Assembly (NCBI RefSeq): GCF_004310425.1
Contig: NZ_SIUB01000006.1
Location: forward strand, 1-64,000
Source of the DNA: Hansschlegelia quercus
GTDB taxonomy: Bacteria; Pseudomonadota; Alphaproteobacteria; Rhizobiales; Methylopilaceae
Direction of reading: 5' to 3'
Length of the DNA stretch: 64,000 nucleotides
The notes under the pieces are model-generated. The model searched no databases and had not been told where the DNA came from. It worked only from the letters and a program-made list of their open reading frames with translations. This document shows, one piece after another, positions 1 through 64,000 of the stretch; position 1 is the stretch's first letter, and the number at the start of each line of letters is the position of its first letter. Made by a program: the position numbers and the translations under genes.

Positions 1-117
1 CCGCATGTCCGCGCCGCGATCTTGGGGGAGGCGCCGGAGGCCCGCGTCGTCGAGGGCGACATCTTCGGCGCCGTTGGCGCAGGGCTCACCATAGAAGCGG
101 CACGGCGTTACGGCTAA
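1..117 (+). CDS. C-terminal end of an Hsp70-like chaperone (partial)
   Basis: Frame 1 is open from the window edge to a TAA at 115-117 and encodes the last 38 residues of a protein. The tail contains VVEGDIFGAVGAGLTIEAA, which resembles the end of the YegD-like Hsp70 family, where the nucleotide-binding fold closes with a G-S/A-V-G-x-G-L helix. The rest of the gene lies outside the window, so function rests on this short tail only. A different ATPase of the actin-like superfamily is possible. Confidence 0.5.
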   Translation, partial: PHVRAAILGEAPEARVVEGDIFGAVGAGLTIEAARRYG

Positions 118-481
118 GGCATTCGCGGCGACCTGCGCCGCACGGATTCTGTTCATCCAATGGGCCATGCCCCAGCTTCGGGCAGCCGCCTCAACCATAG
201 CGCCTGCGTGCATTTTGAGCCTGCCACCAATCGACCGTTGCGTTTCAAGGTCGGCTGCTGGTCCATGCACTGAAGTCCGCTCTTGGCGCTAAGCGGCGGA
301 ACTGCTGGCAGCAGTTGGCGCTAAGCGGCAGTGAGTGCACGTCGAGAGCTGCCCTCCTTCCGACTGGTCCGTCTACTGTGGGTACTGTGGGGCTGCGTAT
401 GCTGCCTGTATCTTTTTAGCCGCGCAAGGACGCCCCGACGGTCCATGAGGTCCGTGCACGGCGGCACGAAGGCCAGATTGA
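118..481. other. Intergenic region with repeats, no gene seen
   Basis: 364 bases between the Hsp70-like tail and the dehydrogenase start. No convincing coding sequence was found. The only structure is the direct repeat with an internal palindrome at 283-329, listed separately. The dehydrogenase promoter should be here, but no clear -35/-10 pair could be assigned. Confidence 0.5.
283..329. repeat. 15-bp direct repeat enclosing a palindrome
   Basis: TTGGCGCTAAGCGGC occurs at 283-297 and again at 315-329. Between them and partly overlapping the second copy is the perfect inverted repeat AACTGCTG-G-CAGCAGTT at about 300-316. The array lies about 150 bases upstream of the dehydrogenase start and could be an operator or a small repeat remnant. 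No assignment is made. Confidence 0.6.
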
Positions 482-1423
482 ATGTCTACGATCATTCCAT
501 TCCTCACGCGCATGCAGGCGGACATCGCAGCCGATTGGGTCGAGGCGCTGGCTGCGGCGATGCCGTCGTGTCGGTTTGTCCCGTTTCGCGATCTCTCGAG
601 CGAAGATCGTCGACAGGCGCGCGTGGCCGTCGTCGCGGATCCCGAGCCTTCTGAACTGCTCGAACTCCCTTCGCTCCGCTGGGTGCAGAGCCTCTGGGCT
701 GGGGTCGAGCGATTGATGAAAGAGGCTCCCAGCGACTTGCACGTCGTGCGTATGATCGATCCTATGCTGGCGCAAAGCATGGCGAACGCCGTCCTTGCGT
801 GGACGCTGTACCTCTATCGCGACATGCCGCGCTACCGCGCGCAACAGGCCGCAAGGGTCTGGCGACAACACGCGCTGCCCGAGCAGAGCGACACGCCGGT
901 CGGCATCCTCGGCCTTGGAGCGCTCGGCTCCGTAGCGGCTCAGTCGCTCGCCGCGCAAGGCTTCCCGGTTCTTGGCTGGTCTCGCAGGCTCGCGACGATC
1001 GAGGGCGTGACGTGCCTCAGCGGAAGCGACGGGTTGGAGCACCTCCTTCGAACCGCTCGCATTATCGTCGTCTTGCTGCCGCTGACCGATGATACGCGCG
1101 GCATGCTCGGCCGCGACGAACTGGCGCTTGCCCAGCGCGGGGCGGCGTTGATCAACTTCGGTCGCGGCTCTGTCGTGGACAGCGAGGCGTTGTTGGCGGC
1201 GCTCGATGCAGGACAGCTTTCACACGCGGTGCTGGACGTGTTCGACGAGGAGCCGTTGCCGGATGCAAGCCCGCTATGGGGCCACGAGCGCGTTACGATA
1301 CTCCCTCACATCTCTGCGCCGACCAACATGCGGACCGCGTCGAAGGTCGTCGCGGCCAATGTCGGTGGTTTTTTGACCTCAGGAACCCTTCCTGCTGGCG
1401 TCGATCGCACACAAGGCTATTGA
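482..1423 (+). CDS. D-2-hydroxyacid dehydrogenase, glyoxylate/hydroxypyruvate reductase A type
   Basis: 313 residues, the usual GhrA length. The NAD(P)-binding Rossmann motif GILGLGALG is near residue 141, followed by a WSRR segment at the end of the second strand, which suggests NADPH. NFGRGSVVD near residue 225 carries the catalytic Arg region, DVFDEEPLP holds the Asp/Glu region and LPHISAPT carries the catalytic His near residue 280. Members reduce glyoxylate or hydroxypyruvate in the cytoplasm, and in a methylotroph this could serve serine-cycle or glyoxylate detoxification. The substrate is not fixed by sequence. The gene stands alone and converges with the monooxygenase gene downstream. 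Confidence 0.88.
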   Translation: MSTIIPFLTRMQADIAADWVEALAAAMPSCRFVPFRDLSSEDRRQARVAVVADPEPSELLELPSLRWVQSLWAGVERLMKEAPSDLHVVRMIDPMLAQSMANAVLAWTLYLYRDMPRYRAQQAARVWRQHALPEQSDTPVGILGLGALGSVAAQSLAAQGFPVLGWSRRLATIEGVTCLSGSDGLEHLLRTARIIVVLLPLTDDTRGMLGRDELALAQRGAALINFGRGSVVDSEALLAALDAGQLSHAVLDVFDEEPLPDASPLWGHERVTILPHISAPTNMRTASKVVAANVGGFLTSGTLPAGVDRTQGY

Positions 1424-1581
1424 ACCAAGCGCGTGTCATGGCGGGCGCGGCTGATACTCGACCTTGCCGAGACGGCTGCCGCCACGGCGCGCCTCCCTGC
1501 TGTTTCGCCGGACGGGCAGCCCTATTTCTGAAGAGGCCGCGCTGCCGTTGAGGATCTGGAGATCGGCGACGGTCGCTGAGC

Positions 1582-2889
1582 TCAGAACTCCTTGATCGTG
1601 TCACGCAGGTGCTCCTGCGTGTAGACCGTGCGCGTCAAGCCGCGCCGCTGCAGGGCGGGCACCAAGCCGTCGGTGACTTCGACGATGTAGCGGCGGCTCA
1701 TCCTGAGCGATGGCGACGTGATCAGGAAGCCGTCGCCTCCGACCTCCTCCATGACTGCGCCCATCTTCTCTGCGACCTGGTCGGGCGTTCCGATCAGCTC
1801 GACCGAGGAGACCAGTCCGCCTGAAGCCTCGATCACCAACTGGCGCAAGGTCTTGCCGCTGCCCCACTGCGCGAACTTGTCGAGTGAGCCCTGCTCGCCG
1901 TTGGTGGTGAGGTGCGGCAGCGGCTCGTCGAGAGAGAACGTCGAGAAATCGATGTCGGTGACGCCGGCGATGAAAGCGAGGCTCTGCTCGATGAAGCGAT
2001 CGGAGTTGATCATCCGCTCGTGCTTGTCGCGCGCCTCCTGCTCGGTCTCGCCGAGCGTGGGCGTGATGCAGAACACGATCTTGACGTCGTCCGGATCGCG
2101 GCCCGCTTTCTCGGCGCGGCCGCGGAGCTCCTCGCGGTACTTCTTCATGCCCTCGACGCCGTTGCCGACGGCGACCACGACGTCGGCGTTCTTCGCTGCG
2201 AAATCGCGGCCGCGCGGCGATCCGCCCGCCTGGAAAAAGGCGGGGCGCCCCTGCGGCGAGCGCACCGTGTTCATCGGCCCGCGCGAGCTGAAGTATTTCC
2301 CCTTGAAGTCGATCTGGTGGACCTTGCTGGCGTCGGCGTAGATCCCCTTCTCGCGGTCCATGACGACGGCGTCGGGCTCCCAGGTCTCGAACAGCTGGCG
2401 CACGAGCTCGACGTATTCGTCGGCCATCTCGTAGCGAACCTCGCGCGGCGGCAGCACGTCCATGCCGAAGTTCTGCGCCGATTGGTTCTCGCCGGTGGTC
2501 ACGATGTTCCAGCCGAAGCGGCCGCGCGAGATGTGGTCCAGCGTCGAGCACAGCCGCGCAAGGTGGAACGGCGCGTAGGACATGGTCGACATCGTGATGA
2601 CGACGCCGAGATGGCGCGTCGCGGCGGTCATGAGGGCCGCGAGCGGCGCCGGGTCGTGCTTCGGCGCCATCAGCGCGTGCTTGAGATAGACGTCGCGCGA
2701 ATGGCCGTAGGCTTCGGACACCATCAGCGTGTCCTCGACCATCATGAAGTCGAAGCAGGCGCGCTCGAGCGCCTTCGCCATCTCGACGTAGAACTCGCCG
2801 TCCCACGGCGAGCCGCCATTGGCGAAGGGCTCGTTCCACTCGTCGGGCGAGAAGCCGAGAAACCAGCCGAGATGGAATTTCTTGGTCAT
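1582..2889 (-). CDS. FMN-dependent LLM-class monooxygenase, NtaA/SnaA/DszA family
   Basis: 435 residues. The start was placed at the ATG at 2889, where the N terminus MTKKFHLGWFLGF fits the family; the frame is open further upstream but that part is a shadow of the permease gene. The FMWVED-like segment, NIVTT, and AGGSPRGRDFAAKNAD match nitrilotriacetate monooxygenase component A and relatives, which use FMNH2 supplied by a separate reductase to cleave C-N or C-S bonds. No flavin reductase lies in the window. It is the last gene of the ABC transporter operon, 41 bases after the permease, so it probably attacks the imported substrate or a product of it. Confidence 0.9.
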   Translation of the reverse strand: MTKKFHLGWFLGFSPDEWNEPFANGGSPWDGEFYVEMAKALERACFDFMMVEDTLMVSEAYGHSRDVYLKHALMAPKHDPAPLAALMTAATRHLGVVITMSTMSYAPFHLARLCSTLDHISRGRFGWNIVTTGENQSAQNFGMDVLPPREVRYEMADEYVELVRQLFETWEPDAVVMDREKGIYADASKVHQIDFKGKYFSSRGPMNTVRSPQGRPAFFQAGGSPRGRDFAAKNADVVVAVGNGVEGMKKYREELRGRAEKAGRDPDDVKIVFCITPTLGETEQEARDKHERMINSDRFIEQSLAFIAGVTDIDFSTFSLDEPLPHLTTNGEQGSLDKFAQWGSGKTLRQLVIEASGGLVSSVELIGTPDQVAEKMGAVMEEVGGDGFLITSPSLRMSRRYIVEVTDGLVPALQRRGLTRTVYTQEHLRDTIKEF

Positions 2890-2930
2890 GACGACAGCCT
2901 CGTGCGGCGGGACAAACGAACCGGATCCGG

Positions 2931-3701
2931 CTAGCCGCGATAGCGCGTGACGTTGAGCCCGAGCGCGGTGATCGCGACCGAGACGGCGATGATGATCGAG
3001 CCGACGACGTTGATGCTGGGATTGAGGGTCGTGCGCATCATCCCCCAGATCAGGGTCGAGAGCGTGTTGCTGCCGGTCACAAAGAACGCGATCACGAAGT
3101 CGTCGAGCGACAGCGCCATGGCGATCAGCATGCAGCCGACAAGCGACGGGCCAATTGCCGGCAGCGTGACGGTGGCGAAGGCGCGTAGCGGCGACGCGCC
3201 GAGATCGCGCGCGGCTTCGACCGCCGACCCGTCCATGGTGGCAAGTCGCGCATAGAGCACGGAGGCCACGATCGGCAGCGTGAACAGCAGATGGCCAAGA
3301 ATAGTCGCCGCGACGCCGAGCTTCAGCCCGATCATGTTGAAGAAGGTCAGCAGCGACAGGCCGAGCACCAGCGGCGGCAGCATCAGCGGCAGGCACAGCA
3401 CGAGCAGGACCGCCACCGCCGCGCGTCGTTCAAGTCTGTCGAGGCCAAGCGCCGTGACGAGACCGACCAGCGTCGCCGCCGCCCCACAGCCGACAGTGAT
3501 CTCGGCCGTGGTCCACGCGGCCGCCTGGAACTGCGGGTTGCCGGCGACGCGCGCGTACCAGTCGAAGCCGAAGGCAGGGATCGGGAAAGCGGCGCTGTTT
3601 GACGTCGTGAAGGAGAACAGGACGCACAGCGCGAGCGGCACCGCGAGGAAGACGAGCATCGCAAAGGCGTAAGCCCGCGGCAGAAGCCGGTCCCCGGTCA
3701 T
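2931..3701 (-). CDS. ABC transporter permease, PotC-like
   Basis: 256 residues with about six membrane segments. The EAA-type loop reads EAARDLGASPLRAFATVTLP near residue 160, the site that contacts the ATPase. Sequence and position fit the second permease of spermidine/putrescine-type importers. The start at 3701 (MTGDRLLPRAY) overlaps the stop of the upstream permease by four bases (ATGA), which argues for translational coupling. A longer reading of the same frame is an artefact of the upstream gene. Confidence 0.9.
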   Translation of the reverse strand: MTGDRLLPRAYAFAMLVFLAVPLALCVLFSFTTSNSAAFPIPAFGFDWYARVAGNPQFQAAAWTTAEITVGCGAAATLVGLVTALGLDRLERRAAVAVLLVLCLPLMLPPLVLGLSLLTFFNMIGLKLGVAATILGHLLFTLPIVASVLYARLATMDGSAVEAARDLGASPLRAFATVTLPAIGPSLVGCMLIAMALSLDDFVIAFFVTGSNTLSTLIWGMMRTTLNPSINVVGSIIIAVSVAITALGLNVTRYRG

Positions 3702-4558
3702 CGCGGCTGTAGTCCCTTGCGAAGACCGGCGCCGATCAGCGTCAGCAGGACAAGCGAGGTCCCGATCAGCGTGAACGACATCGCGGCGCCGGAGGGCGTG
3801 TTCATGCGCAGCCCGAACTGCGACTGGATGAAGTTGCCGAACATCGCGTTGCCGGGACTGCCCACCATGGCGGGCGTGACGTAGTCGCCAGCCGCCAGCA
3901 GGAAACACACGGAGAAGCTCGCCATAAGCGCGGGGCGCACCTGTGGGAGGACGATGTCCAGCATGACCCGGGAGCGGCTCGCGCCCATGTCGCGGGCGGC
4001 CGCGAGCTCGGTCTCGTCGACGTCGCGCAGCGCCCCGTAGAGCGGCAAGATCGCGAGCGGCAGGAGATAGTGCGTCAGGGTCACGACCACGGCGCCGAGA
4101 TTGAAGAGCAGGAAGGACAGCGGCCGATCGATGAGCCCGAGGTTGATCAGCGCGGAGTTGATGATGCCGTCGGAGCCCAGAATGGTGCGCCAGGCGTAGA
4201 TCTTGACGAGATAGCCGCCGAACAGCGTCGTCAGCGCAATCGCCAACATGAGATCGCCCAGCCTGCCGAGCGCAAACCGCACGGCGTAGGCGAAGAAGAA
4301 GGCAAGCGTCGTCGTGAGGCTGGCGACCAGTACGCCCACGCCGAGCGTGTAAAGCAGGACTTCGCCGTAGTTCGTGACGACGTCGAGATAATTGCCGGGC
4401 CGGAAGTCCGGCGTGACCTTGAAGGTGGACGCCTTCCAGAAGCTTTGGACGAAGAAGAACGCCAGCGAGCCGACGAACAGACCGAGAAAGATCGCCGCGG
4501 CCGGGAGCAGCATCAGAGCGGTCACGATTTGGCTCGAACCGATCTTCCGCGCCGTCAT
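3698..4558 (-). CDS. ABC transporter permease, PotB-like
   Basis: 286 residues, six predicted membrane helices and the EAA loop ELAAARDMGASRSRVMLDIV near residue 190. It pairs with the PotC-like permease as the inner-membrane channel of a polyamine/opine/thiamine-type (POPT) importer. Its start codon shares one base with the stop of the ATPase gene (TGATG at 4556-4560) and its stop overlaps the next start by four bases. The substrate cannot be read from the permease. Confidence 0.9.
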   Translation of the reverse strand: MTARKIGSSQIVTALMLLPAAAIFLGLFVGSLAFFFVQSFWKASTFKVTPDFRPGNYLDVVTNYGEVLLYTLGVGVLVASLTTTLAFFFAYAVRFALGRLGDLMLAIALTTLFGGYLVKIYAWRTILGSDGIINSALINLGLIDRPLSFLLFNLGAVVVTLTHYLLPLAILPLYGALRDVDETELAAARDMGASRSRVMLDIVLPQVRPALMASFSVCFLLAAGDYVTPAMVGSPGNAMFGNFIQSQFGLRMNTPSGAAMSFTLIGTSLVLLTLIGAGLRKGLQPR

Positions 4559-5613
4559 CAGGACGCGTCCAGAACAAGCTGGTCATCCGCTTTCCAGCCG
4601 AGCCGGATGCGCGCGCCCGGCCGGTGGGCCGCGGCGACGTGGCGACTTTCGACATGAACGAGCAGCGCGTCGCCGTTCGCGAGCGTGCAGTGCAGATGGG
4701 TGAATGGACCGAGGAAGATCAGGTCAGTCACCTCGGCCTCGAGGCTCACCCTCGCCGGTTCGATGGGCTCGAGCTCGAGCTGCTCCGGTCGCAGGACCAC
4801 GCTGACCGCGCCGTCGCGGCCCGCATGCGCCAGGCTCGCCCCGCCGGCGAGCTCGATGCGACCATCACGCCGAGAGCCGCGAAGCGTGTTCGCCTCGCCG
4901 ATGAAGCCGGACACGAAGACGTTGGCGGGCCGCATGTAGATGTCGCGCGGCGAGCCCTCCTGGACCACGGCGCCATGCTCCATCACCGCGACTCTGTTCG
5001 CGAGCGTCATCACCTCGCTCTGGTCATGGGAGACCAGGATGAAGGTGCCGCCGATCGCCTGGTGAAGCGCGCGCAACTCGCGGTGCATCGTCTTGCGGAG
5101 CTTGAGGTCGAGGGCCGCCAGCGGCTCGTCGAGCAGCAGGACCTTCGGCTTCAGGATCAGCGCGCGGGCGAGCGCCACGCGTTGGCGCTGGCCGCCGGAG
5201 AGCTCCGGCGCAGCACGCTCTGCGAGATGGTCGAGATGAACGAGCGCCATCATCTCGTCGACGGCGGCGTCCATGCGCGCCTTGGGCTCGCGACGTAGCT
5301 TGAGTCCGTAGGCGATGTTCTGGCGCACGGTCATGTGCTGGAACAGGCCGTAGTTCTGGAACACCATTCCCGTCGGGCGACGCTCAGGTCCCAGCCGCGT
5401 GACGTCCGCGCCGCCGATCTGGACGGTTCCGCCCGAGGGCTGGACGAAGCCGCCGATCATGCGCAGCAACGTCGTCTTGCCGCAGCCCGATGGCCCGAGG
5501 ATGGCGAAGAAATCCCGAGGCTGAATGGACAGGCTCGTCGGCGCGACCGCGACATGGTCGCCATAGCGCTTCGTTAGTCCGTCCAGTTTTAGCAGCGGGA
5601 CTTCGGCGGGCAT
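4558..5613 (-). CDS. ABC transporter ATP-binding protein, PotA-like
   Basis: 351 residues. The Walker A motif GPSGCGKTT is near residue 40, the signature LSGGQRQRVALARAL near 138, the Walker B LLLDEPLAALD near 158 and the switch His in VSHDQSE near 195. The C-terminal 110 residues form a TOBE-type regulatory domain (VVLRPEQLEL), typical of the PotA/MalK/FbpC group. It powers the importer encoded around it. It starts 13 bases after the binding-protein gene, so all five genes read as one operon. Confidence 0.93.
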   Translation of the reverse strand: MPAEVPLLKLDGLTKRYGDHVAVAPTSLSIQPRDFFAILGPSGCGKTTLLRMIGGFVQPSGGTVQIGGADVTRLGPERRPTGMVFQNYGLFQHMTVRQNIAYGLKLRREPKARMDAAVDEMMALVHLDHLAERAAPELSGGQRQRVALARALILKPKVLLLDEPLAALDLKLRKTMHRELRALHQAIGGTFILVSHDQSEVMTLANRVAVMEHGAVVQEGSPRDIYMRPANVFVSGFIGEANTLRGSRRDGRIELAGGASLAHAGRDGAVSVVLRPEQLELEPIEPARVSLEAEVTDLIFLGPFTHLHCTLANGDALLVHVESRHVAAAHRPGARIRLGWKADDQLVLDAS

Positions 5614-5626
5614 CCGCAGATCCGGA

Positions 5627-6760
5627 TCAGGCTTTCAGGAAGCGCTCATAGGCGTCGATCACCTCGTCGTAGGTCACATGCTTGCCGTCGCTCTCCATCG
5701 CGAACAGGCGCGGGTAAATGCGGGCATGCTGAAAGTAGGCGTCAAGGTTGTCGAAGTCGTAGAGCGCCTTCACCTCGTCGCTCAGCCCCTTCACCGCGTC
5801 GGCGTTGACGACTCCAAGCAGATTGCTGTTGCCGAAGGCGGTCTGGGCTTCGATGGCGATGGCCTGATCGACGAACTTGTAGTCGAGGCCGAGGTTCGGC
5901 GCGTTCTTGGCGATGTTGAAGGTGTCGACGAACGCCCAGGTGCCCTCGACTGGCTTGGCGATCCTCACCTCGACGTTCTTGGCCTTGCACCAGGAGACCA
6001 TCGGCTCCCAGCCCATGATGATGTCGGCCTCGCCGCGGGTCAGCAGCTCGGCGCCGTCGCCGAGGCTCGCCGGCATCGCGCGCACGTGATCCTTCTTGAG
6101 CGCGATCAGCATCTTGATCGTCTCGTCGAGCTCGACCTTCGTCATCTGCGTCGGGTCTTTAATTCCCGTCGCGACCGGCGCCCAGACCAGGATGTTGGTC
6201 AGCATGTCGCTGAACAGCGCGACCTTGCCCTTGTACTGCGGCTTCATGAAGTCCTTCCAAGAGGTCGGCGCCTCCGGGACAGTCTTCGGATTGTAGAGCA
6301 TCGCGCAGGAGCTGAAGGTGAAGGGCACACCATAGGACGTGCCGTCCGCCTCGCTCGACGCCATCTTCTTGAACTGCGGAAGCAGCTTGTCGAAGTTGCC
6401 CAGCCGCTTGGTGTCGAGCGCGGTCAGCAGCCCGGCCTCGCCCATGAGCGGGGCGTACATGTGGTTGTACGTCGTGAGGTCGACCGTTCCGAGTCCGCCG
6501 GAGCGGAGCTTAGTCGTCATGTCCTCGGATGTGTTGATGTAGGTCGTATCGAGGGCGGCGTTGTTGTCGGCGAGGAACGAGCCGACATGAAAGCCGGAAT
6601 CGTAGCCCTCCCAGCCCACGAACGACACGCGCGTCGGATCGGCGGCGAACGCCTTCGAGCACGGTGCGCCGGCAAAGGCCGCGGCCGCGCCTGCCGCCGC
6701 GACGCCCTTCAGCACGCCGCGGCGAGAGAGCGGGAAGCTCCGGGACCATGGGGACTGCAT
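5627..6760 (-). CDS. ABC transporter substrate-binding protein, Tat-exported, PotD-like
   Basis: 377 residues. The N terminus holds a twin-arginine signal (SRRGVLKG followed by an Ala-rich core), so the folded protein is exported by Tat. The rest resembles periplasmic spermidine/putrescine-type binding proteins, with FVGWEGYDSG after the signal and the segment MGWEPMVSWCKAK in the second lobe. First gene of the operon, with two copies of the proposed TetR operator between it and tetR. The ligand is unknown. Together with the downstream PuuA/PuuB-like enzymes an amine or amino acid derivative is the best guess. Confidence 0.88.
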   Translation of the reverse strand: MQSPWSRSFPLSRRGVLKGVAAAGAAAAFAGAPCSKAFAADPTRVSFVGWEGYDSGFHVGSFLADNNAALDTTYINTSEDMTTKLRSGGLGTVDLTTYNHMYAPLMGEAGLLTALDTKRLGNFDKLLPQFKKMASSEADGTSYGVPFTFSSCAMLYNPKTVPEAPTSWKDFMKPQYKGKVALFSDMLTNILVWAPVATGIKDPTQMTKVELDETIKMLIALKKDHVRAMPASLGDGAELLTRGEADIIMGWEPMVSWCKAKNVEVRIAKPVEGTWAFVDTFNIAKNAPNLGLDYKFVDQAIAIEAQTAFGNSNLLGVVNADAVKGLSDEVKALYDFDNLDAYFQHARIYPRLFAMESDGKHVTYDEVIDAYERFLKA

Positions 6761-6878
6761 GCTGCGCCTCCTTCGTTCAGACGGGCCAAAACGCGCGGTG
6801 GACGGCCCCTGTAGGCGGGGGACGGCATGGAGCGCTGCGTCGACGAGATCAGCTTCCCCCTCGATGCGTCAAGATTTT

Positions 6879-6892
6879 TGGTCGCCTGATCA
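6879..6892. promoter_or_regulatory. Proposed TetR operator, copy 1
   Basis: TGGTCGCCTGATCA matches the palindrome TGGTC-N4-GACCA with one mismatch. It lies 119 bases upstream of the binding-protein start, within the promoter region of the ABC operon. Copies 2 and 3 at 7030 and 7838 share the same 14-bp form. Confidence 0.6.
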
Positions 6893-7029
6893 TAATCGTC
6901 AAGGAAAATCTGAGACGGAAAAGCATGTGGGCCCAGTCCTTGCTACCTTATGACAACAATTTGAGCAGTATTCTCGACCTCCTGGCCATCAAAGCGTCAA
7001 ACGACGCTTCAAAGCGCGCTGACAGTTTT

Positions 7030-7043
7030 CGGTCGGCTGACCA
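7030..7043. promoter_or_regulatory. Proposed TetR operator, copy 2
   Basis: CGGTCGGCTGACCA matches TGGTC-N4-GACCA with one end mismatch. It lies 8 bases past the tetR stop codon, in the promoter region of the ABC operon and 151 bases from copy 1. Confidence 0.6.
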
Positions 7044-7051
7044 ACGATGCC

Positions 7052-7741
7052 TTAGGCTACGATCAAGCCGAGCGACCGGGCGAGCGCCTGCATGGAGTCG
7101 ATCAGACCGCGCACCGCCATGCGCGACCGAGCCACGTCGGGATCGGCGAGTTCCTGCAGGATCACGCCGTCGATGCCGGCCATGACCAACTGGGAGAGGC
7201 GCTCGACATTTTCAGCCGCGCTCCGTCCGCTCGGCGCGTGGACGCCGAAGATGTCGACATGGGCGCGCACGTAGTCGCGGTACTGCCGTCGCGCCATCCA
7301 TGGCGCGCCTTCGGTCCTCAAGGCATAGAGCGTGAGTTCGTACTGTACGATCTGGATCGCCATGTTGTCCTCGGCGAAGGCCCAGTCCGTAAGCAGCGCG
7401 CGCTCGATGCATTCGTCGAGGTCCCGTGATCCCGCGACGCCGCGTCGCAGGGTCTGCGCGAGCCGCGCGCCAAGCGCGTCAAGCACCGCGAGCAGCAGGG
7501 CGTCTTTGGTCTCGAAGTGATAGTGCAGCGTTCCCAAGCGGACGTCCGCCTTGTCCGCGATCTTGCGGGTCGTCGCGCCGATCACTCCATCCTCGCACAG
7601 TGCGAGCAGCGCGCCTTCGATCAGACGTTCGCGGGTTTCGCGCGCCTTCCGACCGGCGCGGCGGCCGGTGACGCCCCCGGCGGCCGGCGCCGGAGCGCGC
7701 GCCTCCGGTTCGCTGACGAGACTGTCTCTCTTGCCGGCCAA
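7052..7741 (-). CDS. TetR/AcrR family regulator, likely local control of both operons
   Basis: 229 residues if the TTG at 7741 is used, which has an AGGGGG tract upstream; no ATG gives a full protein. The TetR helix-turn-helix is at about residues 35-80 (ATTRKIADKADVRLGTLHYHFETK), followed by a helical ligand domain typical of TetR_C. The basic, Ala/Pro-rich first 25 residues may not be translated. It sits between the ABC/monooxygenase operon (same strand) and the hydantoinase operon (divergent), and three similar palindromes flank it, so it probably represses both until the substrate or a product binds. Confidence 0.85.
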   Translation of the reverse strand: MAGKRDSLVSEPEARAPAPAAGGVTGRRAGRKARETRERLIEGALLALCEDGVIGATTRKIADKADVRLGTLHYHFETKDALLLAVLDALGARLAQTLRRGVAGSRDLDECIERALLTDWAFAEDNMAIQIVQYELTLYALRTEGAPWMARRQYRDYVRAHVDIFGVHAPSGRSAAENVERLSQLVMAGIDGVILQELADPDVARSRMAVRGLIDSMQALARSLGLIVA

Positions 7742-7837
7742 GCCTCGGCCCCCTGTCGACCGCGAACGGCCCCTCCGCTTCTATAGATCGATCGCGCCGC
7801 CGGCGCGACCGGAACGGCGCGCTCTGGGACACATATC

Positions 7838-7851
7838 TGGTCGCTTGACCA
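7838..7851. promoter_or_regulatory. Proposed TetR operator, copy 3 (perfect palindrome)
   Basis: TGGTCGCTTGACCA is an exact TGGTC-N4-GACCA palindrome. It lies in the divergent region, 96 bases from the tetR start and 78 bases before the hydantoinase A start. It can serve both promoters. Confidence 0.68.
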
Positions 7852-7929
7852 AAAGTTTGAAATCCGCTCTCCTCTGCGAGGCCCGAGAGACTGGCCGTTC
7901 ACCTTCAAGGTCCCTCCAGGAGTCTTGCG

Positions 7930-9966
7930 ATGCGCAGAATTGGCGTCGACACCGGCGGCACGTTTACGGATTGCGTGCTCGTCGATGACGAGGCCGGACT
8001 GCTGATGGTGGAGAAGGTGCCGTCGCAACCTGCGAGCCCCGACGCCGCGATCCTCACCGGCATGATGCGGCTGATCGAGCGTGCGGGGCTGAAGCCCGCC
8101 GACGTCGACGCCGTAATGCACGGCACGACGATCGCGACCAATGTGGTGATCCAGGAGACCTATGCGCCGGCCGGCGTACTCGCGACGTCCGGCTGCCGCG
8201 ACGTCATCGAGATCGGCACGCAGCAACGACCGCAGCCCTACAACCTGCTGCACCCGCCGAAACCCGTGCTCGCGCCGCGCAACCGGCGCGTCGAGGTGCG
8301 GGGCCGCATCGCCGCCGACGGCGCCGAAGTCGAGCCGCTCGACGAGGACGCCGCGCGCGTAGCGATCCGGGAGCTTATCGCGCAAGGCGCCGCCTCCATC
8401 GCCGTCACCGGGCTGTTCTCCTTCGTGAACCCCGCGCATGAGCGTCGTTTGGCCGAACTGGTGCGCGAAGAGACCAACGACGCCTATTGCATCGCGTCAT
8501 CCGACGTCTCCCGCGAACCGCGCGAGTATCCCCGCTTCGCCGCGACGGTCGTCAACGCCGCGCTCGCGCCCTTGCTCGACCCCTATGTCCGCCGCCTTCA
8601 GCAGCGGCTCGCCGATAGCGGTTTCAGCGCGGAGCTCTACATCATCCAGAGCAGCGGCGGCCTCGCGACGGCGCTTCGTTCAATGGGCGAGCGCGCGCAC
8701 AACCTCGTGCTCTCCGGTCCCGCCGCCGGAATCGTAGGCGGCGTCGTGACCGCGGCGGCGTCGGGCTTGCGCAACCTCGTGACGCTCGACGTCGGCGGCA
8801 CCAGCGCCGACATCGGCCTGGTGGCTGACGGCGAGCCGCGCCTCCGCTTCGACATGGCGCTTCCCAACGGCCTGCCGCTCCATGTGGCGAACCTCGAGAT
8901 CGAGACCATTGGCGCCGGCGGCGGGAGCATCGCCTGGGTCGACGCCGGCGGCGCGCTGCGCGTCGGTCCGCAAAGCGCGGGCGCGCGGCCGGGGCCGGTC
9001 TGCTTCGGCCTCGGCGGCGCGGAACCGACGGTGACCGACGCCCAGGTCGTGCTGCGGAGGCTCAATCCCGCGGGGTTGCTCGGCGGCGGCCTGAAGCTCG
9101 ACCGCGACAAGGCGTGCGAAGCGGTGGGCGTCCTGGCGCAACGGCTCGGTCTTGGATTGGAGCAGGCGGCGCTCGGCATCGTCGCCGTAATGGAGGCCAA
9201 CATGGCGGGCGCGATCCTGCGCTCCGCCGCCCGGCACGGCGACAATCTGCGGGAGTTCACGCTCGTCGGCGCGGGCGGCGCAGGCGGCCTGAGCGCTGTA
9301 GCCCTCGCCGCGACGCTGCAGATCCCGCGTGTTCTGATCCCACCGCATCCAGGTCTTTTCAGCGCCGCGGGCCTGCTTTCGGCGGAACTGCGCCACGACC
9401 TCTCGTCGCCCCTCATGATCGATCCCGACGATCCGGACGTCGCGGCGATCACCAGCGTCCAGAGCGAGCTCGAAGACCGTGCGCTGCGTGACCTCGCGAC
9501 CGACCGCATCCCGGCCGAGCGCCGCCGCTGCGACCACGCGTTGGACCTGCGCTATTTCGGCCAGGAATACGCCGTCACGGTTCCAACCGCGCCGGGCGAG
9601 CGGTTCGCCGAGGTGGTCCGGCGCTTCCACGAAATCCACGAGAAGACCTACGGCCACAGCGCGCCGGGAACGCGCGCCGAAATCACCGCCGCGAGGATCG
9701 TCGGCCGCAGCGTCGCAGACGGGCGTGCGCTGCCGCGCGCGACGCAGACGGACTCGGGTTCCGAAGGGCGTCGATCGGTGTGGTTCGAGGAGACGGGCGG
9801 CTATGCGGACACGCCCGTCGTTAAGCGCTTCAGCCTGCGCCCCGGCGACAGCGTCGCCGGCCCTGCGATCATCGAGCAGATCGACACCACCACGGTGGTG
9901 CCGCCCGGCTGGGCGGCTGTCGTCGACGAACGCGACTGCATGATCATCGAGGAGGTCCGGCCATGA
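7930..9966 (+). CDS. Hydantoinase/oxoprolinase subunit A
   Basis: 678 residues, the usual length for HyuA/acetone-carboxylase beta-like proteins. The N terminus GVDTGGTFTDCVLVD is the ATPase phosphate loop of the family, VLSGPAAGIVGG near residue 265 and LDVGGTSADIGL near 288 are the second nucleotide-binding elements. These proteins activate the carbonyl of a cyclic amide (hydantoin, 5-oxoproline) or ketone with ATP, together with the B subunit. A good AGGAGT ribosome site precedes the ATG. The stop overlaps the B-subunit start by four bases. The exact substrate is not resolvable from sequence. Confidence 0.9.
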   Translation: MRRIGVDTGGTFTDCVLVDDEAGLLMVEKVPSQPASPDAAILTGMMRLIERAGLKPADVDAVMHGTTIATNVVIQETYAPAGVLATSGCRDVIEIGTQQRPQPYNLLHPPKPVLAPRNRRVEVRGRIAADGAEVEPLDEDAARVAIRELIAQGAASIAVTGLFSFVNPAHERRLAELVREETNDAYCIASSDVSREPREYPRFAATVVNAALAPLLDPYVRRLQQRLADSGFSAELYIIQSSGGLATALRSMGERAHNLVLSGPAAGIVGGVVTAAASGLRNLVTLDVGGTSADIGLVADGEPRLRFDMALPNGLPLHVANLEIETIGAGGGSIAWVDAGGALRVGPQSAGARPGPVCFGLGGAEPTVTDAQVVLRRLNPAGLLGGGLKLDRDKACEAVGVLAQRLGLGLEQAALGIVAVMEANMAGAILRSAARHGDNLREFTLVGAGGAGGLSAVALAATLQIPRVLIPPHPGLFSAAGLLSAELRHDLSSPLMIDPDDPDVAAITSVQSELEDRALRDLATDRIPAERRRCDHALDLRYFGQEYAVTVPTAPGERFAEVVRRFHEIHEKTYGHSAPGTRAEITAARIVGRSVADGRALPRATQTDSGSEGRRSVWFEETGGYADTPVVKRFSLRPGDSVAGPAIIEQIDTTTVVPPGWAAVVDERDCMIIEEVRP

Positions 9967-11630
9967 TCGATCCCGTCACGGTGGCGGTCATCGGCAGCGC
10001 GCTGAAAGCCTTGATCGGCGAGAGCGGAGACTCGCTCAGGCGCAGCTCGCACTCGCCGATCATCCGGGAGATGCTCGACTACTCCTGCGCTCTGTTCAAC
10101 GCCAAGGGCGAAGCGGTCGCCGAGGACGCCAATATCCCGGCGCTGCTCGGCTCGATGACCTACGCCATGCCGCATCTATTGCGCGAAAACCCGCCGGAGA
10201 CGATCGAGCCCGGCGACGTCTTCATCGGCAACGATCCCTATCGCGGCTGCACCCACACGCTCGACATCCACATCTTCGCTCCCGTCTTCGCCGAGGGCCG
10301 GGTGGTCGCGTGGGTCGGCAACCTCGCGCATCACAACGACATCGGCGGCACCAATCCGGGCACCGAAGGCTTTGCCAACCGTTCCATCTACGAGGAGGGC
10401 CTGCGCTTTCCCTGGGTGAAGCTCATCGAGGCCGGCCGCGAGAGCCTAGCGCTGCTCCGCTATTTCGAGAACAACACGCGCGACCCGATCGCGAGCCTCG
10501 GCGACCTCAGGGCGCAGATTGCGGCCGCCAAGCTCGGCGTGCGGCGGATGGATGACGTCATCGCTAAATACGGCGTCGCGACTCTTGAGGCCGCGATGGC
10601 CGAGCGCCTCGACCAGGGCGAACGCCGCCTTCGGAAGGTGTTCAGCGATACGCCTGACGGCGGCGGGTCGGCGGAAGGCTTCCTCGACAATGACGGCACG
10701 GGCGACGCGCCGGTGAGGATCGCGGTGTCGGTCGAGGTGAAAGGCGACGAACTGATCGTCGATTTCGCCGGCACGGACCCTCAGATGGCAGGCGGCATGA
10801 ACTGCTCCCGAACCGCGACGCTCGCGGCGGTGATCTTCGCCGTCAAAGCGGCCTTCGATCCGGCGTCGGACCAGACCGCGGGAAGCCTGCGGCCCATCAA
10901 AATCGTGCTGCCGGAGCGCACGGCGGTGAACCCGGCCTTTCCGGCCGCGGTCAGCCTGCGCCACCTCGCGGCGCAGCGCATCACCGACACGATCATCCGC
11001 GCAGTGACGCAGTTCAAGCCGGACCTCGCAGTAGCCGGATCCTTCGTCGGCTTCTCGAGCCTCGCTGCAGAATGCCGTCATCCTCGCACCGGACTGCCGG
11101 TGGTGATGGCGGACGACCTCGGCGGCGGCATGGGCGGCAACGCGCTTCACGATGGGCTGAACGCCGTCGATCCCTATCTCGGCAATGTCGGCCTGCTCCC
11201 GATGGAGATCTGCGAGCGGCAATACCCGATCCGCATCGCGACGACCGAACTTGTCCCCGATTCCGGCGGCGCCGGCGAACGGCAGGGGGGGCTCGGCATC
11301 CGCCGGGTCTACGAGTTCCTCGACCGCTGCGACGTCGTCTTCTACACCGAGCAGACGAAGGGCGAGTTCGCGCCCTGGGGGGCGGCGGGCGGCGCGGCCG
11401 GGACGCCGGCGCGGCTGGTGCTGGAGCGCGCGAATGGCGAGCATGTGCCGATCACTAAGAACCGGCTGCTCGTCGACGCCGGCGACCGGCTGGTGACGAT
11501 CACCGCCGGCGGTGGCGGCTGGGGCGCGCCCTTGGCGCGGTCCTTAGAGCGGGTCGCGCAGGACGTGCTCGAAGGCAAGATCAGCCCCGCCAGGGCGCGC
11601 GAGGCTTATGGGTTCGAAGGCGCCTCCTGA
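9963..11630 (+). CDS. Hydantoinase/oxoprolinase subunit B
   Basis: 555 residues, normal for HyuB. Recognisable family segments are NDPYRGCTHTLDIHIF near residue 85, VGNLAHHNDIGG near 120 with candidate metal-binding His and Asp, and GGGMGGNALHDG near 380. It forms the catalytic partner of subunit A in ATP-dependent opening of a cyclic amide. It is translationally coupled to A by an ATGA overlap and followed two bases later by the ligase gene, so the enzymes are made together. Confidence 0.9.
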   Translation: MIDPVTVAVIGSALKALIGESGDSLRRSSHSPIIREMLDYSCALFNAKGEAVAEDANIPALLGSMTYAMPHLLRENPPETIEPGDVFIGNDPYRGCTHTLDIHIFAPVFAEGRVVAWVGNLAHHNDIGGTNPGTEGFANRSIYEEGLRFPWVKLIEAGRESLALLRYFENNTRDPIASLGDLRAQIAAAKLGVRRMDDVIAKYGVATLEAAMAERLDQGERRLRKVFSDTPDGGGSAEGFLDNDGTGDAPVRIAVSVEVKGDELIVDFAGTDPQMAGGMNCSRTATLAAVIFAVKAAFDPASDQTAGSLRPIKIVLPERTAVNPAFPAAVSLRHLAAQRITDTIIRAVTQFKPDLAVAGSFVGFSSLAAECRHPRTGLPVVMADDLGGGMGGNALHDGLNAVDPYLGNVGLLPMEICERQYPIRIATTELVPDSGGAGERQGGLGIRRVYEFLDRCDVVFYTEQTKGEFAPWGAAGGAAGTPARLVLERANGEHVPITKNRLLVDAGDRLVTITAGGGGWGAPLARSLERVAQDVLEGKISPARAREAYGFEGAS

Positions 11631-11632
11631 TC

Positions 11633-12964
11633 ATGAACAACGCGTCCGACCTTGGCGCTCTGCTGGAGGCGCGCCCGGAGATTGGCGAGATCGACGCCGT
11701 GTTCGTCGACCTCAACGGTCAGCTGCGCGGCAAGCGTCTCCCGCGCGCTGGCGCCGCTGAGGCGCTCGCCGCGGGGATTATGGTCCCGCAGGCTGTGATG
11801 GCGCTGACAACAGCCGGCGAGTGCCTCGACGCAGGCGGCCGCGGCCTGTCCGATGGCGATCCCGATGGCATGGGCCTCCCCGTCGCGGGCTCGGCGACGC
11901 TGCTGCCGTGGTCGCCGCGGACAGCGCAGGTGCTGCTGCGTATGCACACCTTCGACGGCGCGCCGTTCGGCTGCGACCCCCGCAATGTGCTCGACCGCGT
12001 CGTCAAGGGTCTGTCAGGCGCAGGCTTGCGCCCTGTGATGGCCTTTGAGCTCGAGTTCTACGTCATCGACCGCGAGCGGGGCCCCGACGGCGCGCCCCGC
12101 CTTCCGCTGCAGCTCTCCGCGATGCCGGCGGCCGCGCGCTCGCATGGCACGGCGGTCCTCGACGCGCTTGGGCCCTTGTTCGATACGGCGCGCGCCTACG
12201 CCGAGACCATGGGCGTGCGGTTGGGAGCGATTGGCGCCGAATCCGGCGTCGGCCAGTTCGAGATCAACCTGCATCACGGCGCCGACGCGGGCCACACGGC
12301 CGACGAGGTCATTCTGCTGCGGCAGATCCTGAAGGCCGCGGCGCAGGCGAACGGCCTCGACGTCACCTTCATGGCCAAGCCGTTCGCCGACCAGCCCGGT
12401 AACGGACTGCATCTCCACGTCAGCTTGCTCGATATGGACGGCCGCAACGTTTTCGCAGAGGACGCGACGCGGCTTGGTCACGCGATCGGCGGGATCGCGG
12501 CGCTTGCGCCGGCGGCTATGGCGATCCAGGCGCCGAACCTGAACTCATACCGCCGCTTCGTGCCCGGGACCTTTGTGCCGGTGAACCGCAGCTGGGGACG
12601 CGACAACCGTTCAGTCGCCTTTCGCGTGCCGATGAGCGCGCCGGCCGCGCGCCGAGTCGAGCATCGCATGGCCGGCGGCGACGCCAATCCGTTTCTGGTG
12701 GCGGCGACCGTGCTCGCCAGCATCGCGCACGGGATGGAGCGCCGCATCGATCCTGGGGCGGCCGCGACCGGAAACGCCAATCTGCTCGAGGATCCGGAGC
12801 TCCCGATGGATCTTCCGGCGGCTCTTGCCCGGTTTGTCACAAGCGCCGAGATGCGCCGCGCCCTCGGCGACGAGTACGTCGACCTTTACGCCGACGTTCG
12901 ACGCAAGGAGCTGCGCGCGCTGCTCGGCTTTCACCTCCCGAAAGAATTCGAGTGGTATCTCTGA
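11633..12964 (+). CDS. Glutamine synthetase family protein, PuuA-like gamma-glutamyl ligase
   Basis: 443 residues with the glutamine-synthetase beta-grasp (DLNGQLRGKRLP near residue 25) and catalytic domain. The metal and glutamate segments ESGVGQFEINLHHG near residue 205 and FMAKPFADQPGNGLHLHVSL near 250, and the R-rich NRSWGRDNRS near 325, are present. It lacks the adenylylation tail of GlnA. With a PuuB-like oxidase next to it, the best model is ATP-dependent gamma-glutamylation of an amine before oxidation. A true GlnA role is unlikely. It overlaps the oxidase gene by 13 bases. Confidence 0.87.
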   Translation: MNNASDLGALLEARPEIGEIDAVFVDLNGQLRGKRLPRAGAAEALAAGIMVPQAVMALTTAGECLDAGGRGLSDGDPDGMGLPVAGSATLLPWSPRTAQVLLRMHTFDGAPFGCDPRNVLDRVVKGLSGAGLRPVMAFELEFYVIDRERGPDGAPRLPLQLSAMPAAARSHGTAVLDALGPLFDTARAYAETMGVRLGAIGAESGVGQFEINLHHGADAGHTADEVILLRQILKAAAQANGLDVTFMAKPFADQPGNGLHLHVSLLDMDGRNVFAEDATRLGHAIGGIAALAPAAMAIQAPNLNSYRRFVPGTFVPVNRSWGRDNRSVAFRVPMSAPAARRVEHRMAGGDANPFLVAATVLASIAHGMERRIDPGAAATGNANLLEDPELPMDLPAALARFVTSAEMRRALGDEYVDLYADVRRKELRALLGFHLPKEFEWYL

Positions 12965-14247
12965 CGCCGCCGGCCGCACCGGAGACCGCCTATCAGGCGA
13001 CCTGCGACGCGCCGTCCCCGCAGCCCGCCCTGATGTCCAATGTGAAGGCTGACGTCTGCGTCATCGGCGCCGGCTTCACCGGGCTGTCCGCAGCGATGCA
13101 CCTCGCCCGGGCCGGCCGCAGCGTGGTCGTGCTCGAGCGCGGACGGATCGCCGACGGCGCCTCCGGCCGCAATGGCGGCCAAGCGAGCGTCGGCATGCGG
13201 CTGAAGCAGGATGCTCTCGAGAAGATGGTCGGCGCGGAGGACGCCCGCCGCCTGTGGGACGTCGCGCTCGACGCGTGGCATCACCTACATGGTCTGATCG
13301 CCGAAGGCCTCGACTGCGAGTTTGCGCCCGGCGTGTTCCGCCTGGAGCACCGGCTGGATGCGGTCCCCGCCGCGCATCGCCACGCCGCGATGCTGCGCGC
13401 GCGCTACGGCTTCGACGCCCTGGAGCCGCTTGGTCCTGACGACGTCCGCCGGCTGATCGCGACCGACGCCTATCAAGGCGGCGTCTACGACCGCGTCTCG
13501 GGGCACCTGCACCCGCTCAAGCTTGCATTTGGTCTCGCAAGACTAGCGCGCGACGCCGGCGCGCAGCTCTTCGAGAATTCAGCCGCCACATCCGTCGATG
13601 AGACGGGCGGCGTTAGCATGGTCCGCACCCCCGCGGCGTCAGTTGAAGCGAAACGTGTGATCTACGCCGGCAATGGCATGATGACGGGCCTGGACGGCGG
13701 CATAGACGGCCACGTCATGCCCATCCGCAACTACGTTCTCGCCACCGAGCAACTCGCGCCGGAAGTCGCAGAAGGGCTTATTGCGCGCGGCGCTGCCGTC
13801 AGCGACACGCGGTTCGTGGTCTACTATTTCCGTGTCTCGCGCGATCGGCGACTGATCTTCGGAGGCGGCGAGACCTACAGTTACCGCGACCCGCGAGACG
13901 TGAAGACCTTTGTTCGCAGCCACATGCTCCGTGTGTTTCCTCAGGTCGCCAAGGCGCGCATTGACTACGCTTGGGGCGGCACTCTCGGCATCACGCGATC
14001 GCGAATGCCGTTCGTCCGGCGCGTTGGCGACCGCGGACTGGCCGCCGCCGGCTTCTCTGGCCGCGGCGTCGTGCTGGCGCCCTATTTTGGCAAGGTGCTC
14101 GCGGACGCCGTACGGGACCGCATGGAGACTTTCGATCTTCTTGCACGTCTGCCGATGAGCCGTTTTCCCGGCGGCGTGCCCCTGCGCGCTCCGATGCTCC
14201 TCGCCGGCATGAGCGCCTATAAGATCCGTGACCGGCTTGGTATCTGA
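12952..14247 (+). CDS. FAD-dependent amine oxidase/dehydrogenase, PuuB-like
   Basis: 431 residues from a GTG start inside the end of the ligase gene. The upstream part ETAYQATCDAP matches the SYYAA-type leader of PuuB relatives, which supports GTG over the internal ATG at 13033. The dinucleotide motif VIGAGFTGLSAAMHLA is near residue 32 and the DAO-type GRNGGQASVG near residue 70. C-terminal AAAGFSGRGVVLAPYFGK is the flavin-closing segment. Family members oxidise gamma-glutamyl amines or secondary amino acids, giving aldehyde, amine and H2O2. Last gene of the TetR-controlled operon; no aldehyde dehydrogenase follows. Confidence 0.87.
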   Translation: MVSLTPPAAPETAYQATCDAPSPQPALMSNVKADVCVIGAGFTGLSAAMHLARAGRSVVVLERGRIADGASGRNGGQASVGMRLKQDALEKMVGAEDARRLWDVALDAWHHLHGLIAEGLDCEFAPGVFRLEHRLDAVPAAHRHAAMLRARYGFDALEPLGPDDVRRLIATDAYQGGVYDRVSGHLHPLKLAFGLARLARDAGAQLFENSAATSVDETGGVSMVRTPAASVEAKRVIYAGNGMMTGLDGGIDGHVMPIRNYVLATEQLAPEVAEGLIARGAAVSDTRFVVYYFRVSRDRRLIFGGGETYSYRDPRDVKTFVRSHMLRVFPQVAKARIDYAWGGTLGITRSRMPFVRRVGDRGLAAAGFSGRGVVLAPYFGKVLADAVRDRMETFDLLARLPMSRFPGGVPLRAPMLLAGMSAYKIRDRLGI

Positions 14248-14590
14248 CCGAGCTGAATGTCCGGAATCGAGCGCAGCCCCCAAGGTCCGCTTCTGGCGCC
14301 AAACGGCTGTAGGTCAGGGGTCTCAGGCTGACCCATTGCTGACGCTAGTAATACCCGGTTGCAGGCGCATGTCCTCGAGGAAGGCCGCTGGCGACTTGCT
14401 GTCGCGAGTCCTCTCTTGCGGTCGTACACGATGCGCATCGACGTCGGCCTCGGTTCGCCAACTCGCCGGACAACAGGATCTTCATCTCGATCTCAGGATG
14501 CAGACCCGGGAGACGCCGGCCGACTCAACGCCGCCTTCGCGGCCGCGCGCAAAGGCTTCCGGCGGTCGCAAGCGGCGCTGAAAACAGGCG
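14248..14590. other. Non-coding interval after the oxidase operon
   Basis: About 340 bases between the convergent oxidase and zinc dehydrogenase genes. Only short overlapping frames with poor composition were found and none resembles a known protein. The terminator hairpin at 14591-14623 closes the interval. Confidence 0.5.
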
Positions 14591-14623
14591 CACTGCCGGT
14601 TGCTGAAGTCGCAACCGGCAGTG
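14591..14623 (-). terminator. Rho-independent terminator of the zinc dehydrogenase gene
   Basis: A perfect 13-bp stem (CACTGCCGGTTGC and its complement) with a 7-base loop lies 6 bases after the minus-strand stop codon. Read on the minus strand it is followed by CGCCTGTTTT, a short U tract. Confidence 0.75.
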
Positions 14624-14629
14624 ATTGGG

Positions 14630-15808
14630 TCAACCGTGAGGTTTTAGAACGACTTTCGTGCAGCCGTCCTGCTTGTCGCGGAACGTCTTGTAGAGTTCCG
14701 GTCCGTCTTCGAGCGATGTCGAGCGGTGACTGATGATGAAGGAGGGATCGATCTCGCCGTTCTCGATGCGCTCAAGCAGCGGCTTCATATACCGCAGCAT
14801 GTGGGTCTGGCCGGTCTTCAGCGTCAGCCCCTTGTTCATGAATACCCCGAGTGCGACCGGCCCCGCCTGACCGGCGTAGACACCCGGCATCGAGACAATT
14901 CCGCCCGGACGGCATGCCAGAATTGCCTGGTTCAGTGCGAAGGGCCGCTCCATGCTGACCGTCGCCGCCATCACTGCGGATGACACTTTCTGCGCCATGG
15001 TGTCGGCGCCGTGCGCCTCCATGCCGACCGCCTCGATGACTGCGTCCGGGCCTTTGCCGCCGGTCATCTCCATAAGCTGCTCTTGAACGCTGTCGTCGCC
15101 AAAATCGATTGTTTCAGCCCCTGCCTGCCGCGCGAGCGCCAGCCGCTCCGGAACCGTGTCGATCGAGATGACCCGCTCCGCGCCGAGCATTAGACAGCAT
15201 TTCACGGCGAGCACGCCGACCGGGCCCGCGCCCCAGATCGCGACCGTCTCGCCGCCCTTGAGCCCGCAATTTTCGGCCGCTTGATAAGCGGTCGGGAAAA
15301 TGTCGGACAGAAACAGCACCTGCTCGTCGCTTAGGCCCTCGGGGACGACCAGGGGTCCCACGTCGGCGAATGGAACCCTGAGATATTCGGCCTGACCGCC
15401 AGCATATCCGCCCGTAATGTGGGAAAATCCGAACAGGCCCGCCAAAGGATAGCCGAACTGCTCCGCCTGCATCTTCCCGTTTGGGTTTGTGCGCTCGCAG
15501 CAACTCCAATTGCCCCACTTGCACTGCCTGCATTCGCCGCAGGACATTGTGAAGGGCACGACGATCCGGTCACCGACCTTGAGGCGAGTGGCGGCGCGGC
15601 CGACCTCCATGACCTCACCCATGGTCTCATGACCAAGGATGTCGCCACTCTCCATCGTCGGCATGAAACCGCCCATGAGATGAAGGTCCGAACCGCAGAT
15701 CGCGCAGGCCGTAACCTTGATCACGACATCGCGGTCATCCTCGATCTTAGGATCTGGGACGCTGTCGCAACGGATGTCGCCCTTGCCGTGCCAGGTAAGC
15801 GCTTTCAT
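14630..15808 (-). CDS. Zinc-dependent alcohol/formaldehyde dehydrogenase-like protein
   Basis: 392 residues of the medium-chain dehydrogenase family. Catalytic zinc ligands are Cys in ACAICGSDLH near residue 38 and His-Glu in GHETMGEV near 60. The structural-zinc cysteines follow in CGECRQCKWGNWSC. The Rossmann motif is WGAGPVGVLAVK near 190. Overall sequence fits the group annotated as glutathione-independent formaldehyde dehydrogenase or alcohol dehydrogenase, including the long loop after the zinc site. In a C1-using host an aldehyde-oxidising role is plausible, but the substrate is not proven. Single-gene unit with its own terminator. Confidence 0.88.
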   Translation of the reverse strand: MKALTWHGKGDIRCDSVPDPKIEDDRDVVIKVTACAICGSDLHLMGGFMPTMESGDILGHETMGEVMEVGRAATRLKVGDRIVVPFTMSCGECRQCKWGNWSCCERTNPNGKMQAEQFGYPLAGLFGFSHITGGYAGGQAEYLRVPFADVGPLVVPEGLSDEQVLFLSDIFPTAYQAAENCGLKGGETVAIWGAGPVGVLAVKCCLMLGAERVISIDTVPERLALARQAGAETIDFGDDSVQEQLMEMTGGKGPDAVIEAVGMEAHGADTMAQKVSSAVMAATVSMERPFALNQAILACRPGGIVSMPGVYAGQAGPVALGVFMNKGLTLKTGQTHMLRYMKPLLERIENGEIDPSFIISHRSTSLEDGPELYKTFRDKQDGCTKVVLKPHG

Positions 15809-15990
15809 TCGGGTATCTCCATGGCTGCCCGAGCCGGAAAGGGTAGTTGAGCCGAACGGAAGGGCGTCAGGGCAATCTCCCAGTCAGCTGTTTTGTTCCC
15901 ACTCTCATGCTCGAACGGGATCGCTTTAGAACAGGAGCCATGTCCAACCGGCGGGGCCGTCTGGCCCGCCGGCCGGATCGCCTACGCCTG

Positions 15991-16296
15991 TTACCGACCA
16001 GCGCCTGTGGTGGGCTGGTGGTGATCGCTTGTCTGCGGCGTGGGGGCGCCAGCGACGCCTTCGACTGGCGGCTTACCGCTCTTCATTTCCATGGAGCCGG
16101 AAGAGCCCTGCGTCATCTCTTCCTGCATTCCCGGCGTTCCCTTCTTTTCGGCGCCAGAGGCGGGACCCGATCCTGCCTCGGATCCTGTTGTCGCGTTATT
16201 CTCCGTCCCGGTCGCTTGGGCCATCGCGAAGCTGGTCGTGGCCGCAATAAGTGCAGCGGTAAGACCCGCAACCAAATTGTTTCTGCAGATCATCAT
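15991..16296 (-). CDS. Small secreted hypothetical protein
   Basis: 101 residues. The start is the first of two ATGs at 16296 because AGGGAGAG lies at the right distance upstream; the open frame before it is not needed. A clear Sec signal peptide (basic N terminus, hydrophobic core AGLTAALIAATTSFA, cleavage after AMA) precedes a low-complexity Gly/Ser/Thr/Met-rich tail with GTPGMQEEMTQG and ending in His/Gln/Thr residues. No domain is recognised. Proteins of this look are common in Hyphomicrobiales and are usually unannotated. Confidence 0.65.
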   Translation of the reverse strand: MMICRNNLVAGLTAALIAATTSFAMAQATGTENNATTGSEAGSGPASGAEKKGTPGMQEEMTQGSSGSMEMKSGKPPVEGVAGAPTPQTSDHHQPTTGAGR

Positions 16297-17150
16297 CCGT
16301 CTCTCCCTGTGGTTTTCAGCGAGACAGCACTGAAAAAATGTGCGCGAACGCAAAGCTGTCTCGATCCATCAGTCCAGAAGACGCTCAAAAGCAGATATTG
16401 TTGCAATCGCCAGCGCTAAAATATTTCTCGATCGGAGGTGATCCAATCGCGATTGAACACCTAATGCTGTCGCTGCATTGGCCGGCTGAATCAAGACTAA
16501 GAACTTCGTCGGCAGATGAACGACTGCCCGAACTTAGACATCAAGCGCAAATGTTGGTCTGCCGGCTGCGAGCACGCGAATGCGTTTGCAGCACGTGCGC
16601 CCCGTCCTACAGCCGCCGCGTCATCTTCTACGCGCTCGCGAGGAGGCGAAGCTGCCTTTGGCGTCCGCCTCGAAATGCGGGGATGGGGCGCGGATCGGCC
16701 GGTCCTCTATCGTGCAACCAACGAGGTGGAGGCTAAGCGTTGGTACGCCGAGAGAGACGCCGCCCCCGTCCCCGGGAGCTGTCTGGAACTCAGGGACGGG
16801 GACGACGCGGGCGGTTTGGGAGGACTCGCCCAGCCGATTACGCGATGGCGGCGGGGTGGTTCCTAGCGATCGCCTGACAATGATGGAGCGTCCGCCCTAG
16901 CCCGACCAATCCGTTCGAGTCAGCTGGATGTGCAACCTCCACAGCCTCACTTAACGCCAGGCAGCGATCCGCGCGCTGACCCGCGCCCTTGTCGACCGCA
17001 CCGGCAACCTCCCCCATGACGAACAGCCGCCGCGGCGCGGATGCTCTCCGTCGCGAGATTGCTGACGGCGCTCTCCTCGGCCTCTCCCATGAAGCGTTTT
17101 ACGATGCGCTCGCCGGCGTGCCGCGCCCTTGGGCGGTCTGGTACGAAGGT
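16297..17150. other. Long interval with at most one doubtful small gene
   Basis: 854 bases upstream of the small secreted gene and past the end of the exporter gene. A plus-strand frame at 16516-16866 (116 residues) contains RLEMRGWGADRPVLYRATNE, which reads like protein, but its start lacks a ribosome site and its first 60 residues are low complexity. It could be a decayed gene. An inverted repeat of CCCCGTCCC and its complement lies at 16764-16801. Nothing else is supported. Confidence 0.4.
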
Positions 17151-18698
17151 TCAGGCGGCCTCGGCCCGGCCAGATCTGGCGAACACAAGGAAGACCAGCG
17201 CAAGCGCCGTGATCGCTGCGATCATCGCCCAGGCCTCATTGATCGCCTGGGCGAGCGCCGCCTTCTCCACCATCGGTCGCATCATCGAAATGCTTCTTGG
17301 CGTGTGCTCTGCCCCCAGCTGCATCTCGAAGAGAGGACGGGGAATCCCGACAAAGCGGGCGGCGTCGAAATCTCCGGCTTGCAGGCGCTGTCTGAGATCT
17401 TCGCCGATCGCGGGCGCCCGGCCATAGATCACGGTGTCGATCAGCGCGAGGCCGATCGCTCCGCCGAGATTGCGCATGAGGTTGAACAGCCCGCTCGCAT
17501 CGGGAACGCGGGCCGGGTCGAGATGGCCGAGCGCGAGGCGCGTCGGCGGCAGCAGGCAGAACATGATCGCGACCCCCCGCACGATCTGGGGCGCGAACAT
17601 CTCGGCGAAGTCGGTCTTTGGCGTCTGGACGGCGCTCAAGGCCAGACCGACCGCGAAAAGCGCAAATCCGGCCGATGTCAGCAGACGCGCGTTGGCGCGC
17701 TGCTCGAGCGCGACCGCAATCGGCGCGACCAGAAGCTGGGCGACGCCGGTGACCAGCATGACCGAGCCGATCGCCAGCGCGTCGTGGCCGCGCACGAAGG
17801 CGAGGAACACCGGCATGAGGTAGACCGAGCCAAACAACCCGACGCCGAGCACGAAGCTGAGGCAACAGCCGAGCGCAAACCGCCGATCGGCCAGGCAGGC
17901 GAGGTCGACCAGCGGAACGGCTTGGGCGAGCGTGCGGCGCGCGAAGGCGATGCCGCTCGCAAGGGTCAAGACGAACAGGCCGAGCGTCAGTCCGCTGGTC
18001 CAGCCGCGTTGCGGCGATTCCTTCAGGCCGATCTCAAGCGCGCAGAGCATGGTCGCGAGCAGCACGAGGGAGATGACGTCGAGCGTCTTGGCGTGACGCC
18101 ATTGGGCCGCCTCGCGCGGCAGACGAATGAGGCCGACGATAATGGCGACCGCGCCGGGCGCGAGATTGATGAGAAACAACCAACGCCACGATTGGGTCTC
18201 CGTGATCCACCCGCCAACAATTGGACCGACGGTGGGCGCGAGGACCGCAAGAACGCCGGCGAGCGTGGTCGCCGCGCCCTGCCGTTCTTTCGGGAAGAGC
18301 ACGAAAACCGCCGAAAACACCGCGGGAATCAGCGTGCCTCCCGAAAGACCCTGCAGAACGCGCCACGCGATGAGATCGCCGAAGCCGGAGCTGAAGGCGC
18401 AACCGGCGGAGGCGAGCGTGAAGATCGCGAGCGACCAGGCGAACAGGCGACGGACGCCGAGCATGCGGGTCAGCACGCCCGTCAGTGGGATGGCGATCAC
18501 TTCCGCAATGAGATAAGCGGTCTGCACCCAGCTCATCTGATCCGGCGCGATTTCAAGCGCGCGCTGGATCGTCGGAAGAGACGTGGCGACGATCTGGACG
18601 TCGAGCACCGCCATGAACATGCCGGCGCACATGGCGCCGAAGCCGGTCCAGGTTGCGGTCATCGGCGGGGGGCGCCCCGTCTCAGCCGCTTGGGACAT
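17151..18698 (-). CDS. DHA2-family MFS drug/metabolite exporter, EmrB-like
   Basis: 515 residues with about 14 membrane helices, the DHA2 pattern. Helix 1 carries MAVLDVQIVATSLP (motif D1), the loop 2-3 region reads GVLTRMLGVRRLF (motif A), and WRWLFLINLAPGA and GPIVGGWITETQSW (motif C) follow. It is a proton-driven inner-membrane exporter. The start overlaps the methyltransferase gene by 17 bases, so it likely exports or confers tolerance to the alkylpyrone or alkylresorcinol product of the two upstream genes. Confidence 0.9.
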   Translation of the reverse strand: MSQAAETGRPPPMTATWTGFGAMCAGMFMAVLDVQIVATSLPTIQRALEIAPDQMSWVQTAYLIAEVIAIPLTGVLTRMLGVRRLFAWSLAIFTLASAGCAFSSGFGDLIAWRVLQGLSGGTLIPAVFSAVFVLFPKERQGAATTLAGVLAVLAPTVGPIVGGWITETQSWRWLFLINLAPGAVAIIVGLIRLPREAAQWRHAKTLDVISLVLLATMLCALEIGLKESPQRGWTSGLTLGLFVLTLASGIAFARRTLAQAVPLVDLACLADRRFALGCCLSFVLGVGLFGSVYLMPVFLAFVRGHDALAIGSVMLVTGVAQLLVAPIAVALEQRANARLLTSAGFALFAVGLALSAVQTPKTDFAEMFAPQIVRGVAIMFCLLPPTRLALGHLDPARVPDASGLFNLMRNLGGAIGLALIDTVIYGRAPAIGEDLRQRLQAGDFDAARFVGIPRPLFEMQLGAEHTPRSISMMRPMVEKAALAQAINEAWAMIAAITALALVFLVFARSGRAEAA

Positions 18699-19188
18699 GA
18701 GCCCAGCGATCGAGCGCTCGACGCTCGGCCCGAATCCGGATGGTCAGCACGACGGCGTTGGCGATCGAGAAAACGAGCGCATACCAGGTCAGGCCGAAAG
18801 CGAGCGGCAGGACCGCGATCTCCCCGACGACAACGCAATAATTGGGATGTGAAAGCAGACGGTATGGACCGCGGGCGACGAGAGGCGCGTTCGGAAGCAC
18901 AATGATGCGGGTCGTCCAGCGCCGGCCGAGCGTCGCGAGAACCCAGATCCGCAGCGCCTGAAGCGCGAAGAACACGATGAGCCAGAGGGTCTGCAGTTCG
19001 GCGTTCCAGCCTAACCCCCAGAGCCCCGCCAGCCATGCGGCGTGGAGCAGGACGATCGCCGGGTAGTGCCTCGGCGCGAATTCGATAGCGCCCTGCGCCA
19101 TGAGCGCCGCCGTGTTCCGGCGCGCCAGCCATAGTTCGGCGAGCCGCTCGGCGGTGACGAACGCGAGAAGGACCGCGCCGGCCGTCAC
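18682..19188 (-). CDS. Isoprenylcysteine carboxyl methyltransferase-like membrane methyltransferase, BpsB type
   Basis: 168 residues. The GTG at 19188 overlaps the polyketide synthase stop (GTGA), typical coupling. Four to five membrane helices are predicted, and the ICMT motif GPYRLLSHPNYCVVVGE near residue 112 forms the S-adenosylmethionine site. Homologues beside bacterial type III polyketide synthases (BpsB with BpsA) methylate the phenolic or pyrone hydroxyl of the polyketide. That role is inferred from gene order here. The final residues run into the exporter start. Confidence 0.88.
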   Translation of the reverse strand: MTAGAVLLAFVTAERLAELWLARRNTAALMAQGAIEFAPRHYPAIVLLHAAWLAGLWGLGWNAELQTLWLIVFFALQALRIWVLATLGRRWTTRIIVLPNAPLVARGPYRLLSHPNYCVVVGEIAVLPLAFGLTWYALVFSIANAVVLTIRIRAERRALDRWAHVPSG

Positions 19189-20243
19189 ACAAACCTCGTC
19201 AGCGAGACGCAGCTCGCTGTGAAGCCGGGGCCCATGGCCGTCAGGAGGGTGCGCGGCGGCAGGCCTTTCGCGATCAGGCGCTCCAGAACGAACAGGGCGG
19301 TGGGTGAGGACATGTTGCCGTAGTCCGCGAGGATTTCGCGCTCGACGTCGAGCGCATTGTGCGCCAGGGACAACGCCTTCTCCAGCGCTTCGATAACTTT
19401 TGCTCCGCCAGGATGGCACGCGAACCGATCGACGTCGCCGCGCGCCAGTCCGCCGCGCTCGATGATGAGGTCGATGGCGGCGGCGATCTTGGCTTCTGCG
19501 AAGAGCGGGATCGAGCGGTCGAAGATCACCCCGAGGCCCTCGGCGTCGACGTCCCAGCCCATGATCGCGAGCGTGTTCGGCCAGGTGTGCTGGCCGCTTG
19601 CCTCGATCGCGGCGATCCCGGTTTCGCCGGTCCGCACGAGGCACGCCGCGGCGCCGTCGCCGAACAAGGCGGTCGCGACGATGTTGGCGTTGGTCAGCTT
19701 GTCGAGACGGAAAGACAGCGTGCAGAGCTCGACCGCGACGAGCAGCACGAGGCTGCCAGGGCGCCCGGCGGCGACGCGCGACGCGATCGACAGACCCGAG
19801 ACGCCGCCCGCGCAGCCCAAGCCGAACACCGGAACGCGCTCGATGTCGGCGCGAAAGCCGATCCTGTCGATCACGCGCGCTTCGAGGCTCGGCGTTGCGA
19901 CGCCGGTGGACGACACGGTCACGACCGCGTCGACGTCTCCGGCGGTCAGGCCCGCATTGCTGAGGGCCTTCTGCGCAGCGGCGACGAACAGGTCGCCGCC
20001 AACGTCGAGATAGGCTTCGGTTCGCTTCGCCCATCCAAGCGGGTCGAGAAACCATTCCGCAGGGCGCGCCGCAAAGCGCTCGCGGATGCCGGCGTTCTCG
20101 AACACCGTCGCGATTCGCTCGAAGTCTTTGAACCGGCCGGCGAAGCTGCGCCGCGCAAGGTCCGCCGCCTCATCCTGCGTGATTCGAAACGGAGGAACGG
20201 CGGTTGCGACCGCGAGCAGGCTGACTGGGGCGCTATGAGGCAT
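19185..20243 (-). CDS. Type III polyketide synthase (chalcone/stilbene synthase superfamily)
   Basis: 352 residues, normal length. The catalytic triad is visible: Cys144 in FGLGCAGGVSG, His277 in CHPGGAK and Asn310 in YGNMSSPT. The enzyme condenses a starter acyl-CoA with malonyl-CoA extender units. Bacterial members with this neighbour set make alkylpyrones or alkylresorcinols from fatty acyl starters. First gene of a three-gene overlapping operon with a methyltransferase and an exporter, so a methylated and exported or membrane-inserted lipid is likely. Starter choice and chain length cannot be told from the sequence. Confidence 0.93.
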   Translation of the reverse strand: MPHSAPVSLLAVATAVPPFRITQDEAADLARRSFAGRFKDFERIATVFENAGIRERFAARPAEWFLDPLGWAKRTEAYLDVGGDLFVAAAQKALSNAGLTAGDVDAVVTVSSTGVATPSLEARVIDRIGFRADIERVPVFGLGCAGGVSGLSIASRVAAGRPGSLVLLVAVELCTLSFRLDKLTNANIVATALFGDGAAACLVRTGETGIAAIEASGQHTWPNTLAIMGWDVDAEGLGVIFDRSIPLFAEAKIAAAIDLIIERGGLARGDVDRFACHPGGAKVIEALEKALSLAHNALDVEREILADYGNMSSPTALFVLERLIAKGLPPRTLLTAMGPGFTASCVSLTRFV

Positions 20244-20799
20244 GCTGCGGCCTAAATGGCATCGGTCGAAGGCCTCCGCGACGACCTGTCAGGGGTAGGC
20301 CGCTCGCCGCGAGACGTCACCGGAATACGCAGAAAGCGCGCGGGCGGACGCCTCCGATGGCGGATAGGATGTCAATGAGGCGGATGCAGAGTCTGCGTTC
20401 GGACGTCACCGCGTTGCGATCCGGTAGCGCAAGCTCAGGAACACGTAGGCACCAACCCACTAGCTGCCTCGATGAGGCCGCCGCTCTTGGCGTAGCGGCT
20501 GACGTGGAGTCCGCAGGGCCCTAGCGGTGCGCGCAGACAGCGCGGATTCAATGCCGCGTCGCTAAAGAGATAGGGAGTAGGTTGGGCCGGAGGGGCTACA
20601 TCTGGGAGGTAGCTATCCGCCAGCCCCAACTTGTTCCGCTTGCCAAGCGCCTTTGAAGCCAGAGCACATATTGGCGATCCGGCAGAAACGGAAGATCAAC
20701 GGTCAGATCCGTGACTGGCGATGTTCAACTGCGCTTTGGACGCCGGGCCGCACCGCAAGGACTGTTACGCCCGCACGGTCGCCGTCGTTTTCCTGCGGG
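20244..20799. other. Interval without supported gene
   Basis: 556 bases between the polyketide synthase start and the end of the c-di-GMP fusion gene. Short frames on both strands lack ribosome sites and any family resemblance. The polyketide operon promoter should lie at its left end. No obvious terminator hairpin was recognised. Confidence 0.5.
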
Positions 20800-23700
20800 T
20801 TAGAGGCCGACCTTTATCTTTCCGCGACCGAGGAGGGCTGGAGATTTGATCTCTCGATAGTCGAAGCGGCCTCCCCGACCAGATATTTGTTCAGCGTAGA
20901 TCTCGATCATCTGCGGCTTGCCCAGAAGGTACCCCTGAATCTCCGCGCAACCCTCAGCTCTGAGAAAATCGAGCTCCTCCTCGGTCTCCACGCCTTCGGC
21001 TATTACCGGCATGCCGAGCGCCGCCCCCAATGTCAGGATGCTTCTTACGATAGCCGCGGATTGTCCGTTGCCCGCAACTCCGCTGACAAAGCTCCTGTCG
21101 ATCTTGATCTTGTCGAACGGAAACGACTGCAACGACGCAAGCGAAGCGTAGCCTGTTCCGAAGTCGTCCATCGCGATTTTGACGCCTAGGGACTTTAGAC
21201 GCCTCAGGATTGTCAGTGCGGTCTGGGCATCTCGAATAAGCACGCCTTCCGTGATCTCCAGTTCAAGCCGGCCCGGCGCGAGCCCGGTGTCGAAGAGGAT
21301 CGAATGAACGAGGCTCGCCAAGTCTCCGAACCTGAATTGAACCGGCGAAAGATTGACGGCGATCTGCAGCGGAGAAGGCCACGACGCCGCCTCGCGACAA
21401 GCCTCGCGCAAGGTCCATTCGCCGATCTCCACGATCGAACCGTCCTGCTCGGCAAGCGGGATGAAGGTGGCCGGCGACACCAGCCCGCGCTTGGGATGGC
21501 GCCATCTGGCTAGCGCCTCGAAACCGCAGATCGTCCCGTCGATCCGCGCTTGGGGCTGGTAATGCAGTAGCAGTTCCTGGTGCGCCACAGCTGTTCGCAG
21601 GTCGTGCTGCAGCGCGTACCGCTCTCTTGTCTGCCGGTCCATCTCGGGATCGAACACCTGCAGCATCCGTCTACCGTCGGCTTTTGCGCGGTAGAGCGCG
21701 GCGTCGGAGTTCGCCATCAGCGAGGCCACATCGCTCCCGTCCCTTGGGTAAAGCGCGGCCCCAACGCTGACGCTGATCGAGATCTGCTGTCCGCGTACGG
21801 AAATGTCGCCGGATACCGCCTTAAAGACGCGGTCCGCCAACTCCTTCGCCTTCAGTTCCGAGTCGCCGCCCTCCGACAGGATTATGAACTCGTCGCCGCC
21901 GACACGCGCGATGAACGAGCCGTCCGTCGCGAGTTTCAGGCGGTCCGCGATCGCGCAGAGCAGTTCGTCTCCGGCAGCGTGGCCGAAGACGTCGTTTGCT
22001 TCCTTGAAGTGGTCGAGATCGACGCTCAGAACGGCGAACGACCCGCCATCCGCCGCGGCTCGTTCGATCGCGCTCTCGAACCGAAGCGACAGAGCCGTTC
22101 GGTTCGGAAGATCGGTCAGCGCGTCGTGATGAGCGAGATGGGCGATCTCATGGTGGCGGGCCATGAGTTCTGTTCGCGCCGCTCGAAGGCTCTCTCGCGC
22201 CCTGTCGAGGCCGTAGGCCGCGTCCTGAACCTTGTCCTGGAGAATGTTGAAGCTGTGCCCCATTTCGCCCAGTTCGTCCCTGGACGTGATCCTCACCGGA
22301 GCGATGTCGACCGAAGCGTGGGCCGCGTCGAGGTCGCCGCGGCCGAGCGCAGCCATCGCGTGCGAGAAATCTGTCAGCGTTCCGGAAGCCAGGCGCCGCG
22401 CCGCTTCGCTCACCTGCTCCGCGGAATGGGTGATCATCCCCGGCAGGACGAGCCCGACGCTGATCGTCAGGAGGGCGACGACAACGAAGATGTCCTCGAG
22501 CACGGTCGCCAGCGTGCTCTGTGCGTGAGGCACGCTTTCCACCGCAAGCAGATAGCCCGCGCCGTCCAGTACGAGGACAAAAAGCATGGCGCCGGTCAGC
22601 TTGAGATGAAGGGTTTGCGGGATGAGCGGCAGCCCCTGGAGCCGCCGATCCTCCATCATTCGCCATGCGTAAAGGGCGGCCCCCGAATAGGCGAGCGCCA
22701 GTCCGCATAGCACCGTAGGCAGCCCGAACTGCTGAAAGCCAAGCACGGCCGTCAGCAGCCAAAACCCCGCTGAGGCCACGCCGAGCATGATCGTTCCGCG
22801 CGGCGCGCGATAGGGCCGCTCCGCCTCAGGCTGGTCACGGCGCAGCAGCCAGGCTGCGACGTTTGGCATGCAGATGCTGATCAGGTACGTGAAGTTCGCG
22901 GCGGCGATGAACCAGAGCGGATAGCCGCTCAAGATGAAGAGCGTAGCGGAGCCGCCAGTCAGCAGCGTGGCGGCCCAGGGACAGTCCGTCGAGGTCCGCT
23001 TGGCGAGAAAGCGCGGCAGAAGTCCGTCTTCGCTGAGTTGCGACAGCGTTCGCGCTGCGCCGGCCAACGGCTGGAGCGTGCCGTGAAACATGTTCATCAT
23101 CATGAACCAGATCGCGGCGGACTTACCGAGGCCGCCGAGCAACGGCGCGAATGTTGGCCCAAGCACGAGCGCGAGCTGCATTCCCAAGGGACCGGGGCCG
23201 ACGACGCCGAGCCATACGACGGGAAGAACGAAGAAATACATTCCCGCCATCGCGCCGCTGGCGAACATCGCTCGCGGGAGATTGCGATCGGGGTCGATCG
23301 TCTCGCCTACATGACACGCAGCGGCCTCGAAGGCTGGCGCCGCAAAGCCGATCAGATACAGTCCCGCCATGATCGACGTGACATCGCCGAACAGGCCCTC
23401 GAAGGGGCTGTTCAGTGAGAAATCGGTGGCTTGACGCCAGTCGACGGAGCCGCTGAAGACGGAGCCGATCGAGGATATCAGCGCGAGGCCGGCTGACGCC
23501 GTCGCGACCGGCACGGCGAGGCGCACGACCCACTTTATTCCGCAGAGATTGACGACTGTGAAGAAGGCGACCAGCGCGCACGCCACCAGTTCGACCGGCA
23601 GGCCGGGCAAGTACCATTGTTGGATCGCCGCGGCTGACAGAACCGCGGTCAGACCGCACGTCGGAACCCAGCCCCACCAGTAGCATGACCCTGTCAGCGC

Positions 23701-24012
23701 GGAGAGCACGGGGCTATAAGGCTTGAAGGCTTCCGCACATGCCGCTGAGATGCCGCCCACCCGGTTGGGCCACATCAGCACCAACTCGGTCCAAGCCGGC
23801 GCTGCGGCCCAGCTTACGATGAGGCCGACAATCAGCAGCGGGACCGCGGCGCTACCTTGACCAGGAATACTCCCCTGGCCTGCAAAAAGCGCCGCCATAA
23901 GAAAGAGACTTTGATTGCTGCCGCCCATGGCGAGGGCGGTCGTTCCGATCCATCCAAGCGTTCTCGGATGCGGCGTTGGCTGAACTCGGTCCGATGCAGG
24001 CAAGCTCATCAT
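20800..24012 (-). CDS. APC-type amino acid permease fused to HAMP, GGDEF and EAL domains
   Basis: 1070 residues from the ATG at 24012 (a GTG lies two codons earlier). Residues about 20-455 are a complete APC-superfamily transporter with about 12 helices, including the helix-1 segment ALAMGGSNQSLF. Two more helices follow (about 475-530), then a HAMP-like linker with DELGEMGHSFN near 580. A GGDEF domain at about 625-790 has an intact GGDEF (about 706-710) but no RxxD inhibitory site. An EAL domain at about 810-1055 keeps EAL near 833, NLSP, DDFGTGYASL near 950 and AEGVETEEE, so phosphodiesterase activity is plausible. The protein may couple uptake or sensing of an amino acid or amine to c-di-GMP turnover. 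Confidence 0.92.
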   Translation of the reverse strand: MMSLPASDRVQPTPHPRTLGWIGTTALAMGGSNQSLFLMAALFAGQGSIPGQGSAAVPLLIVGLIVSWAAAPAWTELVLMWPNRVGGISAACAEAFKPYSPVLSALTGSCYWWGWVPTCGLTAVLSAAAIQQWYLPGLPVELVACALVAFFTVVNLCGIKWVVRLAVPVATASAGLALISSIGSVFSGSVDWRQATDFSLNSPFEGLFGDVTSIMAGLYLIGFAAPAFEAAACHVGETIDPDRNLPRAMFASGAMAGMYFFVLPVVWLGVVGPGPLGMQLALVLGPTFAPLLGGLGKSAAIWFMMMNMFHGTLQPLAGAARTLSQLSEDGLLPRFLAKRTSTDCPWAATLLTGGSATLFILSGYPLWFIAAANFTYLISICMPNVAAWLLRRDQPEAERPYRAPRGTIMLGVASAGFWLLTAVLGFQQFGLPTVLCGLALAYSGAALYAWRMMEDRRLQGLPLIPQTLHLKLTGAMLFVLVLDGAGYLLAVESVPHAQSTLATVLEDIFVVVALLTISVGLVLPGMITHSAEQVSEAARRLASGTLTDFSHAMAALGRGDLDAAHASVDIAPVRITSRDELGEMGHSFNILQDKVQDAAYGLDRARESLRAARTELMARHHEIAHLAHHDALTDLPNRTALSLRFESAIERAAADGGSFAVLSVDLDHFKEANDVFGHAAGDELLCAIADRLKLATDGSFIARVGGDEFIILSEGGDSELKAKELADRVFKAVSGDISVRGQQISISVSVGAALYPRDGSDVASLMANSDAALYRAKADGRRMLQVFDPEMDRQTRERYALQHDLRTAVAHQELLLHYQPQARIDGTICGFEALARWRHPKRGLVSPATFIPLAEQDGSIVEIGEWTLREACREAASWPSPLQIAVNLSPVQFRFGDLASLVHSILFDTGLAPGRLELEITEGVLIRDAQTALTILRRLKSLGVKIAMDDFGTGYASLASLQSFPFDKIKIDRSFVSGVAGNGQSAAIVRSILTLGAALGMPVIAEGVETEEELDFLRAEGCAEIQGYLLGKPQMIEIYAEQISGRGGRFDYREIKSPALLGRGKIKVGL

Positions 24013-24398
24013 CCGCACGGCTCAAACCGATGGAGTAATCACCGATGGTGACGCCCACGATTTCGTGAGCGTCCTATAATTGAGCTTTCCCGATTAACAC
24101 TTTGCTCGATCTGCCCGCCGCCCTTTACCGACCAAGAGCTAATCCAGCGCGCCGCCCTGCGCCTAGCCCTTCTTTCCAGGGCGGCCGCGCGCTTCTTCGT
24201 GGCATCGAAGATGCCGCGACTGGAAGCCGGCATGCCCCAACGGGCCATGATGGCTCCCCACCCCGCAACTGCTTTCGTCAGCCCAGAGACGGCGCCCACG
24301 CGGATGCGAAACGTGTGGTTAGGCATAGCTGCACTTAGCGACGTGGAATGGAGCTGCCAGACGCCCCTAGGCCGTTACCTCTTTAGCCTACGCGTCGG
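24013..24398. other. Divergent promoter region of two c-di-GMP genes
   Basis: 386 bases between the minus-strand fusion gene and the plus-strand diguanylate cyclase. No coding sequence with support was seen. The regulatory sites of both genes must lie here, but no known operator was recognised. Confidence 0.5.
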
Positions 24399-25958
24399 AT
24401 GTTCCCAGGTGGCGAGATCAAAGCCTTGAAGCACCAGATTAAGGACTTGTTGCATTCGTCACGGCTGTGGGTGGCGCTCGCTGTTCTCGCGCCGATCGGC
24501 ATGCTGATGGCCTCCGGCGCCATGCTCATCGAGCTTCGGCAGGACGCATGGAGCGAAGCCCAACAAACCGCCAGCAACCTGCTGCAAGTCATTGCGCGTG
24601 ATGTCGACCGGAACATCGAGGTTATCGACCTGTCGCTGCAGGGCGCCGTCGAGAACCTTCACGCTCCAAAGAGCGCAGAGGCCACGCCGGAACTTCGTCA
24701 GCGCATTCTGTTCGATAGAGCTGCGACTGCACGAGACATCGGCGTCATGCTGATCCTCGACGAGAACGGCGACGCCGTTTTCGACGCGAACGGCGTTCCG
24801 CCGCGGACCGTGAACAATTCGGATCGAGACTACTTCCAGTGGCACAAAAAATGGCCGGATCTCGGGCTGCACATCAGCCGGCCCGTCATCTCGCGCCTGA
24901 CGGGGGTGCCGATCACGGTGCTCAGCCGTCGAATCAATAAGCCCGACGGATCGTTCGGCGGGATTGTCCTTGCAAGCCTGCGGCTTTCCTACTTCGTCCG
25001 GCTCTGCGAAAATCTCGGTCTGGGATCCAACGGTGGCATCAACCTCTATCTGCGGGACGGCACGCGCCTCGTGCGGTACCCCTATTCCGACGCCGACGTT
25101 GGCGTGAACATCGCCGGAACGCCGAACTTCGATCGCTTCGTTGCGGAAGGCAGCGGTTCGTTCGTCGGCAAGTCGACCCGAGACGGCGTCGAGCGCCTTT
25201 ATACTTTCACACAGATCGGCGAGCTTCCCCTCGTGCTGAACGTGGGTCTCGCGACGGCCGACATCGAAGGAAAATGGCGCAGCAAGGCAGCGGTGATCGC
25301 TGCCGTGATGGTCGTCCTCTGTGGCCTTGCGGGCGGGCTGGCGCTTCTCTTCGGCCGAGAGCTACGCCGCCGCACCGCGATACAAGCTGAACTCGCCCGT
25401 CTTTCGAGCACCGACGCTCTGACTGGCTTGTTCAACCGCCGCCACTTCGATTACGAGCTTGAGCGCGCCTTAGGCGACGCCCGCCGAAACAGAAAGTCGC
25501 TGTCTCTGCTCATCGTCGACGCCGACCACTTCAAGAGCGTCAACGACCGCCACGGCCATATCGTAGGGGACGAAGTGCTCAAGGGCTTGGCGCGTGGTCT
25601 TTCGGCCAGCGTGCATCGGCCAGGCGATCTGGTCTGCCGGCTTGGCGGCGAGGAGTTCGCGATCATCCTGCAGAGTACGGATCGCGACGGCGCCCTGATT
25701 GTCTCACAGAAAGTGCACTCCGAGATCCGCCAGGTCGCGGTCGAGAAAGCCGGCATCTCTGCGGGCTCGGTCACTGTCAGCATCGGCCTCGCCGTAGCCG
25801 GCCAGAGTGAGACGATGTCGGTCGAAACGCTTTATCAACGAGCGGACGGCGCGCTTTACGAAGCCAAAGCCAATGGCCGCAACCAAACGCGGTGCGCGGT
25901 TGAACCGGCAGAAAATGATCAGCAGCCACATCTGCTCCGCTTGGTAAAGCGAAGTTAG
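24399..25958 (+). CDS. Membrane diguanylate cyclase with dCache-like sensor
   Basis: 519 residues. A transmembrane helix at about 24-46 is followed by a periplasmic Cache-type sensor (about 50-290, with DRDYFQWHK near 144 and ISRPVISRLTGVPI), a second helix at about 297-318 and a GGDEF domain at about 335-495. The active site GGEEF is at 416-420 and the inhibitory RPGD lies five residues before it (407-410), so product inhibition is expected. It should make c-di-GMP in response to a small extracellular ligand. Divergent from the permease-GGDEF-EAL gene. Confidence 0.92.
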   Translation: MFPGGEIKALKHQIKDLLHSSRLWVALAVLAPIGMLMASGAMLIELRQDAWSEAQQTASNLLQVIARDVDRNIEVIDLSLQGAVENLHAPKSAEATPELRQRILFDRAATARDIGVMLILDENGDAVFDANGVPPRTVNNSDRDYFQWHKKWPDLGLHISRPVISRLTGVPITVLSRRINKPDGSFGGIVLASLRLSYFVRLCENLGLGSNGGINLYLRDGTRLVRYPYSDADVGVNIAGTPNFDRFVAEGSGSFVGKSTRDGVERLYTFTQIGELPLVLNVGLATADIEGKWRSKAAVIAAVMVVLCGLAGGLALLFGRELRRRTAIQAELARLSSTDALTGLFNRRHFDYELERALGDARRNRKSLSLLIVDADHFKSVNDRHGHIVGDEVLKGLARGLSASVHRPGDLVCRLGGEEFAIILQSTDRDGALIVSQKVHSEIRQVAVEKAGISAGSVTVSIGLAVAGQSETMSVETLYQRADGALYEAKANGRNQTRCAVEPAENDQQPHLLRLVKRS

Positions 25959-26054
25959 CTCTGCGCTCGAACACTATCCCGCATCTCGTTACGCACCACG
26001 ACTGTCAGCGCTTATCCGGCAACGGCCGCTGCAATGCCTTCGGCAGCTTAAGCG

Positions 26055-26393
26055 TCACTCTACGTCTTGGCTTTGTGTGAGCTTCGCATACCAACCTGCA
26101 TAAGGCGTGTTTTGCGCCATCTTGCGATTCATGTCCGGCGCGCCGTCCGTCCACCAGACTGGTCCACGCTCGCCAAGGGCAACCTTTGCTGCGTCGACGC
26201 GAGCCCGGGCCGCCTGCAACGCGGCCTCGTCGCCTCTAGCACCTCGCACGGTTCTGCGCGCCGACATTAGGTCCGAGATAAGGAGCTCGCGCTCGGTTGC
26301 CGGCAGAGAGGGTTTGCTAAGCCGCCAGAGCCGACCGTTGACGACGAAATACCTGCCGTCCGGCGTTCGGGGATGCTTAGGGTCGCACTCCAT
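26055..26393 (-). CDS. Conserved hypothetical protein of the Hyphomicrobiales
   Basis: 112 residues from the ATG at 26393, preceded by AAAGGCGAG. Recognisable blocks are HPRTPDGRYFVVNGRLWR at the N terminus, a helical middle (RELLISDLMSARRTVRGA) and GPVWWTDGAPDMNRKM near the end. I recall similar short proteins beside DNA ligase and Ku genes in rhizobia, where their function is unknown. No membrane segment or signal peptide. A DNA ligase gene lies about 700 bases away on the other strand. Confidence 0.7.
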   Translation of the reverse strand: MECDPKHPRTPDGRYFVVNGRLWRLSKPSLPATERELLISDLMSARRTVRGARGDEAALQAARARVDAAKVALGERGPVWWTDGAPDMNRKMAQNTPYAGWYAKLTQSQDVE

Positions 26394-27081
26394 TGCTCGC
26401 CTTTCAGTCCACAAGGTCGCTGATAATCCGCTGAACGACCGCGACGCAGGCGGAGGCGGGCAGAAGACCGATCGCAGCGGCCGTCCAAACGCCGCCAAGG
26501 GGCGCGACCTTCAGGAGCTCCAGCTTCAGGTTGACGGTCGGGGTGGTAGTGCGCGCGCTTTAATTTGACACGGCCGACGAGCTCCGCGAGCTCGGCTCGA
26601 GCCCGCAGGCAGATAGCCCTGATCGCCTCCCTGCATTCAAGACGGTTCGTAGCGGTGCGGACCCGCGGGCGGCTCACGGCGCGATTTTGAGGCGGCTGCA
26701 GACCCCGCACGTAGCCGAGACGGCACAGCTGACGGATTGAGCTGCTCCTCGTCACCCTCCGCGCTCTCCACGCCGTTCTCGAGCAGAAGCGCGTCAATCT
26801 CCGGAATTTTGATGCCGGTGACGACAGGGCCTCGCCCAGATATCAACTCGGAAACTCGATCTTGAGGGCCTCCGCGTCCCACGAGCCGGTTTCCCCAAAC
26901 GGTTAAGCGCGATCGCCAGCGAACGCAGCTCGTGGGCCGAAAGGTGCGTGACGCGGCAAGAGTCGGCGGGTCTGCGAAAATGCGGCCTCACGGCCGCCGG
27001 AACGATCTCGCCAGTTCCGGAATTGCATCCGCGACAGCGGAGCGCGCGGTCAGGACGCAATGAGGCGAGGAGGATGGGGGC
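26394..27081. other. Probably decayed interval between hypothetical and DNA ligase
   Basis: About 690 bases with fragments that read like protein but lack starts. On the minus strand a frame ending just before the hypothetical gene encodes LKVAPLGGVWTAAAIGLLPA, a likely membrane segment, yet it has no ATG, GTG or TTG after its upstream stop. Another minus-strand frame near 26637-26882 contains IKIPEIDALLLENG. These may be remnants of small genes. No intact gene is supported. Confidence 0.4.
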
Positions 27082-28134
27082 GTGAACGCTCCGAGCGACG
27101 AGCCACAGCCTTCCGCCCAGTTCGGCCTTCCGCTTACGACCGCGCCTATGGAGGCGCGCGCAGCCGACATCCTCCCGGAAGAGGACGGCTGGCAGTTTGA
27201 ACCGAAATGGGACGGCTTCCGCTGCCTCGCCTTCCGCGAAGGCGAGCACGTCGAACTCCGCGCCAAATCAGGCAAGCCGCTCGGACGATACTTCCCCGAA
27301 GTTGTCGAACGACTGCGGACGCTACAGGCGGAGCGTTTCGTAATCGACGGCGAGCTCGTGATCGAGATCGACGGGAAACTGTCCTTCGAGGCGCTGCAGA
27401 TGCGGCTTCATCCCGCTGAGACGCGCATCCGCAAGCTCGCAGCGGAAACTCCGGCCCGGCTGATCCTGTTCGACATGCTGATGTCGACCGAGGACGGCGA
27501 CGTGATGAGCCGCCCTCTTTTGGAGCGGCGGGATGCGATCATCCGCTTCGGAAAAGCAGCCGCCGCGTCCCGCCGGCTGACGGTGTCGCCTTGCACGCGT
27601 GACCGCGCCCAGGCGGAACGATGGCTGAGCGACGCCGGCCACGGCGCCACTGACGGCGTGGTCGCGAAGCGCCTCGAGCAGCCATATCAGGCGGGCGAGC
27701 GGGCAATGATCAAAGTCAAACGCCTGCGCACGGCGGACTGCGTCATCGGCGGCTTCCGCTATGAGAGCAAGAGCCGCGAGGTCGGATCGCTTCTGCTCGG
27801 CCTCTACGATGACGACGGCAAGCTGCACCATGTCGGCTACACGTCGACGATCATTCACGAGGAGCGATCAGCCCTGACCCGTCGGTTTGAGGAGCTGCGC
27901 GGCGGTCCGGGCTTCACAGGAAAGGCGCCCGGCGGGCCGAGCCGGTGGAGCACGGAGCGGAGCGGCGAATGGGAGCCGTTAAGGCCCGAGCTGGTGGTCG
28001 AGGTGCGCTACGATCACGTCACCGGCGACCGGTTCCGGCACGGGACGAAGCTGATGCGCTGGCGTCCGGACAAAGCGCCGAGCCAGTGTGGCTTCGACCA
28101 GATCACGGCGCCGCTTGTTCCTTTCGGTTTGTAA
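27082..28134 (+). CDS. ligC: ATP-dependent DNA ligase, LigC-like
   Basis: 350 residues from a GTG with AGGAGG upstream; an ATG nine bases earlier runs into a stop. The nucleotidyl-transfer motif I is PKWDGFR near residue 36 with the AMP-accepting Lys, motif III FVIDGELVIE near 90, motif IV DGVVAKRL near 192 and motif V KVKRLRTADCVIGG near 210. The OB-fold follows. It lacks the polymerase and nuclease domains of LigD, so it fits the stand-alone LigC group linked with repair and Ku-type end joining in rhizobia. No Ku gene is in the window. Confidence 0.88.
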   Translation: MNAPSDEPQPSAQFGLPLTTAPMEARAADILPEEDGWQFEPKWDGFRCLAFREGEHVELRAKSGKPLGRYFPEVVERLRTLQAERFVIDGELVIEIDGKLSFEALQMRLHPAETRIRKLAAETPARLILFDMLMSTEDGDVMSRPLLERRDAIIRFGKAAAASRRLTVSPCTRDRAQAERWLSDAGHGATDGVVAKRLEQPYQAGERAMIKVKRLRTADCVIGGFRYESKSREVGSLLLGLYDDDGKLHHVGYTSTIIHEERSALTRRFEELRGGPGFTGKAPGGPSRWSTERSGEWEPLRPELVVEVRYDHVTGDRFRHGTKLMRWRPDKAPSQCGFDQITAPLVPFGL

Positions 28135-28168
28135 TCACAGTGCTCAGCGTTTGAACCGAAAGCGGGAC

Positions 28169-28810
28169 ATGATGAAACGCTGGCTCGGTGGCCTCGGCGG
28201 AGTGGAGGTCATCTCAAAGGATCGCGATACGCTCAGAGACGCGATCGAGCGGCGCATCGGCGCGGTCGCCGGCGTGCAGTCGATGGAGATCTTTCCAGGT
28301 TTCTCGCTGTTCTACCAGAAAGCGCGCTTCCTTTCGGGCCCAAGCGAAGAAGGCGGCGTGCGCACCGTCCCGCTGCAGGATGTCGATAAGCAGATCGCCC
28401 TCGCGCTCAGCGGCGACGGGAGACTTCCGTTCCGGGCGGTGGCCGAGACCGTAGGCGTATCGGAGACGCAGGTGCGCGCCCGCGTCACCGCCATGCTTGA
28501 ATCACGGCAGATGAGCATCCTGGCGATCATGAACCCGCTCGCCTTTCGGGAGCGAAGCGTGGCCTGGCTCGGGCTGAAGATCGCCGCGGGCTCGCGAAGC
28601 TATGAGGTCGCCGATCGGCTCGCCAATGAGGAGCACGTCTCCTACGTCTTCATGTGCGGCGGTCGCTTCGACATCTTCGCCGAGCTGATCTGCGACAGCG
28701 ACGAGCATCTGCAAGACGTCGTCGAAACCCGTATTCGCTCGATCGAGCACCTGATGTCTTTTGAACTCTTCCTTTACATCGACCTGCATTACAAACTGCT
28801 CGGGAGCTGA
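28169..28810 (+). CDS. Lrp/AsnC-type regulator, apparently N-terminally truncated
   Basis: 213 residues from ATG at 28169. The C-terminal part is a full Lrp unit: a helix-turn-helix at about 75-125 (LPFRAVAETVGVSETQVRARV) and an AsnC ligand domain to the end (VSYVFMCGGRFDIFAELICD). The first 70 residues resemble only the tail of a preceding AsnC domain. Related rhizobial regulators have two Lrp units in tandem, about 320 residues, so the first DNA-binding domain seems lost. The start follows the ligase gene by 34 bases with a weak ribosome site. It may still bind DNA through the remaining helix-turn-helix. Confidence 0.65.
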   Translation: MMKRWLGGLGGVEVISKDRDTLRDAIERRIGAVAGVQSMEIFPGFSLFYQKARFLSGPSEEGGVRTVPLQDVDKQIALALSGDGRLPFRAVAETVGVSETQVRARVTAMLESRQMSILAIMNPLAFRERSVAWLGLKIAAGSRSYEVADRLANEEHVSYVFMCGGRFDIFAELICDSDEHLQDVVETRIRSIEHLMSFELFLYIDLHYKLLGS

Positions 28811-29038
28811 CACAGCCTCATCATGATGATCTGAAAAACAGGTTGTCGGATTATCGAATGGGAAGTGTCCGTTCCAAGTACGCCGAATGCGCTCAAGATG
28901 TCGTCTGGCCACAAAAAGGCGACCGCTCAGAGGCCGGTAGAGCGGCTCAGCGTCAAGTTCACCAGCCCGTCGCCTTGAGAGAGCAATCGATCAGCAAAAG
29001 TGCGTCAGAGCCGCAGTCTCGCGCGAACAACCCGGTTG

Positions 29039-29070
29039 CGCCCGGCGGCGGCGTTCGACGCCGCCGGGCG
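29039..29070 (-). terminator. GC-rich stem-loop after the EF-hand gene
   Basis: CGCCCGGCGGCG and its exact complement flank an 8-base loop, starting 8 bases after the minus-strand stop. There is no clear U tract on the minus strand, so it may only stabilise the transcript end. Confidence 0.45.
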
Positions 29071-29077
29071 CCGGATG

Positions 29078-29803
29078 TCACGCACTCGCGCTGAACAGAC
29101 TCGAGACCGCGTCGTTGAGATACGAAGTCACCGAGCTTGACGAATAGCTGTTCTGAGCCGCGAGATACTCAGAGAGCTGGCCAGCGAGCGTCGTTGACGT
29201 ACCGGTGTCATCGTCGTCATCGTCATCGTCGCTCGACGCAGTCATGCCCGGACCGCCTGCTCCGCCCGGCGGAGGCGGGGGCGGAGCGCCGGCGGCTGCT
29301 TGCGACGACCGGAACGCCTCGTCCTCGGTCTGGCTCAATTCGCCGTCGCCATCGGTATCGATCGAGGAGAACAACTCCTCGGCCTTCTCGGTTGAGGCCG
29401 ACTTCGGTCCGGCGGCGGTGAACTCGTCAAGCGAAACTGAGCCGGATCCATCGGAGTCCGCCTGGGTGAAGAAGCTCTGTTCGTCCTGGCCACCGGGAGG
29501 GGGCGGCGGCGGACCGCCAGCTTCCTGCTCGCCGAGCAACGCCGTGGCGCTCTCCTGCGAGAATTTTGCGAGACCGGTCGCGATCTCGCTTTCTGTTAGC
29601 GAGCCGTCACTGTCGGCGTCGAGGGAGGAGAAAGCGCTCGAAAGCGCTTCATCACTCTGGTCGATGCTGCCGCTCGGCAAACTTTGCCCAACAGATTTGA
29701 ACTCCTCGAGCGAGGCTGCCCCGCTCGAGTCCTTGTCAAGCGACTTCATGAGCAGGCTCGAAATAACAGAGCTGCTACCTGAACTTAGTCCACTTATGCT
29801 CAT
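29078..29803 (-). CDS. EF-hand calcium-binding protein with proline-rich linkers
   Basis: 241 residues from the ATG at 29803 (MSISGLSSGSS); the longer frame upstream has no family resemblance. Four EF loops start near residues 23 (DKDSSGAASLEE), 62 (DADSDGSLTESE), 116 (DSDGSGSVSLDE) and 149 (DTDGDGELSQTE). Two GGPPPPPPGG-like linkers and a run of eight Asp near 192 separate them. The Ser-rich ends and linkers resemble proteins annotated as XopAW-family calcium-binding effectors. No type III secretion genes are present here, and there is no signal peptide, so its place in the cell is uncertain. Confidence 0.82.
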   Translation of the reverse strand: MSISGLSSGSSSVISSLLMKSLDKDSSGAASLEEFKSVGQSLPSGSIDQSDEALSSAFSSLDADSDGSLTESEIATGLAKFSQESATALLGEQEAGGPPPPPPGGQDEQSFFTQADSDGSGSVSLDEFTAAGPKSASTEKAEELFSSIDTDGDGELSQTEDEAFRSSQAAAGAPPPPPPGGAGGPGMTASSDDDDDDDDTGTSTTLAGQLSEYLAAQNSYSSSSVTSYLNDAVSSLFSASA

Positions 29804-30007
29804 GCTGACATCCCCGCGGCGCGATCTCAAAAGATCAGCGACAAAGCCTCGGCCGGAATTGGCCGACGCGTAAAGTTCGCAAGTAACGTGCCTTGGCGGC
29901 GTCAGTGAAGAGTAACAGACGGGCGTTTTTGACAAAACATTACTGTCAGAAACATTCGTTCACAAAGCTCCAGCCTTGAGAAGCGTCATTGTCGGTAAGA
30001 CCAAGCA

Positions 30008-31285
30008 TCATTTGATCGGGCCTGGCGAGGCCAGTGGCAGCGAGACAGTCTGCATCAGACCGCCAGAGCCGCGATTAGCGATCGATAACGTCCCTCCGTT
30101 CCGAACGACGATCTCGCGGGCGATGGCGAGGCCAAGACCTGCGCCAGGAACAGTCGCTTTCCGGCCCGGATCGATACGAAAGAACGGTTCAAACGCTCGT
30201 TCCAAGAGTTTCGGAGGTATGCCGGGCCCTTCATCTGCAATGGTCAGAACAGCGTGTCCCCAAGCCTCCTCGACCGATAAAGCAGCCCCTAAGCCGTGCG
30301 TTGCGGCGTTGACCGTGAGGTTCCGCAGCGCGCGCTTCATCGCCAAAGGACGGACATTAGCTCTCGCCGGTTGAAGACGATCCAGCGTAACGGGGAGTCC
30401 GATCTCCTTGAGCTCCGTCGCCACGTCCTGCGCGAGATGATCAAGCCGGACGATGGCTAACGCATCAGAATCAACTTCTTCGCGAACCAGCCGAATCGCG
30501 CTGTCAGCGATGCGGTCGAGCTCCTCGAGATCGGTCAGCCAGCTCGAGCGATCGTCCTCGGGCAGGAACTCGGCGCGAAGGCGCATGCGGGTGAGCGGCG
30601 TTCTCAGATCATGACCTGCCGCCGCGACGAGCCGCATCCGGCTCTCCATGGCGCTTCTGAGCCGACCCGAAAGCAGGTTGATCGCGCGAGCTGTCGCCCG
30701 GACCTCGCTTGGGCCTTTCTCAGGCAGATCTACGAAGTCGCCGTCAGGGCCGACGGCCTCGATCGCCCGTTCGAGTAGAACAAGCGGCCGCGTAGCGCGC
30801 ATGACGGCGAAGATCGCGAGGCCGGCGACGCAGAGCGTCACCAGTCCCATCCAGAATGCAAAGATCGGCCACTCCCAAGGGGGCGGGCCCATGCCAGGAT
30901 CCACGGACAACCATCGCCCGTCCGCCAGCTGGAGGGCGGCGACAGGCGGGCCGCGGTCTCGGTGAACAAGGCGCGCGGCGCCGTGAACATCCAGCCGCTG
31001 GAGCGCCCTTTCAAGGCTCCGAGAGCCCTCCGGCCACTGTTCTCCCGCGGGCTGCTCGGACGACAGTCGAATCGGGCCTGTTCCAATAAATTTTTCACGC
31101 TCCTCTGCCGGCACGCGGTCGAGCGCCCGAGAGACCAACGCGAGCGAGGCGGCTGCGCGCTGTTCGCCCGGACCTCCCGGACCCGGAGGTCCGACGAGGC
31201 GCAGCGCGAGAGCGGCGGCGACGGTCGCAAGCACGAGAATGGCCAGAACCAGGAGCGCCGCTATCCTCGGACCGAGCCTGTTCAT
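30008..31285 (-). CDS. Sensor histidine kinase
   Basis: 425 residues. Transmembrane helices at about 9-30 and 141-163 enclose a periplasmic domain that begins with GPPGPGGPG. A HAMP region follows, then the dimerisation domain with the phospho-accepting His225 in AAGHDLRTPLTR. The ATPase domain has the N box NLTVNAATHG, the G1 box ADEGPGIP and GAGLGLAIA. The start overlaps the response-regulator stop by four bases. It phosphorylates the adjacent regulator. The signal is unknown. OmpR/EnvZ-like orthodox architecture with no extra domains. Confidence 0.92.
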   Translation of the reverse strand: MNRLGPRIAALLVLAILVLATVAAALALRLVGPPGPGGPGEQRAAASLALVSRALDRVPAEEREKFIGTGPIRLSSEQPAGEQWPEGSRSLERALQRLDVHGAARLVHRDRGPPVAALQLADGRWLSVDPGMGPPPWEWPIFAFWMGLVTLCVAGLAIFAVMRATRPLVLLERAIEAVGPDGDFVDLPEKGPSEVRATARAINLLSGRLRSAMESRMRLVAAAGHDLRTPLTRMRLRAEFLPEDDRSSWLTDLEELDRIADSAIRLVREEVDSDALAIVRLDHLAQDVATELKEIGLPVTLDRLQPARANVRPLAMKRALRNLTVNAATHGLGAALSVEEAWGHAVLTIADEGPGIPPKLLERAFEPFFRIDPGRKATVPGAGLGLAIAREIVVRNGGTLSIANRGSGGLMQTVSLPLASPGPIK

Positions 31286-32010
31286 AGCTCGTCCGTCTCG
31301 ACGCGAACCGTTAGTTGATAGCCGCCGTTGCGCAGCGTCTTGAGGATCTGGAAAGCGCCGGCGTCGCCGAGCTTACGCCGCACTCTGCTGACCAGGACGT
31401 CGATCGAACGGTCGTAGGGCCCAAGAGCGCGACCTTGCGTGATCTCGAGCAGTTGCTCCCGCGAAAGCACACGGCCGGGCCGCTCAAGGAAGGCCACCAA
31501 CAGGTCGAATTCAGCAGCCGTAAATGGCACGTCCACGCCCTCTTGCCCAACGATCTGACGTGTCTCGCAGTCGCAGTGAAAACCCGCGAAGCGGTACGTC
31601 CTGGCGCTCTGTGGTTCGATCGCGGAGGTCTTGCTGGCGCGCCGAAGCACGGCGCGGATCCGCGCGACCAGCTCACGCGGGTTGAACGGCTTGCCCACAT
31701 AATCATCGGCTCCGATCTCAAGCCCGATGATGCGGTCGACGTCTTCCTTGAGCGCGGTCAGCAGGATGACGGGGATCGTCGAAGACACCCGGATGTCGCG
31801 GCACAGGTCCACGCCCGAACCGTCCGGCAACATGACGTCGAGCACGATGAGATCGGGCCGCTGACCGGCTCGCGATCTCGCCAACCGATCCTTCAGCTCG
31901 CGACCGCTCGCCGCTGTCGACACGCGATAGCCTTGCGACCGCAGGTAGCGACTGAGCAGTTTGCGGATTTCCTCGTCGTCATCGACCACAAGGATGTGGG
32001 GCTCGCTCAA
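31282..32010 (-). CDS. OmpR-family response regulator
   Basis: 242 residues. The receiver domain carries acidic residues DDDE at 10-13, the phospho-acceptor Asp58 in LIVLDVMLPDGSG and the Lys in YVGKPFNPREL near 107. The C-terminal winged helix (about 140-238) has the OmpR pattern with VLSREQLLEITQG and SIDVLVSRVRRKL. First gene of the two-component operon. It is divergent from the intradiol dioxygenase gene with 250 bases between, so that gene is a likely target. Confidence 0.93.
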   Translation of the reverse strand: MSEPHILVVDDDEEIRKLLSRYLRSQGYRVSTAASGRELKDRLARSRAGQRPDLIVLDVMLPDGSGVDLCRDIRVSSTIPVILLTALKEDVDRIIGLEIGADDYVGKPFNPRELVARIRAVLRRASKTSAIEPQSARTYRFAGFHCDCETRQIVGQEGVDVPFTAAEFDLLVAFLERPGRVLSREQLLEITQGRALGPYDRSIDVLVSRVRRKLGDAGAFQILKTLRNGGYQLTVRVETDEL

Positions 32011-32260
32011 GTCGGCTCCGTGTCTCGCTTGGTGGAAGCTGTAATCCGACTAGCTGATGTCAGTCTTTCGCGCGACCTATGTTGTAACGAACTGTTTCCG
32101 CCGCTTGCGCCCGGCGAAGTTCAAGCCACGTATATCGGCGACCAGCCGCGAAGCCTTGGCTTTCTGGCGCGTGTGAAATTGGCGGACGTTCAATGCGAGA
32201 GCGTCGCTGCGCCTATATGGCCGGATCGAACGCTCTTCCGCTTCCTGACGGAGCTCTTCG

Positions 32261-33115
32261 TTGAAAATTCCCGAGTTGACCCGCCGCCAGACCTTCGGCG
32301 CGCTTGCGGGAGGCGCCGCGTTGTCGACGGTCTCCACGCCCGCTTTAGCAACGTCGGCTTTAGAAACGGGCGCAGCGCGGCCCGCCTGCGTTCTTCCCGT
32401 ACAGGCGGAGGAAGGACCCTTCTATTTCGATCCGAAGCTTCTGCGTTCCGACATCACCGAGGGGCGGCCAGGCGTCCCGTTGACGCTTGAACTCACCTTC
32501 ATCGACGCGGCGACGTGCCAGGGGCTCGGTGGCGTACGTGTCGACATTTGGCACGCCGACGCTGCCGGGCGTTACTCCGGTTTTGAGCCGTCGAACGCTC
32601 CTGGCGCGGTCGCGCCTGCTGTGCGCGAGACCTTTTTGCGAGGCACGCAGATCGCCGACGATCGGGGGGCGGCGACGTTTCGGACGATCTATCCTGGCTG
32701 GTACCGGGGACGCACCGCGCACATACATCTCAAGGCTTTTATCGACGGGCGAAACACGCTGACAACCCAAGTGTACTTCCCCGATGCGCTGAGCGAGTAC
32801 ATCTACGAGAAGGTCGGCTCCTATTCCGCCCGCGACGCGAAACGCGACACGACGAACGGAACCGATGGCGTTCTCGGCCACACCGAGAATAGCCGAGCGA
32901 CCTTTCTCAACATCCGCGAAGGCGTGGACGCTTACATAGCGGAGCTGACGATCGCTGTGGATCGCAACGGCTCCCCGCCGGAGCGACGCGGACCGCCTCC
33001 GCCGCCTCCGGGAGATTTGCGAGGCCCGGACGATCGTCGCGGTCCCCCGCCCGGCGAAGGCATGGCGCCACGACCAAGGCCCGTCGGTCCATTAGTGCCG
33101 GGCGCAAAGGCCTGA
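32261..33115 (+). CDS. Tat-exported intradiol ring-cleavage dioxygenase-like protein
   Basis: 284 residues from a TTG start with GGAG seven bases upstream. The N terminus has a twin-arginine motif (TRRQTFG) and a hydrophobic core, so export is expected. The non-haem iron ligands of the intradiol family appear as Tyr105 (GRYSGF), Tyr144 (IYPGWYRG) and His154/His156 (TAHIHLK). The segment ACVLPVQAEEGPFYFD is typical of secreted protocatechuate dioxygenase-like proteins. The last 45 residues are unusually Pro/Gly/Arg-rich (RRGPPPPPPGDLRGP). The substrate is probably an aromatic diol outside the cytoplasm. Confidence 0.87.
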   Translation: MKIPELTRRQTFGALAGGAALSTVSTPALATSALETGAARPACVLPVQAEEGPFYFDPKLLRSDITEGRPGVPLTLELTFIDAATCQGLGGVRVDIWHADAAGRYSGFEPSNAPGAVAPAVRETFLRGTQIADDRGAATFRTIYPGWYRGRTAHIHLKAFIDGRNTLTTQVYFPDALSEYIYEKVGSYSARDAKRDTTNGTDGVLGHTENSRATFLNIREGVDAYIAELTIAVDRNGSPPERRGPPPPPPGDLRGPDDRRGPPPGEGMAPRPRPVGPLVPGAKA

Positions 33116-33278
33116 CGCCTCTGGTGCCGCCATCGAGGTCGATCCGATATTTCTTGGCGTAGACGAACCGCGGCCTCCTAAGAGGCGCGGCTCGACGATA
33201 TGCGCAGCGCCAGCGCCGATCGCGCGACGGAAGAAGGCCTCGATGGAACGCTCCGTTCGCTTCCCTGGTCTCCTTTAC

Positions 33279-33302
33279 CGTTATAGTTTGACGGATAGAA
33301 CG
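33279..33302. promoter_or_regulatory. ModE-type operator (Mo-box), copy 1
   Basis: CGTTAT, 12 bases, AGAACG, one mismatch from the palindrome CGTTAT-N12-ATAACG. It ends 36 bases before the DUF2478 start codon. Spacing equals that of the other three copies and, from memory, that of the E. coli modA operator. Confidence 0.6.
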
Positions 33303-33338
33303 CAGCGGCATCACGCCTTGTGAGTTCAAGCGGTTTCG

Positions 33339-33884
33339 ATGACTGAACGGATTATCGCTCTCCAGGGCGCGGCGAGTTTCGTCGTGCAGACGCGGCTCGC
33401 CTCGTTCGCGCGGGCGCGCGCAGCGGAAGGGCTGCGGGTCGTCGGCGTCCTTGAGGAATTCGGCGGATCGATCGCAACTGGCTGCGCAGGACGCGCGCTG
33501 CGCGACCTGAAGACAGAGCGTCGTCATATGATCGGCCAGGATCTTGGGAAGGGCTCCCTCGCCTGTCATCTCGACGCCTCGGCTGTCGCCGAGGCGTGCC
33601 AAGACGTTCTGAACGCTATCGAAGCTGGCCCTGATGTCGTGGTGCTGGCGAAATTCGGAAAGCTTGAGAGCGCTCGGAGCGGCCTGATCGACGCCTTCGC
33701 TGCCGCGGCCGCCCGAAATCTGCCGGTCGTAACGTCCGTAGCTCCTGTCTTTGCGGAAACATGGCAGCGCTACTCAGCGCCCCTGGCGCGCTTCGTCCAG
33801 CCTACCGACGCAGCTCTTGAGACTTGGTGGCGGGCCTTAACAGAAGAACGCGGACCCGCCCGGCGCTTCTATTCCGTCGGATAA
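33339..33884 (+). CDS. DUF2478 protein, putative nucleotide-binding molybdenum-linked protein
   Basis: 181 residues. The N terminus IIALQGAASFVVQTRLASFA sits where a P-loop occurs in relatives but lacks the GxxxxGKT form. The middle VVGVLEEFGGS and the C-terminal DVVVLAKFGKLESARSG and TSVAPVFAETW match DUF2478, whose genes are frequently found next to molybdenum genes. Function is unknown. It is followed by a ModE-like regulator and preceded by a Mo-box, which supports a molybdenum link here. No membrane segment. Confidence 0.75.
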   Translation: MTERIIALQGAASFVVQTRLASFARARAAEGLRVVGVLEEFGGSIATGCAGRALRDLKTERRHMIGQDLGKGSLACHLDASAVAEACQDVLNAIEAGPDVVVLAKFGKLESARSGLIDAFAAAAARNLPVVTSVAPVFAETWQRYSAPLARFVQPTDAALETWWRALTEERGPARRFYSVG

Positions 33885-34077
33885 CTACCAGACGCAACTT
33901 TCGACTGCGCTTAGCGCCTGCGCTCAACGCTGCGGCGACGGCGGACAGTCGCGCTGCTGAGCTCGTGCGGAGCGAGGCTGGCGACCTTCTGAGAGGTCGG
34001 TAGGGGCCTTCGGCGTGGCGATCTGCGCCGTCATTTGTTAGGCTGACGCTCCGCCAACCCGGCGGGGCGGACGCTCC

Positions 34078-34461
34078 ATGGCCTCTCTCAGCATCAGGAT
34101 CGATCTCGACCCGGAAGGCCGCATCGGTCCAGGCAAGATCGAACTTCTCGAAGCCATTCGTCGCGAGGGTTCGATCTCGGCCGCCGGCCGCGCGATGGAT
34201 ATGTCCTATCGTCGCGCATGGGACCTCGTCGATGAGACGGCCAGGATCTGCGGCCAGTCGGTCGTGGCATCACAGGCGGGCGGAAAGCATGGCGGCGGAG
34301 CTCGGCTGACCGAGTACGGCGAAGAGCTGATCGCTCGCTATCGGGCTATCGAAAAAGCCGCACAGAAGGCTGCGCGCACGGAGTTGCAGGCCCTCGAATC
34401 CGGAAGGCGTCGACCCGCCTCCGCGACCGACGTCAAGGTCCGAGCCAAAGGCGCGGCTTGA
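34078..34461 (+). CDS. ModE-type winged-helix regulator without molybdate-binding domain
   Basis: 127 residues. The N-terminal 110 residues match the ModE DNA-binding domain: GPGKIELLEAIRREGSISAA near residue 20 and AMDMSYRRAWDLVDE near residue 40 form the helix-turn-helix, and GGKHGGGARLTEYG is the wing. The usual C-terminal Mop/TOBE domains (about 130 residues) are absent, so it cannot sense molybdate by the known route. It lies 193 bases after the DUF2478 gene and among four Mo-box-like sites, which it or a full-length ModE elsewhere would bind. Confidence 0.85.
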   Translation: MASLSIRIDLDPEGRIGPGKIELLEAIRREGSISAAGRAMDMSYRRAWDLVDETARICGQSVVASQAGGKHGGGARLTEYGEELIARYRAIEKAAQKAARTELQALESGRRRPASATDVKVRAKGAA

Positions 34462-34516
34462 ACGGATTCTTCCGCGGACAAACGACCGCCGCCTGCCCTG
34501 CTCGCCAACGCCGACG

Positions 34517-34909
34517 TCAGTTTTTGAGGATGGCGACGGGCATATTCGCCGGCGCGTCCGAGAGCGACTGAGCGAGATCGTCCGCTCCGGACCTGTTGAG
34601 CGCATAGGAAGCTTCGAAGCCGTCGGGCGTGCTGATCGTCAGGATCATCGTGTCGCGATCTGTGCTGGCTTCGATCGTCCAGCCTCCGACCGGAAACACC
34701 ATCCTCAGGCTGTCGTCGCGGTGGCGCAGACGCAGCGCGGTGCGCACTGCGCGCGGGAGAGACATCGCGAGCTGCCCGGCGCATTCGCCGGGCAGGAAGA
34801 GGTTCGCGTCCTGCCCGTCGGCTCCGCGGAAACAGACCCGGATCGCCGCGCCGTCCTCAGAGACGTCGATCGCGTCCAAGGCCTCGGCAGTTATCGTCTG
34901 GTCCGCCAT
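34517..34909 (-). CDS. Hypothetical protein behind a Mo-box
   Basis: 130 residues from the ATG at 34909 (MADQTITAEALDAIDV). Earlier ATGs at 34921 and 34933 are possible, but the latter lies inside the Mo-box. No ribosome site is strong at any of them. The sequence is a soluble alpha/beta protein with FLPGECAGQLAMSLPRAVRTAL in the middle and a C-terminal strand-rich part. No family is recognised. It is downstream of the formate dehydrogenase gene on the same strand, 106 bases after its stop, with the operator between them, so it is probably its own molybdenum-controlled unit. Confidence 0.6.
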   Translation of the reverse strand: MADQTITAEALDAIDVSEDGAAIRVCFRGADGQDANLFLPGECAGQLAMSLPRAVRTALRLRHRDDSLRMVFPVGGWTIEASTDRDTMILTISTPDGFEASYALNRSGADDLAQSLSDAPANMPVAILKN

Positions 34910-34921
34910 TCGGTCGATCAT

Positions 34922-34945
34922 CGCTATATTCATACAGATATAACG
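34922..34945. promoter_or_regulatory. ModE-type operator (Mo-box), copy 2
   Basis: CGCTATAT at 34922-34929 and ATATAACG at 34938-34945 form an inverted repeat, CGCTAT-N12-ATAACG, with one mismatch. It lies 12 bases upstream of the ATG at 34909, downstream of the formate dehydrogenase stop. Best match of the four when the longer half-site is counted. Confidence 0.72.
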
Positions 34946-35015
34946 TTCGACGTCCACATGAGGTCCGAGGTCGCAGACGGCAGGCGGCGAACCGCGCCTG
35001 CCGTCACCAAGGCGA

Positions 35016-36221
35016 TCAGTTCGCCTTGCGGAAGCCCGGCGTAGTGTCGACGTCCTTGGTCGAGTCGCCGCTCGCGTAGGAGCGGGCGCCGACGCCGGCA
35101 AGCTTGCCGCCCTGGACGATCAGATACTCGTCGCGGATCGGACGACCCTCGAAGTAGCACTCCAGGATCTCGCGCGTGCCCGCGGCGTAGCGGGCCTGGG
35201 CCGACAAAGAGGTGCCGGAGATATGCGGCGTCATGCCGTGATGCGGCATGGTCCGCCACGGATGGTCCTTCGGCGCCGGCTGCGGGAACCAGACGTCGCC
35301 GGCGTAGCCCGCGAGCTGGCCGCTTTCGCAAGCCCGCACGATCGCGTCGCGGTCGACGATCTTGCCGCGCGCGGTGTTGATGATGTAGGCGCCGCGCTTC
35401 ATCTTCGAGATCATCTTCTCGTCGAAGAGGTTCAGCGTCTCGGAATGCAGCGGGGCGTTGATCGTCACGACGTCGCAGACCTTGACCATGTCCTCGACGC
35501 TATCGTGCCAGGTCAGGTTCAACTCCTTCTCGACGGCCTCCGGCAGGCGGTGGCGATCGAAATAGTGAAGGTGGACGTCCCACGGCTTCAGCCGGCGCAG
35601 CACCGCGAGCCCGATACGGCCGGCGGCGACAGTGCCGATGTGCATGCCTTCGACATCGTAGGAACGAGCGACGCAGTCGGCGATATTCCAGCCGCCCTTG
35701 TTCACCCAGTCATAGGACGGCAGATAGTTGCGGACCTGGCTGACGATCATCATCACCACGTGCTCCGCGACGCTGATCGAGTTGCAGAAGGTGACTTCCG
35801 CGACCGTGATCCCGTGCTCGACCGCTGCGTCGAGATTGACGTGGTCCGAGCCGATGCCGGCGGTGAGCGCGAGCTTCAGCTTGGGCGCCTTGGCGATGCG
35901 CTCGGCCGTCAGATAGGCCGGCCAGAACGGCTGCGAGATGACGACCTCGGCATCATGGAGATGCTTCTCGAGCTCGGAGTCCGGGCCGTCTTTCGACGAG
36001 GTGACGATCAGCTCGTGGCCGTTCGCCTCGAGATATTTGCGCAGGCCCAGTTCTCCGGAGACCGAGCCCAGCAGTTCGCCCGGGTTGAAGTCGATGCCCT
36101 TGGGGGTCGGCAGCTTCTGTCCGTCCGCGTAATGCGTGATCTTCGGAAGATCATCGCGGGCATAGGATTTCGGCATTCCATCGATGGGATCGTCGTAGAG
36201 AACACAGACGACTTTAGCCAT
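35016..36221 (-). CDS. fdh: NAD-dependent formate dehydrogenase, metal-independent
   Basis: 401 residues, the length of the well-studied enzymes from Pseudomonas sp. 101 and other methylotrophs. Catalytic residues line up one position later than the Pseudomonas numbering: Asn147 in TFCNSIS, Arg285 in NTARGKIVD, Gln314 in WFPQPAP and His333 in MTPHISG. The NAD motif is VAAGRIG near 199, and Asp222 in FDRHR selects NAD over NADP. It oxidises formate to CO2 with NADH production, the last step of C1 oxidation, and needs no molybdenum or tungsten. A LysR gene lies 255 bases upstream on the same strand. Confidence 0.97.
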   Translation of the reverse strand: MAKVVCVLYDDPIDGMPKSYARDDLPKITHYADGQKLPTPKGIDFNPGELLGSVSGELGLRKYLEANGHELIVTSSKDGPDSELEKHLHDAEVVISQPFWPAYLTAERIAKAPKLKLALTAGIGSDHVNLDAAVEHGITVAEVTFCNSISVAEHVVMMIVSQVRNYLPSYDWVNKGGWNIADCVARSYDVEGMHIGTVAAGRIGLAVLRRLKPWDVHLHYFDRHRLPEAVEKELNLTWHDSVEDMVKVCDVVTINAPLHSETLNLFDEKMISKMKRGAYIINTARGKIVDRDAIVRACESGQLAGYAGDVWFPQPAPKDHPWRTMPHHGMTPHISGTSLSAQARYAAGTREILECYFEGRPIRDEYLIVQGGKLAGVGARSYASGDSTKDVDTTPGFRKAN

Positions 36222-36476
36222 TTCCTCTAATCCTTTTAAATTGAGAGAAGAGGAGACGCCGGCAAGGGCGCGCTTCGCCTATCCCCGCAGCCATTGAGGC
36301 CGCCGAGTGAAGCTCGCCAGACAGTCCATGCGCTACCCGTATTTGCCGAGCGCTTCCCCAGATCTTGCCCGTACCGACATTCTTCAGCGTCGGCTTCATG
36401 TCGGGCGAGACGATGCTCGCCGCTCTGGTCGCGGAGCGCCAATGAAAGTCTTGGAAGACCTGATAGGCGTCGACTA

Positions 36477-37397
36477 TCAGCCGGACGCCGCATGCGCAGT
36501 CGCGGGCCCAGCTTCAATGTCGACGGTGAGCGCTGAGGCGAGCAGCGCGTCCGCCATCGGCGATCGCGGCTCCCGGTCTGAAAGGACAAGCCCCACCGCC
36601 TGGCTGTGGACGGGATCGACGAGGTCGATCGCGACGAGATCGGGCTCGGCGTGAAACACATAGAAGAACGTGTGCGGGACGATCCCCGCCCATCCGCCGT
36701 GGCGAAGATGCGAACAAACGCCCAGGAAGGAGTTGCTGACCACCTGCGGCCTGATCTCAACTCCGATCGCCGCGGCGACGGAATTGACGATGCGGCGGTT
36801 CTGCATGTCTTCGCTCAGAAGACAAAGCCGCTCCTCCGCCGCCTCTCTCCAAGTTACGCTCCGGCGGCTCGCGAACCGATGATCGCGCCGGGCGACGAAG
36901 ACGTAGCGCTCGCGGTAAAGCGGCAGCCGACGAACGCGTTCGAGCGGCTCGTTCTCGAGATATGTCATCCCGCCGTCGAGTTCGAAGGCGTCGAGGCCGT
37001 CTTGAATGGCGCGGGACGTTAGCGATCGCACTTCGACGCTCGCCATCGGGTTTGCCGCGCTGAACCTCGCGGTGACGAAGGAGATCGCCGGCATCGCCGC
37101 GGGGATCACCCCGAGTTTGAGCACGCCGGTCAGCCCCTCCCGCGCGCCTGAGAGATCGTCTTTCAGGCTGTTGTAGTCCGTGAGGATCTGGCGACCCCAG
37201 GCCAGGACCTTCTCTCCCTCGGCCGTCAGCCCGACGAAGCGTTGTCCACGCACGACAAGCCGCGCGTCCAGATCCTCTTCGAGCTTGCGGATCGCGGCGG
37301 AGAGCGTCGGCTGCGCGACGTTGCAAGCGTCCGCCGCTTTCGCGAAATGCTTTTCACGAGCGAGCGTGACAAAATAGGAGAGATGACGAACGAGCAT
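36477..37397 (-). CDS. LysR-family regulator, probably of formate dehydrogenase
   Basis: 306 residues. The N-terminal helix-turn-helix (about 3-60) reads HLSYFVTLAREKHFAKAADA and QPTLSAAIRKLEEDL, followed by a substrate-binding domain with LKLGVIPAAMPAIS. The tail contains AATAHAASG-like low complexity. LysR genes of this type often sit next to formate dehydrogenase genes. It precedes fdh on the same strand and its own promoter region carries a Mo-box, so it could relay molybdenum status to fdh. The effector is unknown, formate being the obvious candidate. Confidence 0.85.
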   Translation of the reverse strand: MLVRHLSYFVTLAREKHFAKAADACNVAQPTLSAAIRKLEEDLDARLVVRGQRFVGLTAEGEKVLAWGRQILTDYNSLKDDLSGAREGLTGVLKLGVIPAAMPAISFVTARFSAANPMASVEVRSLTSRAIQDGLDAFELDGGMTYLENEPLERVRRLPLYRERYVFVARRDHRFASRRSVTWREAAEERLCLLSEDMQNRRIVNSVAAAIGVEIRPQVVSNSFLGVCSHLRHGGWAGIVPHTFFYVFHAEPDLVAIDLVDPVHSQAVGLVLSDREPRSPMADALLASALTVDIEAGPATAHAASG

Positions 37398-37428
37398 GCG
37401 AGACCCCGGCCGCGTCGGCGGCGTTGAT

Positions 37429-37452
37429 CGTTATTCCTTGATGGATATAACG
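37429..37452. promoter_or_regulatory. ModE-type operator (Mo-box), copy 3
   Basis: CGTTAT-N12-ATAACG, an exact inverted repeat of the inner hexamers. It lies between the lysR start (31 bases away, minus strand) and the amidotransferase start (50 bases away, plus strand), so it can act on both. Confidence 0.7.
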
Positions 37453-37502
37453 AACAGAAAGTCACCGCCATTTTGTGGCGTTGCGCTGATCGGAGGTCAA
37501 CG

Positions 37503-38249
37503 ATGACGAAACCAGGTCGACGCGCCGTCGCGATTCGTCACGTGGCGTTCGAGGATCTCGGCCTTCTGGCGCGCGTCCTCGACGCCGGAGGCTGGGAGAC
37601 GGCGTATTGCGAAGCGGCGACGGAGGATCTCCGTCATCGGTCGATCGTCGACGCTGACCTGATCACCATGCTCGGCGGCCCCATCGGCGTCGGGGACGAA
37701 GCCGGCTACCCTTTCCTGACGCACGAAAAGAAGCTCATCGAACGGCGCTTGAGGCGCGGTCTTCCGACGCTTGGGATCTGCTTGGGAGCGCAGCTCATGG
37801 CGGCGGCCCTCGGAGCCCGCGTCTATCGCGGAGCCGGGAAGGAAATCGGATGGGGCCCGATCTCGTTGACCGAGGACGGAGCCCGGTCCGCCCTTGCCCC
37901 GCTCGGCAGGGCCGAGGCGCATGTGCTGCACTGGCATGGCCATACGTTCGACCTGCCGAAGGACGCGACCCGCCTCGCATTCAACGAGAACTACGAAAAC
38001 CAGGCGTTCTCCTATGGCCGAGACGCCCTGGGGCTGCAGTTCCATCTTGAGGCCGGCCCCCTCGAACTCGAGGAATGGTATGTGGGCCACGCCGAGGAGC
38101 TCGCACGCTCCGGACTATCCGTTCGTTCGCTACGGGAAAAAGGACGCGGCCGCAGCGAGACCGCGGGAACCGCCGCGAGGGACGTTTTCTCCGGGTGGCT
38201 CAGCAGGATAGCCGCTGACGGCGCTCGCCAGGCGCTTGCCGTCGTGTGA
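37503..38249 (+). CDS. Class I glutamine amidotransferase (GMP synthase-like)
   Basis: 248 residues from the ATG at 37503 with GGAGG upstream. The catalytic triad is Cys93 in GICLGAQ, His181 and Glu183 in LQFHLE. HWHGHTFDLP near residue 143 is typical of the YfeJ/GMP-synthase-like group. It should hydrolyse glutamine or a gamma-glutamyl amide, but no synthetase partner adjoins it. It shares a Mo-box-containing promoter region with the lysR gene. The final 25 residues are less conserved. Confidence 0.85.
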   Translation: MTKPGRRAVAIRHVAFEDLGLLARVLDAGGWETAYCEAATEDLRHRSIVDADLITMLGGPIGVGDEAGYPFLTHEKKLIERRLRRGLPTLGICLGAQLMAAALGARVYRGAGKEIGWGPISLTEDGARSALAPLGRAEAHVLHWHGHTFDLPKDATRLAFNENYENQAFSYGRDALGLQFHLEAGPLELEEWYVGHAEELARSGLSVRSLREKGRGRSETAGTAARDVFSGWLSRIAADGARQALAVV

Positions 38250-38378
38250 GCGGACGCGGGTTCCGGTTTGCTGCGCCGCATTCGATCTCGCAATGCGCCG
38301 CTATATATTACGCCTCTGCCGCCGGCGCTTTCTTGATTGCGGGCTCGCATCCGGATGGCTGAAGAGAAGGACGATCCC

Positions 38379-39431
38379 ATGTTCGCTTGCACCGGATACG
38401 CCACAGAATCCGCCGACCAGCCGCTCGGCCCCTACGGCTTCGAGCGCCGCGATGTCGGGCCGACGGACGTTCGCATCGAGATCGCCTATTGCGGCGTCTG
38501 CCATTCCGATCTCCACACCGCCCGCAACGAGTGGAAGAACACAGTCTATCCGTGCCTGCCCGGCCACGAGATCGTCGGGAAGATCTCGGAGGTCGGCCCC
38601 GAGGTGACCAAGTTCAAGGTCGGCCAAGTCGCGGGCGTCGGCTGCATGGTCGAAAGCTGCCGGGAGTGTGCGAGCTGTAAGGAAGGCCTTGAGCAATATT
38701 GCGAAAACGGCTTCGTCGGGACTTATAACGGCGTCGAGAAGCAGACCGGCAGGAACACCTTCGGCGGCTATTCCAAGGCAATCGTGGTCGATCAGGACTT
38801 CGTGCTGCGCATCCCCGAGAACCTCGAGCTCGCCGCCGTCGCCCCTCTGCTCTGCGCCGGCATCACGACCTATTCGCCGCTCCGGCACTGGAAGGTCGGG
38901 CCGGGCATGAAAGTCGGCATCGTGGGCCTCGGCGGGCTTGGCCACATGGGCGTGAAGCTCGCTCACGCGATGGGCGCGCATGTCGTGCTGTTCACGACAT
39001 CCCCCGGCAAGGTCGAGGACGGCAAGCGCCTCGGCGCCGACGAGGTGGTGATCTCGAAGAACCCGGACGAGATGGCGGCGCACGCCGGAAGCTTTGACTT
39101 CATTCTCGACGCGGTCGCGGCCGCCCACGACATCAACGAATATCTCAATCTGCTGAAGCGCGACGCCACGCTATGCCAGGTCGGAGCGCCGGAGGATCCG
39201 CTGGCGGTCGCGGTCTTCAGCCTGATCTTCAAGCGCCGCAACTTCGCGGGCTCGCTGATCGGCGGCATCGCCGAGACTCAGGAGATGCTCGACTTTTGCG
39301 GCGAGCACGGCATCACCTCGGACATCGAGATCATCGAGATGGCCGAGATCGAGAACGCCTATGCCCGCATGCTGAAGAGCGATGTGAAGTACCGCTTCGT
39401 CATCGATATGGCGACGCTTGAAGCCGCCTGA
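38379..39431 (+). CDS. Zinc-dependent NADP aldehyde reductase/alcohol dehydrogenase, YahK/CAD type
   Basis: 350 residues from the ATG at 38379, with AAGGA seven bases upstream; the longer frame is not needed. The catalytic zinc motif is YCGVCHSDLH (Cys41) with GHEIVG near 62; structural zinc cysteines are in ESCRECASCKEGLEQYC. The NADP motif is GLGGLGHMGVKLA near 180. This subgroup reduces a wide range of aldehydes with NADPH. It stands alone. A CGCTATAT half-site with no second half lies about 80 bases upstream. Confidence 0.92.
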   Translation: MFACTGYATESADQPLGPYGFERRDVGPTDVRIEIAYCGVCHSDLHTARNEWKNTVYPCLPGHEIVGKISEVGPEVTKFKVGQVAGVGCMVESCRECASCKEGLEQYCENGFVGTYNGVEKQTGRNTFGGYSKAIVVDQDFVLRIPENLELAAVAPLLCAGITTYSPLRHWKVGPGMKVGIVGLGGLGHMGVKLAHAMGAHVVLFTTSPGKVEDGKRLGADEVVISKNPDEMAAHAGSFDFILDAVAAAHDINEYLNLLKRDATLCQVGAPEDPLAVAVFSLIFKRRNFAGSLIGGIAETQEMLDFCGEHGITSDIEIIEMAEIENAYARMLKSDVKYRFVIDMATLEAA

Positions 39432-39462
39432 CCCACCGACGCCATCAAGTCGCTGGCGGCGG

Positions 39463-40167
39463 TCAGTCGCCGGCGGCGGAGGCCACCAGGACGGGCTTGG
39501 CGCGATAGAGGTCCGGCATAAGCCGTTTCAGCGCCGCAACCTTCGGCAGGTCGTTGGTCGCGATGTACGGATAGGTCGGGTTCTGCGTCAGGAAGTCCTG
39601 GTGGTAGGCCTCGGCGGGGTAGAACGCCCTGCCCTGCTCGATCGTCGTCACGATCGCCGCGTCGAAGGCGCGCGCCGCGCTGAGCTGCGCCACATAAGCC
39701 TTCGCGACCTTCGCCTGCTCGGGCGTCGTCGGGAAAATCGCCGAGCGGTACTGCGTTCCGTGATCGGGCCCTTGGCGATTGAGCTCGGTCGGGTCATGCG
39801 CCACCGAGAAGTACACCTGCAGGATATGGCCGAGCGAAACCTTCTTCGGATCGAAGGTGACGCGCACGGATTCCGCGTGGCCGGTGTCGCCACCGCTGAC
39901 CTGCTGATACGACGCGGTCCGCTGCTCCCCGCCCTCATAACCGGAGACGGCCGCGGCTACGCCCGCGACGTGCTGGAACACGCCCTGCACGCCCCAGAAG
40001 CAGCCGCCGGCAAGCGTGATGGTCTCGAGCCCCGCGCCTGCGGGCTCGTCGAGCGTGGGCGCTGGGATCGCGCGACCCTCCTCCGCCGAGGAATACGTCG
40101 CCGTCAGCGCGGCGCCGAGCGCGAGCGCTGCGGCGAGGCCGAGCTCCTTAATCGATGAAGCGGTCAT
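39463..40167 (-). CDS. msrA: Peptide methionine-S-sulfoxide reductase MsrA, exported
   Basis: 234 residues. A signal peptide (about 1-28) precedes the MsrA domain with the active site GGCFWG (Cys56). GGDTGHAESVRV and YFSVAHDPTELNRQG are the usual substrate and acidic segments. It is the only Cys in the protein, so there is no internal resolving Cys and recycling needs an outside thiol or redox partner. It repairs methionine-S-sulfoxide in periplasmic proteins. The msrB gene lies 237 bases upstream on the same strand. Confidence 0.95.
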   Translation of the reverse strand: MTASSIKELGLAAALALGAALTATYSSAEEGRAIPAPTLDEPAGAGLETITLAGGCFWGVQGVFQHVAGVAAAVSGYEGGEQRTASYQQVSGGDTGHAESVRVTFDPKKVSLGHILQVYFSVAHDPTELNRQGPDHGTQYRSAIFPTTPEQAKVAKAYVAQLSAARAFDAAIVTTIEQGRAFYPAEAYHQDFLTQNPTYPYIATNDLPKVAALKRLMPDLYRAKPVLVASAAGD

Positions 40168-40404
40168 CGGTCTTCCCTCTCAGCCAAACATAGATGCGAA
40201 GCTTAAACGCCGAGCGGGAACTCGATCTCGCATACTCGGTCGGTAACTCGCCCGACAAGCGCTTGTAGAGCCGTTACGCGGGTGTCCGATTACCGTGGCC
40301 AGCGTTCACGCATAACCTTCCTTCGTCTCGGCGCCATCGAACGTTACGCGTGCCCCACGCCGGCGGCGTTTCATCATCGCCACACCAGGCGGAGGTCACG
40401 CTCC

Positions 40405-40896
40405 TCAGGCGGTTGCCGGCTTGAACGTCATGGCGACGCCGTTCATGCAGTAGCGCAGGCCGGTCGGCTTCGGGCCATCGTCGAAGACGTGGCCGAGATG
40501 CCCGCCGCAGCGGGCGCAGTGCACCTCCTCGCGCGTCATGCCCCAGGTGCTGTCGCTGCCCTGGCCGAGCGCGCCCTTGATCGGCGCCCAAAAACTTGGC
40601 CAGCCCGTACCGCTGTCGAATTTGGTCTCGGAAGCGAAAAGGTCCCTGTCGCAGCCGGCGCAGGCGAAGCGGCCGCGCCGGTGCTCGTCGTTGAGGGGGC
40701 TCGTGAAGGGCCGCTCGGTGCCGGCGTTGCGTAGGACCGTGAATTGGCCCGGCGTCAGCCGCGCCTTCCACTCGGCCTCGGCGTACGCCACCTCGAACTT
40801 GCCCGACGCCGCCGTCGCCGGTCGGCGGAAGAACGCCAATCCCATCGCCGTCAGTCCGGCTGTGGCTGCAAGCGCGCCGCGTCTTGTCGTGGCCAT
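40405..40896 (-). CDS. msrB: Peptide methionine-R-sulfoxide reductase MsrB, exported
   Basis: 163 residues. The N terminus (TTRRGALAATAGLTAMG) looks like a Tat or Sec signal. The zinc-binding pairs are Cys79/Cys82 (CAGC) and Cys127/Cys130 (CARC), and the catalytic Cys150 is in LRYCMNG. GTGWPSFW and GGHLGHVFDDGP are family hallmarks. Acts on methionine-R-sulfoxide, complementing the nearby MsrA outside the cytoplasm. Confidence 0.95.
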   Translation of the reverse strand: MATTRRGALAATAGLTAMGLAFFRRPATAASGKFEVAYAEAEWKARLTPGQFTVLRNAGTERPFTSPLNDEHRRGRFACAGCDRDLFASETKFDSGTGWPSFWAPIKGALGQGSDSTWGMTREEVHCARCGGHLGHVFDDGPKPTGLRYCMNGVAMTFKPATA

Positions 40897-41311
40897 GTCG
40901 ATCCCTTCCTCAAAGCTATCGTTTCGAGGAGTACGAACTCACGCGTCGGTATTCTTACAGGAACAAGGCAGGGTCACGGGTTCGTGATCGACAGCTATTC
41001 GGATGCGACGGCGGATCGTCGAAGCGGAGTGAGCACTCACGCAAATTGGACAGCGCGATCGTAATCCATTCCCCACGAAATCATCCGCGGATCGATCCGG
41101 ATCGAGGTCGGCTCGCAAGAGGAACATAGGTCGTCGCTCATCGTTGGCGGTTCGAGAAGGTCGTCCCTGACGGCCAGCCGCTATACCCGAGGAGAGCCGC
41201 CGATGTTCCTGGCGTCGCCGCAGATGTCGAGCTTCATCACCGGCGAGGCGCTTCCTGTGATCGGCGGATACACCGACCGCTGACCTCGTCCAAGGAACGA
41301 GCTGCCGTCGC
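40897..41311. other. Interval with an SDR gene remnant
   Basis: 415 bases upstream of msrB. No intact gene was found. Its right part carries the remnant of a short-chain dehydrogenase listed separately. The msrB promoter should lie at its left end. Confidence 0.5.
41167..41283 (+). pseudogene. C-terminal remnant of a short-chain dehydrogenase
   Basis: The last part of the frame ends FLASPQMSSFITGEALPVIG GYTDR and a TGA at 41281-41283. That is the closing segment of SDR proteins, where FLAS...ITGE...VxGG is the rule, yet no Rossmann motif or catalytic Tyr-x-x-x-Lys lies upstream. The upstream end of the homology is not clear. It looks like the residue of a deletion or rearrangement. Confidence 0.6.
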
Positions 41312-43042
41312 TTATCCCTTTTGATGTCCGATCGCCCAGACATAGGTCGCCAACGCGTCGACCTGGTCTTCGGAAAGATCCGCGCCGCCCATCGGCGGCA
41401 TCGCGCCGGGATGCTGTTTGGGTTCGGACACGCCGGTCACGATGGTCTTCTTCAGCCCTTCGAGACTCCCATCGCTCCACTCCCATGCGCCTGACGTCAG
41501 CGACGGCCCGATCGGGCCGCCACCAGCGTCGCCGCCGTGGCATCCGGCGCACGTTCCGCCGGCTTCTTCGCCGCGGAAGATGCGGCCGCCGAGCGCGACC
41601 TTCTCTGGCGTGGCGCCCGAGGGCGTCGGGAGCTTCACGCCCGCGTTGGGATCGATGCCTTCAGGCGGCGCCGCCTGGGCCGACGCGCTAGCCGCTGGAG
41701 CCGCGGGAGCGGCTTCGATTGCAGCGGACGGGTTCCCCTTGTACGTCACGCGCCAGATGCGGCCGGCCTGATCGTCGGAAATATAGAGGGAGCCGTCAGG
41801 GCCGACCGCGACGCCGGCTGGACGATGAGCCGCTCGCCCTGGCTCCTTGATCTTCCCGGCAAAGCCGTCTGCGAAGATCACGTAGTCGCCGTTCGCCTTG
41901 CCATCCTTCAGCGGCTGGAACACGACGTTGAATCCGTCCTGTGGAGAAGGCGCCCGGTTCCACGAGCCGTGGAACGCCACGAAGGCGCCGCCCTTGTAGG
42001 CGCTTGGGAACTGGTCCCCGAGATAGATCTCCATGTCGTTCGGCGCCCAGTGCGCGGGAAAGGCGGCGACCGGCGGACGCTTGTCCGCGCATGGGCCGAC
42101 CTTCTTGCCGCCGTCGCCGCCATATTCCGGCGCAAGCACGAGCTTCTTCTGGGTCGGATCGTAGTAGCAATAGGGCCATCCGAAATCGGCTTCCTTATCG
42201 ACCAGGACGACCTCCTCCGATGGCAGTTCTGCGCCCTGTCTGGGCGTGTAGAGCTTGCCCCAGCTCTCTGCGAGCTGGTCTCGACCGTGCTGCGTCGCGA
42301 ACAGCCGCCCTTCGGCGTCGAAGGCGAGGCCCTCGCCGTTCCGGAGCCCGGTGGCGTATCGCTCCCTGGGAGAAAACGTCTGGCCCGTTTTATTCGCGTC
42401 GTAGCGCCAGACGCCGGCCCGGGTCTCCAGCTCGACGCAGGGATCGGCGCCTTTGATCCCGGTCATCCGGTTCTTCGGCTGGCAGCTGTTGGTGGCGGAG
42501 CCGACCCCAATGAACAGCTCGCCATCCTTCGAGATCGCAAAGGGATGCATCGGATGATCGCCTACGTTCGGGATGCCCGAAACCACGACGTCGGGCTCGC
42601 CCCTCGGCGCGACGCCGTCTGCTGGAAGAGCGAAGCGGACGATCTTGTCATCCATCTCCGCGTAGAGCTTGCCATCGTGGATTGCGAGGCCGGTGCCGCC
42701 GGCGGACCCCTTCGCGGCGGTTCCTCCGAACCGCTCGACGGTTTCCGCATTGCCGTCGCCGTCCTTGTCCTGCAGGGCGACGAGGAAGCCGGCGTTCGGC
42801 TCGGGCTTATCCTTGTAATAGACGCCGCTCCAATTGTTGACGTAGACGACCCCGTTAGGCGCGACCGCAAGATGACGCGCGTGGCCGATCCCGTCGGCGA
42901 ACACGCTGACGCTGAAGCCCGGGGGAAGAGTGACCGCGTCCTTTGCGCCCTCCTGTGCGAACGCCGACGAACATGCGGCGAGCCCGACGGCGCACGCCGC
43001 CAGCACAGCCGCGCCTCCCTCGAGTTTCGGACGAGATGTCAT
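41312..43042 (-). CDS. Periplasmic sorbosone/sugar dehydrogenase-like beta-propeller with C-terminal cytochrome c domain
   Basis: 576 residues. A signal peptide (about 1-29, with LAACSSAFA) is followed by a beta-propeller of the PQQ-type glucose/sorbosone dehydrogenase family (FSVSVFADGIGHARHLAVAP, RNGEGLAFDAEGRLFATQHG, GWPYCYYDP). After an Ala/Pro linker near 455-480 comes a single-haem cytochrome c domain with CAGCHGGDAGG near 505 and a likely Met ligand in GAMPPMGG. It would oxidise a sugar or alcohol in the periplasm and pass electrons onward. Cofactor PQQ is inferred from the family. It follows the SMP-30-like gene by 86 bases. Confidence 0.87.
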   Translation of the reverse strand: MTSRPKLEGGAAVLAACAVGLAACSSAFAQEGAKDAVTLPPGFSVSVFADGIGHARHLAVAPNGVVYVNNWSGVYYKDKPEPNAGFLVALQDKDGDGNAETVERFGGTAAKGSAGGTGLAIHDGKLYAEMDDKIVRFALPADGVAPRGEPDVVVSGIPNVGDHPMHPFAISKDGELFIGVGSATNSCQPKNRMTGIKGADPCVELETRAGVWRYDANKTGQTFSPRERYATGLRNGEGLAFDAEGRLFATQHGRDQLAESWGKLYTPRQGAELPSEEVVLVDKEADFGWPYCYYDPTQKKLVLAPEYGGDGGKKVGPCADKRPPVAAFPAHWAPNDMEIYLGDQFPSAYKGGAFVAFHGSWNRAPSPQDGFNVVFQPLKDGKANGDYVIFADGFAGKIKEPGRAAHRPAGVAVGPDGSLYISDDQAGRIWRVTYKGNPSAAIEAAPAAPAASASAQAAPPEGIDPNAGVKLPTPSGATPEKVALGGRIFRGEEAGGTCAGCHGGDAGGGPIGPSLTSGAWEWSDGSLEGLKKTIVTGVSEPKQHPGAMPPMGGADLSEDQVDALATYVWAIGHQKG

Positions 43043-43128
43043 GACCGGTCTCCAGGAGGCTTTGCGCCTCTGTTGGTCGGGACGCTCGACGCAGGATCAG
43101 GCGTCGGAGGCTTCAACGATCAAAAACG

Positions 43129-44097
43129 TCAGTTCTTCGGCAGCGGCATCGAACGCAGGCGGAAGGCGTCCGGCGTCTTCCCCTTCTTGTCGGGGTCGCT
43201 GAGAGAGGCGAGCTGGCCTTCGGCCACCCAGATTGTGTCGCCCGCGACTGCAACCCCCGTCGGCCCGGCGAATTTCTGGAGAGTCTCGACCTTTGCCTCG
43301 TCGCCGGCGACCGTGACGCGGTCCAGCGTGCCGCCGCCCTCCACCATCAGGAAGCCGCCCGGTATCGGCTTCAAGCCATCAGGATGGGTGAGAGGACGCG
43401 AGGTCTTGAGCTTCGTGATCTTGCCGGGGGCGCCCATCTTGACGTCGATCCGGAACATCTCGCCCGACTGGTAGGTGTTGACGTAAAGAGCGCCATCGTC
43501 GCCGAAAGCGATCCCGTCGAGACCGCCCTTCAGCGCGTCGTCTTGGACGAATACCTCGAGATCTTTGGCGTCCGGCTTCAGCCGCAGGATCTGAGGCGCG
43601 GCGGTGTTGGTCACGTAAAGCGAGCCGTCCTCGCCGAGCGCAAAGTCGTTCGCGATTGCGGGTCCGCCGGGCAGCCGGGCGCTCACCTTCGGCGTGCCGC
43701 TCTTCAGATCGAAACCCTTGACCCAGGCGCCCTCGACCGCGCTCGGCCCCTTCAGCCCGATTGCGGATGCGTCGTTCGAAGCGACCCACAGCGTGCCGGT
43801 CTTCTCGTCCGCCAGCACGCCGAAGGTGGAGCGCGTGTCGTGCTCGCCGGGCTTGAAGAACGGGACCGGCGTGGAGCCGACCGGAGCCACGCGCAACACG
43901 CCGCCATCGGTGATGCTGCTGACGAACAGGGTCCCGTCCGCGAGCGAGGCTACGCTTTCCGGGAAGGGCGAGCCCGCCGGCAGCGTGACATCGCTATCCG
44001 CCGCCGCAGCGGTCGCCAGCCCGATTGCTATCGCCGCAGAGGCGACAATGCGCCATGTCGCTCGTCCTGACGCAAAAGGACCGCTGCACAACGTCAT
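43129..44097 (-). CDS. Exported SMP-30/gluconolactonase-like beta-propeller
   Basis: 322 residues with a signal peptide (about 1-34, ending ATAAAADSD). Repeated blades such as SLADGTLFVSSITDGGVLRV, LGEDGSLYVTNTAA and FGDDGALYVNTYQSG mark a six-bladed NHL/SMP-30 fold. It may open a lactone made by the neighbouring dehydrogenase, which lies 86 bases downstream on the same strand. GGAGG precedes the start. A Mo-box-like palindrome starts 22 bases upstream of the ATG. Enzyme activity is inferred, not shown by any catalytic motif I can verify. Confidence 0.8.
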   Translation of the reverse strand: MTLCSGPFASGRATWRIVASAAIAIGLATAAAADSDVTLPAGSPFPESVASLADGTLFVSSITDGGVLRVAPVGSTPVPFFKPGEHDTRSTFGVLADEKTGTLWVASNDASAIGLKGPSAVEGAWVKGFDLKSGTPKVSARLPGGPAIANDFALGEDGSLYVTNTAAPQILRLKPDAKDLEVFVQDDALKGGLDGIAFGDDGALYVNTYQSGEMFRIDVKMGAPGKITKLKTSRPLTHPDGLKPIPGGFLMVEGGGTLDRVTVAGDEAKVETLQKFAGPTGVAVAGDTIWVAEGQLASLSDPDKKGKTPDAFRLRSMPLPKN

Positions 44098-44119
44098 CGC
44101 TGCCTCCTCGAACTGTTTT

Positions 44120-44143
44120 CGTTATAATTTCCTGAACATAGCG
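44120..44143. promoter_or_regulatory. ModE-type operator (Mo-box), copy 4
   Basis: CGTTAT-N12-ATAGCG, one mismatch to the palindrome; the ATAGCG half is the complement of the CGCTAT half in copy 2. It begins 22 bases upstream of the SMP-30-like start codon, overlapping where RNA polymerase would bind. Confidence 0.58.
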
Positions 44144-44230
44144 TCCGCTTCCGGGCAGCCCAGCTAATCGGACGGGCGTCATCGCAATCAGGGTTTGCGC
44201 GCGGGCGGACGCGGTCGAGGGGCATTCCGG

Positions 44231-44258
44231 AGGCCCGCTGGCTTACGCCAGCGGGCCT
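44231..44258. terminator. Strong stem-loop after katG
   Basis: A perfect 12-bp stem (AGGCCCGCTGGC and complement) with a TTAC loop, 40 bases after the katG stop. The T-rich side (TTCTTC) is on the plus strand, so on the minus strand it lacks a clean U tract; it may work in both directions. Confidence 0.65.
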
Positions 44259-44297
44259 TTCTTCATCGCTGCCCCTGCAGGGGCAGCCAAGGTCTGA

Positions 44298-46484
<2,187 letters not shown>

Positions 46485-46610
46485 TCATCAGGCTAGGCGC
46501 AGGAGTTCGCCGGGCGCGCAAACTCCGTTGCGAATGGCCCCTCTCAATCCCTTGGGCACGTCTTAGCAGCCGCCTCTCATTATTTTAATTCTGATTTCCT
46601 GATCGATGCG

Positions 46611-46625
46611 ATAAGCTGAGCTTAT
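46611..46625. promoter_or_regulatory. LysR-type dyad at the oxyR start
   Basis: ATAAGC-TGA-GCTTAT is a perfect dyad containing the T-N11-A pattern of LysR-type sites (T46612, A46624). It overlaps the oxyR start codon at 46624, so it suits autorepression. Confidence 0.5.
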
Positions 46626-47523
46626 GTCGAATCTGACGCTGAAGCAGTTTCGCTATTTCGAGGCCCTGACCCAGCATGGCCATTTCGGCCGCGCTTCAGA
46701 GGCCTGCGCGATCACCCAGCCCGCCCTGTCGATGCAGATCAAGGCGATGGAGGAGGAATTGGGAGCTGCGCTCTTCGAGAGGAACAGCCGCGAAATTCGG
46801 CTGACGAGTTTCGGCGCGGAGGTCGCGCTGCGAACGCGGAGCATCCTGCAGGCGCTCGATGATCTGGACGGCTATGCGCGCGCGTCCCGCGGCGGTTCGA
46901 CTTGGAGATTGCGCATCGGCGTCATCCCGACGGTCGCTCCCTACTTGCTGCCGAGCCTCGTCTCAGACTTGACCCGGCTTCATGAAGGTCTCGACCTCCA
47001 TGTTCGCGAGACGCTGACGCCGAAGCTCGTTCAGGAGCTGAACGAGGGACGCCTCGACATGGCGATCGTGGCCTTGCCGGTTTCGGAGCCGACCCTCACC
47101 GAGATGGTCCTGTTCACCGAGGATTTCGTGTTTGTTCGGCCTCGCAAGGATGAAGGGAAGCCCGTCCCCAGCCGCGAGGCCCTCCGTGAGATGCGCTTAC
47201 TTCTCCTGGAGGAAGGTCATTGCTTCCGCGAGCAGGCGTTGGCGTTTTGCAACAAGAACGTAAACGCCGCGAAGCCTCGTGATCTGTTGGACGCAAGCTC
47301 GCTGTCTACGCTTGTCCAGATGGTCGAGGCTGGTCTCGGCGTCACCCTGATCCCGGAGTTGGCCATTCCTCTTGAGACGCGCTCCGCCGCTGTCTCAATC
47401 GCCCAGTTCGCCGAGCCGAGACCAACCCGAACCATCGGCATGGTCTGGCGCAAGAGCAGCCCGCTGGCGGCGCGATTTACGGAGATTGCCGACTTTGTCG
47501 GTAAATCAGTCGCGGCGCTGTAG
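46624..47523 (+). CDS. oxyR: Peroxide-sensing LysR regulator OxyR
   Basis: 299 residues. The helix-turn-helix region is LKQFRYFEALTQHGHFGRAS and QPALSMQIKAMEEELG. The regulatory domain holds Cys200 and Cys209 in EEGHCFREQALAFC, the disulfide pair that senses H2O2 in E. coli OxyR (199 and 208). LLEEG precedes the first Cys as usual. It lies 154 bases from katG on the opposite strand, the standard arrangement. Confidence 0.95.
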   Translation: MSNLTLKQFRYFEALTQHGHFGRASEACAITQPALSMQIKAMEEELGAALFERNSREIRLTSFGAEVALRTRSILQALDDLDGYARASRGGSTWRLRIGVIPTVAPYLLPSLVSDLTRLHEGLDLHVRETLTPKLVQELNEGRLDMAIVALPVSEPTLTEMVLFTEDFVFVRPRKDEGKPVPSREALREMRLLLLEEGHCFREQALAFCNKNVNAAKPRDLLDASSLSTLVQMVEAGLGVTLIPELAIPLETRSAAVSIAQFAEPRPTRTIGMVWRKSSPLAARFTEIADFVGKSVAAL

Positions 47524-47725
47524 GCGCAACAACAGAAGGCGTTCCGCTGGATGTCGCGTCGTCGGGTATCTAAGCGCTCGTAACATCCGCGTGATGATGG
47601 AATGGACGAGCCATCGTCCATAGGCGACGGCCTTATCGCTTGACGACGAATTCGAGGATCAGGCGGGTTGACCTCGCGGCGAATTCGCGAGACCGCCTGC
47701 GCGAGCAGGGGGAGTCGTCTTTTAG

Positions 47726-48901
47726 ATGGCCAAAAACGGATCTTCGTCTCGCCGTCTGTGGTTCGTGGCTCACAGCTGGATCGGGCTGCCGATCTGGGCG
47801 TTCCTCTTCTTCGTCTGCTTGACGGGCACGATCGCCACGGTGAGCCAGGAGATCATGTGGCTCGCCGACCCCGCGACGCGCGCCAATCCGCCCTCCGATG
47901 ACGCTCGGCCGCTCGGCTATGACGACGTTATGGCGGCGGTCGAACAGCAACGCCCGGGGGCGCGGCTTCGCGAGCTGACGCAGCCTGTGAAGCCGCAATT
48001 CGCGCTGATCGTGGAAGCGGTCACGCCGGATGGCGAACAGCAGACCTACTATGTGAACCCCTATGACGGGACCATCCAGGGCGAGCAGAGCTGGTTCGAT
48101 TTCCGCCAGTTCATCCGGGCGTTGCACGGCTGGCTTTTGACGCCGTTCAACGGCGGATACGCGATCGGCTGGTACGCCGTCTCGGCGCTGTCCATTCCGC
48201 TGATGGGCTCGCTCGTCACCGGAATCGTCATCCACAAGAAGTTCTGGCGGCTCTACCGCAACCCAAGATTGCGGATTTCGAAAGGCGCACGGGTCTTCTG
48301 GGGGGACCTGCACCGCCTCGTCGCCGTCTGGTCGCTACCGTTCATCGCGATCATTTCGGTGACCGCGATGTGGTTCCTGGCGGAGGCGATCCTCTACGCG
48401 AACAACGTCACGGTGGCGGCGACCCCGCCGCCCGCGGTCCTGGCCCGTGACGCCGTCCCGACGGTCGAGAGAGGAGAGGCGCCCCCGGAGGTCAGCATCG
48501 ACGCCGCCATCGCCGCAATCAAGGAGAAGCATCCGGACTTCTCGCCTGGTTTTATTAAGGTGCCGGAGACGGCCTATGGCCATGTCACCGTCTATGGCCG
48601 CGGCGCCTATCCGTTGATCTACGAGGAGGCGAAGGTCGACCCCTATTCCAACGAGGTCGCGCGGTCGCGGATGGTGTCCGACCGCACGGCGCTCGAATTC
48701 GTCACCGAGAGCATGCGCCCGCTGCATGTCGGCGATTTCGCCGGTCTCTGGCTGAAGCTTGTCTACTTCCTGTTCGGTCTGATGCTCACCGGTATGGTGC
48801 TATCCGGGATGTTGATCTGGATGAAGCGCACGGCGTCCGCCACCCGCGCGGTGATCCGCGACGTCACTGTTCCACGGCCATTCCCCGAGCCCGCGGAATG
48901 A
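47726..48901 (+). CDS. PepSY-associated transmembrane protein
   Basis: 391 residues. Helix 1 (about 15-40: WFVAHSWIGLPIWAFLFFVCL) is followed by PepSY segments, further helices around 145-175 and 205-225, and a last one near 345-365. HSWIG and HRLVAVWSLPFIAI carry His residues suited to haem or metal binding. The family is found in iron-siderophore reductase and TonB-receptor loci. It may move electrons across the inner membrane. First gene of an overlapping three-gene operon. No receptor gene lies nearby. Confidence 0.85.
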   Translation: MAKNGSSSRRLWFVAHSWIGLPIWAFLFFVCLTGTIATVSQEIMWLADPATRANPPSDDARPLGYDDVMAAVEQQRPGARLRELTQPVKPQFALIVEAVTPDGEQQTYYVNPYDGTIQGEQSWFDFRQFIRALHGWLLTPFNGGYAIGWYAVSALSIPLMGSLVTGIVIHKKFWRLYRNPRLRISKGARVFWGDLHRLVAVWSLPFIAIISVTAMWFLAEAILYANNVTVAATPPPAVLARDAVPTVERGEAPPEVSIDAAIAAIKEKHPDFSPGFIKVPETAYGHVTVYGRGAYPLIYEEAKVDPYSNEVARSRMVSDRTALEFVTESMRPLHVGDFAGLWLKLVYFLFGLMLTGMVLSGMLIWMKRTASATRAVIRDVTVPRPFPEPAE

Positions 48902-49407
48902 GCGCGCTCGCAGCGCGCTGGCGGCGCTGGCGCTTCCACCTCAGCGCGCTCGCCTTGATCGTGCCGCTCGGCTTCGCGCCCGGTTATTTCAGGCAGCTCA
49001 GCCTCGAGGACGGCTCGGTCGGCCTGGGCGAACGGACGATCGGCGTGCAGCGGCTTGGGCGATGGAAGGCGACGCTCGCCGAGTTCGCCGTCGGACCTCC
49101 GGTCGTTGAGGGGCCGGCAGGGCCGATCAAGACGTTCTCGCTGGCGCTCGAAAGCGTCGCCGTCGACGACGTCAAGGCAGCTTATCTCAAGATCGGCAGA
49201 CCGCGGTCGATCCGTTCGGCGGGGGCGCTGTTTGAAGGCGCGCCCTACAGGCAGACCGCCGGCGTTGCGGTTCCGGCCGACGCGAACGGCGATAGCGAGG
49301 TCTGGCTGACGCTTGAGGGATGGGACGGCTCAATCGAGCAGGCGTCGCTGCCGCTCTCGGAGGCGTCTCCCTCGACCGCGGCGTGGCTTGCAGCGAGGGC
49401 GAAATGA
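48898..49407 (+). CDS. Hypothetical membrane-anchored protein of the PepSY operon
   Basis: 169 residues. A basic N terminus (RWRRWRFH) is followed by one hydrophobic segment (LSALALIVPLGFAPGYF), then a soluble domain with FSLALESVAVDDVKAAY and SEVWLTLEGWDGS. The start overlaps the PepSY stop (ATGA). No family recognised. Probably a periplasmic domain held by the N-terminal helix, acting with its neighbours. Confidence 0.72.
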   Translation: MSALAARWRRWRFHLSALALIVPLGFAPGYFRQLSLEDGSVGLGERTIGVQRLGRWKATLAEFAVGPPVVEGPAGPIKTFSLALESVAVDDVKAAYLKIGRPRSIRSAGALFEGAPYRQTAGVAVPADANGDSEVWLTLEGWDGSIEQASLPLSEASPSTAAWLAARAK

Positions 49408-49715
49408 AGCGCCGTTCGGTTCTTGCCGCTCTCGCGGGAGTCGTGCTGGCGACGACGCCCGCTGTCGCGGACTACCCGTTCTGCGCCTGCCGCAGGCAGG
49501 CGGACGCCGTGTTCTGCCGCGCCGGCTTCTCGGACGGCGAGAGCGCGGAAGGAGCGCTGCTCGAAGTGATCGCCGACGATGGGTCGAGGCTTCAGCGCCT
49601 GACCTTCGGACCGGATTCAACGCTGACGTTCACCCCGCCGTCATCGGGCTACTACGTGCTGTTCGACGCCGGCCCCGGTCTCACGGTCGAAGTCGAGCCG
49701 CGGGACATCCGCTAA
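49404..49715 (+). CDS. Small exported hypothetical protein of the PepSY operon
   Basis: 103 residues from the ATG at 49404, which overlaps the previous stop; the frame is open further upstream but that part is a shadow. A signal peptide (MKRRSVLAALAGVVLATTPAVA) precedes FCACRRQADAVFCRAGFSDG with three cysteines, then a beta-rich part (LLEVIADDGSRLQRL). The Cys pattern may bind metal or form disulfides. No family recognised. Confidence 0.72.
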   Translation: MKRRSVLAALAGVVLATTPAVADYPFCACRRQADAVFCRAGFSDGESAEGALLEVIADDGSRLQRLTFGPDSTLTFTPPSSGYYVLFDAGPGLTVEVEPRDIR

Positions 49716-49814
49716 AGCCGCTCGTTCTAGGCGAGCCTCGCTTCGTGCGATGACTGCGTATCCTTTCCACGCCTGCGTTCGTTCAGCGGATCGCCAGAAA
49801 CCGACGTTCGCTCC

Positions 49815-50441
49815 CTACTGAAAAGCGCGCATTCGACTGCTCTCGGAATTTGGTGAGCCGAGTCGCGGCGCTACGAACGCAGCCGCACGGAAGCGGCCTT
49901 CGGCGTGATCGAAGACGGTCCGGGCGGAGCGCTCGATCAATCGGCGGGCGCGGTCCTGCGCAAGCCAAGGCTTCTGCGCCGCATCGTCGAAATCACGGAC
50001 ATGATGAAGGAGCACCAGCCTCCCTCCCGGCGCCAATGCGCGCCTTAGCGCCGACATGGCCGCCGCGGCATGGCGCTCCGGGAGGTAATAGAGGATTTCG
50101 GACACGACGATGAGATCGAAAGGCCCGGGCGGGATGTTGTCGGGCAATCGGACCAACTGCAGCGTTACGTTTGGCAGGTCGGCCGTACGGCGCGCCGCCT
50201 CCCGCAGCGCCGTCGGCGAGGCGTCCACCGCCACGACGCGCGAGCAAATTTTCGCCAATTCCACGGTGGTGACGCCAATAGCGCAGCCAATCTCCAACGC
50301 CCTTCCAAAATGGCGAGTCCCACACGCTCTCAAGAGCACGCGACGTTTGTGAGCCTCGAACAGGGAGCCGACATAGTTCCAGGGATCAGGGTCGCTGCGA
50401 AATTTCTCATCGAACCCGTCGGCGTCGATCACTTTGCGCAT
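49815..50441 (-). CDS. Class I SAM-dependent methyltransferase, NodS-like
   Basis: 208 residues. Motif I is ALEIGCAIGVTTVELA near residue 49, the acidic motif VVAVDASPTAL near 70, and LIVVSEILYYLPE near 111 is motif IV. This fits the NodS/ubiquinone-type methyltransferases. It is the last gene of a four-gene overlapping cluster and starts 13 bases inside the PIG-L gene. An N-methylation of the amine freed by PIG-L, as NodS does on a deacetylated sugar, is an attractive guess. Confidence 0.85.
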   Translation of the reverse strand: MRKVIDADGFDEKFRSDPDPWNYVGSLFEAHKRRVLLRACGTRHFGRALEIGCAIGVTTVELAKICSRVVAVDASPTALREAARRTADLPNVTLQLVRLPDNIPPGPFDLIVVSEILYYLPERHAAAAMSALRRALAPGGRLVLLHHVRDFDDAAQKPWLAQDRARRLIERSARTVFDHAEGRFRAAAFVAPRLGSPNSESSRMRAFQ

Positions 50442-51142
50442 GGCCGCCAGTATCGCTCGAGGTCGCCGGTCAGTCGGGCCACAGTCTCCTGCGTCAGCCG
50501 GAACGCTGTCGGATCGTCTGTGATCAACTCTCCGAGTTGAGAGACGTGAGCGGTGACCGCCGCTCGTTTCTGCGCAAGCGTTGCGGAGACGTCGATGTCC
50601 ACGCGCTCCGCTTCCCCGCTGCGGGGCTGATCCTCTTCGCTCCCGAGCTCGTCAAGCCAGATCGCGTATTCGAGAATCGTCGGATAAGCCGACGCGGCTT
50701 CGAGCGCATCCATCGCGAGCGCCCAGGAATCACGGTGATCGCAATGCGGATCCCTGCGCCAAGGCAGCAGCGCAAGGCTTGGACGAAGGTCATTGACGAC
50801 CTCGGCAAGGACGCCGAGGGCGCGCTCGTGTTCGGCGCTTCCCGACGCCGGCATGGCCGCATCGGGCAAGCGCAAGAAGACCGCATCCTCTTCGCCAAGG
50901 CCGAGCCGCCGAAGCGCCTCCTTCGCCTCCTCCTCCCGACAGGCGGCGAGACGTTCGCGGCTCCACGTCGGAGACGCCGGATGAGATGCGCCGCCGTCGG
51001 TCACGAACGCGACACGGACCCTTCCGCCTCGCGTCGCGAGCGCAGCGATCAGCCCGCCGCAGCCGAGCGCCTCGTCATCCGGATGCGGCGCGATAACAAG
51101 AGTCGGCGGCGGATCGGCGAGGAGAGAAGCGATCGAGATCAT
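50429..51142 (-). CDS. PIG-L family N-deacetylase
   Basis: 237 residues from the ATG at 51142, which overlaps the upstream stop by four bases. The zinc site is APHPDDEALGCGG near residue 20 and HCDH near residue 138. The family removes N-acetyl groups from amino sugars such as GlcNAc-inositol or GlcNAc-malate. Here it is coupled to a glycosyltransferase, an acyl-CoA-dehydrogenase-like protein and a methyltransferase. Substrate unknown. Confidence 0.9.
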   Translation of the reverse strand: MISIASLLADPPPTLVIAPHPDDEALGCGGLIAALATRGGRVRVAFVTDGGASHPASPTWSRERLAACREEEAKEALRRLGLGEEDAVFLRLPDAAMPASGSAEHERALGVLAEVVNDLRPSLALLPWRRDPHCDHRDSWALAMDALEAASAYPTILEYAIWLDELGSEEDQPRSGEAERVDIDVSATLAQKRAAVTAHVSQLGELITDDPTAFRLTQETVARLTGDLERYWRPCAK

Positions 51143-52233
51143 CCTGCCGCTCCATGACGAGCGTTCGGGATCCAGCGGCCATCCGCGATCGCCGCCCCGA
51201 AAGCGGTCGCGGCGCCATCGGGATTGGGCTGCCTCAAATAGGTCCGCATGTCGCGGATAAGCCGCTCGAGAGAGTGCGGCGCGATCATGCCGGCGGCGCC
51301 GACGCCGCGCTCGGCGTCTTCGAGCAAGGCGAGAGCCGCTGCTTCTACGGCGACGCGCGCCCCGTTCGCGGTCGCCATGAGATGAGTGCCGGCGGCGTCC
51401 TTCGCGACGACCGCCTGATCCCAGGCCTCGGCGGCTTTCCGCAGCCAGAGATAGCCCGTCTCGAGCCCGACGCCGAGGCGCGCGAGACGATGAGCCTGAT
51501 GGGGATCTTTCGCGCGGTCGGTCTGCCGCAGATGGGCGACCGCGGCGTCGAATACGGCATGCATTCCCCCGACCTGTACCGCGAGGAACCGGATCGCGCC
51601 TCCCGAGAACCAGGGCTGCGCGACATAATCGTCGGCGCCGCCTAGCATCCAGCCCGGCTCCACGGTCACGCCGTTCAGATCGACGACATGGCTGCCGGAG
51701 GCGCGCATGCCGAGCGGCCGCCACCACGATCGATCCACCGGCCGACCGGCGACGGGCGTCACGATCATGCGACGGGCGCCGTTCTGGGTGACCGTGACGA
51801 TCGCATGCGACAGGCCGTCGACGCCGGACGCGAAGTTCTTCTTTCCAAGCAGGTTCCCGTCCGGGTCGAGGCGCAGCGGATCGTCGGGCGCGTCCGTGTT
51901 CCACACGCCGAAAACGGCGCCGCCGGCGGCTAGTCCACGGTAGCGTTCGCGCTGCTTTGGATCGCCATAGGTCTGGATCAGCAGAAGCGCGTTCACATGG
52001 CCCTCGTAGATCCGGCCGACGCTGAGGTCGCCCCGTCCGACCGCCGCGAGCAGACGCAGCAGACGCAACGCCTCGCCCGAGCCGATCGGAGGCGCCGCTA
52101 ACAGCCCTGCATCGTTCAATTGGGCGAAAGCGTTACGCGGGAAGCCGCCATCGGCGTCTCGTGCGGAGGCGTCGGCGGCGATCGCCGCCGTCAGCGCGGC
52201 GAGCCGTTTCGTTTCGCCGTCGTCAGGCAGCAT
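51139..52233 (-). CDS. Acyl-CoA dehydrogenase-like flavoprotein
   Basis: 364 residues from the ATG at 52233; a GTG three codons earlier is an alternative. The segment FGVWNTD near residue 108 and LLGKKNFASGVDG near 130 are the middle-domain flavin region, and RLARLGVGLETGYLWLRKAAE begins the C-terminal helical domain. The usual catalytic Glu is not obvious, so it may act as an oxygenase or oxidase of another type. It overlaps both neighbours. Role in the cluster unknown. Confidence 0.8.
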   Translation of the reverse strand: MLPDDGETKRLAALTAAIAADASARDADGGFPRNAFAQLNDAGLLAAPPIGSGEALRLLRLLAAVGRGDLSVGRIYEGHVNALLLIQTYGDPKQRERYRGLAAGGAVFGVWNTDAPDDPLRLDPDGNLLGKKNFASGVDGLSHAIVTVTQNGARRMIVTPVAGRPVDRSWWRPLGMRASGSHVVDLNGVTVEPGWMLGGADDYVAQPWFSGGAIRFLAVQVGGMHAVFDAAVAHLRQTDRAKDPHQAHRLARLGVGLETGYLWLRKAAEAWDQAVVAKDAAGTHLMATANGARVAVEAAALALLEDAERGVGAAGMIAPHSLERLIRDMRTYLRQPNPDGAATAFGAAIADGRWIPNARHGAAG

Positions 52234-53365
52234 CAAATTCACCGCGTAGATAGGCGATCCGATCGATCAGAGTTGCGATCGCATCGGAGACAAGCACCGT
52301 TTGGGGCGCCTCCGGATCGTCGGCGGCGTGCCGCTCGATCAACGCCGCAGGATGGGCGTCGCCGTCAAGATCGCTGGATAGCCCGAGTCTATCGAGCGTA
52401 GCGGAAACGAGCGCGAGCGGGGCGCCGTCCAACGCGCGCAACGCGGCCCGGCGCCTGAGGCGCTGCTCGATTGCCGCCGGGTCCTCGACAAATGTCGGCA
52501 GGCCTTGGGCCTCGGCCGCGCACCACGCTTTCAGACAATCAGCCATGCCGTTACGCGCGCGGCCATCGAGACGCGCCGATATGCTGACATGGAGATCCGG
52601 CGGATGCCGCAGGCGGTATCCCCCCGCCCTCGCCTTCGCGACGAACGCCAAATCTTCGCGAAACGGCAGCGGCTCCAGTCCCCCGAGCGCGCGATAGACG
52701 TCCGCCCTCACGGCGAGGCTTGCGCCCGTATGGTCGTGGTGGCGCGGCCAGGGATCGAACGGCAGGGGGTCGAGCAACGCGGCGAGTTCATCGCAGAGAT
52801 CTTGGTAGCGGCACACGGAACGAGCCCTGCGGAGGAAGTCCGGGCCAAGCGCCGCCTCTTCGTCCGGATCGCCCACAAGCCGTCCGCCGACGAGGTCCGC
52901 GCCAGCGGCGAAAGCCGCCAGCGTCTGGCTTATCCAGTTCGGCGGCGGCGTCGCGTCCGCGTCCGTGGTGAGTATGACGCCGCCGTGTCCGGCGATGATG
53001 GCGGCCTCATCCATTGCGATGCGGCGAGCCTCTCCGACATGCGCCCGCTCCGGCGGAAGCTTGATGTTCCTTACAGTGAGCGCAAGGCGCGGATTGCGCC
53101 GCGCGGCTTGCTCCGCCACTTCCGCCGAGCGGTCTTGGCAGTTGTTCAGCACGACGACGACGTTCACCCCGGACGATCCCAGCCCCGCTTGGCCGGCAAG
53201 CGCGTCAAGCAAGATGGGAAGCCGCAATTCCTCATCTCGGGCTGGCACAGCGACGACAGCACGGGGAACGCTAACCAACGGAACCTCGAACACCGCTGCT
53301 TCAAACCTTTGTATAAGGCCGCACGTGGCGCGCAAACGTACGCGGCGGCGAGAGAGGCGGTTCAA
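52223..53365 (-). CDS. Family 2 glycosyltransferase
   Basis: 380 residues from a TTG at 53365; a GTG at 53293 (VFEVPL) is a likely alternative because the GT2 fold begins at VPRAVVAVPARDEE. The DxD motif is TTDADATPPPNW near residue 133 and the acceptor-side LPFREDLAFVAKAR near 245. It transfers a sugar from a nucleotide donor. First gene of the cluster, overlapping the next by 11 bases. No membrane helices are evident, so it works at the cytoplasmic side. Confidence 0.85.
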   Translation of the reverse strand: MNRLSRRRVRLRATCGLIQRFEAAVFEVPLVSVPRAVVAVPARDEELRLPILLDALAGQAGLGSSGVNVVVVLNNCQDRSAEVAEQAARRNPRLALTVRNIKLPPERAHVGEARRIAMDEAAIIAGHGGVILTTDADATPPPNWISQTLAAFAAGADLVGGRLVGDPDEEAALGPDFLRRARSVCRYQDLCDELAALLDPLPFDPWPRHHDHTGASLAVRADVYRALGGLEPLPFREDLAFVAKARAGGYRLRHPPDLHVSISARLDGRARNGMADCLKAWCAAEAQGLPTFVEDPAAIEQRLRRRAALRALDGAPLALVSATLDRLGLSSDLDGDAHPAALIERHAADDPEAPQTVLVSDAIATLIDRIAYLRGEFDAA

Positions 53366-53383
53366 ACGCCGACCTAGTCAAGT

Positions 53384-53650
53384 TCACGGCGCCGCGGAGT
53401 CTCTAATGCCGGCAGTATCCTCAATCTGCTCGCCGAGCCATCGCTCCGCCTCCTGGAGATCTGCGAACAGTGGAGGTTCGACGCTGTCGACCCCGTTGAA
53501 TCCTGCCTCAAGGCTCCACTGGCCAAGCGAGGTTCCGTGGCTTGGATCATCGAGGCGCACGAGAACCGCGATCAGCTTGCCGTGATGGAGAGCAAGCCGA
53601 CCCTCCTCGTCAGCCGAACCAGTCGCAAGTCGGATCGGCTGAAACTCCAT
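53384..53650 (-). CDS. Small hypothetical protein coupled to the Crp-type gene
   Basis: 88 residues from the ATG at 53650 (MEFQPIRLATGS), which shares a base with the regulator stop (TGATG) and has GGAGG nine bases upstream. Sequence blocks are EEGRLALHHGKLIAVLVRL and PPLFADLQEAERWLGEQI. It looks like a compact alpha/beta protein of unknown function, seen as a hypothetical in related bacteria as far as I recall. Confidence 0.7.
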   Translation of the reverse strand: MEFQPIRLATGSADEEGRLALHHGKLIAVLVRLDDPSHGTSLGQWSLEAGFNGVDSVEPPLFADLQEAERWLGEQIEDTAGIRDSAAP

Positions 53651-54381
53651 CAGACGCATCCTCCGTCTTCGCGGGCTTGCCTGAAGTGCAGATAACGCGG
53701 GTCGAACTGGGCAGCTCTTTTGAGGGCCGCGACGTCGGGTATCGTGATTTCGCGGCTCGTCTGGCGGATGAGACCGGCGCCTCGGAGCCGCTGCAGCGCC
53801 CGATTCACCGAAACGGTCGTCAATCCCACGGTGTCGGCCAACTCCGCCTGTGAGAGCTCAAGCTTGAAGCCGTGGGCGCTTGCATGGCCGACGACTTGCA
53901 GCCGGACCAGAAGCTCGCAAAGCAAATGTGCGACGCGCGCGCTCGGCGTGCGTCGCCCCATGTTGACGAGCCATTCCCGTAAGATCGCGGCGTTTACCAG
54001 CTCAGACCACCACAGCGCTCGGGCAAGCGCTGGTCGAGCGGTAAGCATCAAAATGTGCTCCTCCGTCAGCTCCGCGACTTGGCAGACGGTGCGCGCAGCC
54101 ATCCCGTGGTCCATCTTATCGAGCAGAAAACTGTAGAGGTCGCAGAAATCGCCCGGCACCAAGTAGCCGATAATCTGACGTTTTCCGTCGGGAAGGGTCT
54201 TGTAGCGGTAGCCTTGGCCCTCGAGCATGACATGCACGATGTCCGTGTGGTCGCCCTCTCTGACGATGTGTTCGCCCACCTTGAGCGTGCGTCCTCGTCC
54301 GACTACGGCATGAAGTAGACGCTTGTCGTCCTCCGGCAGGGGATGCAAAGCCTCAAGCTTGCCGATGATCGAGGACGACAT
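53650..54381 (-). CDS. Crp/Fnr-family transcriptional regulator
   Basis: 243 residues from the ATG at 54381. The cyclic-nucleotide-type beta-roll (about 20-130) includes LKVGEHIVREGDHTDIVHVMLEGQGYRYK and GDFCDLYSFLLD. The C-terminal winged helix has LSQAELADTVGLTTVSVNRALQRL, which differs from the FNR/FixK recognition helix. No N-terminal Cys cluster, so it is not an oxygen-sensing FNR. Ligand unknown. Coupled to the small downstream gene. Confidence 0.87.
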   Translation of the reverse strand: MSSSIIGKLEALHPLPEDDKRLLHAVVGRGRTLKVGEHIVREGDHTDIVHVMLEGQGYRYKTLPDGKRQIIGYLVPGDFCDLYSFLLDKMDHGMAARTVCQVAELTEEHILMLTARPALARALWWSELVNAAILREWLVNMGRRTPSARVAHLLCELLVRLQVVGHASAHGFKLELSQAELADTVGLTTVSVNRALQRLRGAGLIRQTSREITIPDVAALKRAAQFDPRYLHFRQAREDGGCV

Positions 54382-54492
54382 TCGGCCAAGCTCCAACAAA
54401 ACGTCTTCAGAACAGTCGTTCTGATCTAGTGCCGCTTGACTTTAAAGGGGGGCGAGAGCGACTCGGCGGGGACCAAGATCTTGCTTCTGCAA

Positions 54493-54738
54493 CTACTCGC
54501 GCGTGAACGAGAGCAGTGCAAGGCGGCAATCAAGGCTCCTGCAGATGCCGGCCGCTATATGTCCATCCAGCTGCATGTCCTCGAAGGCGACTTTGAGCCT
54601 CAGCAAAGCGGCATGCGCGTCTTCCTTGGCGGCCGCGAGATAATCCTCGATCTGGCGCTCTACGTTTTCGACGCTACTTTCGCTCCACGCTCCAGCCGCG
54701 ACTGCGAAAGAAGTCAGACACCCCTGAAGGTCGCTCAT
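54493..54738 (-). CDS. Small hypothetical helical protein
   Basis: 81 residues from the ATG at 54738 (MSDLQGCLTS). The sequence is almost all helical, with VENVERQIEDYLAAAKEDAHAAL and IAAGICRSLDCRLALLS. No family recognised. It lies 111 bases upstream of the Crp-type gene on the same strand. The frame extends further upstream but that part is AT-rich and not protein-like. Confidence 0.5.
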   Translation of the reverse strand: MSDLQGCLTSFAVAAGAWSESSVENVERQIEDYLAAAKEDAHAALLRLKVAFEDMQLDGHIAAGICRSLDCRLALLSFTRE

Positions 54739-55043
54739 TTCACAATTATAGATGGTGCAATAATGGGGCGCTATATACTCGTATAATAGGTTGTAGATAA
54801 TTCGAATGTCCGGAGCCATTGGCCTTCTGGACGTTCACGCCGTGCGACGCTCTTCAGCGAAAAGCCGCCTGCGTCGATCGACGAGGCTTTATACCGCTTT
54901 AACGCATTTGGACCTTTCAGCCGCATTTCGCCAACGTCCTGGCGGTTTTAGGTCGGCCATACGGAACGTCCGCCCTTTCTGCGCTCTCTGCTCACGACGG
55001 CGATGAGCTTTTCCTTTTCGCGTCGCCGTCCAGGAGAGCACTC
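54739..55043. other. Promoter interval of the manganese catalase
   Basis: 305 bases, more AT-rich than its surroundings at the left end. A TATAAT hexamer lies at 54782-54787 on the plus strand but has no convincing -35 partner. No gene seen. Confidence 0.45.
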
Positions 55044-55958
55044 ATGTTCATGCGAATTGATCGGCTTCAGGCCGAGCTTCCGAAGCCGAAGAAGGCCGAC
55101 CCCAATGCAGCGGCGGCTTTGCAAGAACTGCTTGGCGGAAAATTCGGCGAGATGTCCACGCTGAACAACTACATGTTTCAGAGCTTCAATTTCCGTAACA
55201 AGTCCAAGACAAAACCTTTTTACAGCCTCGTCGCCAGCATCACCGCCGAGGAGCTCGGCCATGTTGAGCTGGTCTCGAACGGGATCACCATGCTGGCCAA
55301 TGGTCCGACTCCGGAAAGCGATCACGACGACGATGTCTCGAAGGCGCCCTTCGAAGACATGAAAGACATCCGCTCCGCCGCCTCCTTCCTGCACGCCGGC
55401 GGCGGCGCGATGCCGGTTGATTCAAACGGCCTGCCCTGGAACGGGACCTTCGTGTTCTCGACCGGCAATCTGGTGCTCGACCTGCTGCACAACTTCTTCC
55501 TCGAGTGCGGCGCTCGGATGCACAAGCTACGCGTCTACGAGACGCTTTCGGATCCCACCGGCCGCGAGGTCTGCGGCTATCTGCTGGTGCGCGGCTCGGT
55601 GCATGCGCACTCCTACGCGCTCGCGCTCAAGAACCTGACGGGCGTCGAGATGGAGAAGATGCTGCCGACGCCGAACATCGACCTGTCGAAGATTCCAGAG
55701 TCCCAGAAATATCTTGACGAAGGCAGTCATCGCCGTCTCTACACCTGGGGCGAAGAGACTTACCGCGATATGGCGGCGATCTGGGGCAATGGCGAGCAGG
55801 CGCTCCCCGGCGATCCGCCCGGCGAGCTGGAAGTCGTCTCCGGCCATCCCGATGGCGGCAAGATCGATGAGCTGAAGGGCGCGTCTGCCGCGTTCACGAC
55901 CGACTACGAGCCGGAAGAGATCTTCGATATCGCGAAGAAGTTGGCGAAGCTCGTTTGA
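55044..55958 (+). CDS. Manganese catalase
   Basis: 304 residues, normal for the family. The ferritin-like four-helix core carries metal ligands in GGKFGEMSTLNNY near residue 35, ITAEELGHVELV near 70, HNFFLECGARMHKLRVYE near 150 and GSVHAHSYALALK near 185. It disproportionates H2O2 without haem. AGGAGAG lies before the ATG. A single-gene unit. The host therefore has two unrelated catalases within 11 kb. Confidence 0.95.
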   Translation: MFMRIDRLQAELPKPKKADPNAAAALQELLGGKFGEMSTLNNYMFQSFNFRNKSKTKPFYSLVASITAEELGHVELVSNGITMLANGPTPESDHDDDVSKAPFEDMKDIRSAASFLHAGGGAMPVDSNGLPWNGTFVFSTGNLVLDLLHNFFLECGARMHKLRVYETLSDPTGREVCGYLLVRGSVHAHSYALALKNLTGVEMEKMLPTPNIDLSKIPESQKYLDEGSHRRLYTWGEETYRDMAAIWGNGEQALPGDPPGELEVVSGHPDGGKIDELKGASAAFTTDYEPEEIFDIAKKLAKLV

Positions 55959-56021
55959 GTTAGCGGGCTCCGCCAACGCGCTCGGGGCGGCTGACGCCTC
56001 ATCAAAACCATGGTGCCGGTT

Positions 56022-56050
56022 CTCTCGCCTCGGCCTTACCGAGGCGGGAG
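56022..56050. terminator. Stem-loop between convergent catalase and transporter genes
   Basis: CTCTCGCCTCGG and CCGAGGCGGGAG pair over 12 bp with one G-T pair and a 5-base loop. There is no U tract on either side, so terminator function is uncertain. Confidence 0.45.
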
Positions 56051-56122
56051 AGCTGAGTTGATCGTGGACGGCGTCGTTCAGGCCTTTGAGATCAAGCAGC
56101 CGTCCTTCGTGTCGTGGCGAGG

Positions 56123-57457
56123 TTATGTGAGCTCAACAGGCCGATTTCGGCTGAGTCCAAGGGACGCAAGGGTGCACACTGCTCCCGAAAGCAGATAGAC
56201 GCCCACCGACGTAAGCCCGAAGTTGCTCGCGAGCAGCAGAGCCACCAGCGGCGCAAAGCCCGCGCCGATGAACCATGCCGCCGTCGCCGTCGTGCCGGCG
56301 CCGGTGTAGCGGTGTTTGGGCGAAAAGCTGGCGTTCAGTGCGCCGGACGACTGGCCAAAGGCGATGCCTAGGAGCGCGAAGCCGACCAGGACATAGGTCC
56401 ATTCGCCGGCGGGACCCCTCGCCAGCAATTGCGGCGCGACCAGGCTGTAGACCCCGATCAACACGGCGGAGACGCCGAGCACCATACGGCGGCTCACGCG
56501 GTTGGCGATCACGCCTGACAAGGCGACGGCCGCGAGGCCGACGGCTGCTCCCACCAGTTCGATGGTGAGAAAGCGCAGGGGCGGTTCGTTTGACTTGAGG
56601 ACCGCCCAAGAGAGCGGGAACACCGTCACGAGATGGAAGAGGGCAAAGCTCGCCAGCGGCGCGAACGCGCCGAGGATGACGGTCCGCCCCTCCTCGCGAA
56701 GCAGCTCCAACACCCGCGACGGCTGCAGCTCGCGGTTCTCGAAGAGGCGCTGGAAATCGGGCGTGGAGATCAGCCGAAGCCTGGCGAACAAGGCCACGAC
56801 GTTGATGACGAAGGCGACGAAGAACGGATAGCGCCAGCCCCAGTCGAAGAAATCCTCGGGCTTCAGGGTCGCGAGCAGGAAGGCGAACAGGGCGCTCGCC
56901 ACGAACATCCCGATCGGCGCGCCGAGTTGCGGAACCATTGCGAACCAGCCGCGGCGCCTCGGGGGCGCGTTGAGGGAGAGTAGCGCCGGCAGCCCGTCCC
57001 AGGTCCCGCCCTGAGCGAAACCCTGTCCGATCCTCAAGAGCGCGAGGATGACCACTGCGACATCGCCGACCTGCGCATAGCCCGGCAGGAAGGCGATCGC
57101 GGCCGTCGATCCCCCGAGCAGGAAGAGTGCGGTGGTCAGCTTGACGCCGCGCCCGTGCCTGCGGTCGACCCACATGAAGAGCACTGCGCCGAAGGGCCGC
57201 GCGATGAACGCCAGCGAGAAGATGGCGAAGGAATAGAGCGTGCCCGTGAGCGCGTCCGCGTAAGGGAAGATCAGCGAAGGAAACACCAGCACCGACGCGA
57301 TGGCGTAGACGAAGAAGTCGAAGAACTCCGACGACCGTCCGATGATGACGCCGACGGCGATCTCGCCGGGCCGGACCCGATGCTCTCTCGCGTTGATCAA
57401 TCGCGCGTCGCGCTCGAGCTGGGTCGAGTTCGCGGGGCTAGCGGTCGTGGCTGCCAT
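56123..57457 (-). CDS. MHS-family MFS transporter
   Basis: 444 residues with about 12 helices. SSEFFDFFVYAIASVLVFP in helix 1, the motif A-like loop MWVDRRHGRGVKLT and LLRIGQGFAQGGTW in helix 4 place it in the metabolite:H+ symporter group (ShiA, KgtP, ProP). It probably imports a carboxylate or similar compound. Divergent from cyoA with about 170 bases between; the FNR-like box lies in that interval. Confidence 0.9.
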   Translation of the reverse strand: MAATTASPANSTQLERDARLINAREHRVRPGEIAVGVIIGRSSEFFDFFVYAIASVLVFPSLIFPYADALTGTLYSFAIFSLAFIARPFGAVLFMWVDRRHGRGVKLTTALFLLGGSTAAIAFLPGYAQVGDVAVVILALLRIGQGFAQGGTWDGLPALLSLNAPPRRRGWFAMVPQLGAPIGMFVASALFAFLLATLKPEDFFDWGWRYPFFVAFVINVVALFARLRLISTPDFQRLFENRELQPSRVLELLREEGRTVILGAFAPLASFALFHLVTVFPLSWAVLKSNEPPLRFLTIELVGAAVGLAAVALSGVIANRVSRRMVLGVSAVLIGVYSLVAPQLLARGPAGEWTYVLVGFALLGIAFGQSSGALNASFSPKHRYTGAGTTATAAWFIGAGFAPLVALLLASNFGLTSVGVYLLSGAVCTLASLGLSRNRPVELT

Positions 57458-57558
57458 TCGTTCGGTCCTCTCGCCGGTCCATCAGGAGGCCGCGTTCCGT
57501 ACGCCCGCGCCGCAATCGACCTCGCCGAACGCCATAGCGGCGAACAATCAGATTGGAC

Positions 57559-57572
57559 TTGATCAAGATCAA
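57559..57572. promoter_or_regulatory. Perfect FNR/FixK box upstream of cyoA
   Basis: TTGATCAAGATCAA is an exact TTGAT-N4-ATCAA palindrome, 58 bases upstream of the cyoA start. It would link quinol oxidase expression to oxygen through an FNR or FixK protein. It is also 101 bases upstream of the divergent transporter start. Confidence 0.75.
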
Positions 57573-57630
57573 AGCCGGCGAGCGTCGGGGCACCTATCCG
57601 GAGGCGGTGTTCAGATCAGGATTCAGCCTC

Positions 57631-58695
57631 ATGAAACGGGCCGCCGGCCTCTTGCTCGTCACCGCTTTGTCGCTCCTGCTCGGGGGCTGCGAGAAGATGG
57701 TGACGATGTTCCCGACGGGCGACATAGCCCTTCAGCAGCGCAACCTGATCCTGTTCTCGGTCGGCGTCATGCTGCTCATCATCGTGCCGGTGATCGTGCT
57801 GACGGTCCTGTTCGCCTACCGGTACCGGTGGAGCAATCCGAACAAGGTCTACGATCCGACCTTCGACCATTCGACGAAACTCGAGCTGGTGATCTGGTCC
57901 TGCCCGCTGCTCATCATCATCGCGCTGAGCGTAGTGACCTGGACGAGCACGCATCTGCTCGATCCGTTCCGTCCCCTAGACCGGATCGCGCCGGGCAAGC
58001 CCGTCCCGGTCGATGCGAAGCCGCTGAACGTCCAGGCGGTGGCGCTCGATTGGAAGTGGCTCTTCATTTATCCCGACCTCGGGATCGCGACGGTGAACGA
58101 GCTGGCGCTGCCGGTGGACGTCCCCGTCCGCTTCGCCATCACCTCGTCCGACCAGTTCAACACCTTCTATGCGCCGACCCTCGCCGGCATGATCTACGCC
58201 ATGCCGACCATGCGTTCGGAGCTGAACGCCGTGCTCAACAAGCCGGGCGAGAGCTGGGGTTATTCCGCGAACTATACGGGCCGCGGCTATTCGGACATGC
58301 GCTTCAAGCTGCGCGGCTTCGAAGCGGCCGATTTCGACGGCTGGGTCGCGGAGACGCGGGCCGCCGGCGGCTCGCTGGACCAGGCGAAGCTCATCGAACT
58401 CATCAAGCCCAGCGAAAAGGATCCGGCGGCGCGCTTCGCCTCCGCTGACGCCGGCTTGTTCGATCGCGTCCTCAATCGCTGCGTCGAGCCCGGCAAGCCC
58501 TGCATGGTCGACGTGATGCGACGCGACATGGAACGCGGCGGGGGCGACCCGAACAGCCATCACATGGGCGCCGGCATGCCATCGGGCCGCGAGGCCGAGC
58601 CGCTGATCGGCGACAGGCCGAAGCCCGCGCTCGAAAAAACCCCTGAGGAGAAGGGCGTCGGCCCGAACGTCACCGCCCCCGCCCATGGCCACTGA
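57631..58695 (+). CDS. cyoA: Cytochrome o ubiquinol oxidase subunit II
   Basis: 354 residues from the ATG at 57631. A lipoprotein signal ends at LLLGGC (Cys20). Two helices (about 45-70 and 88-110) are followed by the cupredoxin domain, which has WKWLFIYPD, typical of CyoA, and lacks the CuA ligands. Its C-terminal tail (about 300-354) is longer than in E. coli and ends in a Gly/Pro/His stretch. First gene of cyoABCD. Confidence 0.95.
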   Translation: MKRAAGLLLVTALSLLLGGCEKMVTMFPTGDIALQQRNLILFSVGVMLLIIVPVIVLTVLFAYRYRWSNPNKVYDPTFDHSTKLELVIWSCPLLIIIALSVVTWTSTHLLDPFRPLDRIAPGKPVPVDAKPLNVQAVALDWKWLFIYPDLGIATVNELALPVDVPVRFAITSSDQFNTFYAPTLAGMIYAMPTMRSELNAVLNKPGESWGYSANYTGRGYSDMRFKLRGFEAADFDGWVAETRAAGGSLDQAKLIELIKPSEKDPAARFASADAGLFDRVLNRCVEPGKPCMVDVMRRDMERGGGDPNSHHMGAGMPSGREAEPLIGDRPKPALEKTPEEKGVGPNVTAPAHGH

Positions 58696-58774
58696 TCACT
58701 TAGTCCGCCGTCGATCCTCATCTTGCTCCGGCGCCTTGCGCCGGGCCGCCTGATCCCTCGCTACCAGGTCCGCC

Positions 58775-60772
58775 ATGACAGACGCTGTCTCCAAAACGAT
58801 CTTCGGCCGCCTAGGCTGGGAATCGTTCCCGATCCACGAGCCGATCCTTCTCGGCACGTTCGCCGTCGTCGTTCTTCTCGGTTTGGTCATCGTGGGCGCG
58901 ACGACTTACTTCCGGCTCTGGGGGTATCTCTGGAAGGAATGGTTCACGAGCGTCGATCACAAGAAGATCGGCATCATGTACATCATCCTTGCCATCATCA
59001 TGCTGCTCCGCGGCTTCGCGGACGCCTTGATGATGCGCGCCCAGCAGGCGATCGCCTTTGGCGCCAATGAGGGATACCTGAACTCCCACCATTACGATCA
59101 GATCTTCACCGCCCACGGGACGATCATGATCTTCTTCGTGGCGATCCCACTGGTGGTGGGCATCGTCAACTTCGTGATGCCGCTGCAGATCGGCGCGCGC
59201 GACGTGGCATTTCCGTTTCTCAACAATCTCAGCTTCTGGCTGACGGTCGCGGGCGCGATCCTCACGATGGTCTCGCTGTTCGTGGGCGAGTTCGCGCGCA
59301 CGGGGTGGCTGTCCTACGCGCCGCTCGCGGGCCTCGCCTACAGTCCCGACACCGGCGTCGACTATTATCTATGGTCGCTGCAGATCGCCGGCGTCGGAAC
59401 GACGCTGTCGGCGATCAACATGGTCGCCACCGTCATCAAGATGCGCGCGCCCGGCATGACCATGATGAAGATGCCGGTCTTCTCCTGGACCGCGCTCTGC
59501 TCGAATGTGCTGGCGATCGCCATTTTCCCGGCGCTCACCGCCGCCTTCTTCCTGCTGATGCTCGACCGCTATGTCGGCACCGCCTTCTTCACCAACGATC
59601 TCGGCGGCGCGCCGATGATGTACTGGAACATGGTGTGGATCTGGGGCCACCCGGAGGTCTACGTCCTCGTCCTCCCGGCGTTCGGCATCTACTCCGAGAT
59701 CACCTCGACGTTCAGCGGCAAGCGCCTGTTCGGCTATTCTTCGATGGTCTACGCGACGGTGGTGATCACCATCCTCGCCTACCTCGTCTGGCTGCATCAC
59801 TTCTTCACGATGGGCGCCGGGCCCAGCGTCAACTCGTTCTTCGGCATCGCCACGATGGTGATCTCGATCCCGACCGGCGCGAAGATCTTCAACTGGCTGT
59901 TCACGATGTATCGCGGAAACATCCGGTTCGAACTGCCGATGATGTGGGTGGTCGCCTTCATGATCACCTTTGTGGTCGGCGGCATGACCGGCGTGCTGCT
60001 CGCAATTCCTCCGGCGGACTTCGTTCTCCACAACTCGCTGTTCCTGGTGGCGCACTTCCACAACACCATCATCGGCGGCGTCGTGTTCGGCCTGTTCGCC
60101 GCAATGGTCTACTGGTTCCCCAAGGCGTTCGGCTTCAAGCTCGATCCGTTCTGGGGCAAGGTCGCCTTCTGGGGCTGGGTTATCGGTTACTGGGTCGCCT
60201 GGACGCCGATTTACGTGGTCGGCCTGATGGGCACGGTCCGTCGCGTCCACCATTTCGACGATCCGAGCCTCCAGCCCTACTTCATCGTCGCGGCTGTCGG
60301 CGGGGTCATCATCCTGGTCGGCATTCTCGGCTTCGTGATGAGCATCGTCATGGGCTTCGTAAAGCGCGAGCAGCTGCGCGATACGACGGGCGATCCGTGG
60401 GACGGCCGCACCCTGGAGTGGTCGACCTCCTCGCCGCCGCCTCCTTACAACTTCGCCTTGACGCCCGTCGTGCACGACCTTGACGCCTGGTACGACATGA
60501 AGGCGCGCGGTTACGAGAGGCCCGCGGACGGCTTCCGCCCGATCCACATGCCGCGCAACACCGGCGCGGGCGTGATCCTTGCGGGCTTGGCGCTCGTGCT
60601 GGGCTTCGCGATGGTTTGGTACATGTGGTGGCTCGCCGCCCTGAGCTTCGTCGGCCTGCTGGTCGTCGCGGTGGGACACACCTTCAACTTCAAGCGCGAC
60701 TTCTTCATCCCGGCCGGCGATGTCGCGGCGACTGAGGCCAAGCGCCGGCCGCTGCTTGGCGTGGGAGCCTGA
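58775..60772 (+). CDS. cyoB: Cytochrome o ubiquinol oxidase subunit I
   Basis: 665 residues, about 15 helices. The haem-copper centre ligands are in [16 protein letters not shown] (His with cross-linked Tyr), WLHHFFTMG (two His for CuB) and [11 protein letters not shown] (high-spin and low-spin haem His); [10 protein letters not shown] gives the other low-spin haem ligand. It reduces O2 to water with quinol electrons and pumps protons in the inner membrane. No cyoE haem O synthase gene follows. Confidence 0.97.
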
Positions 60773-60773
60773 C

Positions 60774-61406
60774 ATGACCGATCACGCTCTCGAGCCTCGC
60801 GGCGCCGCCGTCACCTGGCATCACGTCGGGGATGACGCTCACGACCATGGCGCGAACGCCACGGTCCTGGGGTTCTGGATCTACCTGATGAGCGACGCGC
60901 TCATCTTCGCCTCGCTGTTCGCGATGTTCGGCGTGGTCAGCACGGCCTACGCCGGCGGGCCTGTCCCGCGGGAGATCTTCGACCTTCCGCTGGTCGCCCT
61001 CAACACGGCGCTGCTGCTCGCCTCGTCGATCACCTTCGGACAGGCCATTCCGCACATCGAGGCCGGCCGCGTCGCGCCGACGCGGTTCTGGCTCGCAATC
61101 ACCGGACTGCTGGGCTTGGCCTTCGTCGGCGTCGAGCTCTTTGAGTTCTCGCACCTGATCGCCGAGGGCGCTGGGCCTCAGCGCAGCGCGTTCCTGTCGG
61201 CGTTCTTCACCTTGGTGGGTACGCACGGCGCACACGTGACCGTCGGCCTGATCTGGATCGCCACGATGCTGGTCCAGCTCGGCCGGCACGGACCGAGCGG
61301 CGAGATGAAGCGCCGGATCGTCTGCCTGTCCATGTTCTGGCACTTCCTCGACATCATCTGGATCGGCGTCTTCACCTTCGTCTATCTCTATGGAGTTCTC
61401 CGTTGA
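60774..61406 (+). CDS. cyoC: Cytochrome o ubiquinol oxidase subunit III
   Basis: 210 residues from the ATG at 60774, one base after the cyoB stop. Five helices, with LGFWIYLMSDALIFASLFA and FWHFLDIIWIGVFTFVYL typical of the CyoC/COX3 group. It stabilises subunit I. The stop overlaps the cyoD start. Confidence 0.95.
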   Translation: MTDHALEPRGAAVTWHHVGDDAHDHGANATVLGFWIYLMSDALIFASLFAMFGVVSTAYAGGPVPREIFDLPLVALNTALLLASSITFGQAIPHIEAGRVAPTRFWLAITGLLGLAFVGVELFEFSHLIAEGAGPQRSAFLSAFFTLVGTHGAHVTVGLIWIATMLVQLGRHGPSGEMKRRIVCLSMFWHFLDIIWIGVFTFVYLYGVLR

Positions 61407-61771
61407 GCGCGCATCTCCACGCCGAACACGACGTCCACGCGTCCGGGCATAGCCGCCGCGGCTACCGGATCGGCGTCGCGCTCGCGATTATCCTCACGGT
61501 CATCCCGTTTTGGCTGGTGATGTCGGGCGCGCTGCCCGATCCGGGCGTCACGGCGGCGATCATCTTCGCTCTGGCGCTCGTCCAGATCATCGTCCACGTC
61601 GTCAGCTTCCTCCACCTCGACACGCGATCGGAGGGCGGCTGGACGCTGCTCGCCTTTCTGTTCACGGCGGTGATCGTGGTGGTCACGATCGGCGGGTCGA
61701 TCTGGGTGATGTACCATCTCAACACCAACATGATGCCGATGCCGATGCCGGATAGATCCGTCGCGCAGTAG
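61403..61771 (+). CDS. cyoD: Cytochrome o ubiquinol oxidase subunit IV
   Basis: 122 residues from a TTG that overlaps the cyoC stop (TTGA) and has GGAG seven bases before it. Three helices and IIVHVVSFLHLDTRSEGGW, the CyoD signature. Assembly subunit of the oxidase. It ends with a Met/Pro-rich stretch (NMMPMPMPD). Confidence 0.93.
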   Translation: MSAHLHAEHDVHASGHSRRGYRIGVALAIILTVIPFWLVMSGALPDPGVTAAIIFALALVQIIVHVVSFLHLDTRSEGGWTLLAFLFTAVIVVVTIGGSIWVMYHLNTNMMPMPMPDRSVAQ

Positions 61772-61818
61772 CCATGGACAGCAGCCAGCAGGCGCCGTTG
61801 GCCCCGTCGAGCGGCCCG

Positions 61819-61833
61819 TAACCTTGAAGGTTA
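61819..61833. repeat. 15-bp palindrome after cyoD
   Basis: TAACCTT-G-AAGGTTA is a perfect dyad between the cyoD stop and the terminator. Its role is unknown. Confidence 0.5.
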
Positions 61834-61881
61834 GCCGGTCACGGGAATTACCGAGCTAGAACGTCCGAAGAACCGCAGCGT

Positions 61882-61907
61882 GGCGCCGACCTCCGGCGCC
61901 GTTTATT
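61882..61907 (+). terminator. Terminator of the cyo operon
   Basis: A 7-bp GC stem (GGCGCCG, loop ACCTC, CGGCGCC) followed by GTTTATT on the plus strand, 110 bases after the cyoD stop. Confidence 0.65.
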
Positions 61908-61922
61908 CCGAGAGGCCGCGCC

Positions 61923-63149
61923 TCAGAAGAAGCCCTGCGCAGGCAGCGGCTCGCCGGTGAGCTCATAGGCGCCGAGAGCGCGCGCCTTAAGCGAGCGCGG
62001 ATTGTGCGAGGCGAGCGTCCGCGCGTTGCGCCAGTGGCGGTCGAGGTTCTTCGAGCGCTTCGTTGCAGACGCGCCGCCGACGTCGAACAGCCTTGTCGCG
62101 CTCGTCAAAGTGAGTTCGTCGACGATGAGCTTCGTCTTCGCCGCGGAGGCCGCGGCCTCGTGCGCGAGCGCCTCCTCCGGCAAGCCGCGCTCGCGAGCCT
62201 CCGCCAGCCGGTCCAGCGCATCTGCCGAGGCCAGCACCAGCGCCTCCGCCGCGAAGGCGGCGCTCGAAATCTCGCCGACGATCTCCTGCAGCAGGGGATC
62301 CTCCGCGGCCGACGCCGCCGTGGCGTAATAAAAGTGGCGGTCCTTGCGGCTGCCGAGCAGATCCTTCGCGTCGCTCAGGACGTTCTGGAGAATGCCGGCG
62401 ATAATCCCGGTGACCAGCAGCTGGGGCAGCGTGTTGGTGTAGGGAACGCCGTAGCCGACGCCGGGGCCGTCGAACACGACCTCGTCCGGCTCGACGCGGA
62501 CATTGCGGAAATGCGTCGTGCCTGAGCCGGTCAGCCGCTGCCCTGCCCCGTCCCAGTCATCCAGAAGCTCGACCCCGTCGCGTTTCGTCGGCACCACGGC
62601 GCACAGCGTGCGGTCGTCCGGGCCAGCGGCGCGCACGATCACGGCGTCGGCGTAGAGCGTGCCGGTGCTGTAATACTTCGTGCCGTCGAGCCTCCAGCCG
62701 TCGCCGTCCGGGCTGAGCCTCGTCTGGAACGGGCTGCCGCCGACCTTCGCGCTCGTCAGCTCCGTGTTGGCGAGTCCGACGATCGCTCCGCTCGCGATCA
62801 GCCGCGCAAATTTACCCCGATGCGGCGAATGGCTGGGGCGCGCGAAGCGCTCCACGAAGCCGAAATGGTTGCGCAGCGCATGCGCCACGTTCGGATCGGC
62901 CGCGCCGAGACGGATGACCAGCGCAAGCAGTTCGCGGATCGTCGAACCGCCGCCGCCGTCTTCCTTCGCCAGCCGATAGGCCCCGAGGCGCGCGTGACGG
63001 ATGCGGTCGATGATCTCGAAGGGATGGATCCGTTCCCGGTCCCGCTCGGCGGCGCCTTCGGAGATGAAGGCGAGGAGTTCGTCGAACGGGCCGCCGGGAA
63101 CAGGGCGGGCGCCGTCGAGGACGGAGGCGCGCTGGAGTGCGATGGTCAC
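61923..63149 (-). CDS. Acyl-CoA-dehydrogenase-type flavin monooxygenase, SfnB/DszC-like
   Basis: 408 residues from a GTG at 63149. VIRLGAADPNVAHALRNHFG, GLANTELTSAK and LDGTKYYSTGTLYADAVIV mark the DszC/SfnB group of FMNH2-dependent monooxygenases, which lack the acyl-CoA catalytic Glu. LFDVGGASATKRSKNLDRHWRN near the end is the conserved helix pair. These act on organosulfur compounds during sulfur limitation. The ABC permease gene ends 39 bases upstream on the same strand, so they form one operon. Confidence 0.87.
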   Translation of the reverse strand: MTIALQRASVLDGARPVPGGPFDELLAFISEGAAERDRERIHPFEIIDRIRHARLGAYRLAKEDGGGGSTIRELLALVIRLGAADPNVAHALRNHFGFVERFARPSHSPHRGKFARLIASGAIVGLANTELTSAKVGGSPFQTRLSPDGDGWRLDGTKYYSTGTLYADAVIVRAAGPDDRTLCAVVPTKRDGVELLDDWDGAGQRLTGSGTTHFRNVRVEPDEVVFDGPGVGYGVPYTNTLPQLLVTGIIAGILQNVLSDAKDLLGSRKDRHFYYATAASAAEDPLLQEIVGEISSAAFAAEALVLASADALDRLAEARERGLPEEALAHEAAASAAKTKLIVDELTLTSATRLFDVGGASATKRSKNLDRHWRNARTLASHNPRSLKARALGAYELTGEPLPAQGFF

Positions 63150-63188
63150 GGCATCATTCCATTCCGGAGGTTTTCGAGGAGGCGCCGG

Positions 63189-64000
63189 TCACTTCTGCAT
63201 GCCCCAACGGCGCACCGTGGCGGCCTCGATCGTGCGGAAGACGAGACCGTCGACGAGGAGGCCGATTGCGATGACCGCGGCGAGGCCGGCGAAGACCCGG
63301 TCGGTCAGGAGTTCGTTGCGGTTCTGGAAGATGAACCAGCCGAGCCCGCCCTGCCGCGCCGTCACGCCGAAGATCAGTTCAGCCGCGATGAGGGTGCGCC
63401 AGGCGAAGGCCCAGCCGAGACGCAACCCTGTCAGCAGCGCCGGCAGCGCCGCCGGGATGAGGATCTGCGCGACGAAGGCTGGGCCGCGATAGCCGTAGTT
63501 ACGACCGACCAGCCGGAGCGTCTCCGGAACCGTTTCGAAACCGGCGAGCGCCGCGACCGCGAACGGCCAAAGCACAGAATGGATGAGGACGAAGACGAGG
63601 CTCTTCTCGCCGAGGCCGAACCACAGCATGGCGAGCGGCAGGAGCGCGATCGCCGGCAGCGGATTGAACATCGCAGTCAGCGTCGTCAGCACGTCGCGGG
63701 CGAACCGGTTCGCCACGGCGACGGAGACCAGCGCGAGGCCGAGCGCCACTGCGGACAGATAGCCCTTGAGCAGGACCGTCAACGAGGCGAGCGAGGAGGC
63801 GAACAGCTCCTGCGCCGTGACGCCGTCGAGCAGGGCGGCGACCGTCTGGCTGAAGCTCGGGAGCATGATCGGGTTGTTCTGGATCCGCGCCCCGATCTCC
63901 CAGACCAGAGCGAGCAGCGCGAGGATCAGCGCTCGCCGAAGCGCCGGCGACTGGAGCGCGTTGCGCCACCGCGGGCGAATGGGAAGACGCTCGTCGCGAC
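63189..64000 (-). CDS. ABC transporter permease, SsuC/TauC-like (start outside window)
   Basis: The frame is open from the window edge; 269 residues are visible, of which the first 45 precede the internal Met at 63866. A helix near the edge (ALILALLALVWEIGARI) and PIMLPSFSQTVAALLD match the N-terminal part of SsuC/TauC permeases. The EAA-type loop appears as FETVPETLRLVGRNYGYRG near 150. Six helices in total. Imports a sulfonate or related compound with an ATPase and binding protein that lie beyond the window. Confidence 0.88.
   Translation of the reverse strand, partial: RDERLPIRPRWRNALQSPALRRALILALLALVWEIGARIQNNPIMLPSFSQTVAALLDGVTAQELFASSLASLTVLLKGYLSAVALGLALVSVAVANRFARDVLTTLTAMFNPLPAIALLPLAMLWFGLGEKSLVFVLIHSVLWPFAVAALAGFETVPETLRLVGRNYGYRGPAFVAQILIPAALPALLTGLRLGWAFAWRTLIAAELIFGVTARQGGLGWFIFQNRNELLTDRVFAGLAAVIAIGLLVDGLVFRTIEAATVRRWGMQK

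Follow-up and report, generated by a model that had tools for sequence, protein, structure and literature searches.

Among the closest described systems, the short ModE of Agrobacterium tumefaciens (ModE-S) is reported to answer to Mo cofactor status, and is said to be cotranscribed with an upstream gene and to control modABC. ModE elements were surveyed by Studholme and Pau in 2003. Metal-free formate dehydrogenase, for its part, is much used in biocatalysis, and to our knowledge it is rarely explained why bacteria with faster Mo-dependent enzymes keep it. In the methylotrophs Pseudomonas sp. 101 and Mycobacterium vaccae, different formate dehydrogenases are reported with and without Mo, and we know of no regulator for this Mo-dependent choice. 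As regards the operator, one published account gives the E. coli ModE consensus as ATCGNTATATA-N6-TATATANCGAT, which the motif in the DNA analyzed here equals (PMC545781). The ModE-type MopA and MopB of Rhodobacter capsulatus repress anfA and modABC via Mo-boxes (PMC6925177), and Mo represses the Mo-free nitrogenase (PMC6925177, PMC7294313). Moreover, for the B12 element and a B12-free reductase, and for NikR and the Fe-hydrogenase, the cofactor-free isozyme is predicted to be off when the cofactor is present (PMC545781).

Here, we analyzed positions 1 to 64,000 of NZ_SIUB01000006.1 (GCF_004310425.1) from Hansschlegelia quercus, a stretch of DNA hereafter called the window. With the modABC operator of E. 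coli ModE, its sites share the same palindrome and 12-base spacer; unlike E. coli ModE, however, the protein encoded here has no TOBE domain and there is no site at the genome's own modABC. With the MopA/MopB system, the likeness is that Mo-boxes stand before the activator gene of a Mo-free isozyme (anfA there, LysR here), and the differences are that the target here is a formate dehydrogenase, that the ModE is short, and that the organism's own modABC is boxless. The locus also resembles that of A. tumefaciens ModE-S in having a ModE with only the DNA-binding domain, for which cotranscription with an upstream gene is probable, though the boxes lie at Mo-free enzymes rather than at modABC, the target reported for ModE-S. 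The B12-element and NikR switches follow the same cofactor-keyed isozyme logic with another metal or cofactor, regulator, and enzyme. A search by title and abstract start found no literature that ties ModE to metal-free formate dehydrogenase; subscription journals are thinly covered and "ModE" equals "mode" in searching, so an earlier mention is possible. The ModE regulon is real, recurrent, and known in kind, with binding and direction of control predicted; as far as was searched, its main target is new.

Candidate ModE operators in the window

An earlier note on this DNA had described 24-base inverted repeats at 33279, 34922, 37429, and 44120, and our motif search confirmed all four at promoters. 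These four, and a fifth and weaker candidate, are as follows.

33279..33302, no strand: candidate ModE box 1 (CGTTATAGTTTGACGGATAGAACG), 36 bp before the DUF2478 gene; one mismatch; PWM 23.9
34922..34945, no strand: candidate ModE box 2, the top-scoring one, 12 bp before the chosen start of a 130-aa ORF; exact; PWM 38.2
37429..37452, no strand: candidate ModE box 3, in the LysR/amidotransferase divergent promoter, 31 bases from the LysR start and 50 from the amidotransferase start; exact; PWM 32.1; boxes also stand before LysR in relatives
38289..38312, no strand: weak candidate box 5, before an alcohol dehydrogenase gene; PWM 14.0
44120..44143, no strand: candidate ModE box 4, 22 bp before the SMP-30-like gene; exact; PWM 26.9

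The consensus that had been proposed, CGYTAT-N12-ATARCG, fits the sites at 34922, 37429, and 44120 exactly, but that at 33279 deviates by one mismatch (AGAACG). Measured against CGTTAT-N12-ATAACG, the site at 37429 is exact and the other three have one mismatch, just as claimed. When compared with the ModE operator palindrome CGNTAT-N12-ATANCG, three of the four window sites are exact and one has a single mismatch. In dinucleotide shuffles of the window, the exact motif had a mean of 0.00 and appeared in 0 of 100 shuffles, while matches with at most one mismatch had a mean of 0.15 and a maximum of 1, in agreement with the note's rough expectation of about 0.14 sites per 64 kb; none of the 100 shuffles reached the observed four. 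Chance is excluded as the origin of four sites in one window. With the starts accepted from a mechanical ORF list, all four are intergenic and are found 12-50 bp before start codons, as had been stated, and so they probably lie over core promoters. A sigma-70 promoter scan gave 0 matches. As training data for the PWM we took every match with up to one mismatch from the best 80 of 141 loci around relatives of the window formate dehydrogenase (fdh), which gave 81 boxes, chance matches included; the PWM was also re-run with each locus left out, and the mismatch counts upstream of LysR given below are training-free. Judged from its sequence, the local set around a ModE gene that the note had put forward is well supported as a group of ModE-type operators, its motif being the published E. 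coli ModE consensus.

The short ModE and DUF2478

33339..33884, plus strand: DUF2478 gene (PF10649, 136.8 bits)
34078..34461, plus strand: short ModE, DNA-binding domain only (TIGR00637, 98.2 bits, cut-off 98.5)

The ModE-type DNA-binding gene that the note had placed amid the sites gave a borderline match in the profile search, in which the 34078 protein is the only ModE match in the genome, at 98.2 bits with TIGR00637 against the cut-off of 98.5 (or 98.5 bits with its frame neighbors included). As this protein has 127 aa and a Pfam scan found no TOBE (molybdate-binding) domain in it, we describe it as a short rather than a full-length ModE. The DUF2478 gene stands before modE on the same strand and behind the box at 33279, from which we infer that ModE probably controls its own operon; a DUF2478-modE operon with DUF2478 first is likely. 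In two relatives (L036 and L059), DUF2478 and ModE are again same-strand neighbors, in the reverse order.

Metal-free formate dehydrogenase and the other box-associated genes

34517..34909, minus strand: 130-aa ORF downstream of fdh; no family match
35016..36221, minus strand: metal-free NAD-dependent formate dehydrogenase, fdh (NF005750, 712 bits, cut-off 329, residues 1-385)
36477..37397, minus strand: LysR-type regulator, directly before fdh (PF03466, PF00126)
37503..38249, plus strand: class I glutamine amidotransferase, divergent from LysR (NF005458, 286 bits, cut-off 250)
38337..39431, plus strand: zinc alcohol dehydrogenase, Ahr-like, below the cut-off of the Ahr model
39463..40167, minus strand: MsrA, a Mo-free methionine sulfoxide reductase with an apparent signal peptide, judged by eye (TIGR00401, 172.8 bits)
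40405..40896, minus strand: MsrB with an apparent twin-arginine signal, judged by eye (TIGR00357, 166.2 bits)
41312..43042, minus strand: glucose/sorbosone dehydrogenase-like protein with a cytochrome c domain (PF07995, PF13442)
43129..44097, minus strand: SMP-30/Vgb-like beta-propeller protein (PF24684 and PF08450 below cut-off, PF20067 and PF01436 just over)

In the window fdh, the Pfam scan revealed 2-hydroxyacid dehydrogenase domains only and no molybdopterin oxidoreductase domain. While the earlier note had held that the controlled genes are not a known set, it missed that this fdh is a metal-free enzyme, with which they become a plausible set of Mo-free stand-ins. Among the best 80 of 141 loci, at least 58 have LysR in front of fdh and co-directional with it, and one (L046) has an amidotransferase homolog near fdh. 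The 130-aa ORF, whose start is our own choice owing to in-frame ATGs beside and inside the box at 34922, has no Pfam match even at an E value of 10; it is matched in 4 of 81 genomes, its own included, and one of these matches is a remnant downstream of fdh in a sister genome (G063). The SMP-30/Vgb-like protein is probably exported, and its gene is likely the first of an operon with that of the cytochrome c-domain dehydrogenase. Control of MsrA and MsrB by box 4 was considered and set aside as unproven, as a gap of some 415 bases intervenes and neither gene has a box to itself in the window. By raw count, MsrA or MsrB homologs with at least 40% identity are found in 11 of 80 fdh loci (best 80 of 141).

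Mo-dependent enzymes and modABC elsewhere in the genome

A scan of the whole 3.58-Mb genome for CGYTAT-N12-ATARCG, which the note had suggested, gave no exact motif beyond those at 34922, 37429, and 44120, and the random genome-wide placement that was to count against the regulon did not occur. One-mismatch matches numbered seven, these being the site at 33279 and six others. With at most one mismatch allowed, the motif was found 10 times and a reversed-motif control 9 times, so that one-mismatch sites outside the cluster mean little. For this reason, we rejected the six others as regulon members; the best-looking of them (C2:118347), the one examined further, falls inside a TonB-receptor ORF.

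On its Mo side, the genome encodes modABC (C7) and MsrP (408 bits against a cut-off of 207). It further has Mo formate dehydrogenases of the FdsA type (TIGR01591, 942 bits) and of the FdnG type, the latter's reading frame including a TGA, as well as two members of the FdhF/YdeP family. The expectation that modABC and Mo-enzyme genes would carry the site failed, as none was found around the own modABC, the Mo-formate dehydrogenases, or MsrP, and a lack of sites at modABC was one of three outcomes that the note had jointly set against its reading. In fact, the stretches around the FdsA-type, FdnG-type, FdhF/YdeP-family, MsrP, and modABC genes (3 to 13 kb each) hold no box, their best PWM scores being at most 5.4 versus 23.9 to 38.2 at the four window boxes. 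The best score at the C7 modABC is 3.0, and hence the regulon does not include the genome's own modABC, as a ModE regulon would. For any xanthine-oxidase-family Mo enzymes, the genome-wide scan leaves no exact box. Of further Mo-domain matches, in L104, L105, and L111, that in L104 is below every cut-off. As far as was examined, the boxes mark the Mo-free side of the genome and not the Mo side.

These observations also bear on the direction of control. ModE can act both ways and in E. coli activates some Mo-enzyme operons, so the window genes might instead be switched on by ModE when Mo is present; some relatives have their LysR-fdh boxes 100-161 bp before the LysR start, from where activation would be possible. 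We nevertheless consider such activation very unlikely in the window, where the boxes are 12-50 bp before start codons and the main target, fdh, needs no Mo, and where the examined Mo-enzyme loci, which would profit from activation, are without a box.

Conservation of the box before LysR-fdh

We searched for the motif in a named set, made up of the best 80 of 141 loci around relatives of the window fdh (1.51 Mb). The 12-base spacer gave 27 exact and 54 one-mismatch matches, whereas other spacers of 6 to 19 gave 0-2 and 2-14, respectively. In 58 of these loci, LysR is the co-directional gene immediately preceding fdh and sufficient upstream DNA is available; there, a scan of 300 bp from the LysR start found an exact box in 11, a box with at most one mismatch in 24, and one with at most two in 31. 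In the one-mismatch controls for the same 58 loci, spacers of 7-11 and 13-17 gave 0-4, and both the inside of the LysR gene and the reversed motif gave 0; when up to two mismatches were allowed, the counts were 0-12 for other spacers, 6 for the LysR gene, and 3 for the reversed motif. The remaining 27 of the 58 loci are without a box in these 300 bp even at two mismatches. In the 31 that have one, 18 to 161 bp separate the end of the box from LysR. Strong boxes farther away, starting 524-751 bp before LysR, are seen in L018-L020, L023, and L024 (Paraburkholderia, Caballeronia) and in L034 and L040 (Methylobacterium). The LysR-fdh box spans Alpha-, Beta-, and Gammaproteobacteria, its carriers including Methylobacterium, Bosea, Hyphomicrobium, Paracoccus, Pandoraea, Collimonas, Paraburkholderia, and Pseudomonas. 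H. plantiphila, the nearest of the named relatives, shows no more than a weak site before LysR-fdh (12.9-13.8). Genome-wide, 36 chosen fdh genomes hold 55 exact boxes versus 24 for the reversed control, which makes single exact boxes away from fdh weak evidence.

For the other genes, we scanned 91 loci for sites scoring at least 15 within 300 bp upstream. A box directly upstream was found in 3 of 7 rows for SMP-30-like genes (a single Beijerinckia genome accounts for two of these), for DUF2478 in 3 of 8, for MsrB in 1 of 9 (a Bosea homolog, 59 bp upstream), and for ModE genes in 10 of 24. Of five loci with alcohol dehydrogenase homologs, three have a box before them that scores 17.6-17.7 (L050, L053, and L036, the last being the same as L195) and two do not (L059 and L017); in L036/L195, the alcohol dehydrogenase and ModE have a single box in common. 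Pseudomonas gingeri carries a box 81 bp upstream of modA as well as one upstream of LysR-fdh, and together these tie the motif to ModE. A box in an Azospirillum B510 plasmid is followed, all in one direction, by genes for a ModA-like protein (SBP_bac_11), DUF2478, LysR, fdh, and NifQ. The sister species G059 has a box before DUF2478 and two more close to a TonB receptor, whose cluster also comprises an FecCD permease, a binding protein, ModC-like matches, and a TOBE domain.

From these data, one might argue that the LysR-fdh site alone works as a ModE operator and that the boxes before the DUF2478, 130-aa, and SMP-30 genes have another role or none. The 130-aa gene is matched in only 3 of 80 other genomes, and the ModE homologs of sister species (L189, L011, and L190) have no box directly upstream. 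Still, the highest-scoring box (38.2) is the very one before the 130-aa gene, and the shares given above for DUF2478 (3/8) and SMP-30 (3/7) also speak against this restriction, which we hold to be unlikely and which would be compatible with the main explanation offered below.

Co-occurrence of ModE and fdh

Among 13 genomes of the genus, ModE is present in all five with fdh (one fdh being a fragment) and in none of the eight without it, where no ModE match exceeds 43.3 bits. The five matches score 66 to 99.7 bits and lie 0.6 to about 6 kb from fdh. The association gives a Fisher p of 0.0008, these being related genomes and not independent events. Beyond the three sites of H. quercus itself, G059 and G068 have a single CGNTAT-N12-ATANCG each, located in either genome at the LysR-fdh promoter. 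In the rest of the genus, the pattern is seen only in G064, a genome without fdh, where it occurs once; two others with fdh (G061 and G063) have none.

A wider order set comprised 44 further genomes with 50 fdh loci, and overlaps the named set in part (G061 = L011, G070 = L074, G242 = L039, G299 = L047, and G444 = L036). For its LysR-fdh loci, a box scoring at least 15 was found in 10 of 12 with ModE in the genome versus 0 of 5 without (p 0.003), although the restriction to LysR was chosen after seeing the data and 2 of the 10 box-bearing loci are from genomes also in the named set. Without the LysR condition, p was 0.095, 0.009, and 0.018 at thresholds of 15, 18, and 20. At these same thresholds, the real sequence scored in 13, 9, and 8 of the 50 loci and a reversed-sequence control in 6, 3, and 2, and 3 of the 6 control loci at 15 or above fall among the 12 with LysR and ModE. 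We discarded the idea that fdh genes as a whole are linked to ModE, as loci without LysR in front show no convincing box: only 3 of 33 in the order set score 15 or above, and the two Methylocystis and one Paracoccus plasmid copies, from the 4 of 81 plasmid records that were examined, have none over 8.6. In the named set, where the ModE search covered 49 of 80 genomes (best 80 of 141 loci), a scan of 800 bp that allowed two mismatches found a box in 29 of 38 loci with LysR and ModE versus 1 of 4 without ModE (p 0.06); stricter settings gave p 0.31-0.64, and box and ModE are not significantly linked at any of them. The other 9 of the 38 are boxless even within 800 bp. One locus (L071) combines a box-like site with the lack of a real ModE match.

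This absence of a significant link in the named set would suit another regulator, for example LysR itself, binding the sites beside a merely coincidental ModE gene; the box precedes the LysR gene, and LysR-type regulators often bind their own promoter. Yet LysR-type sites usually hold T-N11-A, whereas the motif is the ModE consensus and is found upstream of modA in P. gingeri and, in 10 of 24 rows, of ModE genes, and none of the five order-set LysR-fdh loci in ModE-less genomes has a site of 15 or above. Taken with these points, binding by a different regulator is highly improbable.

Proposed mechanism and significance

Of the explanations weighed, we favor, and regard as quite probable, the one in which ModE represses Mo-free stand-in enzymes while Mo or its cofactor suffices and releases them in shortage. 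The short ModE would bind the four boxes as long as Mo or Mo cofactor is ample, and would thereby keep silent its own DUF2478-modE operon, LysR together with fdh, the gene of the 130-aa protein, and the putative operon of the SMP-30-like and cytochrome c-domain dehydrogenase genes. Upon Mo shortage, ModE would let go, and the LysR regulator and the metal-free NAD-formate dehydrogenase would be made. Formate oxidation could then proceed independently of the FdsA-type and FdnG-type Mo enzymes encoded elsewhere in the genome, in an isozyme switch keyed to the metal, as for the Mo-free nitrogenase. Here, binding by ModE and repression rather than activation are predicted, as are the operons; the presumed signal would be molybdate or Mo cofactor. 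The roles of LysR and of the non-fdh targets are likewise putative, and the latter are without an agreed function, which counts against reading the locus as a switch.

More tentatively, and with somewhat less than even confidence, the switch may form part of a widespread Mo-sparing program, in which one ModE, short in this case and confined within the genus to genomes with its target, swaps whole functions from Mo enzymes to Mo-free stand-ins. Thus, fdh would replace the Mo formate dehydrogenases and the exported MsrA and MsrB would replace MsrP, while Mo oxidoreductases would perhaps give way to the zinc alcohol dehydrogenase and to the sugar/aldehyde dehydrogenase with cytochrome c; DUF2478 would take part in the sensing or supply of Mo.

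The recurrent ModE operator before fdh offers a testable answer as to why the enzyme is kept, namely that metal-free fdh may be the low-molybdenum isozyme. If true, ModE would supply for Proteobacteria the regulator of the Mo-dependent choice of formate dehydrogenase seen in methylotrophs. ModE isozyme switching would be extended from nitrogen fixation to carbon metabolism, and short ModE proteins would gain targets beyond Mo uptake.

Genes adjoining the ModE-like operators

In the window, the operon of box 4 (the ModE-like operator at 44120..44143, before the SMP-30-like gene) is adjoined by two divergent genes, named by eye as KatG-like and OxyR-like (44298-47523). On a Methylocystis heyeri plasmid, katG is likewise annotated near fdh, the gene for the metal-free NAD-dependent formate dehydrogenase. 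At a Beijerinckia locus (L136, 2151-4010), a thioredoxin/redoxin-domain gene lies divergent from a ModE gene with a box; the DsbD-type membrane part of its product scores below the cut-off, and proteins of this kind could supply electrons to exported methionine sulfoxide reductases (Msr). An exact box is found 20 bp from the start of an avidin-family ORF in Methylobacterium sp. E-045 (L139, 3418-3789).

Formate dehydrogenase loci

A real ModE match is absent from Pseudomonas sp. 7P_10.2_Bac1 (L071), where a weaker box (PWM score 17.5) occupies the usual place before the LysR-type regulator gene preceding fdh, as if it were decaying. Within the genus Hansschlegelia, the fdh reading frame of sister genome G059 (L190, 8861-10066) contains one in-frame TAG, despite which its promoter box is strong (34.6). 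In sister genome G063 (L191), a ModE match is split between two frames, fdh is without its N-terminal part, and both are adjoined by a partial match to the 130-aa gene (34517..34909 in the window); this ModE-fdh island has a decayed look. The H. quercus genome itself carries an FdnG-type, molybdenum-dependent formate dehydrogenase (contig C17, about 100.6-103.8 kb; L107, 5653-8793), whose in-frame TGA suggests selenocysteine.

A TonB-dependent receptor cluster

In G059, a TonB-dependent receptor with two boxes nearby shares a cluster (L190, 11251-17769) with a FecCD permease and a binding protein. The cluster also includes a box-carrying DUF2478 gene, a TOBE domain and ModC-like matches, and it is a candidate outer-membrane molybdenum uptake system.
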